DNA of 39,713 nt from Helicobacteraceae bacterium. GTDB lineage: Bacteria > Campylobacterota > Campylobacteria > Campylobacterales > Sulfurimonadaceae. The stretch spans positions 76,837 through 116,549 of the forward strand of contig JALWGC010000011.1 in assembly GCA_027038835.1 (NCBI GenBank), written 5' to 3'. A program made the position numbers and the translations under genes. The notes beneath the pieces were generated by a model that was given only the letters and a program-made list of their open reading frames with translations, searched no databases and was not told where the DNA came from. Shown here piece after piece: positions 1 through 39,713 of this stretch. The first letter of the stretch is position 1. Each line of letters opens with the position of its first letter.

Positions 1-454
1 CCGCTTTTTCAAACGCTTCTATAAAACTTTCTCTGCAGTCTGGATACCCGCTACTATCCTCTTCGACGACACCTATGGCGATGGCGTTGGCTCGTTCCTT
101 TTCCGCTATGGCGACTGCCATCGAGAGGAAAATCCCGTTTCGAAACGGAACGTAAGTTATGGGTATCCCCTCCTCTATGCCGTCTGTCGGCACTTCCAAC
201 GAAACATCGGTCAACGCCGAAGCACCAAGTTGGGAAAAGAAATCCATATCCAAAACGTATCTGTTAGTCACTTCGAGCGCATCGCAAACGTCGTTGAAAG
301 CTTCGAGTTCCTTTCGCTCAGTTCTTTGGGCGTAGTTGAAGTGTACGCCGATGATATCGTACCCCTCTTTTTTCATCATAAAAGATGCCAAAGTGGAGTC
401 CATACCGCCACTGATGATACATACACACCGTTTTTTGTCGTAATTTTTCTTCAT
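1..454 (-). CDS. queC: 7-cyano-7-deazaguanine synthase QueC (3' end outside window)
   Basis: QueC makes preQ0 from 7-carboxy-7-deazaguanine, ammonia and ATP in the cytoplasm, a step of queuosine tRNA modification. Reading leftward from the ATG at 452-454 gives a protein beginning MKKNYDKKRCVCIISGGMDS. The SGGMDST PP-loop (residues 15-21) is the ATP-pyrophosphatase signature of the QueC/ExsB family. Further on, FRNGIFLSMAVAIAE and the IGVVEEDSSGYPDCR stretch are characteristic QueC segments, the latter where most members read G.n..D.SGYPDCR. About 151 residues are visible; the family is usually near 220, so the C-terminal zinc-binding cysteines lie beyond the left edge. The start has no Shine-Dalgarno sequence, but TGCTAAAAT ends 7 nt upstream, so the mRNA may be leaderless. 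It diverges from the small YjfB-like gene. Confidence 0.93.
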   Translation of the reverse strand, partial: MKKNYDKKRCVCIISGGMDSTLASFMMKKEGYDIIGVHFNYAQRTERKELEAFNDVCDALEVTNRYVLDMDFFSQLGASALTDVSLEVPTDGIEEGIPITYVPFRNGIFLSMAVAIAEKERANAIAIGVVEEDSSGYPDCRESFIEAFEKA

Positions 455-461
455 AATGAGA

Positions 462-470
462 ATTTTAGCA
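462..470 (-). promoter_or_regulatory. Extended -10 promoter element of queC
   Basis: On the minus strand the sequence reads TGCTAAAAT, an extended -10 element, followed by 7 nt and then the queC ATG. The predicted transcription start therefore falls at or next to the start codon, leaving no room for a leader. Confidence 0.5.
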
Positions 471-479
471 TAAAGAGAT

Positions 480-485
480 TATAAT
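480..485 (+). promoter_or_regulatory. -10 box upstream of the YjfB-like gene
   Basis: A perfect TATAAT lies 42 bases before the ATG at 528. The leader it would produce carries a small hairpin (GGGT at 499-502 pairing with ACCC at 508-511) and the strong Shine-Dalgarno AAGGAGG at 516-522. Confidence 0.55.
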
Positions 486-527
486 GAGGTTAGAAAAAGG
501 GTGTAAAACCCATAGAAGGAGGCTGTT

Positions 528-743
528 ATGGATGTTTCGGCAGCAACGACACAAAATACTCCAAATGGTGTATATGCGCTTAAAAAAGCGATGGAAGTAG
601 AACAAAACAGTGTTGCAAAAATCTTGGACGACTCTGCTGTGCAGCAGCAACAGCTACAACAACAGCAAGAAAAACAGCTCCAACAGCAACAACAAACAGC
701 GGAACTCACCGGCCTTGGGATGAACCTCAACGTCGTAGCGTAG
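528..743 (+). CDS. Small glutamine-rich protein, YjfB-like (putative motility protein family)
   Basis: This is a 71-residue protein. The N-terminal half (MDVSA..., then VYALKKAMEVEQ around residues 15-26) resembles the short YjfB family (PF14070), annotated as putative motility proteins whose molecular role is unknown. Residues about 39-57 are almost all glutamine, broken by single L, EK and L residues. The C-terminus LTGLGMNLNVVA is the conserved hydrophobic tail seen in related epsilonproteobacterial proteins. The start is secured by a strong AAGGAGG five bases before the ATG. There is no signal peptide or membrane segment. It is followed by ybeY after 21 bases. The family assignment rests on the short LKKAM motif and size only, so it is tentative; that the gene is real is much surer. 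Confidence 0.7.
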   Translation: MDVSAATTQNTPNGVYALKKAMEVEQNSVAKILDDSAVQQQQLQQQQEKQLQQQQQTAELTGLGMNLNVVA

Positions 744-764
744 AAGTTACTTTTAGATTTGTAT

Positions 765-1190
765 ATGGTGGAGATAGAAAACAAAACAGAGTGCGAAGTA
801 GATGAAAACCTTCTTTTGCAAATCGCTTCGAAATATACGAAAAAAGATATAGAACTCATCGTTACCGACAACGAAGAGATACGACACATAAACAAAACCT
901 ACAGAGGTATAGACCGCCCTACCGATGTTTTGAGCTTCCCCTTGGAGGGGAAGAAAAACAAACTTCTTGGAACTATCGTAATATCATGTGATTTTGTCGA
1001 CAATGTTTCCAAAGAACTTGGACATTCTGCAAAAGAAGAGTTCGTTTTACTTTTTATTCATGGGATGCTGCATTTGGTTGGGTACGACCATGAGATAGAT
1101 AACGGAGAGATGAGAAAAGAGGAGGAGAAAATCATAAACGCTTTTCATTTACCCAAAAGTTTGATAGTCAGGAGTGAAGATGTTTCTTGA
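765..1190 (+). CDS. ybeY: Endoribonuclease YbeY (rRNA maturation factor)
   Basis: YbeY is a zinc-dependent single-strand endoribonuclease that acts in 16S rRNA 3' end maturation and 70S ribosome quality control. The signature HGMLHLVGYDH (residues 99-109 from the ATG at 765) supplies the three zinc-binding histidines in the H-x3-H-x5-H arrangement. The upstream segment RPTDVLSFPLE is the other conserved YbeY block. Length (141 aa) is normal. A TTG two codons earlier (759) is an alternative start; neither has a clear Shine-Dalgarno. The end overlaps the start of the following exchanger gene by 11 bases, indicating co-transcription. Confidence 0.95.
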   Translation: MVEIENKTECEVDENLLLQIASKYTKKDIELIVTDNEEIRHINKTYRGIDRPTDVLSFPLEGKKNKLLGTIVISCDFVDNVSKELGHSAKEEFVLLFIHGMLHLVGYDHEIDNGEMRKEEEKIINAFHLPKSLIVRSEDVS

Positions 1191-2121
1191 GGTCGTGATA
1201 TTTGTCGTTTCGATGGCGGCATTGATTTACGGTGCTGATTTCATAATCAAAGAAGCGGAAAAAATAGCGCTTCATTTCAATATCTCCCACTATGTCATCG
1301 GTGCTACTTTGGTCGCTTTTGGAACGAGTTTGCCGGAAATGGCAGCTTCTATGGTCGCTTCGTACCACCACAAAACCGATATGGCGGTAGCCAACGTCAT
1401 AGGGAGTGTCACCTTCAACATCACACTCGTTCTTGGAGTCGTCTTTTTACTTTCGAAAAAGATGCACCCAAAACGGGACCTTTTCAACCTCGATAGCGCA
1501 TGGATAGTGATGCCGGTCGTTCTTTTTTTCCTGATGATTCAAGATGGAGTTGTCGGTAGATTCGATGCCGTTTTGTTTTTATTGTTGATGGCTTCGTACA
1601 TCATCTTCCTTTTTGGCTCCGCAAAAGAGGTGCTCGAAGCGGAAATAGACACCGACGATATCGACACGCAAAGCTTTCGATGGCTCCCTACCGTAGCGTT
1701 GCTCATAGTCGGTTTCACCTTGACTGTAGGAGGTGCGAACTACGCGGTCGAGAGCGGGTCGCAAATAGCACGCGGTTTTGGTGTTAGCGAGTGGCTCATA
1801 GGGCTTTTCCTGCTTGCATTTGGTACAAGTTTACCCGAGCTTGTCGTCTCGGTCGTTGCCGCAAAAAAAGGAAATGCGGAGATGAGTATCGGCAATATCA
1901 TCGGCTCGAATGTCGCGAACTTCTCGATGGTACTTGGTTCGGCGGCACTCATAAACCCGTTGTCGATCGACCTTGAAGCTTCAAGTTTCGACCTTTACAT
2001 CTTGACCGCCGCATCGCTCGCTCTTTTGTTCATACTTGCGAACAAACTCTACAACAAAGCCGGAGCGATTTTCCTTTTACTTGTTTTCGCCCTTTTCGTT
2101 CAAAACGCTTTTGCCGCTTAG
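1180..2121 (+). CDS. Calcium/sodium antiporter, CaCA family (YrbG-like)
   Basis: This inner-membrane exchanger is expected to extrude Ca2+ (or a similar cation) in exchange for Na+. The protein has about ten hydrophobic segments and two inverted alpha repeats, each with the GTSLPE ion-binding motif (residues about 48-53 and 215-220), followed by the companion motifs NVIGS and NIIGSN. An acidic cytoplasmic loop (EAEIDTDDIDT) separates the halves, as in K+-dependent-type exchangers and YrbG. The ATG at 1180 is preceded at the right distance by AGGAG (1170-1174), so it is preferred to the GTG at 1174. It overlaps ybeY by 11 bases. Its stop codon overlaps the stop of the convergent mrdA by 4 bases, with no terminator between them. 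Confidence 0.93.
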   Translation: MFLEVVIFVVSMAALIYGADFIIKEAEKIALHFNISHYVIGATLVAFGTSLPEMAASMVASYHHKTDMAVANVIGSVTFNITLVLGVVFLLSKKMHPKRDLFNLDSAWIVMPVVLFFLMIQDGVVGRFDAVLFLLLMASYIIFLFGSAKEVLEAEIDTDDIDTQSFRWLPTVALLIVGFTLTVGGANYAVESGSQIARGFGVSEWLIGLFLLAFGTSLPELVVSVVAAKKGNAEMSIGNIIGSNVANFSMVLGSAALINPLSIDLEASSFDLYILTAASLALLFILANKLYNKAGAIFLLLVFALFVQNAFAA

Positions 2122-3905
2122 CGGCGGGTGATGTAGTTGTGCTCCAAAAGCCAGTTGTAGATATCTGAAACGATTCCCCCTGCCGCTTGCCCCCCATGAC
2201 CTCCGTGTTCGACCAAGACGGTTACGATAATTTGAGGATGTCTGTAAGGACCGTAAGTCGTAAACCAAGCATGCGATCTTGAGTAGTATGATAATTCATG
2301 TTCTAATTTTCTCTTTTGAATATCTTGCTTGATACCCACTACTTGTGCGGTACCGGTTTTTCCGGCTATTTTCACTTTAGAGTGAAGATAGTGCGCTGCC
2401 GTACCTGCTGGATTATTACACACTTGCATCATCGCTTTTTGGATAATGGGTAATCTTCGTTTCTCTTTTTGTGTCAGTACGTCTTTTGGTTTTGGATTGT
2501 AAGGTTTTTTGCCTATAAGCTTGGCAAAATGGGGAACAGGAAGCTTTCCTGTCGCCATCAAAGCGGTAAACGCTGCCATCTGCATAGGAGTTACAAGCAT
2601 ATCCCCTTGCCCTATCGATGTGTTCACCGTTTCACCCATATACCAAGGCTGCCCGTATTTTCTCATTTTCCACTCGCGAGAAGGTACGGTACCTATGAAC
2701 TCGTTTGGCAGATCGACACCGGTTTTTTTTCCAAGCCCCATTCGCTTTAGCCCCTCGCTCATAATCTTGATACCGACTTTGAGACTCCCTTTGTAAAAAT
2801 AGTCGTCACAACTCTCTCGTATCGCTTTGATGATGTCGGTTTTCCCATGACCGCCGTGTTTCCAGCATCGAAACACACGTTTTCCAAGAGGCATTTTTGC
2901 GGTGCAAAACACCGTCCAAAAAGGGTACAGTTTCGTTGTTATATAGATAAGCCCAAGCCCTGTTTTAATGGTTGAACCGGGAGGATACAAACCGTTGACA
3001 AGCTTGTTGGTGAAGGGTTTGTCGAGACTGGTCGTGAGTTTGATCCACTCTTTTTTCGAAATACCGGAAACAAAAGTGTTCAAGTCGTATTCCGGAAAGC
3101 TACTTGCCGCAAGAATCGCTCCATCGGTTTTCATGACAATAACCGCACCCGCTTTTCCTTGGAACTTTTCGGCGATGAAACGCTGTAAATCCATGTCGAT
3201 ATTAAGCGTGAGTTTTCTATTTTCGACCGGCGGCGTGTGTTTCAACTCTTTTATCACTTGATTGTTCGCATTTACCTGAACTATCCGTTTTCCCGCTTCC
3301 CCCTCAAGGTAGGTGTTGTAGTAACGCTCGATACCGTTTTTACCGGTATAACCTATAAGCTCCAAAAGCGGATCGTTTTGAATATCTTTTTTATTCGCCT
3401 TCGAAACGTATCCTATGACGTGGGAAGCGACCTCTTTGAAAGGGTAGTACCGTTTTGGTGCCGGTAGAATCTGGAGGTTGTCATGTAAAAGAAGCTTTGG
3501 ATAGTGGGGCATCATCTCCGTATAGGGGATGAAATCGACTATTTCTATGTAATCATGGTTATAAAACGAATCTTTGCGCTTGTACTTTCTCGTCATTTTC
3601 TTTTTATCGAGCTTGGGAAAAGTTTTTACCAGATTGTCAAGTTCTTTTTCGAACTCTTTTATATGTTTTTTACCTCTTAAGTGAGGCTTCAAAAGAATTT
3701 TGAAACCAAGCTTGTTGATAGCTATGGGTGTGTTCTTTCTATCGAGTATCTCTCCGCGTACCGGTGCGATATACTCCGTTTTTATGGTATTGTTTTGGGA
3801 AAGTTTTTCGTAGTAGGAGTTCGATTCTATTGCAAGATAATACACCCGCACCAAAAGCGCCACCGCGACACTAAGAAAAATGAAAATCAGAAATTTCACT
3901 CTCAT
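2118..3905 (-). CDS. mrdA: Penicillin-binding protein 2 (peptidoglycan D,D-transpeptidase)
   Basis: PBP2 cross-links peptidoglycan during cell elongation as partner of RodA and the MreBCD rod complex. Residues 1-24 form the single N-terminal membrane anchor; a pedestal/dimerisation region follows (VRGEILDRKNTPIA at about 49-62). The transpeptidase domain carries the active-site STIK (Ser311-Lys314), the SCD motif (365-367, where SxN/SxD is expected) and KTGT (516-519). Length 595 aa is normal. The gene is last in the long leftward operon and overlaps the preceding small membrane protein by 4 bases (ATGA). The order elongation PBP after an MreD-like protein is what is expected for this phylum. 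Confidence 0.96.
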   Translation of the reverse strand: MRVKFLIFIFLSVAVALLVRVYYLAIESNSYYEKLSQNNTIKTEYIAPVRGEILDRKNTPIAINKLGFKILLKPHLRGKKHIKEFEKELDNLVKTFPKLDKKKMTRKYKRKDSFYNHDYIEIVDFIPYTEMMPHYPKLLLHDNLQILPAPKRYYPFKEVASHVIGYVSKANKKDIQNDPLLELIGYTGKNGIERYYNTYLEGEAGKRIVQVNANNQVIKELKHTPPVENRKLTLNIDMDLQRFIAEKFQGKAGAVIVMKTDGAILAASSFPEYDLNTFVSGISKKEWIKLTTSLDKPFTNKLVNGLYPPGSTIKTGLGLIYITTKLYPFWTVFCTAKMPLGKRVFRCWKHGGHGKTDIIKAIRESCDDYFYKGSLKVGIKIMSEGLKRMGLGKKTGVDLPNEFIGTVPSREWKMRKYGQPWYMGETVNTSIGQGDMLVTPMQMAAFTALMATGKLPVPHFAKLIGKKPYNPKPKDVLTQKEKRRLPIIQKAMMQVCNNPAGTAAHYLHSKVKIAGKTGTAQVVGIKQDIQKRKLEHELSYYSRSHAWFTTYGPYRHPQIIVTVLVEHGGHGGQAAGGIVSDIYNWLLEHNYITRR

Positions 3906-4357
3906 GCCAACACACTCACTATCAAAAATTCGACAGTTATATAGTAAACTATATAATAATCGATCGATATCCCTTGAATCAGAAAGATTTGCGATAAAAG
4001 CATACTAAAGACGATATATCCGAAATAGGTAATGAAAACATACAGAAAATTTCTTAAGTGTGCTACGTTTATGCTTTGGTCGATTTTAGGAACGACAAAA
4101 CGCTGCATGAGCATAAAATATATCAACACGGAAAAAGCCAGAAAACCTTTTTGTGTTTCCAAAACGAATATGTCTATCAAGACGAAAAAAAGCAGCAGCG
4201 TATCTTCCGTTTGGAGTGAACGTCTAAAAAAAAGGAACAACACCGCCATCATAGGAGGTAAAAACAGATAAATACACCCTAAAGAGGTGTATAAAGCGAA
4301 AACTACACTCCAAAGAGCGTATTTTACAAAGTTTTTATAAGCGATATTTCGTTGCAT
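3902..4357 (-). CDS. Small polytopic membrane protein, MreD-like position
   Basis: This is a 151-residue protein with about five strongly hydrophobic segments, for example SLGCIYLFLPPMMAVLFLF, and a short basic N-terminus. I see no catalytic motif. It sits directly upstream of mrdA and overlaps it by 4 bases. In this phylum that slot is filled by a small membrane protein (Cj0651-type) that may take the place of MreD, the rod-shape factor normally placed beside mrdA. The MreD role is inferred from size, topology and neighbours, not from a motif. The proposed ATG lies 34 bases inside the upstream acetyltransferase gene and lacks a clear Shine-Dalgarno, so the true start could be slightly downstream. 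Confidence 0.75.
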   Translation of the reverse strand: MQRNIAYKNFVKYALWSVVFALYTSLGCIYLFLPPMMAVLFLFFRRSLQTEDTLLLFFVLIDIFVLETQKGFLAFSVLIYFMLMQRFVVPKIDQSINVAHLRNFLYVFITYFGYIVFSMLLSQIFLIQGISIDYYIVYYITVEFLIVSVLA

Positions 4358-4782
4358 ATCGGAAAATGTTTACATTTTATGCAGTCAGCCCAGATTTTAT
4401 GCTCCGGTAGCGACTCTTTTGGTATCTCACTAAATCCTAGTCTTTCGAAAAACGCCTGTTTGTACGTAAGTGCGAGTACTTTTTGCACACCGAGAAAGTC
4501 GGCTTCGTCAAGCAATGTTTCAACAAGCCCCTCCCCTACTTTTTTCCCTCTGAAGTTTTCTTTGACAATGAGCGAGCGGATTTCGGCAAGGTAAGCGGTA
4601 TGGACATGAAGCGCACCGAAACCTATACACTCTCCATCTTCAAACGCCAATGTATAGGAGCGGATATTGGTCGCGACTTCATCGTCGCTTCGCGGTAGTA
4701 TCGTGCCGTTTTCGATTTCGGGCAAAACCAACGCTTGCATTGTAGGGATATCCCTCAAAGTCGCTTTTTTATATGTCACCAT
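4324..4782 (-). CDS. GNAT N-acetyltransferase, short ArgA-like (N-acetylglutamate synthase candidate)
   Basis: This 152-residue GNAT-fold enzyme probably transfers acetyl from acetyl-CoA to L-glutamate, the first step of arginine synthesis. The sequence shows the N-terminal YKKATLRDIP, the AEIRSLIV strand and the acetyl-CoA pyrophosphate loop FRGKKVGEGL (Q/RxxGxG/A type), then VLALTYKQAFFERLGF. The C-terminal KIWADCIKCKHFPICNE cluster with three cysteines is typical of the short ArgA-type acetyltransferases lacking the kinase-like domain. Substrate is inferred from this resemblance. It overlaps engB by 14 bases and is embedded in an envelope/ribosome operon, so context does not confirm the arginine role. 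Confidence 0.8.
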   Translation of the reverse strand: MVTYKKATLRDIPTMQALVLPEIENGTILPRSDDEVATNIRSYTLAFEDGECIGFGALHVHTAYLAEIRSLIVKENFRGKKVGEGLVETLLDEADFLGVQKVLALTYKQAFFERLGFSEIPKESLPEHKIWADCIKCKHFPICNEISLIKTL

Positions 4783-5395
4783 CTGCCTGCTCTTCGTGTT
4801 TGAGGATGTCGTAAATGGTGCTTACAAGCTCTTTTATACCACGTTTTTTCGCACTTGAAACCATCAATGCGCCGGGATACGCTCGTTTTAAAGCGCTGAG
4901 TTCTTTTTGGTTGAGTTTATCGATTTTGGTAAACACTTGCACAATCGTCTGTGAAGGTTCGGCGATGGTAGTCAAAAACTCATAGACGTTCTTGTCGATT
5001 GCAAGGTCTGGATGTCTCGAATCGACAAGATGGATGAAAATTTTTATCTGCTTTCTTTTCGAAATGTAATCGGTTAAATTTTTCTCCCAGTCGCTCTTTT
5101 GGGTTTTGGATACTTTGGCATATCCAAATCCGGGCAAATCGACAAATTTCGCAACGAGTCTTTCTTGTGTATCACGGTCTAAAAACGTAACGTCGAAATA
5201 GTTGATAAGCTTCGTTTTTCCCGGAGTCGAAGAAACTTTAGCAAGGTTTCTTCTATTTGTCAAAGCATTTAGAAGCGAGCTTTTTCCGGCATTGCTGCGC
5301 GCCATAAAAACCACTTCGTTTTGCTCCAGCGAAGGGGGTGCGGCTTTGACATTGGGTGCGGATGTTATGAAACTGGCATCGATGATATCTATCAT
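4769..5395 (-). CDS. engB: Ribosome biogenesis GTP-binding protein EngB (YsxC/YihA)
   Basis: EngB is an essential GTPase in assembly of the 50S ribosomal subunit. G1 is ARSNAGKS (residues 32-39), the switch region has STPGKTKLIN, G3 is DLPGFGYA (from residue 86), and G4 is TKID (156-159), followed by a late SSAKK (G5). The SxTPGxT and DLPGFGYA signatures are specific for this family. In most members the P-loop begins GRSNVGKS; here the first glycine and the valine are both alanine. The translation at this point is unambiguous. The Lys-Ser pair that holds the phosphates is intact, so function is expected. It overlaps lptA by 4 bases (ATGA). Confidence 0.95.
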   Translation of the reverse strand: MIDIIDASFITSAPNVKAAPPSLEQNEVVFMARSNAGKSSLLNALTNRRNLAKVSSTPGKTKLINYFDVTFLDRDTQERLVAKFVDLPGFGYAKVSKTQKSDWEKNLTDYISKRKQIKIFIHLVDSRHPDLAIDKNVYEFLTTIAEPSQTIVQVFTKIDKLNQKELSALKRAYPGALMVSSAKKRGIKELVSTIYDILKHEEQADGDI

Positions 5396-5880
5396 TTTTC
5401 TTTTTTCTCTTTCTCTTCAAGATTGAAAATCATAATGACCGGATTCTTATCAACACCCTTGGCGTAAGATTTACCGCTAATAGCGCTAAACACCACTTCA
5501 TCGCCTCTAATCTCCTTTTTCTCCCCTATTTGGTACAAATAGACGTCTTTGTAGAAGCGGTACTCTTTTTTATTTGGAAAATAAACCACTTTTTGAGCGA
5601 CCCCGGAGTATTTTTTCTTGTTGCTGTCTTCCAATCTGAACTTGACATCACCCTCGGCGATGAACTTTATGGGGTTTCTCTCTTTGTCTGTATAGATAGT
5701 CACTTTCGAGGCGTTGATTTCGTCAAACCCTTTTGTGATGTGCACGTTCCCTTTAAAAAGAGACACCCCTTTGTTTTGATCCGATTCGAAATAGTCCGCT
5801 TTTATTTTCAACTCCTCGGCATACAGACCAAAAGGGAGAAACAAAGTGGCAAACAAAAGTGCAAAGAAGATTTTTTTCAT
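5392..5880 (-). CDS. lptA: LPS transport periplasmic protein LptA
   Basis: LptA forms the periplasmic bridge that carries lipopolysaccharide or lipooligosaccharide from LptC to LptD. The N-terminus (MKKIFFALLFATLFLPFG then LYAEE) is a clear Sec signal peptide, cleaved after about residue 21. The mature part starts LKIKADYFESDQNKGVSLF, the usual OstA/LptA beta-jellyroll opening (Asn/Ala-Asp-x-x-x), with repeated NVHITKG and ASKVTIY strands. The Lys/Glu-rich C-terminus is probably unstructured. Position between lptC and engB is as in other Campylobacterota; both junctions are 4-base ATGA overlaps. Confidence 0.92.
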   Translation of the reverse strand: MKKIFFALLFATLFLPFGLYAEELKIKADYFESDQNKGVSLFKGNVHITKGFDEINASKVTIYTDKERNPIKFIAEGDVKFRLEDSNKKKYSGVAQKVVYFPNKKEYRFYKDVYLYQIGEKKEIRGDEVVFSAISGKSYAKGVDKNPVIMIFNLEEKEKKEK

Positions 5881-6401
5881 CGTTTCTGTCCGTTCAAATG
5901 GTATGTCGCTCTTACATTCGTAGAGCGCAGTTTGTCGTGTTTTAGGTCATAATAGAGCGTATCGCCGTAAACGACGTTTTGTTGCATGGTCGCAACGTAC
6001 GGAGTGTCGCAACGAGCGAACTCTTTTTTTCTGTCGTAAAACGCTTTTTGCGTTTTGAACTCGACACCCTCGCTTGTCATATAACGCACATCTTTTTCCA
6101 AAGTGATGGTGTTGTCTTTGTCTATCCCTTTATGTGCGTTTATGGAGACTATTTTCCCATTGGCATTGTCATTGTAGGAAAAATCGTACAATTCATGTCT
6201 ATCTGCAAATTTCAACGCTTTTTTGCCGGTGGAAAAATCGACGAGCTTGTTCGTATCGAACTCGTAAAGTGTGAAATCTCGCATTTCCAACAACGGTATC
6301 TCCTTATCGTTTTGCGCCGTGCTTATGGAAAGGGGCTTGAAGAGTAGAAATATCCCTCCAAGTATGGCAAAAAGCGATAAAATCAACAGGTTTATATTCA
6401 T
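5877..6401 (-). CDS. lptC: LPS export ABC transporter periplasmic protein LptC
   Basis: LptC is the inner-membrane-anchored periplasmic component that passes LPS from LptBFG to LptA. The 174-residue protein has one N-terminal transmembrane segment (residues about 4-24, LLILSLFAILGGIFLL), then a beta-jellyroll domain with LEMRDFTLYEFD and repeated VRYMTSEGVEF-type strands. It is weakly conserved, as is normal for LptC, but the anchor topology, length and place directly before lptA make the call secure. It is joined to kdsC and lptA by 4-base overlaps. Confidence 0.88.
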   Translation of the reverse strand: MNINLLILSLFAILGGIFLLFKPLSISTAQNDKEIPLLEMRDFTLYEFDTNKLVDFSTGKKALKFADRHELYDFSYNDNANGKIVSINAHKGIDKDNTITLEKDVRYMTSEGVEFKTQKAFYDRKKEFARCDTPYVATMQQNVVYGDTLYYDLKHDKLRSTNVRATYHLNGQKR

Positions 6402-6901
6402 TGCCAGACGCTTAAAAACTCTTTTTGTTGAGCGTTTCTCGAAACTATGGTATCTATCATTTCACGTACGGCTCCCTCGCCCCCTTTGGCTTTGAGTACG
6501 ACATCGGCTTTTTCTTTTATGGACGGATGTGCATCAGCCGGTGCAAAACCAAGCGATGCGACTTCGAACATACCTATATCGTTGAGGTCGTCGCCAATGA
6601 CCGCTACCTCTTGCGGGTCCACCCCTAAAACATCCATGATGTTTTGGAGAACCTCTTTTTTGTTTTTTACACCTTGAAACAGATGAACGATACCAAGCTC
6701 TTTGGCTCTGCGCTCGACAATTTTCGATGTACGTCCGGTAATGATAACGGCATCGTTGCCGATTTTCAACCAAGTGGTGATGCCAAGACCGTCTTTGACA
6801 TTGAACGTTTTGCTCTCCACGCCGTTTTCATCGAAAGTGATGCTGCCGTTTGTCATACACCCATCGACGTCGAGTATAATCATTTTTATCATTTTCGTCA
6901 T
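6398..6901 (-). CDS. kdsC: 3-deoxy-D-manno-octulosonate 8-phosphate phosphatase KdsC
   Basis: KdsC removes phosphate from Kdo 8-phosphate to give Kdo, the inner-core sugar of LPS. It is a HAD-superfamily enzyme of the small uncapped type: motif I DVDGCMTNG (nucleophile and acid Asp, residues about 10-13), motif II ITGRTS, and motif IV GDDLNDIGM, plus the KdsC-specific FNVKDGLGI and GFAPADAHP. The 167 aa length fits. The start (ATG at 6899-6901) overlaps the hisB stop by 4 bases; a second ATG three codons later (MIKMIILDVDG) is possible. Its neighbours lptC/lptA tie Kdo synthesis to LPS export. Confidence 0.93.
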   Translation of the reverse strand: MTKMIKMIILDVDGCMTNGSITFDENGVESKTFNVKDGLGITTWLKIGNDAVIITGRTSKIVERRAKELGIVHLFQGVKNKKEVLQNIMDVLGVDPQEVAVIGDDLNDIGMFEVASLGFAPADAHPSIKEKADVVLKAKGGEGAVREMIDTIVSRNAQQKEFLSVWQ

Positions 6902-7470
6902 AATACATCCTTTGTACTTGGTATGCCAACTTTGGCATTTTTCACAAGCGCTCTACGCAATGCGACCGCTAAAGCTTTGAAAGAAGCTTCGATGATGTGG
7001 TGTTTGTTTTTACCTCTTTGCTGAACGATGTGCGCCGAAATTCTCGCGTTTTGAACGAGAGACTTGAAAAACTCTTCGGCAAGTTCGACATCGAAACTCC
7101 CCACTTTCCCTTCCAGCTCCGCTTCATAAACAAGATAAGGACGATTCGAAAGGTCCAAACAACATTCGACACACGCTTCATCCATCACTATAGCGGCATT
7201 TCCAAAACGCTCCACCCCTTCTATCGGGTAGATGGCTTCAGCTATGGCTTGACCGACTACAATGCCCACATCTTCGACACTGTGATGGTCGTCTATGTGG
7301 GTATCTCCGACACATTTTACCTCGAGGTCGATCAAGCTGTGCTTGGAGAAACTCTCAAGCATATGGTCGAAAAAGCCTACACCGGTATCGATATCGCTTC
7401 TACCGCTACCGTAAATATGCAATTTTACCGTTATATCCGTTTCTTTCGTCTTTCTTTTTTTCTCTACCAT
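6898..7470 (-). CDS. hisB: Imidazoleglycerol-phosphate dehydratase
   Basis: HisB performs the sixth step of histidine synthesis, dehydrating imidazole glycerol phosphate to imidazole acetol phosphate with Mn2+. This is the monofunctional form (190 aa, no phosphatase domain). Metal-binding motifs are visible: GFFDHMLESFSKH (around residue 33) and the repeat HIDDHHSVEDVG (around 60), then SNRPYLVYEAEL and a late HIVQQRGKNKHHIIEA. It is not beside other his genes here; its position between rlpA and kdsC is the usual one in Campylobacterota. Two bases separate it from the rlpA stop. Confidence 0.96.
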   Translation of the reverse strand: MVEKKRKTKETDITVKLHIYGSGRSDIDTGVGFFDHMLESFSKHSLIDLEVKCVGDTHIDDHHSVEDVGIVVGQAIAEAIYPIEGVERFGNAAIVMDEACVECCLDLSNRPYLVYEAELEGKVGSFDVELAEEFFKSLVQNARISAHIVQQRGKNKHHIIEASFKALAVALRRALVKNAKVGIPSTKDVL

Positions 7471-7472
7471 TT

Positions 7473-8282
7473 TCAGTCCTCTTTCACGATAAACGCGTTT
7501 TTAAATTTTCCAAGAGCTTTGTAATCTCTTGCTTCTTTTTCACTTTTGAAACCTCTTAACCACACCTTGTACATTCTCCCATAGTTGTTCTGGATATCTT
7601 TGATGATGGTTTCATATCCGTCGATACCGTCATATTTTTGCTGTATTTTCATCGCACCTTCGATGTGTGAGAAGGAACCTATCTGCAAAGCGAATCCCCC
7701 TTCGGTAACCGATTTTGGAGAACGTTTCATCTCTTGGTTGGTCGGCATTTCGTTTTTGTCGGCAAAACCTATAACTTCCAGTCGCACCGGTGCGGTTCCC
7801 GTACCTATCATGCCGATTTTTTTCGCGGATGCTTTCGAGAGGTCTATGATGCGGTTGGCGACAAACGGCCCTCGGTCGTTGATGCGCACTTTGACACTCT
7901 TTCCGTTTCGAAGGTTGGTCACTTTCAAGATGGTGTTCATGGGGAGTGTTTTGTGTGCCGCGGTGTAGTCGTACATGTTGTAACGTTCACCGTTAGATGT
8001 CCATTTCCCATGAAAGTTCGGTCCATACCAGCTTGCCGTCCCTTCGAAAACATCTCCTACACTCACAACGGTTGGATAGTAGGTTCTTCCTCTAACGGTA
8101 TAGGGGCGCATCGTCGCTTTGGTCGCTTTTTTGTATCTGCTTGGAGGAACGTTTGGGGAGTACTCTTCGTAATTTTTTTGAGAATAACGCTTGTAAGCGT
8201 ACGTTCCCTCCCCTCTGGTACTGCACCCTGCAAACACAACCAAAACAATTGCAACGGTGAAAAAGAGAAACGTCTTATTCAT
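7473..8282 (-). CDS. rlpA: RlpA-type septal/envelope lipoprotein with SPOR domain
   Basis: RlpA proteins are outer-membrane lipoproteins that bind, and in some species cleave, peptidoglycan strands lacking stem peptides. The lipobox is VFAGC (Cys about residue 20) after a hydrophobic signal. The double-psi beta-barrel runs about 80-170: [34 protein letters not shown] and INDRGPF, which contains the Asp of the lytic-transglycosylase-type active site. A SPOR domain ([17 protein letters not shown] onward) ends the protein and targets it to denuded septal glycan. It overlaps the mltD-like gene by 8 bases, so two glycan-acting proteins are co-expressed. Confidence 0.93.
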
Positions 8283-9504
8283 ATATCTTCAACCTCTCCC
8301 CCACTTTTATCAAACTGCTATGGAGATGGTTCTGCGCTTTGATATTTTCGACACTGACTCTGTAGCGTCTCGATATAGATTCGAGCGTATCCCCTTTTTT
8401 GACCAGATAATAGTTCTTGCTATCTACAAACCTGCGCCCTTTTTTCGTTTTGTCTATGGGGATGACCAGTTTTTGCTTCAAACGCAATCTGGAGGTTTTT
8501 AGATGGTTGAAGTCCATAATCACTTTGTAAGGTACACCGTAGCGACGCCCGATTATACTCAAGTTTTCACCACGTTTGACTCTATGAACGAGATACGTTT
8601 TTTGGTTCGAAGAGGGGCGATATTTTTGCTTGAAATCGGCCAGTTTAATGTAAGGAATATAAACATCATACCCGTTTTTATATGGGGGAGTGAACTCGTA
8701 CTTTAGGTGTCTGTTGAGCTTTTTAAGCTCTTTTAGCGGTATTTGAACCTGTTTGGAGAGCTCCACAAGCGACGCACCGCCGGGGAGCTTCACGGTAGCG
8801 AGCGAGTAGGCGTTGGCACGGTTGAGAAGATACTCGTACTCGCTATCGAGCAAAAATTGCTCGTCGTTTGCAAGGAGTGCGAGCGCGAGAATCTTTCTGA
8901 TGTAGAATCTACTCTCTTTTGGCAAATATTTTTTCTTTGGATCCAAAAGCACTTTCAAATCATCCGTTTTGGCTCTTTTTATCGCTCTTTTGACCCTGCC
9001 GTAACCGCAGTTGTAAGCAATGGCGGCAAGATACCACTTCCCAAGCTCCTTATGTAAAAAAGTCAAATATTTCGCGGCGGCTTTGGTCGATTTGACAGGG
9101 TCTCTTCTCTCATCGACGTATTCGTCGATTTTCAAACCGTTGAGTTTTGCCGTTTTTGGCATGAACTGCCAAAGACCGGCGGCTCTTTTTTTCGAGTATG
9201 CGCTATTTTGAAAGTTCGATTCCGCCATCGCAAGGTACAAAAACTCTTTAGGCACACCGTATTGGGCAAGGATGTTTTTTATAGAAGGGATGAAAATGTA
9301 CGCATCGTCCATCGCCTTGAAAAAATGTCGTGTTTTGTACTTTTCCTTGATCGATGTTTTCATGTCGTTCAAAATAGGATCGTAAATAAAACTCTCATCG
9401 ACGTCGAAACTGTCAAGCAGTTGCATCTCTTTGGAATAATTGAGCGTATAGGAAAGATTGGCGCTTAGTAAAATAGGTATAAAAAGTAAAAAAAATCTTT
9501 TCAA
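8275..9504 (-). CDS. mltD: Membrane-bound lytic murein transglycosylase with LysM repeats (MltD-like)
   Basis: This enzyme cleaves the glycan strand of peptidoglycan non-hydrolytically in the periplasm. The SLT/GH23 domain shows AMAESNFQ with the catalytic Glu, then [13 protein letters not shown] and the [11 protein letters not shown] motif. Two C-terminal LysM domains follow ([18 protein letters not shown] and [18 protein letters not shown]). No ATG is available. I chose the TTG at 9504 because it puts a clean signal peptide ([17 protein letters not shown]) at the N-terminus; a TTG 13 codons upstream (9543) also keeps the frame but has no better ribosome site. It overlaps rlpA by 8 bases. 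Confidence 0.92.
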
Positions 9505-9586
9505 TGGATCAACTCTTTTGCGTAATATGTTTCGGTCGTTCAACCAAGAGAGTCGATTTTACAAAAAAAGAGATTTAAAAGAGATT

Positions 9587-9622
9587 AAAGCTGTTTGATA
9601 TTAAGAAATATTAAACAGCTTT
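9587..9622. terminator. Inverted repeat at the tatD 3' end, possible terminator
   Basis: AAAGCTGTTT (9587-9596) pairs with AAACAGCTTT (9613-9622), extended by inner A/T pairs to a stem of about 16 bp with a 4-nt loop. It includes the tatD stop codon. The U-tract is five T on the plus strand and only three on the minus strand, so it may attenuate rather than fully stop leftward transcription into mltD. Confidence 0.5.
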
Positions 9623-10377
9623 TTGGCGTTTCGTGTCGTTGTCTCCTCCACATCATCCCTGCTTATTTGAAGGATTTGCGCTATTTTTTCCACTACGTAA
9701 GTGGTATAAAGCGGCTCATTTCTTTTCCCTCTAAAAGGCTCGGGAGTGAGGTATGGACCGTCTGTTTCAACCACTATGTTCTCAAGCGGGATTTTAGGCA
9801 GAACATTGACGAGTTTTTTCGCATTTTTAAATGTCAGCACACCACCGATTCCAAAGTAGAATCCACACTCTTTGAGAGAAAGAAGCTGTTCGTCGGCGTT
9901 GAAACAATGAAGCACTCCCCCCACTTCACATGCGTTATGTTCCAAAAGTATCTTTTTGGAATCGTACGAAGCGTCTCGAATATGCACGATAAGCGGTTTT
10001 TCGAACTCTTTTGCAAGCTCTATTTGTGCCGCGAAAACTTTTTTTTGTGCTTGTTTTACCGCTTCTTTCTCTTCTTGAGTCCCCTCGAGTCGAAAATAAT
10101 CAAGCCCGCATTCACCGACGGCTACACATTTTGGATGGGGTAGAAACTCCCTAAAAACCGCTTCGTCGAACCCTTCCAAATCGTAAGGGTGTATCCCTAC
10201 GGCGAAATAGACATCGTCGTATTTTTGTGCTATCTCGACAGCGCGTAAAAGCGTCGAAGCGTCCGCACCCGGGATGATAAAGCGCTCTACTCCTCCTTCC
10301 TTGGCTCGCTTTATCACCGCATCCAAATCCTCTTCGTAACGTTTGTCGTCCAAATGTATATGGGTATCTATTATCAT
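9601..10377 (-). CDS. tatD: TatD-family metal-dependent hydrolase (3'-5' DNase)
   Basis: TatD proteins are TIM-barrel metal-dependent nucleases that degrade single-stranded DNA or RNA 3' to 5'. Metal ligands are visible in order: DTHIHLDD (residues 3-10), GECGLDYFR (Glu about 93), HIRDA, GGVLHCFNAD and VETDGPYLTP. Length 258 aa is standard. Ten bases separate it from the regulator gene upstream. The order recN - regulator - tatD is conserved in Campylobacter. Confidence 0.94.
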   Translation of the reverse strand: MIIDTHIHLDDKRYEEDLDAVIKRAKEGGVERFIIPGADASTLLRAVEIAQKYDDVYFAVGIHPYDLEGFDEAVFREFLPHPKCVAVGECGLDYFRLEGTQEEKEAVKQAQKKVFAAQIELAKEFEKPLIVHIRDASYDSKKILLEHNACEVGGVLHCFNADEQLLSLKECGFYFGIGGVLTFKNAKKLVNVLPKIPLENIVVETDGPYLTPEPFRGKRNEPLYTTYVVEKIAQILQISRDDVEETTTRNAKKLFNIS

Positions 10378-10387
10378 TGTTTCTCCA

Positions 10388-12229
10388 CTAATAGTTCAGT
10401 TTTTTCAACTCGGTAAGTATCTCGATTTTTCGTAAATGGATGTATTCGTTTATTATCTTCTTATTTTTGCTTCCGGGCAAAAATTCACACAAAATTCTAC
10501 ACATCCCCCCTTCCCCTTTGCAGTCTATGTACGAAACCGTTGCTTTTTCGACGATGGAGACTTCACCCTCCTTGAGGCGCTTTGTCGGTAACGAAAAGGT
10601 GATTTCCACCTCTTTTGAAACATAGCTTTCCAAAGAACGGATTTTGTTGATGCTCAGAGTAATGGAATTGACGGATATATCTACGATGGTAGCTGAGAGT
10701 TTCATCCCTTTTAGTGAAACGATAGCGACGTTTTTTTTCGCAAAATCGACTCGTCCGCCGTCTTTGTACATAGGGTCGGGGTCCACCACTTTGAAATTTT
10801 CGAGTTTGGCTATTTTTCGCTTTCTATCGACGTACACAACTTGTGCTTTTATGTCTTTTTTGATAATATCGGAACGGATAACGGTCTCTTTGGCTACGCT
10901 CATCGCCGCTCCTTGCATTTGCGATACCACGACGTAAACCGCGTCGTTTTCCTTTTTCAAAATTTTTGTCGGCGAGTCTATCACCATCCCTTTATAGACG
11001 TTCACCAACTTCAAGTCGGCGTCGTTTATGAACGAATCGTCCAGCAACAAAGCGATAATCTCCTTATCGCTCATATCCTCTTTGTACTTACCGATATATT
11101 TGATTTGGCTGGTTGCGATATCTTTTTTCGAGATTTTCCCAGCTCGTATCGAATCGAGCAGCAAAAGTGTCCTATCAAAGCCCATAGTGCCTATTTTTGC
11201 CACATGCAGCACAATATCGACTTTAAAATTGAATTCTTTGAAAAAAGAATCTATTTGTGCATAGAAGTGTTCTGTTTGCGATACGACCGAATCGTACGGA
11301 CGGTTTTTGTAAACGGCGACAAAAAAATCGTGATAGTATTCGCAAAACAGAAAAAACTCCCACAGCAACTCTTCCGATTTATGGACAAAGTCTTGTAAAA
11401 ACAGCTCCAGTTCAGCTTTTCCTATGACATTTCCAATCTTTTTGAAATTGTCTATTTTGATAGAAACGATGCAATATTCATCACCCTTTTCAATCAAGGT
11501 ATCATGGAGTCGCTCCTTGAGAAATTCGACAAACGCGACCCTTGTCGTCAGTTCGTTTTTCGGTCTGCAAGCAAGCTTGTTGTACTCAAAACGCTCTACG
11601 AAAAGTACATGTTCATTCTCTTTTGCGACACTTTTTACGATGTCGAATTTCGATTTTGAAAAAAACTCTCCGCTAACGAATGTTTCATCGTTCGTAGAGA
11701 AAAGTGCTTCTATATCGAACTTCGAACACACTTTGTGCTCGACATCTTCGAGCGAATCGCATGAAAACTCCTCCATAAGCGCTTTGTTCGCATAAGAAAG
11801 CTTGTTCTTGTGAACGATCAAATATTTGCTTTTCTCCTCTACCAACCGCCCGAGATAAGAAACTTTGTTTTCAAATGCGCGCTCGGCTACTGCGTTGGTA
11901 ACACTCAAAGCAAGTTTTTTGGGTTCGTACATATTGGAAAATACCGATTCGGCTTTGATCATGTACGCAAGCTGGTACACCGCACCGTTTCCTCCACCGT
12001 TTGAAGCGAGCAAAAAGACAAGAGGGTTGGCTCTGTTTTTGAAAAAAGCCCTGTAGCGATTGAGTCTCTCTTTTTCATAAGAGGCAATGTCCACTATGTA
12101 AGCTGAAAATTCTTCCTCTACACTGTTTTTTTTGGAGATATCTACGACCGCCACTTCTTCGAATATCTCTTCAAGTGCGTCGAAATAGCTGTAAGTAATC
12201 TGTTCATTGTACACATAGCATAAATTCAT
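10388..12229 (-). CDS. Multidomain signalling protein: receiver-like, degenerate GGDEF-like and PilZ-like C-terminus
   Basis: It sits between recN and tatD, the place of the response regulator CbrR (Cj0643, GGDEF protein, bile resistance) in C. jejuni. The N-terminal ~95 residues look like a receiver fold without a clear phospho-acceptor pair. A middle part (SYANKALMEEFSC) is PAS-like. Then TRVAFVEFLKERL and CIVSIKIDNFKKIGNVIGK resemble the first strands of a GGDEF domain, but the GGDEF loop itself is missing. The C-terminus (ATIVDISVNSITLSI, preceded by basic residues) resembles a PilZ-type barrel. A c-di-GMP-related sensor or effector, not a cyclase, is inferred. I prefer the ATG at 12229, which has TATAAT 6 nt upstream; a GTG eight codons earlier (12253) is the alternative. 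Confidence 0.7.
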   Translation of the reverse strand: MNLCYVYNEQITYSYFDALEEIFEEVAVVDISKKNSVEEEFSAYIVDIASYEKERLNRYRAFFKNRANPLVFLLASNGGGNGAVYQLAYMIKAESVFSNMYEPKKLALSVTNAVAERAFENKVSYLGRLVEEKSKYLIVHKNKLSYANKALMEEFSCDSLEDVEHKVCSKFDIEALFSTNDETFVSGEFFSKSKFDIVKSVAKENEHVLFVERFEYNKLACRPKNELTTRVAFVEFLKERLHDTLIEKGDEYCIVSIKIDNFKKIGNVIGKAELELFLQDFVHKSEELLWEFFLFCEYYHDFFVAVYKNRPYDSVVSQTEHFYAQIDSFFKEFNFKVDIVLHVAKIGTMGFDRTLLLLDSIRAGKISKKDIATSQIKYIGKYKEDMSDKEIIALLLDDSFINDADLKLVNVYKGMVIDSPTKILKKENDAVYVVVSQMQGAAMSVAKETVIRSDIIKKDIKAQVVYVDRKRKIAKLENFKVVDPDPMYKDGGRVDFAKKNVAIVSLKGMKLSATIVDISVNSITLSINKIRSLESYVSKEVEITFSLPTKRLKEGEVSIVEKATVSYIDCKGEGGMCRILCEFLPGSKNKKIINEYIHLRKIEILTELKKLNY

Positions 12230-12235
12230 AAGTAG

Positions 12236-12241
12236 ATTATA
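12236..12241 (-). promoter_or_regulatory. -10 box just before the GGDEF/PilZ-like gene
   Basis: The minus strand reads TATAAT, then six bases (CTACTT), then ATG at 12229. This is the same arrangement as upstream of the glycosylase gene at 14808 and suggests an internal, leaderless promoter after recN. Confidence 0.4.
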
Positions 12242-12261
12242 ATATCTTCTCACTTAAAGGT

Positions 12262-13785
12262 TTATTGCAACAACAACTTTGCAAACTCCGTCGCCTCTTT
12301 GGTTATCGATTCTCCGCTAACTATTCTAGCTATTTCCGCTATGCGTTCTCGCTCTTTGAGCTCTTTGACTTTCGATACGCCGTTTTGTTTGTAAACCAAA
12401 AAATGTTGATCCCCTTGCGAGGTAAGTTGCGGCTGGTGGGAGATAACGAGAATTTGGTAGTTTTTCGAAAGTTTTTTGAGCACTTTCGCTACGCTCATCG
12501 ACTCTTCACCGCTTAGGTTCGCATCTATTTCGTCAAGAATGAGCACACCCCCTTCTTTGGTAGAATTTTCCGACTTGAGTACCAAAATAGCCAAACGGAG
12601 TCTGTTGAATTCACCGGTACTGATTTTGTTCAACGCGACTTCGTTCAAAGCCAATGTAACGACATCTTGACCGTTTGCATGGATTTCCCTTTTGTCCAAA
12701 GCGATCGAAACTTCTTGCAAATAGAGCTGTTTTGTGTAGTCGTTGAGCTCTTTTTTGAAGTTTTCAAGCTCCTTTTGACGTTTTTTACTCACTTCATTTG
12801 CAAGTTTGAGCGTTTTTTCGGTCAGTTCTTCTACCTTTTGTTGCAACTCCTCTTTGGCGAATTCTATATTTTCGTACCGCTTGAGCTCCTCTTTTTTCTT
12901 CTCTTTGTACTCCAGCGCTTCTTCTATGGAGCCGTATTTTCTTTTGAGTTCGCTTAGGGCTTCGAGTCTGTCAAGCACCTCCTCGACATTGACTTCCTCA
13001 AGTGATGCGAACCGCTCGGATGCACTCTCGAGCTTGGAACGCAATTCGTTAAGTGCATCGTCGAAAAAAGCGCTATCTTCTTCTAAAAGCTCCAAAACCT
13101 CACTTACGGCATACTCGAACTCGAATATCGATGAAGCTTTTTCTATGCTTTCTTGCACTTTTTCTTTTTTGGAAAGCTCTTTTTTTATCTGCATCAGTTC
13201 ATCGTATTCATCCGGTTTTGGGTCGATGTTTTCTATTTTTTCTATTTCGAAAGCGGCGAATTCCTTGAGTTCGACTATACGCTTTTGTTCCTCTTCGATG
13301 GTGGCAAGTTCTTTTTTCACACTCCCAAGCGCATCGAAACTCTCTTTGAGCTCGTCAAGCAATCCGTTTATACTTTTGTCGTATTTTTCGATACGACTAT
13401 CCAAAATAGATAGAAGATTGTCGTTTTCGAAGTCACTGTAATCTTTCAGGCTCAAATGGCGCAGGTGCATAGACGCCACTGCAGAAATCGTTTTTTTCGA
13501 TACCCCTTGAGCATTGATAAAATAGCGTGTTTTTTCTTTTTTGACTTGTTTGAAGATGTTTATCTCTTCGTTTTCTATTCCGAAACGTTCGTCTATTTTC
13601 CAAGCGGTACTCGCTTCACAAACCGAAGCGTCAGCGCTTCCAAGCCCAAAAGAGGACAATATCGCCTCCATCAAGATCGACTTTCCGCTTCCGCTAGGTC
13701 CGCTAAAGACCACAAGCCCTTTGTTCAACTCGAGTTCCACTTCTTCAAAACTCAAAAAGTTTTTCAGATAAAACCGTTCTACCAT
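12262..13785 (-). CDS. recN: DNA repair protein RecN
   Basis: RecN is an SMC-like ATPase that supports RecA-dependent double-strand break repair. The N-terminal half-ATPase has Walker A GPSGSGKS (residues 29-36) in the RecN context FSGPSGSGKSILMEAI. A long Glu/Lys-rich coiled-coil occupies about 140-345. The C-terminal half has the STGEFNRLRLAIL signature (where most RecN have SGGE.SR..LA) and Walker B VLILDEIDANLSG followed by VISHQPQL. At 507 aa it is slightly shorter than the E. coli protein. Start ATG has GGTGGAAAG just upstream. It heads the long leftward operon. Confidence 0.95.
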   Translation of the reverse strand: MVERFYLKNFLSFEEVELELNKGLVVFSGPSGSGKSILMEAILSSFGLGSADASVCEASTAWKIDERFGIENEEINIFKQVKKEKTRYFINAQGVSKKTISAVASMHLRHLSLKDYSDFENDNLLSILDSRIEKYDKSINGLLDELKESFDALGSVKKELATIEEEQKRIVELKEFAAFEIEKIENIDPKPDEYDELMQIKKELSKKEKVQESIEKASSIFEFEYAVSEVLELLEEDSAFFDDALNELRSKLESASERFASLEEVNVEEVLDRLEALSELKRKYGSIEEALEYKEKKKEELKRYENIEFAKEELQQKVEELTEKTLKLANEVSKKRQKELENFKKELNDYTKQLYLQEVSIALDKREIHANGQDVVTLALNEVALNKISTGEFNRLRLAILVLKSENSTKEGGVLILDEIDANLSGEESMSVAKVLKKLSKNYQILVISHQPQLTSQGDQHFLVYKQNGVSKVKELKERERIAEIARIVSGESITKEATEFAKLLLQ

Positions 13786-14062
13786 CTTTCCACCTTTTAC
13801 GTATCCAAAGGAGCGACACTTGTTTGTAATTTTAGCGAATACATTAGGAATTATGAACTGTTTCGAGTGAAAATGTCAAAAATATTGCAATATGCCACAT
13901 AAATTATGCGTCAATGAGGTTTTTTTATCTCTATTCCGTTTCCATGCCATATTTTTTCGAGCCTTTGCGTATGCAAACTTTGCCATTGTTTCATGGCATT
14001 TTTTGCCAACAACGCTCCCACTTGCCAAAAAACAACAAAAACGACAAACCCCAAAAAAAGCT
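13786..14062 (+). other. Intergenic region with two hairpins and a T-run, possible small RNA end
   Basis: No convincing ORF lies in this 277-bp gap between the 5' end of recN and the 3' end of sir2. On the plus strand TTTGC-GTAT-GCAAA (about 13963-13976) is followed by TGCCAT (13981-13986), a 6-nt loop, ATGGCA (13993-13998) and six T residues (13999-14004). That is the shape of a weak intrinsic terminator for a rightward transcript starting inside the gap. No strong promoter is visible. On the minus strand the region follows sir2 and holds several T-runs but no good stem with a T-tail. Confidence 0.35.
13829..13834 (-). promoter_or_regulatory. Probable -10 box of the recN operon
   Basis: The minus strand reads GCTAAAATTAC, giving a TAAAAT hexamer 43 bases before the recN ATG, in an AT-rich context typical of sigma-70 promoters in this phylum, which often lack a -35 box. 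Confidence 0.4.
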
Positions 14063-14773
14063 TCAACGCAAAAATCGCTCTATCTCCTCCACGATTATAT
14101 CTACCGCTTGGGTCGCGGGCATAAAATAGACTTTTTCAAAAAGCTGATGTTCTATCGCGGCACTCTCTTCGAGGTTGTTCAAAACGGAATGTTCTATAAA
14201 GTTCGCCATCGTATTGACCCCTATGACATTACCGCTTGTCCCAACAACCACGATATATTCACAACTTTGAATCTCCTCGTTGAGTCGTTCGTACAATGGT
14301 GCCGGTTCTCCGAAAAACACGATGTTTGGTCGAAGCTTTTCGCCGCATTGGGGGCAAAAACCGTCGTTGAAGTCGAAAATACTTTTATAACCTATCTCAT
14401 ATACCCGCTCACAGTACGGATTGCGGCAACGAATCTCGGGAAGGTATCCATGCAGGTGTATCACCTCTTTGCGCGACAAACCCGCTTTTTCGAACAAATC
14501 ATCGACGTTTTGGGTGATGATGGCGACTTCGTTTGGATGGCGCTTTTTGAGTTTGGCATATTCCAAATGCGCCTTGTTGGGTTCTTTGTCCGCCAACTCC
14601 TTACGCCGCTTGTCGTAAAACTCCAATGTCAAAGCTTCGTTTTTCTCCAAAGAATCGTAGTTGCAAACGACACTCACGTCGTATTGTTCCCACAATCCGC
14701 CGCTGTCACGAAAAGTGCTTATACCGCTTTGGGCACTCAAACCCGCACCGCTTAAAATCACCACTTTCGCCAT
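14063..14773 (-). CDS. cobB: NAD-dependent protein deacylase, class III sirtuin (CobB-like)
   Basis: Sirtuins remove acyl groups from lysines using NAD+. The Rossmann motif is GAGLSAQSG (residues 9-17), followed by TFRDSGGLW; QNVDDL (88-93) and HLHG with the catalytic His (about 108) follow. Zinc is held by Cys116, 121, 140 and 143. The Y-x-x-R pair (Tyr53, Arg56; YDKR) is the marker of class III enzymes with desuccinylase/demalonylase activity. Start: ATG at 14771-14773 has GGAG seven bases upstream; an in-frame extension to 14899 would run through the divergent neighbour and is rejected. Length 236 aa is normal. Confidence 0.94.
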   Translation of the reverse strand: MAKVVILSGAGLSAQSGISTFRDSGGLWEQYDVSVVCNYDSLEKNEALTLEFYDKRRKELADKEPNKAHLEYAKLKKRHPNEVAIITQNVDDLFEKAGLSRKEVIHLHGYLPEIRCRNPYCERVYEIGYKSIFDFNDGFCPQCGEKLRPNIVFFGEPAPLYERLNEEIQSCEYIVVVGTSGNVIGVNTMANFIEHSVLNNLEESAAIEHQLFEKVYFMPATQAVDIIVEEIERFLR

Positions 14774-14795
14774 TTTATCACTCCAAAAGATTTTG

Positions 14796-14801
14796 TATAA
14801 T
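14796..14801 (+). promoter_or_regulatory. Shared divergent promoter of the glycosylase gene and sir2
   Basis: The 34-bp gap between the two divergent start codons contains TATAAT on the plus strand and, overlapping it, TATACA on the minus strand. The plus-strand -10 ends six bases before the ATG at 14808, so that mRNA should be leaderless. The minus-strand transcript would carry a short leader with the GGAG ribosome site of sir2. Confidence 0.5.
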
Positions 14802-14807
14802 TCTACC

Positions 14808-15290
14808 ATGGAAAGATTTACCCACCCTTTTGAGGCTATAATCAACAACGACAGTCGTATTTTGATTCTTGGAACGTTTCCTTCGCTCGATTCGTTCAAA
14901 TACGATTTCTATTACGCCCACAAACGTAACCAGTTTTGGAGGATTTTAGGGGAAGTTTTCGACATGCCTTACACTACACTTGAAGAAAAACTGCAAATTT
15001 TACAAAAACACAAAATCGCCCTTTGGGACATAGTGGCATCATGTGAGAGAAAAAACTCCAGCGATGCGAATTTGAAAAATATTGTTCCTAGCGACATCCC
15101 CTCACTTTTGAACCGATACCCAAACATAGAGCAAATAGCTTTCACCGGGAAAAAAGCGTATGCGTTATATAAGAAACTATATAGCGACCTTCTAGTTCGA
15201 ACCGTAGTGCTCCCTTCCCCTTCCCCCGCCTATGCGGCGATGAAGTTCGAGGAAAAAAAAGCGATATACGCCAAACTTTTCGAGAATTAA
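14808..15290 (+). CDS. DNA-deoxyinosine/uracil glycosylase (Mug/UDG superfamily)
   Basis: This 160-residue base-excision-repair enzyme is predicted to remove deaminated bases (hypoxanthine or uracil) from DNA. The N-terminal RILILGTFPSLDSF is the water-activating motif of the UDG superfamily in the deoxyinosine glycosylase subfamily. Next come YYAHKRNQFWRILGE and the ALWDIVASCER block with a conserved Cys. The C-terminal VLPSPSPAYA corresponds to the DNA-intercalation loop. The ATG at 14808 directly follows a TATAAT box (6-nt spacing) and has no Shine-Dalgarno. It diverges from sir2. Substrate specificity is inferred from family resemblance. Confidence 0.88.
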   Translation: MERFTHPFEAIINNDSRILILGTFPSLDSFKYDFYYAHKRNQFWRILGEVFDMPYTTLEEKLQILQKHKIALWDIVASCERKNSSDANLKNIVPSDIPSLLNRYPNIEQIAFTGKKAYALYKKLYSDLLVRTVVLPSPSPAYAAMKFEEKKAIYAKLFEN

Positions 15291-15302
15291 ACTTTTTTTG
15301 GG

Positions 15303-15308
15303 TAAAAT
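15303..15308 (+). promoter_or_regulatory. Probable -10 box of the dapA operon
   Basis: TTTGGGTAAAAT lies 31-42 bases before the dapA ATG; the same 12-base string occurs before pgsA. A second candidate, TGCTATAAA at 15322-15330, sits closer to the start. The ribosome site AAAGG at 15328-15332 favours the upstream box. Confidence 0.45.
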
Positions 15309-15338
15309 TACCCCACCAATATGCTATAAAGGTTCTAA

Positions 15339-16232
15339 ATGGAAATTGTTACAGGTTCTACAACAGCGCTAATAACCCCTTTTAAAAACGGCAAGCTTGA
15401 CGAAGCGAAATATGCCGAACTGATTCAAAGACAGATAGACAACGGTATCGATGCCGTATGTCCGGTTGGAACGACGGGTGAGAGTGCGACACTTACACAT
15501 GATGAGCACAAACGCTGTATCGAAATAGCGGTCGAAGTATGTAAAGATACAAAAACGAAAGTTCTCGCGGGTGCAGGCAGCAACGCTACCCATGAAGCGA
15601 TCGAGATAGCCAAACACGCCGAATCTTGCGGTGTAGATGCCATCTTCTCCGTCAGCCCTTACTACAACAAACCTTCCCAAGAGGGGCTTTATCAGCACTA
15701 CAAAGCGATCGCTTCGGCGGTACCGAACCTTCCGTTTATGCTCTACAACGTTCCCGGTCGTACGGGCGTGGATATTTTGGCAGATACGGTGATTCGCCTT
15801 TTTGACGACGTTCCTAACATTTACGGTATCAAAGAAGCGACGGGGAGTTTGGAACGAACCACCGAGCTGCTTTCACGAAGACCTGAACTCAAAGTTTTTA
15901 GCGGTGATGACGCCATCGACTACCCGATTTTGGCAAACGGCGGCGCGGGCATCACTTCGGTTACCGCGAATCTCCTACCCGACTTGAAAGCGCAACTCGT
16001 CAAAGCGGCGCTCGAGGGGGATTTTACGACTTCAAAAGCGATAAACGACAAGCTTTATCCAGTTAATAAAGTGCTTTTTTGCGAGTCGAATCCAATCCCG
16101 ATCAAAGCGGCAATGTACATAGCAGGACTGCTCGATACGCTTGAGTACCGCCTACCGCTTGTCGCTCCAAGTGTAGAGAACATGAACAAAATAGAACTCG
16201 TTATAAAAAACTACGATATCAAAGGACTATAA
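15339..16232 (+). CDS. dapA: 4-hydroxy-tetrahydrodipicolinate synthase
   Basis: DapA condenses pyruvate with aspartate semialdehyde, the first committed step to diaminopimelate (peptidoglycan) and lysine. The TIM-barrel active site is complete: GTTGES with Thr45/Thr46, YNVPGRTG with Tyr136, and the Schiff-base lysine in YGIKEATG (Lys165). Length 297 aa is typical. It is followed after a single base by the reductase gene, a linkage also found in Campylobacter. Confidence 0.97.
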   Translation: MEIVTGSTTALITPFKNGKLDEAKYAELIQRQIDNGIDAVCPVGTTGESATLTHDEHKRCIEIAVEVCKDTKTKVLAGAGSNATHEAIEIAKHAESCGVDAIFSVSPYYNKPSQEGLYQHYKAIASAVPNLPFMLYNVPGRTGVDILADTVIRLFDDVPNIYGIKEATGSLERTTELLSRRPELKVFSGDDAIDYPILANGGAGITSVTANLLPDLKAQLVKAALEGDFTTSKAINDKLYPVNKVLFCESNPIPIKAAMYIAGLLDTLEYRLPLVAPSVENMNKIELVIKNYDIKGL

Positions 16233-16233
16233 C

Positions 16234-17019
16234 ATGGCAGAATGTAAACAATTTGAAGGAAAAACACTCTTTATAAGCGGCGGTACGAGAGGTATAGGCA
16301 AAGCGATAGTCTATTCTTTCGCAAAAGAAGGAGCCGATGTAGCATTTACTTATGCTTCACGAAGTGAAACCGCAGATGAAATCGTCAAAGACCTTGAAGC
16401 GAATTACGGTGTCAAAGCGCGCGCATACCGTCTTGATATCCTTCAACCTGAAACCTACAAAGATGTTTTCGCGGCGTTCGATGCGGACTTCGATAGACTC
16501 GACTTTTTCATCTCCAACGCTATCATCAGCGGTCGTGCGGTTGTAGGAGGGTTTGGTCCGTTTATGCGCCTAAAGCCAAGGGGTCTTAACAACATCTGGA
16601 CGGCAACGGTCGATGCGTTCGTCGTGGGTGCACAAGAAGCAGCCAAACGAATGGAAAAAACAGGAGGTGGGAGCATTATCTCTATGAGCTCGACCGGAAA
16701 TCTCATCTACACTCCAAACTACGCAGGTCATGGTGCCAACAAAGCGGCGGTCGAAGCGATGGTGCGCTACGCGGCAGCCGAGCTTGGTGAGAAAAATATC
16801 CGTGTCAATGCCGTTAGCGGCGGTCCTATCGATACCGATGCGCTAAGAGCTTTTCCCAACTATGACGAAGTAAGAGCTGAAACGGAGCGCAGAAGTCCGC
16901 TTAACCGCATGGGACAACCAGAGGACCTAAGCGGAGCATGTAAATTTCTATGTAGCGATGAAGCGAGCTGGGTTACGGGACATACTTTGATAGTGGATGG
17001 AGGAACGACTTTCCAATAA
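16234..17019 (+). CDS. Enoyl-ACP reductase-type short-chain dehydrogenase (FabL-like)
   Basis: This is a 261-residue SDR. The cofactor motif is GGTRGIG (residues 16-22). The active-site spacing is Tyr163-x6-Lys170 (NYAGHGANK), which is the enoyl-ACP reductase pattern and not the Y-x3-K of ordinary SDRs. The segments RYAAAELGEKNIRVNAVSGG and PIDTDALRAFPN closely recall Bacillus FabL, and the C-terminus is the usual GHTLIVDGG. It probably reduces enoyl-ACP with NAD(P)H in fatty acid synthesis, either as the main enzyme or as a second one. Homologues downstream of dapA in this phylum are usually annotated only as oxidoreductases. One base separates it from dapA. Confidence 0.82.
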   Translation: MAECKQFEGKTLFISGGTRGIGKAIVYSFAKEGADVAFTYASRSETADEIVKDLEANYGVKARAYRLDILQPETYKDVFAAFDADFDRLDFFISNAIISGRAVVGGFGPFMRLKPRGLNNIWTATVDAFVVGAQEAAKRMEKTGGGSIISMSSTGNLIYTPNYAGHGANKAAVEAMVRYAAAELGEKNIRVNAVSGGPIDTDALRAFPNYDEVRAETERRSPLNRMGQPEDLSGACKFLCSDEASWVTGHTLIVDGGTTFQ

Positions 17020-17030
17020 AGGATAGAGCG

Positions 17031-17594
17031 ATGGGCGCAAGGGAATTGGCAAATTATACTTATGAGGACTATTTACAGATAGATGCTTCTACACCGCAAA
17101 ACGAGCGATATGAGCTGATTTTCGGGCATATCTACATGATGAGCGGTGCAAGTGCGATACATCAAGATATTGTCGGTTCGATTTTTTTCGTACTAAAAAG
17201 TTTTCAAGAAAAGGTGAAATGCTTACCGCGTATCGCACCGTTTGATCTTAAAATCGAGTGTAACGGTGATATCAATGTCGTTCAACCCGATATTTTGCTC
17301 TATTGCAACGACAAGGAACTCCCTTGTGCCGTTTTCGAAGTACTCTCCCCTTCTACCGCTTACAAAGACAAAACGGTCAAAAAAGATCTCTACGAAACGT
17401 GTGGAGTGCGTAACTACTTCATCGTCGATCCCGAAGCCAAGACCATAGACAAATTTTCTCTTCAAGAGGGAAAATACAACTACATAGGGTGTTTTGGCTT
17501 ACCTGACGATATGGAGATGGAGTGTTTGAACGAAACCGTAGAGGTTGCGAAACTTTTCGATGAAGAAAAACCGACAGAGGATAGATATGAATAA
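17031..17594 (+). CDS. Uma2-family (DUF820) putative PD-(D/E)XK endonuclease
   Basis: The 187-residue protein has the Uma2 layout: N-terminal YTYEDYLQID, then NERYELIFGHIYMMSGAS and HQDIVGSIF, and the restriction-like core VVQPDILLYC (Asp) with AVFEVLSPST (Glu and nearby residues), followed by KKDLYETCGVRNYFIVDPEAK. These are the strand and catalytic positions of the PD-(D/E)XK fold. The family's cellular role is not established; it is abundant in cyanobacteria and sporadic elsewhere. It follows the reductase by 11 bases and overlaps the ankyrin gene by 8, so the two are translated together. Whether it cuts DNA in this cell is unknown. Confidence 0.85.
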   Translation: MGARELANYTYEDYLQIDASTPQNERYELIFGHIYMMSGASAIHQDIVGSIFFVLKSFQEKVKCLPRIAPFDLKIECNGDINVVQPDILLYCNDKELPCAVFEVLSPSTAYKDKTVKKDLYETCGVRNYFIVDPEAKTIDKFSLQEGKYNYIGCFGLPDDMEMECLNETVEVAKLFDEEKPTEDRYE

Positions 17595-17967
17595 CAAAGA
17601 AATTATGAAAAAAATCGAAACTTTGGTGTACGAAAACGACATCGACGGCTTCAAAGAATTTGTAAACTCTCTTGAAGATGTCAACATTCAAGACAAATAC
17701 GGCTGGACACCCCTGCATCTTGCCATACGACGCGGCAGAGAAGAGATGGTGCGTTTTCTAATCGAAGAGAAAAATGCCGATATCGACATCCAAGACGAAT
17801 CGGGCTGGACACCGCTAATGGAAGCGATAATGGACGATTTTCCAAGTATTGTCGAGTATCTCGTCTCCAAAGGAGCCGATTTGAGTATAGCCAACAAACG
17901 TGGAGCGACCGCGCCGATGCTCGCACAAAAATTCGGCAGAACTTCGATGTACGGGTATCTTTCGTAA
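17587..17967 (+). CDS. Small ankyrin-repeat protein
   Basis: This is a 126-residue cytoplasmic protein (no signal peptide) made of an N-terminal helix pair and about three ankyrin repeats. Repeats are recognisable by the DKYGWTPLHLAIRRGREEMV and DESGWTPLMEAIMDDFPSIV units, with a third degenerate one (NKRGATAPMLAQKFG). The first residues MNNKEIMKKIETL begin at an ATG inside the uma2 3' end. Ankyrin proteins are protein-binding scaffolds. Because the gene overlaps uma2 by 8 bases, binding or control of the Uma2 protein is an attractive but untested idea. No catalytic motif is present. Confidence 0.85.
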   Translation: MNNKEIMKKIETLVYENDIDGFKEFVNSLEDVNIQDKYGWTPLHLAIRRGREEMVRFLIEEKNADIDIQDESGWTPLMEAIMDDFPSIVEYLVSKGADLSIANKRGATAPMLAQKFGRTSMYGYLS

Positions 17968-18007
17968 CTCCCGTACGTTTCTTATCTTGTTATTATCTCT
18001 CTTTGGG

Positions 18008-18013
18008 TAAAAT
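18008..18013 (+). promoter_or_regulatory. Probable -10 box of the pgsA operon
   Basis: TTTGGGTAAAAT again, here 26-37 bases before the TTG start of pgsA, followed by the ribosome site AAAGGTGA. The identical string precedes dapA. Confidence 0.45.
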
Positions 18014-18038
18014 CCTTTCAAAAAAACAAAGGTGATTT

Positions 18039-18593
18039 TTGCTCAATCTACCAAACATTTTAGCCTCTATCCGCATTGTTCTTGCACCTCTTATGTTTTG
18101 GGTTATCCTAAACCCGCAAGTATGGACACAAAACGGATGGGATATCAGTTGGAACTACTATTTCGCCGCTCTTTTGTTCGTTTTGGCAAGCGTAACCGAT
18201 TTTTTCGACGGGTATATCGCCAGAGAGTGGAACCAATCCACCCTTCTTGGCGCCATACTCGACCCGCTTGCGGACAAAATGCTCACTTTGGCGGCATTTT
18301 TGGGGCTTATGGTAGAAGGGAGCGCTTCTCCATGGGCTATCTACATCATCATTGTGCGTGAGCTTTTCATTACGGGGCTTAGAACCGTAGCTTTGAGCGA
18401 AGGGATAAGCGTCAAAGCCTCATGGGCGGGTAAAGTCAAAACCGTCTCACAGATGTTCGCCATCGGTTTTTTGTTGATGCACTGGCCTTATGGGGAACTT
18501 TTACTTTGGATAGCCGTCGCGCTTACCGTTTACAGCGGTTTGGAGTACCTATGGGGGTTCAAACAAGCTTTTAGCAAGGATAGCGAAAAATGA
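18039..18593 (+). CDS. pgsA: CDP-diacylglycerol-glycerol-3-phosphate 3-phosphatidyltransferase
   Basis: PgsA makes phosphatidylglycerol phosphate from CDP-diacylglycerol and glycerol 3-phosphate in the inner membrane. The CDP-alcohol phosphotransferase motif D-G-x2-A-R-x8-G-x3-D-x3-D is complete: Asp57-Gly58, Ala61-Arg62, Gly71, Asp75 and Asp79. About five membrane segments are visible. The start is a TTG at 18039, supported by AAAGGTGA six bases upstream and by the standard N-terminus LNLPNILASIRI. Its stop overlaps the rseP start by 4 bases. Confidence 0.95.
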   Translation: MLNLPNILASIRIVLAPLMFWVILNPQVWTQNGWDISWNYYFAALLFVLASVTDFFDGYIAREWNQSTLLGAILDPLADKMLTLAAFLGLMVEGSASPWAIYIIIVRELFITGLRTVALSEGISVKASWAGKVKTVSQMFAIGFLLMHWPYGELLLWIAVALTVYSGLEYLWGFKQAFSKDSEK

Positions 18594-19645
18594 GTTGGTT
18601 CATCTCTTTTTTAATCCTTTCGTTTCTTATCTTTTTCCATGAACTCGGACACTACCTCGCCGCACGTATAGTGGGAGTGTATGTCGAAGTTTTCAGCATC
18701 GGTTTCGGTCCGAAACTCGCCGCCTTTAGAGCGTTTGGAAACGAATGGCGAATTTCGGCGATATTTCTCGGCGGCTATGTCAAAATGAAAGGGCAAGACG
18801 ATTCCAACCCGACAAAAAAGAACTACGACCCCGACAGCTACCTAAGCAAAACACCGCTTCAGCGCATTTTCATCCTTGTGGCCGGTCCGTTTGCGAACTT
18901 CATAGCCGCATACCTTTTCTTTTTCGCCATAGCGCTTGGAGGTCCCGTCGCGCTCGAGCCGGTTATCGGCGAAGTTTCCAAAAACTCTCCGGCAGAAGTA
19001 GCGGGACTACGAAAAAACGACAAAATCGTCTCCATAAACGGTAAAAAAATCACCACATGGAGCGAGATGGCAAAAGCGATAGGTGCTTCAAAAGGGACAC
19101 TGCAACTACAAGTACAACGCGGTGGCTACATAGAGTTCAAAACCCTAACTCCAACCTACCAAGAAGCCATCAACGAATTTGGCGAAAAGATAAAACGGAA
19201 AATGATAGGCATACGCAGTGCCGGCGTTACCAAAAAGATGGACTTGGGACTTTTTGGCAGTCTGCGTTACGCTTGGGATAAAACCCTTTGGACTTCGACT
19301 ATGATTTTCAAAGGGGTGGAAAAACTCATAACAGGAGAAGTTCCGGCAAAAGAGCTTGGAGGGGTTATCAGTATCGTTAAAATCACTTCCGATGCCGCTC
19401 AAGCAGGCTGGATGAGCGCACTCTTTTTCGCGGCACTCTTCTCGGTCAACCTCGGTGTACTCAACCTGTTTCCCATCCCAGCACTTGACGGTGGGCATAT
19501 CATGTTCAACCTTTACGAGATGATAACCCGCAAACAGCCAAGCGAAGAGGTTCTCTACCGACTTACCGTTGCCGGTTGGGTTTTGCTGCTTGGGCTGATG
19601 GGGCTTGGACTTTACAACGATATAAACAGACTTACAGGGAGCTAA
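18590..19645 (+). CDS. rseP: RIP metalloprotease RseP (site-2 protease family)
   Basis: RseP is an intramembrane zinc protease that cleaves transmembrane anchors such as anti-sigma factors or signal-peptide remnants. The zinc motif HELGH (residues 17-21) lies in the first membrane segment and the second ligand region is NLFPIPALDGGH. One PDZ domain lies between (about 120-200; SPAEVAGLRKNDKIVSINGK). At 351 aa it is the single-PDZ short form. The coupling to pgsA and yggS by 4-base overlap and one-base gap is usual for Campylobacterota. Confidence 0.95.
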   Translation: MSWFISFLILSFLIFFHELGHYLAARIVGVYVEVFSIGFGPKLAAFRAFGNEWRISAIFLGGYVKMKGQDDSNPTKKNYDPDSYLSKTPLQRIFILVAGPFANFIAAYLFFFAIALGGPVALEPVIGEVSKNSPAEVAGLRKNDKIVSINGKKITTWSEMAKAIGASKGTLQLQVQRGGYIEFKTLTPTYQEAINEFGEKIKRKMIGIRSAGVTKKMDLGLFGSLRYAWDKTLWTSTMIFKGVEKLITGEVPAKELGGVISIVKITSDAAQAGWMSALFFAALFSVNLGVLNLFPIPALDGGHIMFNLYEMITRKQPSEEVLYRLTVAGWVLLLGLMGLGLYNDINRLTGS

Positions 19646-19646
19646 C

Positions 19647-20321
19647 ATGACACAAGAAGAGTACAAAATCTACATCGACGGCGTTATCAGACGCGTAGAG
19701 GAAGCCAGACTCAAAGTTTCACCACACCATATAGTCAAAATCGTAGCCGTTAGCAAATATGTCGATAGCGAAGCTATAAAACGACTTTATGAAATCGGTC
19801 AGCGCGCTTTTGGGGAAAACCGTGTTCAAGACCTGCGCGCCAAAACTGCAGAACTTGAAGCACTCCCCCTTGAATGGCACTTCATAGGGAACTTGCAAAA
19901 GAACAAAATCAACAATCTCCTCGATATCGACCCGTTTTTGTTCCAAGCGCTCGATTCGATAGAACTTGCAAAAGAGTTGCAAAAACGGCTTGAAAAACGG
20001 GATATGACACTCGATACCCTACTCCAAATCAACTCCGCTAAAGAGGAAACAAAACACGGCTTTATGCCCGAAATCGCCAAAGAGGCATATTTGCAGATAC
20101 AAGAAGAATGCCCAAATATCAATCTCAAAGGGGTTATGAGCATCGGCGCGCATACCGATGAGAAAGAGATAATCAAACAATCGTTTGAGACAACCTTCAA
20201 AATCTATGAGGAGCTTCCAAACGCCACCATCTGCTCTATGGGGATGAGCAACGATTTCGAACTTGCAATAGCGTGTGGTTCGAATATGGTGCGCCTTGGG
20301 TCGATTATGTTCAACAGATAA
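19647..20321 (+). CDS. yggS: YggS-family pyridoxal phosphate homeostasis protein (PLPBP)
   Basis: YggS/PLPBP binds pyridoxal 5'-phosphate and balances B6 vitamers and some amino-acid pools; it has no known enzyme activity. The PLP lysine is in VAVSKY (Lys37), followed by the family motifs GENRVQ, WHFIGNLQKNK, GFMP and SMGMSNDFELAI. Length 224 aa is normal. It starts one base after rseP. Confidence 0.95.
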   Translation: MTQEEYKIYIDGVIRRVEEARLKVSPHHIVKIVAVSKYVDSEAIKRLYEIGQRAFGENRVQDLRAKTAELEALPLEWHFIGNLQKNKINNLLDIDPFLFQALDSIELAKELQKRLEKRDMTLDTLLQINSAKEETKHGFMPEIAKEAYLQIQEECPNINLKGVMSIGAHTDEKEIIKQSFETTFKIYEELPNATICSMGMSNDFELAIACGSNMVRLGSIMFNR

Positions 20322-20333
20322 TTGGAGCAATTT

Positions 20334-21212
20334 TTGATTTTTACCAAGCTGCCACTCCTTTTTCTTCTAACTTTTCTCACTCCCCTTTTTGCAAGGGAGT
20401 TGAAAAAAGAGTACTTCACCCCTACAAACGAGATACACCTCTTGGTAATCACCAAAGATGCCAAAAACGACGCCGTTATCGGCACGATAGAAAAAAACCG
20501 CTATTTAAAACGTATTCGAAGCAAAGATATACTTCGTATTTTACGTGAACATGGATACCACGACTTCAAAGCAAGACACAGTTACGTCACTTTTTTGAAA
20601 ACCTCCCCGCTTAACCTCTTGCCGCTAAAAGAAAAACTCAAACACCATTACGAAGAAAACTACAAAGCTATAACGATCGAAGAGGTGCACATAATCCCAA
20701 AGAACCACATAGAACGACTGCCGAAAAACTACACTTTCAAGATACAAAAAAATACCCACCTCAAATCAAACGGTACGTTCAGCATCATTACCCCGAAAAA
20801 GAAGCAGTTTTTCTTCACCTTTTACATCGATGCGACTTTACCGGTTTATTTCACCAAGCGCAAAATCGCTCGAGGCGAAGTTTTGAGCCAAAGAAACCTC
20901 CAAAAAAAAACACTTCGTCTTGAACGTTTTCGAGCCCAGCCGCTCCAAGAGCTAAACACCCTCCAAGCTAAACACCACCTAAACGCCAAAAAACTCGTTA
21001 CACTCAGAGATGTCGAAAAACTCGACCTTGTTCGCAGAGGAGAATTTGTCAGCGTTATCTTGAAAGAAGGTGGTTTCGAAATCGACATGGATGCCAAAGC
21101 GTTGCAAGCCGGCGGGTTAAATGATATAATTCTTATCCAAAACAAGCATGGGAAAAAACTGCGTGCCAAAGTGGTCGGAAAAAACTTAGTGGAGATACAA
21201 GCACCCAAATGA
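20334..21212 (+). CDS. flgA: Flagellar basal body P-ring formation protein FlgA
   Basis: FlgA is the periplasmic chaperone for assembly of the flagellar P-ring (FlgI). A signal peptide (MIFTKLPLLFLLTFLTPLFA) is present when translation begins at the TTG at 20334, which has GGAG (20324-20327) six bases upstream; the earlier TTG at 20322 has no ribosome site. The C-terminal SAF/ChapFlgA part is clear: KRKIARGEVLSQRNLQ, then LVRRGEFVSVILKEGGFEIDMDAKAL and AKVVGKNLVEIQ. It is the only obvious flagellar structural gene in the window, lodged in a housekeeping operon, as in Campylobacter. It overlaps ubiX by 4 bases. Confidence 0.9.
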   Translation: MIFTKLPLLFLLTFLTPLFARELKKEYFTPTNEIHLLVITKDAKNDAVIGTIEKNRYLKRIRSKDILRILREHGYHDFKARHSYVTFLKTSPLNLLPLKEKLKHHYEENYKAITIEEVHIIPKNHIERLPKNYTFKIQKNTHLKSNGTFSIITPKKKQFFFTFYIDATLPVYFTKRKIARGEVLSQRNLQKKTLRLERFRAQPLQELNTLQAKHHLNAKKLVTLRDVEKLDLVRRGEFVSVILKEGGFEIDMDAKALQAGGLNDIILIQNKHGKKLRAKVVGKNLVEIQAPK

Positions 21213-21730
21213 AAAAGATCGTCATAGCCTCAAGCGGAGCAAGCGGAGCCGATTTCGCGACAAAAGTGTTGCACTACCTCCCCTCTTCCATCGAGGCACA
21301 TTTCATCAAAACCAAACACAGCGATATTGTTGCAACGAAAGAGCAAAACACCGTTTTACATGACAACGACGACATAGCCGCCGCCATAGCATCGGGAAGC
21401 TTCGGGGTTGAAGCGATGATGATAACGCCGTGTTCTATGAACACTTTGGCAAAAATCGCTTGCGGCATAGCGGACAACTTGGTAACGCGAGCCGCAAGCG
21501 TGATGATAAAAGAGCAAAAAAAGCTCCTCCTCGCTCCAAGAGAGATGCCATATTCTCCCATAGCGCTTGAGAACATGCTCAAACTCTCCCAAATAGGGGT
21601 GATAATAGCACCGCCAGTTATGGCGTACTATTCACAACAAGAGGATTTGGAGCAGATGGAGCGTTTTATCATCGGTAAATGGTTCGACCTGCTTGGTATA
21701 GAAAATTCACTATATAAGAGGTGGGCATGA
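21209..21730 (+). CDS. ubiX: Flavin prenyltransferase UbiX
   Basis: UbiX prenylates FMN with dimethylallyl (pyro)phosphate to make the cofactor of UbiD-type decarboxylases (menaquinone or futalosine-pathway and aromatic acid decarboxylation). The flavoprotein fold shows the FMN-binding SSGASGADF at residues 6-14, the MMITPCSMNTLAKIA block, and LLLAPREMPYS followed by the PPVMAYY motif. At 173 aa it is slightly shorter than E. coli UbiX. ATGA overlap with flgA, 4-base overlap region with coaD. Confidence 0.93.
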   Translation: MKKIVIASSGASGADFATKVLHYLPSSIEAHFIKTKHSDIVATKEQNTVLHDNDDIAAAIASGSFGVEAMMITPCSMNTLAKIACGIADNLVTRAASVMIKEQKKLLLAPREMPYSPIALENMLKLSQIGVIIAPPVMAYYSQQEDLEQMERFIIGKWFDLLGIENSLYKRWA

Positions 21731-22206
21731 AAACGGCTCTCTACCCCGGAACGTTCGACCCTATAACCAACGGACACTACGACATCATAGAACGTGCTTT
21801 GAAGCTTTTTGACAAGGTGGTCGTCGCCGTAGCGCACAATAAAGAGAAAAAACCGATGTTCCCCTTGGAATGTCGCATAGAAATGGTGAAACTCGCTTGT
21901 GCACACCTCGCAAACGTGGAAGTGGTCGGTTTTGAAAACCTGACAGTCGAACTTGCAAAGGAGCTTGACGCCCCTATTCTCATTCGCGGATTGCGCGCGG
22001 TAAGCGACTTCGAGTACGAACTACAGCTTGGATACCTCAACCGCTCCCTTAACCACGATATCGAGACTATCTACCTTATGCCCCGTCTCTCCAACGCGTT
22101 TGTCAGTTCTTCGAGTGTGCGAGCATTGTTGAAATACAACGCGAAAATCGAACATATCGTCCCAAAAGCGGTAGATAGCTACATAAAGGACAACCAATGT
22201 ATATAG
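21727..22206 (+). CDS. coaD: Pantetheine-phosphate adenylyltransferase
   Basis: CoaD catalyses the penultimate step of coenzyme A synthesis, adenylylating 4'-phosphopantetheine. The nucleotidyltransferase signature GTFDPITNGH (residues 8-17) is complete, followed by RGLRAVSDFEYELQL and the SSSSVR motif near the C-terminus. The ATG at 21727 is preferred to the GTG two codons earlier because the family starts just before this motif, and AGAGG lies directly upstream. 159 aa, normal. It overlaps the end of ubiX and the start of tmk. Confidence 0.96.
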   Translation: MKTALYPGTFDPITNGHYDIIERALKLFDKVVVAVAHNKEKKPMFPLECRIEMVKLACAHLANVEVVGFENLTVELAKELDAPILIRGLRAVSDFEYELQLGYLNRSLNHDIETIYLMPRLSNAFVSSSSVRALLKYNAKIEHIVPKAVDSYIKDNQCI

Positions 22207-22772
22207 CCATAGAAGGGATCGATACCGCAGGTAAAAGCACCCAGATAGAAGCTCTTACCAAACACCTGCAAGATGTCGTCGTCACAAAAGAACCGGGAGG
22301 GACGAAGTCGGGGCGTCAAATCCGCCAAATCGTTCTTAGCGGCGAAGTGAAGTCGAAAAAAGCGGAATTTCTACTTTTTTTGGCCGATCGCGCCGAGCAT
22401 ATTCAAGAAGTGATTCTGCCAAACAAAGACAAAACGATTCTTTCCGATAGAAGTGCCGTCAGCGGAATCGCTTATGCACTTGCTAGCAAAGAGATGACGA
22501 AAAAAGAGCTTGTGGAATTGAATAATTTCGCAACCGACAATATCTATCCCGATATCGTCTTTTTGCTTTGGCTCACGCCACAAGAACTTCACAACCGTTT
22601 AAGTCAAAAAACACTTGACGGCATCGAAAAACGGGGAAGCGAATATCTGCTCGATATACAAAACGCCATTAAAGAAGCGGCGAATCTCCTTGGCGTCAAT
22701 CTTGTGCAAATAGATGCGACGTTGCCAAAAGAGGAGATAACCAAGGAGATACTACGGCATGTCAAAAAGTAG
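22197..22772 (+). CDS. tmk: Thymidylate kinase
   Basis: Tmk phosphorylates dTMP to dTDP. The P-loop GIDTAGKST is at residues 7-15, followed by the DRX-type motif in LADRAEHI and SDRSAVSGIAY. The family's TREPGGT appears here as TKEPGGT. Length 191 aa, typical. It overlaps coaD by 10 bases and the methyltransferase gene by 14. Confidence 0.95.
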   Translation: MYIAIEGIDTAGKSTQIEALTKHLQDVVVTKEPGGTKSGRQIRQIVLSGEVKSKKAEFLLFLADRAEHIQEVILPNKDKTILSDRSAVSGIAYALASKEMTKKELVELNNFATDNIYPDIVFLLWLTPQELHNRLSQKTLDGIEKRGSEYLLDIQNAIKEAANLLGVNLVQIDATLPKEEITKEILRHVKK

Positions 22773-23193
22773 GCTGTATTCTTATTTTTTGGTTTCGTTG
22801 CAGTTTTTTTCTATTTTGATGATGTTTCTCTCAAGTTGGCATCTTGTCAAACACTTTCCTACCATTTCGTTTCTTATCGTCGGGCTTGGTATAGGGCTTA
22901 CCGCTATCGGTGATATGAAAAAGTTCAACATCATCCCCGAAATCCATTGCGAAGCATCGCTTGTCAAGCACGGCATCTACCGCTATGTACGCCATCCGAT
23001 GTACTTTTCTTTATTGGTAGCGTTTTTTGGTTTTTTCCTTTTTGGAGGCGTGGTGACGAAGTTTTTCTATATAACGATGTTCATAGCCGTTTTTCTCAAA
23101 GCGAAAAAAGAGGAACGGCTATGGTGCGAAAAAGAGAGCGAATACGAGCGTTACAAAAAAGAGACCAAAATGCTCGTTCCGTATATTTTTTAA
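22759..23193 (+). CDS. ICMT/PEMT-like integral membrane methyltransferase
   Basis: This is a 144-residue protein with four or five membrane helices. The C-terminal half carries the isoprenylcysteine carboxyl methyltransferase-type pattern GIYRYVRHPMY (SAM-binding RHP) and, after a further helix, AKKEERLWCEKESEYERYKK (the E-E-x..Y.Y signature). Bacterial members of this family (PF04140/PF04191) methylate lipids or small hydrophobic substrates; the substrate here is unknown. It overlaps tmk by 14 bases and converges with the TauE/SafE gene with a 4-base stop overlap. Confidence 0.82.
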   Translation: MSKSRLYSYFLVSLQFFSILMMFLSSWHLVKHFPTISFLIVGLGIGLTAIGDMKKFNIIPEIHCEASLVKHGIYRYVRHPMYFSLLVAFFGFFLFGGVVTKFFYITMFIAVFLKAKKEERLWCEKESEYERYKKETKMLVPYIF

Positions 23194-23927
23194 ACCGTAA
23201 AGTGCCACAACAGCTTACAAGCCAAAAGATACAACAACACCGCCATTATCTTTTTTATATGGCTTTGTTCCAGTTTGAAGTGCATCATGTAGTTGCCTAG
23301 ATACCCTCCGGCGATAGCTGAAAGCGAAACTACGACAAGCATCACCCAATCAAGCGGCACGTACGTGGCGTATGTGAAAAACGACCCAAGTGCGGAGAAA
23401 GGAACGACGAAACTCACCGCAACGGCGACCTTTTTCGGCGCGAAACCAAGCAAAGCCAAAAGGGGTATGAGGATGTTTCCACCCCCTACTCCAAGAAGTC
23501 CGGCCAAAAAGCCGACTACGCTGCCAACGATGAACAAAACGTAGCGCGACTCCACATGAACAAGAGCTTTTTTCTTGCCGAACATCATCATCGAAGCGGA
23601 ATAAAACAGTAAAAGCATATAGAAAAATTTCACTTTCTCCTCGTCGATGAAACTACTGCTATATGCTCCTACGGGTGCGAAAATCATCATCGTAATCGCT
23701 ATTGGGAAAACGAAGTTGTACTCGACCGTTTTTCGTTTGATGTTCATCACGCTCGAAGTGATGGTCGTCGATGCTCCGGCAAAAAGCCCTACTGCTTTGG
23801 CAACGCTAAACCCAAGCCCCAAAAAATTGAAAATCGGAATGAGCGCCACACCTGCACCGGCTCCACCCATCGAAAACAAAGCCGACAATACGAATGTAAT
23901 AGCGCTAAAAAGAAGGTAATCTTGCAT
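23190..23927 (-). CDS. TauE/SafE-family membrane permease
   Basis: The 245-residue protein has about eight membrane segments in two similar halves. The first contains GGAGAGVALIPIFNFLGL, the second LAGLLGVGGGNILIPLLALLGF: the repeated G-x-GGG/A-x3-IP motif of PF01925. These proteins are proposed exporters of sulfite, sulfoacetate or other organosulfur anions; the substrate cannot be told here. It is third in a leftward unit behind the NifU-like and flavin reductase genes. Confidence 0.88.
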   Translation of the reverse strand: MQDYLLFSAITFVLSALFSMGGAGAGVALIPIFNFLGLGFSVAKAVGLFAGASTTITSSVMNIKRKTVEYNFVFPIAITMMIFAPVGAYSSSFIDEEKVKFFYMLLLFYSASMMMFGKKKALVHVESRYVLFIVGSVVGFLAGLLGVGGGNILIPLLALLGFAPKKVAVAVSFVVPFSALGSFFTYATYVPLDWVMLVVVSLSAIAGGYLGNYMMHFKLEQSHIKKIMAVLLYLLACKLLWHFTV

Positions 23928-23936
23928 GATTAACCA

Positions 23937-24533
23937 CTACGGTATAGCAGGAGGAGTTATCTTCTTGCCCAAAAGAGCGTAGCTTTTCCCGACACGCGCC
24001 ACGGGTGCATACTCGATGGTAAGTTTTTCTTTATCGGTAACGATTGCATCGTTTATGAATTGTGATTTTATCTCCACTATGAGCGGTATCGTTTTCGAGC
24101 CTTCGAGTTCTATCTCTTTATAGAGTTCACAAAAAAACGCTACGGGAGTATCCGCGACCATCGGCGGAAAATCTTCGACTATCTCTTTGGTTTCTATGTC
24201 GAACAATGTAGCTTCACTTCTATTTGCTTGAAGTTCTTTGGAGCTATAATGCATCGCTTCAAGGTGAGCTTCATCGACCATACAAATGGTACATTTTTTT
24301 CGTTTGCGCAAATTTCTAAGGGTGTCTTTTTCGCTTCCGTCTTTTTTGTGCCCAATACTTACTACCATCGTCGGAGGCTGGGAGCTAAGCCCCATAAAAT
24401 AGCTAAAAGGAGCGATATTGAAACTCCCATCTTCGTTTTGAGTGACAATCCATGCAATGGGACGCGGGATGATGGTTTGAGCCATAAGCTGATACTTTTG
24501 GCTCAATTCTTTATCGGCATAGTCGATAAGCAT
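23937..24533 (-). CDS. Flavin reductase-like FMN-binding protein (flavoredoxin type)
   Basis: This is a 198-residue split-barrel flavoprotein. The N-terminal QTIIPRPIAWIVTQ and FNIAPFSYFMGLSSQPPTMVVSIG are the FMN-binding signature of PF01613, followed by KDTLRNLRKRKKCTICMV. It may reduce flavins with NAD(P)H or act as a redox carrier; no partner oxygenase is adjacent. It starts one base after the NifU-like gene ends, so expression with an Fe-S scaffold is likely. Confidence 0.87.
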   Translation of the reverse strand: MLIDYADKELSQKYQLMAQTIIPRPIAWIVTQNEDGSFNIAPFSYFMGLSSQPPTMVVSIGHKKDGSEKDTLRNLRKRKKCTICMVDEAHLEAMHYSSKELQANRSEATLFDIETKEIVEDFPPMVADTPVAFFCELYKEIELEGSKTIPLIVEIKSQFINDAIVTDKEKLTIEYAPVARVGKSYALLGKKITPPAIP

Positions 24534-24534
24534 G

Positions 24535-24918
24535 TTAAAGACCTACCATATGCTTGAGGTTTTCCATAACGCCACCCTTTTTTTCCTCTCGTTTCTCTTC
24601 GGTATCTTGAGAATTTTCCTCTTTTAGCGAATCTGCACCTCTATAAGCGTCTTCGGGCATCTCGTTTTCGGGTAAACCATCCACATTCACGACGTTGAGT
24701 TCCGGGTGAATCAGTTCTCGCAATTTTCTTTGCACCACCATCTTCGTCGTCATCAAACTCATAGAACATCCGCCGCACGCTCCGGTTAGTTTGATGTACA
24801 CCGTTCCGTCTTTCACCCCCAAAAGCTCCAATCCGCCCCCATGGGAGTTGACATACTCGCTTACTTTCGGCAAATAGTTTTTTACCGCTTCATATATATC
24901 TTCGTCTAAAAATTGCAT
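24535..24918 (-). CDS. NifU C-terminal domain protein (Fe-S cluster scaffold/carrier)
   Basis: The Nfu-type domain (residues about 5-85) contains the cluster-binding Cys-x2-Cys in ACGGCSMS (Cys48, Cys51). The preceding YVNSHGGGLELLGVKDGTVYIKLTG is the conserved Nfu fold. An acidic/basic low-complexity linker (EENSQDTEEKREEKKGG) leads to a short helix MENLKHMVGL. It probably transfers Fe-S clusters to client proteins. The start has AAGGAATG upstream and a TATAAT box at 24941-24946. Confidence 0.92.
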   Translation of the reverse strand: MQFLDEDIYEAVKNYLPKVSEYVNSHGGGLELLGVKDGTVYIKLTGACGGCSMSLMTTKMVVQRKLRELIHPELNVVNVDGLPENEMPEDAYRGADSLKEENSQDTEEKREEKKGGVMENLKHMVGL

Positions 24919-24940
24919 ACCATTCCTTTCTAATGGAAGA

Positions 24941-24946
24941 ATTATA
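24941..24946 (-). promoter_or_regulatory. -10 box of the NifU-like operon
   Basis: Minus-strand TATAAT 23 bases before the ATG, leaving room for a short leader with the AAGGA ribosome site. Confidence 0.5.
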
Positions 24947-25065
24947 ATAAAAATAACTTGATATTATCATTTAACACCGTTTTGTTTTTACGATTAAAGA
25001 ATCAAGTAAGCTATAAGTTGTTTTTTATTATTATACCAATAATAACTCGATATACAAGGTTTATT

Positions 25066-27030
25066 ATGCAGTTTGTAAAAAAGTTGATGTTCTTCTCGTT
25101 GGTAGGAGGAGTTTTAGCCAATGCGTACGGTGCGTCTCAAATCAAGATTATCTGCGATAAAGACGGTGAAGAGGTGTATCTGAACAAAAAGTTCAAAACC
25201 GAATGCGACAAAGATGAAGTGGTGCGACTGATGGTCAAAGAGGGTCGCCATACAATCGAAGTGAAAAAAACCGACAAAGAAGCGAAATACTCGTTTAAGA
25301 CGAAATTTCGCATAGGTGACGGCGTGCAAAAAGTGATAGAACCGAAAGTACAACCGCTGTACAACGAATACCACTACTACAAACAAGCACTTCAAGACGA
25401 AAGTTTGCAAAGTTGCAGCAAATATCTGCAAAAATATCCACATGGAAAGTACCGCAAACAAATAATGCAACTCCAAGCGTATCTCGAAGCGAAAAAAGAT
25501 TTTTCGAAATATGCCAAATTCAAACGCACCTACCCCAAAAGCGAATTTTTGCAAAAACTCAAAAAACACTATATCGACAACCCGCTCATAGCAACGCTTC
25601 GCGGGCATACAAAAGGGGTCGAGACACTGAGTTTGACCAAAGACGGTTCGAAGCTGTTCTCCGGTGGAGACGACGAAAAAATCATAGAGTGGGATTTGAA
25701 AAGCAACGAAATCGTCAAAACATTCAGCTACTCACATGACAAAGGTGGAACGCTTTCTGTAACTACCACCGCTTTGAGCGATGACGAAAACTACCTCTAC
25801 AGCGACGGAAGGTCGGCATTTAGAAAATGGAACGTCAAAACGGGTAAAGGAGAGATAATAGCCGATTTTTGGCCCGAAAAGATTTTGATACTCGACAAGA
25901 GCGAAGCCATTACTTGCAGAGGAGACAGAGTCGATATCTGGAACTTGAACGAACGAAAAATAGTTTTTACCTATTACGGCAACGACGGCTATAGCGCCAA
26001 CCTTTACGGCTGCACCCTCACAAAAAACAAAAACTACCTCTACTTCGGACAATATGACGACAAACTGCAAAAAAACGTTTTGGTACGTTTTGATGTGCAA
26101 ACAAGAAAAATCGATAAAAAATACATAAACGACAAGCTTCGCTCCACTATCAAATCGATAGCGCTTTCTCCCGATGAAAGAAACATTTTCAGCGCGACGC
26201 GAGAGGGCGAAATTTTGGTATGGGATGCGAAAAACGGAAGTGTCGTCAAAGTACTGAAACAAGAGGGCAACATCGTCAGTGCGGCCGCTTCTGCAAAAAG
26301 AGGACTCATTGCGACGGGAAGCACGAAAGGGAGTGTAACGCTTTGGGATGCGCCAACGGGGATCGCCATCAAAACGATCTACACATACGTCGGTGTCAAC
26401 GCCTTGCGTTTCAATCAAGATGGCACGAAACTTTTTTGCGCTTTGGACAACGGCGACATTCAAGTTTGGTATGTCGGTTTTTACGACAAAGCAAGCGTTT
26501 TTTCTTCCTTGCTCGATGAATGCGAAAGTGGAAATGTAACCGCTTGTAACGACTACATAGTAAACGGCGGCACAAAAAAGAAAATCGCAAAAACGGCGCT
26601 GCTTAAACAGCTTAAAAATATCATCCAAGCAAACGGCGGCGAGATAACCTACACAAACCCGAAACTTTTCCTTTACAAACACAAAAATACCGACAAACTT
26701 ACGGCTTCGAACGCAAAAACGCTCTATAGTGTCGAGACCATTGTGCAAAACGCCGGCAAAACCTACATACTTGTCGATATGGACTTCCATAATACCGGAT
26801 TCACGTTCAACGCGCCTATTTACCTACAACAAGGCTCGAACAAAAAGAACTATACTCAAAAAATCCCCTCCGATTACAAAATCAAAATCGGTACGCAAGA
26901 TGTGAAAGTGGTTTTCGTTTATGACGATTTTCCACTCGAAAAAGGTAGCTACACTATCATAGAAGGGGACGATCCATCGTGCAGTAATTGTTTACGCATG
27001 AAAAACGGCGAGATTGTCAAGATTTACTAA
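25066..27030 (+). CDS. Exported WD40 beta-propeller protein with PEGA-like N-terminal domain
   Basis: From the ATG at 25066 (AAGG six bases upstream) the 654-residue protein has a signal peptide (MQFVKKLMFFSLVGGVLANA). Residues about 24-95 look PEGA-like: short strands with GEEVYLNKKFKTEC and VKEGRHTIEVKK. A Lys/Tyr-rich helical part follows (about 100-165). From about 170 to 475 there are six or seven WD40 blades, seen as LRGHTKGVETLSLTKDG, IIEWDLKS, RKWNVKTG, VDIWNLNE, ILVWDAKNG, VTLWDAPTG and IQVWYVG. The C-terminal ~180 residues are unrecognised, with several cysteines (CESGNVTAC, CSNC). It is a likely periplasmic or outer-membrane-associated interaction platform. I do not know its partner; the next gene is also an exported protein, now broken. 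Confidence 0.85.
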   Translation: MQFVKKLMFFSLVGGVLANAYGASQIKIICDKDGEEVYLNKKFKTECDKDEVVRLMVKEGRHTIEVKKTDKEAKYSFKTKFRIGDGVQKVIEPKVQPLYNEYHYYKQALQDESLQSCSKYLQKYPHGKYRKQIMQLQAYLEAKKDFSKYAKFKRTYPKSEFLQKLKKHYIDNPLIATLRGHTKGVETLSLTKDGSKLFSGGDDEKIIEWDLKSNEIVKTFSYSHDKGGTLSVTTTALSDDENYLYSDGRSAFRKWNVKTGKGEIIADFWPEKILILDKSEAITCRGDRVDIWNLNERKIVFTYYGNDGYSANLYGCTLTKNKNYLYFGQYDDKLQKNVLVRFDVQTRKIDKKYINDKLRSTIKSIALSPDERNIFSATREGEILVWDAKNGSVVKVLKQEGNIVSAAASAKRGLIATGSTKGSVTLWDAPTGIAIKTIYTYVGVNALRFNQDGTKLFCALDNGDIQVWYVGFYDKASVFSSLLDECESGNVTACNDYIVNGGTKKKIAKTALLKQLKNIIQANGGEITYTNPKLFLYKHKNTDKLTASNAKTLYSVETIVQNAGKTYILVDMDFHNTGFTFNAPIYLQQGSNKKNYTQKIPSDYKIKIGTQDVKVVFVYDDFPLEKGSYTIIEGDDPSCSNCLRMKNGEIVKIY

Positions 27031-27044
27031 AGGATTGTATTGTT

Positions 27045-27566
27045 ATGAAATATGCGATTTTTTTGATACTCCCTCTACTACTGTATGGTGGAATGGATGA
27101 TTTCGACCAGTTCGAAGCGTTTGACAATCAAGACAAAAAAGAGTTCAACAATTTGGAAAATCAAATAAATATTACAAATACAGGTAAAAGTATGTTCGCC
27201 CTGTATGACGAAGCGATCAATACAGATCGATTCCTTGAGTTCTTGCAACGAGTTGTCGATGCAAGCGAGACGAAAATCTATATGATTCTCGACAATCTCA
27301 GGGTGCATCACGCAAAAGTAGTCAAACAGTGGGTCGAACAACACAAAGACCAAATCGAACTCTTCTATTTGCCGGCTTATTCTCCCGATCTCAATCCGGA
27401 TGAATATCTCAACCAGGACTACAAACAAACTGCCAATCGCAACAATCTCCCAACGACTAAAAAGCAACTGGAAAAAAATACAAAAGCCTATATGGAGCAT
27501 CTCGCTAAAAACCCACAAAAGGTAAAAAATTTCTTTCAAGCTGAATCAGTCAGGTATGCAGCTTGA
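27045..27566 (+). pseudogene. Chimeric ORF: signal peptide of an exported protein fused to an IS630 transposase C-terminus
   Basis: The ORF starts like a secreted protein: MKYAIFLILPLLLYG, then an acidic stretch (MDDFDQFEAFDNQDKKEFNN). From about residue 42 (ITNTGKSMFALYDEAINTDRF) to the stop it is the last ~130 residues of an IS630-family transposase. It includes ILDNLRVHHAK, LFYLPAYSPDLNPDEYLN (second Asp and final Glu of the DDE triad) and the terminal VRYAA. A full IS630 transposase is about 340 aa, so the N-terminal DNA-binding part and first catalytic Asp are missing. The fusion stays in frame, but function is unlikely; the host gene was interrupted and its 3' part continues after 27566. 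Confidence 0.8.
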
Positions 27567-27594
27567 TGAATCTTGTTTTTTGGTGGAGTAATAA
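27166..27594 (+). mobile_element. IS630-family insertion sequence remnant (3' part)
   Basis: The remnant covers the transposase C-terminal coding part and a short downstream stretch (about 27567-27594, ending GGTGGAGTAATAA), where the element's right end should be. The left end, terminal repeat and about 60% of the transposase gene are absent. Boundaries are estimated from where IS630-like protein sequence begins and where host-like sequence resumes. No TA target duplication can be proven. Confidence 0.65.
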
Positions 27595-28072
27595 CTGCAT
27601 CGAAGATTGGGATTTCGAGTGCGCCGCAAATAAGATACGAAAGATAAAAAAATTCGTAACCTCCAAAAAAGACGCTACAACCATCTCGAATCTACAAGCC
27701 GCTTTGACCGATGCGAAAGAGAAAAAAAGAGCTTACGAAGAAGCACAAAGAAGAGCCAACGCCAAAAAATCGTTCACTATCGACAACTGTCAAAACGCAA
27801 GGGACGGTGCTATGATGTGCACTTTGCGCGTAGAGGGAGAATACGACGGCAATATTTTTTACAAACTTGAAAACGACGGCAAATACGACATTTTCATCTT
27901 AGGTTCGAAAAACGCTTCGAATTGCCAAGGATTCTACGACACCACTTTACACAGAGTCTGGACGACACGTTGTGGAGATTCTGTTTTCGGTGCTAGTCAA
28001 AAACGTTTTGTTTACGACCTCTCAAGCGCACTGAAAATGTACGCTTCATGTGCGATAAACGGAAACTACTGA
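27566..28072 (+). pseudogene. 3' part of the interrupted exported-protein gene (unknown family)
   Basis: The ORF begins at an ATG overlapping the transposase stop. Its first residues (MNLVFWW) are probably encoded by insertion-sequence DNA. Host-like sequence starts around NCIEDWDFECAANK. It contains a charged helical part with coiled-coil character (DATTISNLQAALTDAKEKKRAYEEAQRRANAK) and a C-terminal globular domain with five cysteines (DNCQN, MMCTL, SNCQGF, TRCGD, ASCAI) suitable for disulfides in the periplasm. It has no signal peptide of its own, which supports the view that the signal is stranded upstream at 27045. I do not recognise the family. The stop overlaps the convergent antiporter gene by 7 bases. 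Confidence 0.65.
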
Positions 28073-29706
28073 CGTTTACTTCTATAAGATGAAAGCTGAC
28101 ACTGCATCACCCGCTCGACCAAAATGCGCGCGGTTTCCACTTGCCCATCGACGACGTTGAGCACTTCGAGTTCGTCTCGAAGTTTCTCCCTTTCTACCTG
28201 AGAGCCTATTTGAACGATGATATTGGCATCGATATCGATACGCAAGATACGCTGACACACAAGATGTTTGATATCCGGATTTTCCAGCGTTACGATAATA
28301 GCCGCCGCATCTTTGACATGAAGCGCTTCAATGATGGCGGTTTTGGACATATCTCCAAGATACGCCTTGTATCCGTCGTTTAAAGCTTGCTGAATGAGTT
28401 TTGGGTTGTTATCGACGATAATATACTCAAAACCGTACATATCGAGGTGTTTTTGGACGTTTTGACCCACTTCGGAGTACCCACAGATGATGATGTGGTT
28501 TTTGACGTTTCCTATGTCGCTGACCTCTTCGATATAGTTGGTATCTTTGAAAAAAAGTGCCGTAAATTTGTTGGTATAGGGGATCAAAAACGGAGACACC
28601 ATCATAGAAAAGATAGTTACCAGCGTAACGATTTTTCCAAATTCGCTCTCTATCAACCCTTCTGCGGTCGCAAGAGCGAAAATGACAAGTGCGAACTCCC
28701 CTATTTGGGACGTGGCGTATGCCGTTTTGAAAGCCACGTCTTTTTTGGTATGTAAAGCCAAAGACAAAGCGGTAATGAGCGTCTTGAGCACCAAAACCGC
28801 AACAAATATCTCTATGATAAGCACAAGATTTTCACCAAAGAGTCCAAGGTCTATCTTCATCCCGATAAGGATGAAAAACGTCCCCAAAAGAATATCTTTA
28901 AACGGAGCGATATCCGCTTCGACTTTGTGATAGTATTTCGTCTCGGCGATTATCATTCCGGCTACGAACGCACCGAGCGAATAGGTAAAACCGAAAAAAT
29001 GCGCCAAGTAAGATGCCCCGATAACGATAAAAAGCACCGAGCTCATAAAAAGCTCGTCGTTGTCCGCATTGGCGCTAAAATGGAGCAACCAAGTAAAAAG
29101 ACGCTTCCCGACGATAAACAGCAATCCAAGAGTTACGATAGCACTTTTGAACGTCTCCCAAACAATGGTCGAAACATCCGCACCGCTTTGGTTGGAGAGT
29201 ACTCCAAGGAGAATCAAAATCGGAATGACCGCCAAATCTTGAAATATCAAAATCCCCATAGCCCTTTGTCCATATGGGGTGTATATCTCTTTGGAAGATT
29301 TCAAATAACTCAAAACGATAGCGGTCGAAGAAAGCGCGAACGCCAACGAAACGATAAGTGCCGAAACACTCTCGATACCGAAAACATAATGCGCCACGGC
29401 GTAAAATACGCCCCCATTCACACCGACTTGCAAAAAACCGTTGAGAAATATAAGGTCTTTGAGACGGTTCATTTTCGAAAGCGACATCTCAAGTCCGATA
29501 GTGAACATCAAAAAGACGATGCCGAATTCCGCGATATGCTCCAACGCTTCAGAGTGTGCGAAATCGTGCAAATCAAGCGCATAAACCAAAAATACACCGC
29601 TAAAGATATAACCGATAATCAAAGAAAGATTGAGTCGCTTCAAAACGAGGTTGACGACTGTCGAGAGCCCAAGTGCGGCGACGATGAACAACAGTGCCTT
29701 GTCCAA
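28066..29706 (-). CDS. CPA2-family monovalent cation:proton antiporter with TrkA-N domain (KefB/YbaL-like)
   Basis: The 546-residue protein has about twelve membrane helices in the first 380 residues, with the CPA2 core motifs FGIVFLMFTIGLEM, FALSSTAIVLSYL and FQDLAVIPIL. The QD pair is typical of KefB/KefC-type K+ efflux systems. The C-terminal RCK/TrkA-N Rossmann domain (HIIICGYSEVGQNV, then IIVDNNPK and AYLGDMSK) gates transport by nucleotide binding. It probably exports K+ or Na+ in exchange for H+. The start is a TTG directly after the thiE-like stop, backed by GGGAG six to seven bases upstream. Last gene of the polA operon. Confidence 0.92.
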   Translation of the reverse strand: MDKALLFIVAALGLSTVVNLVLKRLNLSLIIGYIFSGVFLVYALDLHDFAHSEALEHIAEFGIVFLMFTIGLEMSLSKMNRLKDLIFLNGFLQVGVNGGVFYAVAHYVFGIESVSALIVSLAFALSSTAIVLSYLKSSKEIYTPYGQRAMGILIFQDLAVIPILILLGVLSNQSGADVSTIVWETFKSAIVTLGLLFIVGKRLFTWLLHFSANADNDELFMSSVLFIVIGASYLAHFFGFTYSLGAFVAGMIIAETKYYHKVEADIAPFKDILLGTFFILIGMKIDLGLFGENLVLIIEIFVAVLVLKTLITALSLALHTKKDVAFKTAYATSQIGEFALVIFALATAEGLIESEFGKIVTLVTIFSMMVSPFLIPYTNKFTALFFKDTNYIEEVSDIGNVKNHIIICGYSEVGQNVQKHLDMYGFEYIIVDNNPKLIQQALNDGYKAYLGDMSKTAIIEALHVKDAAAIIVTLENPDIKHLVCQRILRIDIDANIIVQIGSQVEREKLRDELEVLNVVDGQVETARILVERVMQCQLSSYRSKRQ

Positions 29707-30270
29707 TCAACGCTCCCTGTCGTAAAAATAGCGAATCGAAGCAAAACCATAAGGAGCGGCATCTTGCAAAAGTCGAACATGCTCTTCATCGACGATACCG
29801 CCAAGAGCGAAAATTTTTATATCGAACTTCTCCACCGCTTCTTTGAGCGCTTCCACCCCTTTTGCTTCCCCTTTTGCGGGTGTATCGAAAATAGGACTGA
29901 ACGTGGCATAATCGGCACAAAGCTCTTGCGCCATGGCAAGCTCGTCCAAAGTGTGGGTACTGATGCACACTTCAAGTCCAAATTCTTTGGCTTTTTTTAT
30001 CTCATCAAACTGTTTCGATGTCAAATGCACCCCATCGGCTCCAAGCGAACGTGCAAGTTTCGCATCTTGATGCAAAAACGGTTTTACGCCTTGAAATTGC
30101 CTGCATGTCTCGACGAAATGCTCCGCTTGAAGTTTGTAATCGGGATTGAACTTGTCGCGATAGAGCGCGAAATCGGGCAAATGTTTTTTAAAAGTCTCAT
30201 GGAGTATCTTTCGAAACACCGCCGGCGTATCGCTGTAATACTGTCTAGAGGTTATGAGATACTTTTTCAT
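29707..30270 (-). CDS. thiE: Thiamine phosphate synthase family protein (ThiE/TenI type)
   Basis: This 187-residue TIM-barrel of the ThiE/TenI family either joins HMP-pyrophosphate and thiazole phosphate (ThiE) or aromatises the thiazole (TenI). Visible family blocks are FALYRDKFN, LGADGVHLTSKQ, EVCISTHTLDEL, ADYATFSPIFDTPAKG and IFALGGI with the phosphate-binding loop. The short N-terminus, missing the pyrophosphate-binding extension of typical ThiE, leans toward the TenI-like subgroup. The ATG at 30270 overlaps the polA stop (ATGA) and has GGAG six bases upstream; the longer reading from 30285 is rejected. Confidence 0.85.
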   Translation of the reverse strand: MKKYLITSRQYYSDTPAVFRKILHETFKKHLPDFALYRDKFNPDYKLQAEHFVETCRQFQGVKPFLHQDAKLARSLGADGVHLTSKQFDEIKKAKEFGLEVCISTHTLDELAMAQELCADYATFSPIFDTPAKGEAKGVEALKEAVEKFDIKIFALGGIVDEEHVRLLQDAAPYGFASIRYFYDRER

Positions 30271-32981
30271 TTGAGCTCCTGCCAATTTTTCCCGATATTC
30301 AAGCTCGTTTTCAACGGTACGTTGAGCTGCATGATGTTTTCCATGATCGTTTGAAACTTTTTGCCGTATTCCTCCGCTTTTTCCTCGTTGGCTTCGAATA
30401 TCAGCTCATCGTGTATCTGCAACAGCATCTTCGCATCCAAAGCTTCCTCTTTTATGGTGCGAGCTATTTCGTTCATACTCAGTTTTATAAGATCGCTCGC
30501 GCTCCCTTGAAAGACGGTATTGACCGCTTCGCGCTCATATGCCGCTTTTATCATAGGACGAGCGTTTTCGTAGTCGAAATAGCGTCGTCTATTCAAAAGG
30601 GTCTCTACATACCCTTGTTCTTTGGAAAGCTCCACGATGGAAGTGAAGTAACTCTTGACTGTTGGAAAGTTGTCGAAATACCTTTGAATGATCTCTTTTG
30701 CTTCCTTGGTGGTTATACCAAGTGTCTGGGAAAGCTTCTTTTGCCCCATACCGTACAAAAGTCCGAAATTGACCGTTTTTGCGATATGGCGCTTTTGCTT
30801 GGCCTGCTCCTTGCCAAAAAGCACTACGGCAGTTTGGAGGTGGATGTCTTTGTCATGTTTGAAAGCATCGACAAGGTTCGGGTCTTGCGAAAAATGAGCC
30901 AAAAGTCGAAGCTCTATTTGCGAGTAATCGATACCGATAAGCTTTTTGCCCTTCGGCGCGACAAAAGCGCGGCGGATATTTTGCCCAAGTTCCGTTTTGA
31001 CCGGAATGTTTTGTAGGTTCGGGTCTTTGGAGCTAAGTCGTCCCGTAGCCGTGCCGGTATGCACGAAAGAGGTATGTATGCGGTGGTCTTTTACGTTTTT
31101 GGCTATTTTCAAAAGGGGTTCGACGTAAGTGGAGTGGAGTTTGTACACTTCGCGGTATTCTAAAATGTAAGGGATGATTTCGTGTTTCTCTTTAAGAGCG
31201 CTTAGTACCTTCTCATCAGTCGAATAGCCGGTTTTGGTCTTTTTGATAGCCTCGAGCCCAAGCACTTCGAAAAGTATGTGTCCAAGCTGTTTGGTGGAGT
31301 TGATGTTGAACTCGCTTCCGGCCAAATCGTAGATACGCTGTGATAGAGCGGCAATTTTTTGTGCGACCTCTTTTTTGAACTCCTCCATAAACGCCACATC
31401 GAGCATAATCCCCTCTTTTTCCATACGCATCAACGTAGAGACAAACGGCACTTCGACATCGAAAAACTCTTGAAGTATCGAAGGGCTTTGGAGTTTGACA
31501 AGCTCTTGGAGTTTGTAAAAAAGTTTGTAGGTTACATACGCGTCTTCCGCGGCGTATTTACACGCTTTCTCCAACTCTACGTTTGCGAAATTCTCCCCTT
31601 TTTTGACCGTATCTTTGAACGAAATCATCGTATGGGAGAGGAACTTTTCACTGAGTTTGTCAAGAGAAAGCCCCGTTTCGGGGTTACTTAGCCATGCCAA
31701 AACGATGGTATCGGCATAGATTGGAAGCGTTTTTTTTCCAAGCAATTCGGTAACGAAATGTAAATCGAATTTGATGTTGTGCCCGACCACTTTGCTTTGG
31801 AAAATCTTCTCTATCGCCTTTTTGGCACTTGCATGACTTATCTGCTCTTCGACACCAAGGTAGATATGTTTGTAAGGGACGTAATACGCCTCGTTTTCAT
31901 CGAAACAGAAACTAAAGCCGACTATTTCGTCGTTTTGCCACTCCAGCCCCGTCGTTTCGGTATCGAACGCCACGACGGTATCTGGTGTTAGTTTCGACAA
32001 AACGGCATCGAGTTTGGCTTCGTCGAGAATAAGTCCGGCTTCAAAAGCGAGATTGTTTCGCTCTTGCGTTTGTTCTTTTTCTTGACGTGTTCGTTCTTGT
32101 TTTTCCTCAGAGACGAGATTTTTGGCATGGAGTACCCGCAATATGGCGTTTTGCTCATACTTGACAAGTTCGTCGTAGATGTTCAAAAAGGGGTTTTCTA
32201 CATCCATCTTGTACTCTTCGAAGTCAAAACTTTCAAACGCATCGTCTCGAAGCGTTACAAGCCGTTTGGACAAAAACGCACTTTCTCTCCCCTCGATAAG
32301 CTTTTTTCTCACTCCCGGAGGGGTTATTTCGTCTATATGTTCGTAGATGTTCTCCAAACTCCCCCACTGCTGTAAAAGTTTCGCCGCAGTTACCTTGCCT
32401 ATCCCTTTGACGCCGGGAACGTTGTCGGCGCTATCGCCTAAAAGTGCCTGATAGTCGATAAATTGCCGCGGATGGATACCGTATTTTTTAACGCAGAAAT
32501 CTTCATCTATAACGGAGTTCTTGATCGCATCGACCAAGACCACTTTACCGTCGTCTATAAGCTGATAGAGGTCTTTATCATGGGAGACGACACGAACGTT
32601 GACTCCCTCTTGTTTGGCGAACTTCACGACCGTAGCGATCATATCATCTGCTTCGAACCCCTCTTTTCCAAGGGTTTTGTAACCCATTTTCTCTATCCAC
32701 TCTATCGCTATGGGAAGTTGTTTAAGCAAATCTTCCGGAGGCGTTTCGCGGTTGGCTTTGTAGTTGGCATCGAGCTCGTTTCGAAACGTAGGACCTTTGG
32801 AATCGATAGCGAAAACGATATAGTCGCTATCGTGCTTTTTTTGCAGCGTGGAAATGAAGTTGACAAACCCCGTCAAAAGCCCGGTGGGAAACCCCTCTTT
32901 GGTTTTGAGATATTGCGGAAGCGCATAGTAGCTTCGAAAAAAGAAGCCGAAAGTGTCTATGACCGTCGCGACTTTCGCCAT
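30267..32981 (-). CDS. polA: DNA polymerase I
   Basis: Pol I fills gaps and removes RNA primers. All three domains are present in 904 residues. The 5'-3' nuclease (1-~285) has FEADDMIATV and LLGDSADNVPGVKGIG. The 3'-5' exonuclease (~310-500) retains its metal residues: FDTETTGL, VGHNIKFDLHF and AAEDAYVTYKL, so proofreading should be active. The polymerase domain has motif A DYSQIELRLLAHF, motif B RHIAKTVNFGLLYGMG and motif C LQIHDELIFE. It is downstream of the HDOD gene (the coding ends touch at 32981) and upstream of the thiE-like gene. Confidence 0.97.
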   Translation of the reverse strand: MAKVATVIDTFGFFFRSYYALPQYLKTKEGFPTGLLTGFVNFISTLQKKHDSDYIVFAIDSKGPTFRNELDANYKANRETPPEDLLKQLPIAIEWIEKMGYKTLGKEGFEADDMIATVVKFAKQEGVNVRVVSHDKDLYQLIDDGKVVLVDAIKNSVIDEDFCVKKYGIHPRQFIDYQALLGDSADNVPGVKGIGKVTAAKLLQQWGSLENIYEHIDEITPPGVRKKLIEGRESAFLSKRLVTLRDDAFESFDFEEYKMDVENPFLNIYDELVKYEQNAILRVLHAKNLVSEEKQERTRQEKEQTQERNNLAFEAGLILDEAKLDAVLSKLTPDTVVAFDTETTGLEWQNDEIVGFSFCFDENEAYYVPYKHIYLGVEEQISHASAKKAIEKIFQSKVVGHNIKFDLHFVTELLGKKTLPIYADTIVLAWLSNPETGLSLDKLSEKFLSHTMISFKDTVKKGENFANVELEKACKYAAEDAYVTYKLFYKLQELVKLQSPSILQEFFDVEVPFVSTLMRMEKEGIMLDVAFMEEFKKEVAQKIAALSQRIYDLAGSEFNINSTKQLGHILFEVLGLEAIKKTKTGYSTDEKVLSALKEKHEIIPYILEYREVYKLHSTYVEPLLKIAKNVKDHRIHTSFVHTGTATGRLSSKDPNLQNIPVKTELGQNIRRAFVAPKGKKLIGIDYSQIELRLLAHFSQDPNLVDAFKHDKDIHLQTAVVLFGKEQAKQKRHIAKTVNFGLLYGMGQKKLSQTLGITTKEAKEIIQRYFDNFPTVKSYFTSIVELSKEQGYVETLLNRRRYFDYENARPMIKAAYEREAVNTVFQGSASDLIKLSMNEIARTIKEEALDAKMLLQIHDELIFEANEEKAEEYGKKFQTIMENIMQLNVPLKTSLNIGKNWQELK

Positions 32982-33793
32982 CAGTTCATATCCTCGAGCA
33001 TCTCGTCGATGCTGTCTTCGAGGATTTCATGATTAAATCCGAACTTATCCGCTTTTTGCAATCCGAAAATGATAGTTTGTTCCGTTAACGATTTGTTGAT
33101 AGGGATAACGGTTTTGACGATATTGAGCGCTTGGGCGAACTCGGCTATCTCTTCGGGTGCTTGGGAAGGGTAGTCGGCGTATTTGATGATTTGGACGAAC
33201 TCGTCGTCGAATTTCCAATGTTTGAAAACCATCGAAGAGACGATCGATGTCGTGGTATCGACAAAGCTTTTTTCCACTTGCGCTATGTTGTTTGTCAGCT
33301 CTATTTCCGACTTGAACGCGATCGTTTCATCTTCTTGAATGATATCGCTGGCTATAAGGATTTTCCCCGTTTCTTGCAAAAATGCCATCAGATGGATTTT
33401 TTGCGCTTTCTCTTTGGAAAGCTTGTTGAACCAACGAAGTGCAAGGGCTGCTTGCATCGCGGAGATTTCGGCGAATTTCTCACTCGTAATCCCATAAGGC
33501 TCCATATCGACGTTGAGAAGTTTTCGTATGGCATTGCCTATGGCGATGGAACGTGTGGTGCTAAGACCGAAAAGCGAAACCGCCTGCGTTACGTTTTTGA
33601 TCTCTTTTGCGAAACCGTATAGCGGCGAGTTAGCCGCTTTTAACAAGTTGGCAACCACCATCGGGTCGGTTTGGATCACTTTCGCCATTTCGGCCACTCC
33701 GGCTTCAGGGTCGTTGTAAACGCGGTTTATCTCCGTTATCGTTTTTGAAAGCGGTGGAAGTGATTTTACGCTGTTGATTATAGATTCTTTCAA
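32981..33793 (-). CDS. HDOD-domain signalling protein
   Basis: HDOD proteins share the HD-hydrolase fold without the catalytic HD pair and act in signalling and cell-cycle or motility control. Visible here: VKSLPPLSKTITEINRVYND, then QTDPMVVANLLKAANSP and VTQAVSLFGLSTTRSIAIGNA, the usual HDOD blocks, plus LMAFLQETGKILIASD. No enzyme residues are seen. I prefer the TTG at 33793: it is preceded by GGAGG with 8-nt spacing and lies just past the upstream stop; an ATG at 33808 without a ribosome site is the alternative. About 270 residues, single domain. Confidence 0.87.
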   Translation of the reverse strand: MKESIINSVKSLPPLSKTITEINRVYNDPEAGVAEMAKVIQTDPMVVANLLKAANSPLYGFAKEIKNVTQAVSLFGLSTTRSIAIGNAIRKLLNVDMEPYGITSEKFAEISAMQAALALRWFNKLSKEKAQKIHLMAFLQETGKILIASDIIQEDETIAFKSEIELTNNIAQVEKSFVDTTTSIVSSMVFKHWKFDDEFVQIIKYADYPSQAPEEIAEFAQALNIVKTVIPINKSLTEQTIIFGLQKADKFGFNHEILEDSIDEMLEDMN

Positions 33794-33797
33794 TTTT

Positions 33798-34511
33798 TTA
33801 TCCTCCATGGCATTGTTGAACGGTTTTGTTCGGGTTGGAAATATAGGTATACCCATTGTAAAGTGTAAATATACCATAAATTATAACCGCTATGGAAGAA
33901 AGCGACATCATAAAATTGCGAAAATTCCCAGATGATGCCAAAGAGGTCAAAAATCCAAGCCCGAACATCGCCGGAATGGTACTCAGTCCAAACACAGCCA
34001 TCACGATAGCTCCATCAAGAGCACTTGCCGTACTTGCCGCGGCAATAGCGAAAAAATAGACAAATCCGCATGGAAGCAAACCGTTTAGCATCCCTAACAG
34101 ATAGAAACTAAAAAGCGACTTCGAATTGAGCACTTTTTTGAAACTGTTTTTATAAAAAGAAGAGGAGCTAAAAGAGTGCTCTATGATTGTTAAAAATTTT
34201 ACCTTTCCAAGCAAAGAAAGACCCGCTAGCACCATAGCGACTCCGGCGACGATAAGCAAAATACCGTTTGCAAGGTTGCTAAAAGTAACCACACCGCCTA
34301 TGTAGCCAAAAAGCGCACCAAGCGTAGTGTATGTCGTCACTCTCCCAAGCGAATAGAGCAAATGCGCGGCACTCTGGTACGCTTTTGAAGGCTCACCACC
34401 AAGCTTGATACTGCTGTAAGCGACGACTATGCCGCCGCACATCCCTATACAATGCCCAAAAGAACCCAAAAAAGCGATAGTGGCGATAGTGACTAGGTTG
34501 ACCGTATCCAA
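33798..34511 (-). CDS. DsbD_2/UreH-type membrane protein (annotated as sulfite exporter TauE/SafE-like)
   Basis: This 237-residue protein has six or seven membrane helices. The signature GSFGHCIGMCGGIVVAYS near the N-terminus (Cys-x3-Cys) and LLGMLNGLLPCGFVYFFAIAAAS in the middle are the paired half-repeats of the PF13386 family. Members in this phylum sit with copper or cytochrome oxidase maturation genes and may move copper or electrons across the inner membrane. It begins (TTG) immediately after the NosL-like stop, which supports a copper-related role, but this is inference. Confidence 0.82.
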   Translation of the reverse strand: MDTVNLVTIATIAFLGSFGHCIGMCGGIVVAYSSIKLGGEPSKAYQSAAHLLYSLGRVTTYTTLGALFGYIGGVVTFSNLANGILLIVAGVAMVLAGLSLLGKVKFLTIIEHSFSSSSFYKNSFKKVLNSKSLFSFYLLGMLNGLLPCGFVYFFAIAAASTASALDGAIVMAVFGLSTIPAMFGLGFLTSLASSGNFRNFMMSLSSIAVIIYGIFTLYNGYTYISNPNKTVQQCHGG

Positions 34512-35021
34512 TTATTTTCCTTCTCTTTGTTTTATGATTTGCGCATATCTCGGATCGTTAAGCGTCTCTCCGCGCAAAACTCGAAGCCGCATAGTCTCAA
34601 AGTCTATCATCCCTTTCTTTTTATGCTCATACGCTCCAAAACCATACCCCATAGGGGTTTTTTCGTTGTCGGTATAGTACGCTTTCGTAGCGTCTATCCA
34701 TCGGTTCGTATCGCGCGTATGTACGTAGATGATCACCTTTTTTTTAAAAGGCTTGTCTTTGAGCCATTCGACAAAATCCCCATGATCGTGAAAGAACCAG
34801 CTTTTACCGTCGTCTCGAATCACCTGAGAAGCGTAGTTCGTATCTTCTATCACCATACCGCAAAATGCATCTTGGTATTTGTTTTTTTCCAGATTTATCG
34901 GTGTTTTATTTGGATTTTCAAGTGTTACGACCATCTGTTTTTGATTCGATAGCGAAAGAAACACCCCCGCCACTATCGCCAAAATCGCAAAAACAACCAA
35001 AAACGGAGCTAATTTTTTCAT
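34512..35021 (-). CDS. NosL-like copper-binding/delivery protein
   Basis: The 169-residue protein has one N-terminal membrane anchor (LAPFLVVFAILAIVAGVFL) and a periplasmic NosL-type domain: DAFCGMVIEDTNYASQVIRDDGKSW, then FFHDHGDFVEWL and YVHTRDTNRWIDATKAYY followed by TPMGYGFGAY. The Cys and Met of CGM and the MGYG segment are the presumed Cu(I) ligands. NosL proteins deliver copper to nitrous oxide reductase, but no nos genes are visible here, so a more general copper role is possible. It is anchored, not a lipoprotein. Coupled by 4 bases to the HD gene upstream and abutting the DsbD_2 gene. Confidence 0.85.
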   Translation of the reverse strand: MKKLAPFLVVFAILAIVAGVFLSLSNQKQMVVTLENPNKTPINLEKNKYQDAFCGMVIEDTNYASQVIRDDGKSWFFHDHGDFVEWLKDKPFKKKVIIYVHTRDTNRWIDATKAYYTDNEKTPMGYGFGAYEHKKKGMIDFETMRLRVLRGETLNDPRYAQIIKQREGK

Positions 35022-35488
35022 CGTCTTCTTTTTCCTTTTCCCGCATCGTCCAAAATCAAGAACTCTTTTAAATCCTCTTTGAAATCATCGTCCAAACTCT
35101 CCCAAATCTCGTATTTTTTCGCATATCTTGGGAGGTCTTCTTTTTTCGATTTTTCCAAATCCCGTACAAGATAATGGTAACGCACAAGGTTTTTCGTATA
35201 GTCACTGAGAAAAAACCAGTTTTTTATTATCTGGTAACTCATCTCTTCGTGGTCTGTAAAACTGTACTCACCGTATTCTTTGTCTTCGTCGTCTTTGACA
35301 TACGCGACAAAAGGCTTGCCTATGTCATGGAGCAAAGCAGCAGGGACGAACTTCCACTTTCCCCGCTTGATGGCTTCCCACGTTACCCAAATCGTATGCA
35401 TCAGCACGCCATGACGATGGTACTTGTTCTGAACAAAGAAAAGCGAACGCCAAAAAGTGAGTGAAAAAATCGAATTTCTCTTTTTCAT
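35018..35488 (-). CDS. Small HD-domain hydrolase
   Basis: This 156-residue protein carries an HD metal-dependent phosphohydrolase motif: HGVLMHTIWVTWEA (first His), PAALLHDIGKPF (HD pair), and FTDHEEMSYQII (later His). No partner domain is present. The substrate is unknown; the family includes nucleotidases and (p)ppGpp or cyclic-nucleotide hydrolases. The C-terminus is basic and acidic (DDAGKGKRRR). First gene of the leftward operon; the start has no Shine-Dalgarno but TAAAAT ends seven bases before the ATG. Confidence 0.85.
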   Translation of the reverse strand: MKKRNSIFSLTFWRSLFFVQNKYHRHGVLMHTIWVTWEAIKRGKWKFVPAALLHDIGKPFVAYVKDDEDKEYGEYSFTDHEEMSYQIIKNWFFLSDYTKNLVRYHYLVRDLEKSKKEDLPRYAKKYEIWESLDDDFKEDLKEFLILDDAGKGKRRR

Positions 35489-35495
35489 CGGTAGG

Positions 35496-35501
35496 ATTTT
35501 A
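35496..35501 (-). promoter_or_regulatory. -10 box of the HD-NosL-polA operon
   Basis: Minus-strand TAGTAAAAT, followed by exactly seven bases and then ATG. This predicts a leaderless transcript for the operon's first gene. Confidence 0.45.
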
Positions 35502-35569
35502 CTATAAAAACCGTTTAACCGCTCTACATAAGAGGCACAATTCTAAGATTTCATTATGTCTATTTGTGC

Positions 35570-35575
35570 TATCAT
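35570..35575 (+). promoter_or_regulatory. -10 box of the outer-membrane protein gene
   Basis: TGCTATCAT is an extended -10 element 22 bases upstream of the ATG at 35597; an A-run follows it. Confidence 0.4.
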
Positions 35576-35596
35576 TGCTCAAAAAAAAAGAAAACT

Positions 35597-36382
35597 ATGA
35601 TTAAAAGTGTAATATCGACTACTATAGTGAGTGCGACACTCATTGCAAGCACATGGCAAATAGACGGCAGTTACGGTGTGAGGGATTTCTACATCCCCGA
35701 TGACAAAACCCACACCATCGGTTTCGATCTCGGTTTGGACGCCAATGGCGTAGGTGCATACGAGATTGTACAAAAAGCACACCTCGAAGCCGCTGCCGAA
35801 TACGACAAACACGAACACGACAGCGACCACATCCCCGTCCTTTTTAGCGGTACCTACAAAGCTGAAAAACCATTGCTTCGTTTTGGCTACGATTTCTACT
35901 TTATCGGTAAATTCGACATAGACTGGAGAATGAATACCGTAACGGGTATCGAACAAAGTTTCAATACCGCGATAAACGGCGGTATCCGCTACGAAAAAAA
36001 CGGTTTTAGCGCACAAATCGACCTCTTTGGGGGGTGTTACTATCTTGAAATCGACGATGACACCCCAAGGGAGTTCGGATATACTAGAAGTGAACTAAAA
36101 AGGGGGCTTAAAGGTGCATACGGTACGTGGACGGAGATTTCCTACAAAAAAAACGGCTTTAGTGCACTCGTTTCGTACAGAGCTTGGAGAGAAAAATCGT
36201 TTTGGACAGAGCGATACACCACGTTCGAATTGGAAAAAGAACAAACCAACGGGAAGAAAATAGGACTACGCATAAAAAACACCATCTACAACCTCGACCC
36301 ACTCAACATCGCACCCTACCCCATCTTGCCTTGGAACAACGACATTGTTTTTCTTCTATATCTAAAACAACGCATCTGGTAA
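35597..36382 (+). CDS. Predicted outer-membrane beta-barrel protein, unknown family
   Basis: This 261-residue protein starts at the ATG at 35597 with a short signal-like segment (MIKSVISTTIVSATLIAST). The rest alternates polar and aromatic residues in strands such as LLRFGYDFYFIGKFD, GGIRYEKNGFSAQIDLFGG, TEISYKKNGFSALVSY and KKIGLRIKNTIYNL. The last strand ends NNDIVFLLYLKQRIW, a terminal aromatic residue as in Bam-assembled barrels. About ten strands seem possible. I do not recognise a family. It has its own promoter and converges with the DUF455 gene. Longer starts near 35564 are not supported. Confidence 0.7.
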   Translation: MIKSVISTTIVSATLIASTWQIDGSYGVRDFYIPDDKTHTIGFDLGLDANGVGAYEIVQKAHLEAAAEYDKHEHDSDHIPVLFSGTYKAEKPLLRFGYDFYFIGKFDIDWRMNTVTGIEQSFNTAINGGIRYEKNGFSAQIDLFGGCYYLEIDDDTPREFGYTRSELKRGLKGAYGTWTEISYKKNGFSALVSYRAWREKSFWTERYTTFELEKEQTNGKKIGLRIKNTIYNLDPLNIAPYPILPWNNDIVFLLYLKQRIW

Positions 36383-36399
36383 AAAGCAAAGAGGTAGCA

Positions 36400-37224
36400 T
36401 CAGCTTTTGCAAACCTCTTTGCCGACCATTCTCTTCATCTCCTCGCAACTAAAACCGGCTTTTAGGCGCGCTTTGGTGTTTAGCTCTTTGAGTTTTCCAA
36501 AACCGTTTGGGTAGTAGAGTTTGATTATCTCTACGTACGCTTCCTTTGCAACACCCTCTTTTTGACATACATACGAAAACCATTTGTCCCCTTTGTGTAC
36601 GTGGTCTATCTCCTCTTCCAAAATCAGCTCCAAAACGTTTTTGATATTATCTAATATCTCGTTTTTTTGCAGGTTGTTCAGCTTCTTGAGTATCGCCGGA
36701 GTTGCATCGAGACCATTGGCCTCAAGGTAGCGGGGCACGACGGCAAGGCGGTGCAAAAGGGAGTGTGCGGTTTTTTGACTCGCTTCAAAAAGCGCATCAT
36801 GTACGGCGAAATCACCATAAGCGTATCCAAGAGTGTTCAAAATCCGCTCTATAGCCAAAAAATGGCGCACTTCGTCATCGGCGACTTCGAGCCAATCGTC
36901 GTAAAACTCACAAGGCATACCGCCAAAACGGTAGCAAATATCAAGTGCGAGATCGATAGCGCTGTACTCTATGTGCGCTACGGCATGCAGCAGTCTTGCC
37001 TGCCCCTCTTTTGTCGATAGATTGGAACGTTTTGGAACCTCCTTTGGAGCTACGACGGTGCAAAACCCGCTATATGACGGTGTTTGAAACGGTTTTGGAG
37101 AGAACGCTTTGTCGTACTTCATCGTACCGTTTTTATAGTTTGCATAAAAAGCTTCAAAAAGCGCTATTTTCTCTTTTGGTGTCGATGCCGTGAGGATTGT
37201 TTCTAATTGATGATAAAATTCCAT
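36400..37224 (-). CDS. DUF455 ferritin-like protein
   Basis: This is a 274-residue helical protein of the DUF455 family, related to ferritin-like di-iron oxygenases such as MiaE; function is not established. Metal-ligand motifs are present: HAVAHIEYSAIDLALD (E..H type), EVADDEVRHFLAIERIL and EEEIDHVHKGDKWF, giving the E/ExxH pairs of a di-iron site. The ATG at 37224 is used because the family begins there; it has no Shine-Dalgarno and lies against a -10-like sequence. It diverges from the hydrolase gene with only 27 bases between starts. Confidence 0.87.
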   Translation of the reverse strand: MEFYHQLETILTASTPKEKIALFEAFYANYKNGTMKYDKAFSPKPFQTPSYSGFCTVVAPKEVPKRSNLSTKEGQARLLHAVAHIEYSAIDLALDICYRFGGMPCEFYDDWLEVADDEVRHFLAIERILNTLGYAYGDFAVHDALFEASQKTAHSLLHRLAVVPRYLEANGLDATPAILKKLNNLQKNEILDNIKNVLELILEEEIDHVHKGDKWFSYVCQKEGVAKEAYVEIIKLYYPNGFGKLKELNTKARLKAGFSCEEMKRMVGKEVCKS

Positions 37225-37238
37225 ATAAAATTTTATAT
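37223..37238. promoter_or_regulatory. Perfect 16-bp palindrome acting as a divergent promoter
   Basis: ATATAAAATTTTATAT reads the same on both strands and occupies most of the 27-bp gap between two divergent ATG codons. TATAAA on the minus strand lies seven bases from the DUF455 start; TATAAT at 37236-37241 on the plus strand lies ten bases from the hydrolase start. It is probably a compact bidirectional -10 region; a repressor site is possible. Confidence 0.45.
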
Positions 37239-37251
37239 AATTGGAAGTAAA

Positions 37252-37845
37252 ATGGAGATAAAAGTACAACCCATGGGGGCATACCAAACAAACTGCTACA
37301 TAGTTTCCATCGACGACAAAGAGTTCATCATCGACCCGGGCGTAGGTGCTACAAGCTGGGTGATGCAAAACGTCAAAAACCCAACAGCCATCTTGAACAC
37401 CCATGGGCATTTCGACCATGTGTGGAGCAACGACGAACTGCAAAAAGCACTACGCATCCCCCTTTATACCCCAAAAGAGGACGCTTTTTTCTTAAAAAGC
37501 AGCTCATGGATGCCCGACTTACCCCCTTCCACACCCGATTATCTCGTAGAACCAAACGAAACTATCGACTTTGACGGTGTGCAGGTGCAGTTTTTGCATT
37601 TTCCCGGACACACCCCCGGTTGCAGCGTCATTGAAATAGGTGATGCTTGGTTTAGCGGCGATTTCATCTTCGAGCGAAGCATCGGTCGAACCGACTTCCC
37701 CTACTCCAGTGCCCAAGATATGAAACGCTCTTTGGAACGCTTCAAAACCATACCTTACGATAAAACCGTCTATCCCGGTCACGGCAACACCACGACGATA
37801 AAACAAGAGCAACAATACGCCGATTTTTGGATACAGCAATTATGA
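37252..37845 (+). CDS. Metallo-beta-lactamase-fold hydrolase (glyoxalase II-like)
   Basis: This 197-residue enzyme has the zinc motif THGHFDH (His51, His53, Asp55, His56), a third ligand in FPGHTPG, the bridging Asp in GDFIFERSIGRTD and the final His in YPGHGNTTT. The GRTD motif and length match YcbL-type glyoxalase II-like hydrolases, which act on thioesters. A specific substrate cannot be stated. The ATG at 37252 follows GGAAG. It overlaps the methyltransferase gene by 4 bases (ATGA). Confidence 0.9.
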   Translation: MEIKVQPMGAYQTNCYIVSIDDKEFIIDPGVGATSWVMQNVKNPTAILNTHGHFDHVWSNDELQKALRIPLYTPKEDAFFLKSSSWMPDLPPSTPDYLVEPNETIDFDGVQVQFLHFPGHTPGCSVIEIGDAWFSGDFIFERSIGRTDFPYSSAQDMKRSLERFKTIPYDKTVYPGHGNTTTIKQEQQYADFWIQQL

Positions 37846-38441
37846 GTACGTTCGATAGCAGAGCCAAAGAGTGGGACAAACTCCAGCGAAGAGTCCAAAA
37901 CGCCAAAGATATCGCCCAAGCTATTTTTCGACGTATCGAGCCAAATGAGAACATGCAAATCATCGACTTTGGTGTCGGTACGGGGCTTTTGGGGTTCGAA
38001 ATAGCCAAAAAAGTAAAAAAAGTGTACGGCGTAGATACCTCCAAAGAGATGTTGGAAACACTCAAAACCAAAAACAGCGACACGCTCTACATAGAACCGA
38101 TACTCGCCGACATAATGAAAGAACCGCTTGAACTCGTCGTCGATGGGGTTGTAAGCTCTATGACCTTACACCATATAGAAGATTTGGAAAAATTTTTCAA
38201 CACCATTAAAGACAACCTCCGCACCGGAGGTTTCATAGCCATAGCCGACTTGGTAAGCGAAGACGGCACGTTCCATAGCGACAACACCGGAGTACACCAC
38301 TTCGGGTTCGCAAAAGAAGAGCTCCTTGCCATCGTAAAAAAAGCGGGATTTCAAAACGCCGATTTTACCGTCATCCACGAAATCAAAAAGCCGCACAAAA
38401 ATTTTCCGGTATTTTTACTTACCGCTTTTAAGGGAGATTAA
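37842..38441 (+). CDS. Class I SAM-dependent methyltransferase
   Basis: This 199-residue enzyme has SAM-binding motif I IIDFGVGTGLLGFEIA, then YGVDTSKEMLE (acidic loop) and the post-motif VSSMTLHHIEDLEKFF, typical of the methyltransferase 11/UbiE-like superfamily. Substrate unknown. The start ATG overlaps the stop of the preceding hydrolase gene (ATGA), so the two are translationally coupled. The next feature is the tRNA-Leu promoter. Confidence 0.9.
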   Translation: MSTFDSRAKEWDKLQRRVQNAKDIAQAIFRRIEPNENMQIIDFGVGTGLLGFEIAKKVKKVYGVDTSKEMLETLKTKNSDTLYIEPILADIMKEPLELVVDGVVSSMTLHHIEDLEKFFNTIKDNLRTGGFIAIADLVSEDGTFHSDNTGVHHFGFAKEELLAIVKKAGFQNADFTVIHEIKKPHKNFPVFLLTAFKGD

Positions 38442-38449
38442 GCAAACCT

Positions 38450-38458
38450 TGCTATAAT
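38450..38458 (+). promoter_or_regulatory. Extended -10 promoter of tRNA-Leu
   Basis: TTGCTATAAT immediately precedes the tRNA by about 35 bases; TGC before TATAAT makes it an extended -10 element. Confidence 0.6.
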
Positions 38459-38493
38459 TTCGCCATCGGTTTTGGAAAGTTCCAAAAAACGAT

Positions 38494-38578
38494 GCCACCG
38501 TGGTGAAATTGGTAGACACGTCGGATTCAAAATCCGATGCCTTCGGGCGTGGCGGTTCGAGTCCGCCCGGTGGTACCA
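38494..38578 (+). tRNA. tRNA-Leu (anticodon CAA)
   Basis: An 85-base class II tRNA with encoded CCA. The acceptor stem GCCACCG pairs with CGGTGGT (G-U at the top pair), the D-arm is GTGGTGAAATTGGTAGACAC, and the anticodon stem-loop TCGGA-TTCAAAA-TCCGA gives anticodon CAA. A short variable arm (GCCTTCGGGC) and the T-arm GGCGG-TTCGAGT-CCGCC follow. It reads UUG codons. Its 3' end borders integrase-associated DNA, so it is the probable attachment site of an integrated element. Confidence 0.97.
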
Positions 38579-38785
38579 AAAAACCTCTCCAAACATACAT
38601 TTTCCAAGTTATTTTAAAACCTACAAAGCCCTAAAACAGGGAAATATCATCGTATTTACTTCGGCATTTAACGGCATATTGCATCTTGTCATATTCCTTG
38701 TAAAAATAGCAGTTTTGCAGTAGTATTGCAGTAGATTATGCAGTAGATTTACACCAATGCAGTAGATTTTAAAAGGAGTTGGAAA
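38579..38785 (+). other. Gap between tRNA-Leu and integrase: attachment region
   Basis: No ORF of merit is present. The first part is AT-rich; the second holds four TGCAGTAG repeats (listed separately) and ends with the integrase ribosome site AAGGAG at 38773-38778. The left attachment core probably lies within the tRNA 3' end; its partner repeat would be outside the window. Confidence 0.5.
38716..38765 (+). repeat. Four direct copies of TGCAGTAG upstream of the integrase
   Basis: Exact 8-bp copies start at 38716, 38727, 38739 and 38758, spaced 11, 12 and 19 bases. The first three are close to one helical turn apart, so they would face one side of the helix. They are probable arm-type binding sites for the integrase or an excisionase, or an operator. 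Confidence 0.65.
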
Positions 38786-39249
38786 ATGGCAAAAATGGTA
38801 GCACCGCTAACAGATACAAAAATCAAAAAAGCGAAACCAAAAAACAAAGTCTATGTCTTAAGAGACGGTGGGGCGGCTTGAACCTACAAGTCAATCCAAG
38901 TGGGAGTAAAATTTGGATAATTGACTACATAAACCCGATAACAAAAAAGCGAAGCACTAAAACGATAGGGCATTATCCGTATGTTTCTCTCAAAGAAGCA
39001 AGAGAAGAACGAGAAGCATTTAAAGAAAGTACAAAAGACAAACGAGAGTTTGCGTTAAAGAAAAATGGTTACATCACTTTTGGAGAGGTTGCAAAACTTT
39101 ATTTCGATAAAATAATAAAAGAGAAGTCCGAAAACTATGTTTCCAAAGAGAAAGGACGCTACAATGCTTATCTTAAATCGTTGGCACAAACACATATAAT
39201 TGACATCAAAAAAAACGCCCATTCTAATATCAAGTGCAATTTCACCTAA
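38786..39249 (+). pseudogene. Tyrosine recombinase/integrase, frameshifted and truncated
   Basis: The ATG at 38786 has AAGGAG seven bases upstream and begins MAKMVAPLTDTKIKKAKPKN, the DUF4102 (arm-binding) N-terminus of P4-like integrases. The reading frame breaks in the run GGTGGGGCGGC (38867-38877), giving a stop at 38879-38881. The continuation LNLQVNPSGSKIWIIDYI and KTIGHYPYVSLKEAREER lies in another frame, consistent with a 2-base insertion or 1-base loss. The protein ends after DIKK where IS30 sequence begins at 39216, so the core-binding and catalytic domains are missing. It is dead as it stands. Confidence 0.85.
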
Positions 39250-39353
39250 GTTTTAGCCAGACAGAGCAACCTGCTCATTTCACTCGCCCATTCTAATATC
39301 AAGTGCAATTTCACCTAAGTTTTAGCCAGACAGAGCAACCTGCTCATTTCACT
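39216..39353. repeat. Perfect 69-bp tandem duplication of the IS30 right end
   Basis: 39216-39284 and 39285-39353 are identical as read by eye. Each copy holds the element end and the last 12 transposase codons with the stop. The duplication is head to tail without spacer. Confidence 0.9.
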
Positions 39354-39444
39354 AAAAAACACTTCAAACGGAGTTTTATATCCAAGCACTTTTCTGGGTC
39401 TGTGATTGAGCAGATTTTGTATGGTAATGATTTCCTCCTTTGAG
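39216..39444 (-). mobile_element. IS30-family insertion sequence remnant (right end)
   Basis: The minus strand encodes the last part of an IS30-type transposase (IITIQNLLNHRPRKVLGYKTPFEVFF), ending at a TAG at 39315-39317, followed by the element end (GGTGAAATTGCACTTG...). It interrupts the integrase at 39215/39216 and is itself cut at 39444/39445 by an IS3-type left end. Only the C-terminal ~40 residues remain in the window; the catalytic Glu helix region RPRKVLGYKTP is included. Confidence 0.8.
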
Positions 39445-39713
39445 TGATCCGGCTACACTTATTAGGACACAGAAATGATAAAATTTCTGTAGAAAAATAA
39501 GAGAGGAAAAGAAGATGGCAGGATATGGAAGAAGATACACTCAAGAGTTCAAAGATTCAACAATCCAGTTGGCACTCAATAGTGAGAAATCGGCAATACA
39601 AATAGCTAAAGACTTAGGGATGAGTGAAAAAACACTCTATGGATGGTTACGAGATTATCGAAAAAAACATAATCTACCAAGCAGTGTAAATACAACTAAA
39701 AAATCAAACACAA
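39445..39713 (+). mobile_element. IS3-family insertion sequence, left end and OrfA start (continues past window)
   Basis: The element begins TGATCCGGCTACACTTATTA at 39445, a TG-starting terminal repeat of the IS3 kind with the typical TTATTAGGACA. It inserted into the IS30 remnant. The orfA gene follows after about 70 bases. Confidence 0.8.
39515..39713 (+). CDS. IS3-family transposase OrfA (helix-turn-helix protein), partial
   Basis: Sixty-six residues are visible before the window ends. GRRYTQEFKDSTIQLAL, then SAIQIAKDLGMSEKTLYGWL is the helix-turn-helix DNA-binding domain of IS3/IS911 OrfA, which binds the terminal repeats and is fused to OrfB by programmed frameshifting in complete elements. 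A ribosome site AGAGGAAAAG precedes the ATG. The OrfB integrase lies outside the window. Confidence 0.88.
   Translation, partial: MAGYGRRYTQEFKDSTIQLALNSEKSAIQIAKDLGMSEKTLYGWLRDYRKKHNLPSSVNTTKKSNT

Follow-up and report, generated by a model that had tools for sequence, protein, structure and literature searches.

The split host gene and its chimeric reading frame

The window examined here, by which we mean the whole stretch of 39,713 nucleotides from a Helicobacteraceae bacterium, contains on its forward strand a chimeric reading frame, ORF A (27045..27566), that is open over 173 codons with no stop across its internal junction and that joins 42 codons of a host gene to residues 216-346 of an IS630 transposase. 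Judged by eye, its N-terminus (MKYAIFLILPLLLYGG) is a signal-peptide-like stretch similar to the beginnings of the orthologues described below, and the AAAGGA upstream of it is a plausible ribosome-binding site. The stop codon of ORF A overlaps by one base (TGATG) the ATG of ORF B (27566..28072, forward strand), which begins within the IS630 remnant, continues into host residues 45-203 without a signal peptide and contains neither a stop nor a frameshift. A gene with Pfam WD40 repeats (24958..27030, forward strand) lies 14 bp upstream of ORF A and is a probable operon partner of the host gene.

A preliminary description of this DNA had proposed that a secretion signal is fused in frame to the end of an IS630 transposase whose left two-thirds are missing, and profile and protein comparisons agree on both points. 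In ORF A, Pfam DDE_3 (PF13358) aligns with residues 42-142 over its profile positions 43-145 of 146 (E 1.3e-28). The NCBIfam model transpos_IS630 (NF033545) covers residues 44-153 with its positions 190-298 of 299 (E 1.8e-27); the score of 96.6 bits falls just short of the cut-off of 100 set for the whole protein, a shortfall to be expected of a frame that carries a transposase fragment. To judge from these alignments, the homology to the IS630 C-terminus is far in excess of chance. Against the intact 347-aa transposase of a related element (locus L007), ORF A aligns over residues 216-346 at 66% identity; its C-terminal part consists of the last 131 transposase residues, so that the C-terminal catalytic half is present whereas 62% of the full DDE_3-type enzyme (~345 aa) is absent. 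Because the N-terminal two-thirds are gone, the product of ORF A could not be an active transposase, and on its sequence the element is to be classed as a remnant of an IS630 member rather than a functional one. The lost segment includes the L007 stretch WWADETACV, which we take to hold the first catalytic aspartate of the DDE enzyme.

The host protein encoded by an uninterrupted gene in a related genome (G003) matches the window twice, its residues 3-46 with the N-terminal residues of ORF A (48% identity, E 3.4e-10) and its residues 45-203 with ORF B (66% identity). It follows from this double match that the first 42 residues of ORF A are host sequence and not part of the IS, that one host gene has been split, and that its codons have all been retained; since they are complete on both sides, only IS sequence has been lost. 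The left host-gene part, up to the TA target site (27045..27171, forward strand), corresponds to the beginning of the G003 protein and was also aligned separately with four orthologues. What had been called an acidic linker turns out to be the MDDF.QFEAFD segment, conserved in the host protein after its signal-peptide-like start. Three features that extend the preliminary description are the remainder of the host gene directly downstream (27566-28072), a deletion that removed IS sequence but no host codon, and the 6-bp repeat described below.

Alignment of orthologous loci, which the preliminary description had recommended, places the uninterrupted gene in four Campylobacterales genomes (G003, G039, G208 and G128), where it is a single ORF encoding 191-203 aa that begin with a hydrophobic stretch. 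With ORF B as the query, three of 60 genomes were matched (the window's own, G003 and G039), and with the G003 protein as the query, 6 of the 398 genomes of the order (the window's own, G039, G208, G128, G430 and G301, G003 itself not being among the six), the matches in G430 and G301 being weaker or partial. The G301 match covers 47 residues and includes a stop. In G430 (L037, 1498-2736), a 412-aa lipoprotein-like protein ends in a stretch that matches the host protein's C-terminal part, an arrangement that suggests, at the level of sequence, that this part might be a separate domain. No Pfam or NCBIfam family matched the host protein above cut-off, and the predicted product is probably an exported protein of ~200 aa belonging to an uncharacterised family. 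A WD40-like gene lies directly upstream of the host gene at L004 (Pfam) and at L005 and L036 (by eye), and intact orthologues with this neighbour are found in G003, G039 and G128; the gene upstream of the uninterrupted copy in G208 resembles, by eye, only the start of the window's WD40 gene. The succession of a WD40-repeat gene and a gene for a small, probably exported, cysteine-containing protein recurs in scattered Campylobacterales.

The IS630 remnant and its proposed deletion junction

The remnant itself (27172..27591, forward strand) is 420 bp long, with ~688 bp missing from the left side of the element. It is flanked by two copies of TA (27170..27171 and 27592..27593, forward strand, positions read directly), and PMC8533490 describes a TA target duplication for the IS630-Tc1-mariner (ITm) group, of which it is typical. 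Such a short repeat is weak evidence when taken alone, but here its two copies stand precisely where relatives predict the ends of the element. The intact elements L007 and L011 start with TA-TTACTCCAC and end with GGGGAGTAA-TA or GTGGAGTAA-TA, and the remnant has the right end GGTGGAGTAA-TA, finishing at 27593. The right inverted repeat (27573..27591, forward strand) is intact; in reverse complement it starts with TTACTCCACC, as relatives do at their left ends, and reads TATTACTCCACC, which is also what L007 has at its left end. The left repeat, in contrast, is reduced to the 4-bp tip TTAC, which continues as AAATACAGG, transposase coding sequence from codon Ile216.

The junction falls on the hexamer TATTAC (27170..27175, forward strand), which is common to the target TA plus left IS tip and to the Ile216-Thr217 codons. 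On the coding strands of L007 and L011, TATTAC occurs exactly twice, at position 0 (the tip) and at position 688 (the Ile216-Thr217 codons), and a 688-bp deletion between these copies would leave remnants of 426 and 423 bp, respectively, compared with the 420 bp seen. The fusion frame is open because both copies of the repeat share the same reading phase. This junction has been reconstructed from elements that are 65-73% identical in DNA, since the segment lost from the window is gone and a near-identical intact copy was not found. The pair of repeats is complete in two of the four elements with both ends read (L007 and L011); of the other two, L018 has the tip copy only, and in L008 the tip reads TATTAT and the internal site TATCAC. 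When distinct elements are counted, TATTAC is found internally in 4 of 7 (L007, L009, L011 and L019; the site reads TATCAC in L008 and L020, and L018 has no match to the pattern) and at the tip in four of five left ends (L007, L011, L018 and L024, not L008). No other remnant among the loci compared has the same junction. An Alviniconcha endosymbiont MAG (L012 / L024) carries another internally deleted IS630 with both ends present, in which residue 171 of the transposase is joined straight to residue 288, at a junction different from that of the window.

Relatives of the inserted element

The preliminary description had pointed to IS630 elements elsewhere in the same genome as a place to look for the source, but the transposase fragment occurs there in one place only, with no second copy. 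The transposase part is matched at E 1e-10 or better in 5 of 100 relatives' genomes, the window's own included, and the best non-self matches among these 100 have 64-65% protein identity. The best long match in named genomes reaches 67%, and the best among 286 plasmid records with relatives reaches 61%. Short matches of 92-95% over 21-31 residues were found in a Campylobacteraceae MAG; G361, whose matches agree with these in length and identity, probably represents this genome too. To the level of subfamily, the matches across these genomes place the source in an IS630 group that is spread through the Campylobacterales. For a source on viral contigs, 19 pattern matches were considered and none was confirmed.

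Six loci of the MAG M17_metabat1_scaf2bin.176 (L027-L032) have the same right end, at 78-80% DNA identity over 88-128 bases. Five of these six lie at contig ends, with the IS630 right end GTGCCGTAATA beside unrelated flanks, and the element has apparently multiplied recently and breaks the assembly. A search of this MAG for an intact copy of this element, the closest to the remnant, with the full-length L007 transposase and without a positive control, returned no match, as expected if the copies are broken at the contig ends.

Origin and coding status of the locus

We propose that a TA within a gene whose ~200-aa product is probably exported was the target of an IS630-family element, which subsequently lost ~688 bp on its left side, reaching from the tip to transposase codon 215. 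On the simplest reading, the loss would be a deletion between the two 6-bp direct repeats TATTAC, most likely through slipped replication or short-homology end joining, which by chance would have placed 42 host codons in frame with the last 131 transposase residues and left the host gene as two ORFs. The insertion followed by deletion that the preliminary description had envisaged is thus supported by the uninterrupted orthologues and by the IS relatives. We give a probability of roughly 90% to the reading in which these two steps produced the fusion and the locus is debris, a split pseudogene, and most likely a recent one. Were a product exported at all, it would comprise only part of a fold and would probably be degraded. 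Both homologies, the intact orthologues, the TA duplication, the right repeat and the places of the hexamer in relatives are observed; the sequence of events, the way in which the deletion arose and the absence of function are inferred.

The conservation of ORF B bears on whether the locus might still be in use. Its dN relative to G003 is 0.26, and relative-rate counts were taken in place of dN/dS because dS is saturated and could not be estimated in any of the four orthologue comparisons. In counts made with each of three outgroups separately, the window and G003 show 13 versus 11 changes of their own (154 columns), 8 versus 7 (144 columns) and 14 versus 9 (144 columns), and of 35 residues invariant in the outgroups ORF B retains 31 and the intact G003 gene 32. 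Stop-free frames, which both ORFs have, together with the lack of a clear excess of changes in ORF B, favour neither a recent event nor retained function; the ORF B counts fit a recent event and do not demonstrate function. The split locus might nonetheless work in part if ribosomes that terminate at the end of ORF A were to start again at the ORF B ATG, giving a host domain without its signal. The overlapping stop and start codons, the retained invariant residues and the near-even rates agree with this, but we consider it unlikely, since ORF B lacks the export signal with which its orthologues start, dS is saturated, and a recent insertion would yield the same numbers. Moreover, L020 and L024 also have TGATG at the corresponding IS end, and the motif was therefore not shaped at this locus. 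It is more doubtful still that the exported host-transposase fusion and the remaining host protein, coupled through TGATG, constitute a two-ORF operon whose protein is still in use. Neither export of a chimera nor re-initiation to make the downstream half is supported, though either may occur.

The preliminary description had left the choice between neutral debris and a young chimeric gene; debris is favoured here, and the recruitment of an exported transposase tail to a new role seems very improbable to us. A frame that is open through the junction and a plausible ribosome-binding site speak for such a gene, but the fusion carries half a DDE fold with its N-terminal part absent, and retention of the frame would by itself be expected by chance one time in three. 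No second example of the chimera was found in the genomes searched, the window's own species being represented by one genome. The joining of two loci by an assembly artefact is the least credible of these alternatives, because the host sequence carries on correctly on both sides of the remnant and because the TA duplication and the intact right repeat flank it.

Read as a split pseudogene, the locus is ordinary, an IS remnant within an interrupted gene, the history of which is unusually readable. It offers a clean case of how an IS remnant can come to lie in an open fusion frame without selection, by way of a deletion between 6-bp repeats at the IS tip and within the transposase gene, and it advises caution in annotation, in that ORFs resembling a "secreted transposase" can be halves of split pseudogenes. 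A narrow literature search did not turn up a published description of such a case, and we do not claim that none is in print.

Comparison with known systems places the element in the IS630 family (IS630-Tc1-mariner group), with which it shares the C-terminal DDE_3 domain, the TA duplication and the terminal repeat TTACTCCACC of its Campylobacterales relatives, and from whose members it differs in having lost its left ~62% and in encoding no active transposase. The host gene agrees in sequence and in gene order with a family of probably exported proteins of ~200 aa whose genes follow a WD40-repeat gene in Campylobacterales; of this small gene four uninterrupted copies have been seen, but it is split in the window. 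Like other IS-interrupted genes or insertional pseudogenes that contain an internally deleted IS, it is a divided gene with orthologues that are intact elsewhere; unlike them, it has undergone a deletion that ended at the IS tip and in frame, with an uninterrupted fusion ORF as the outcome.
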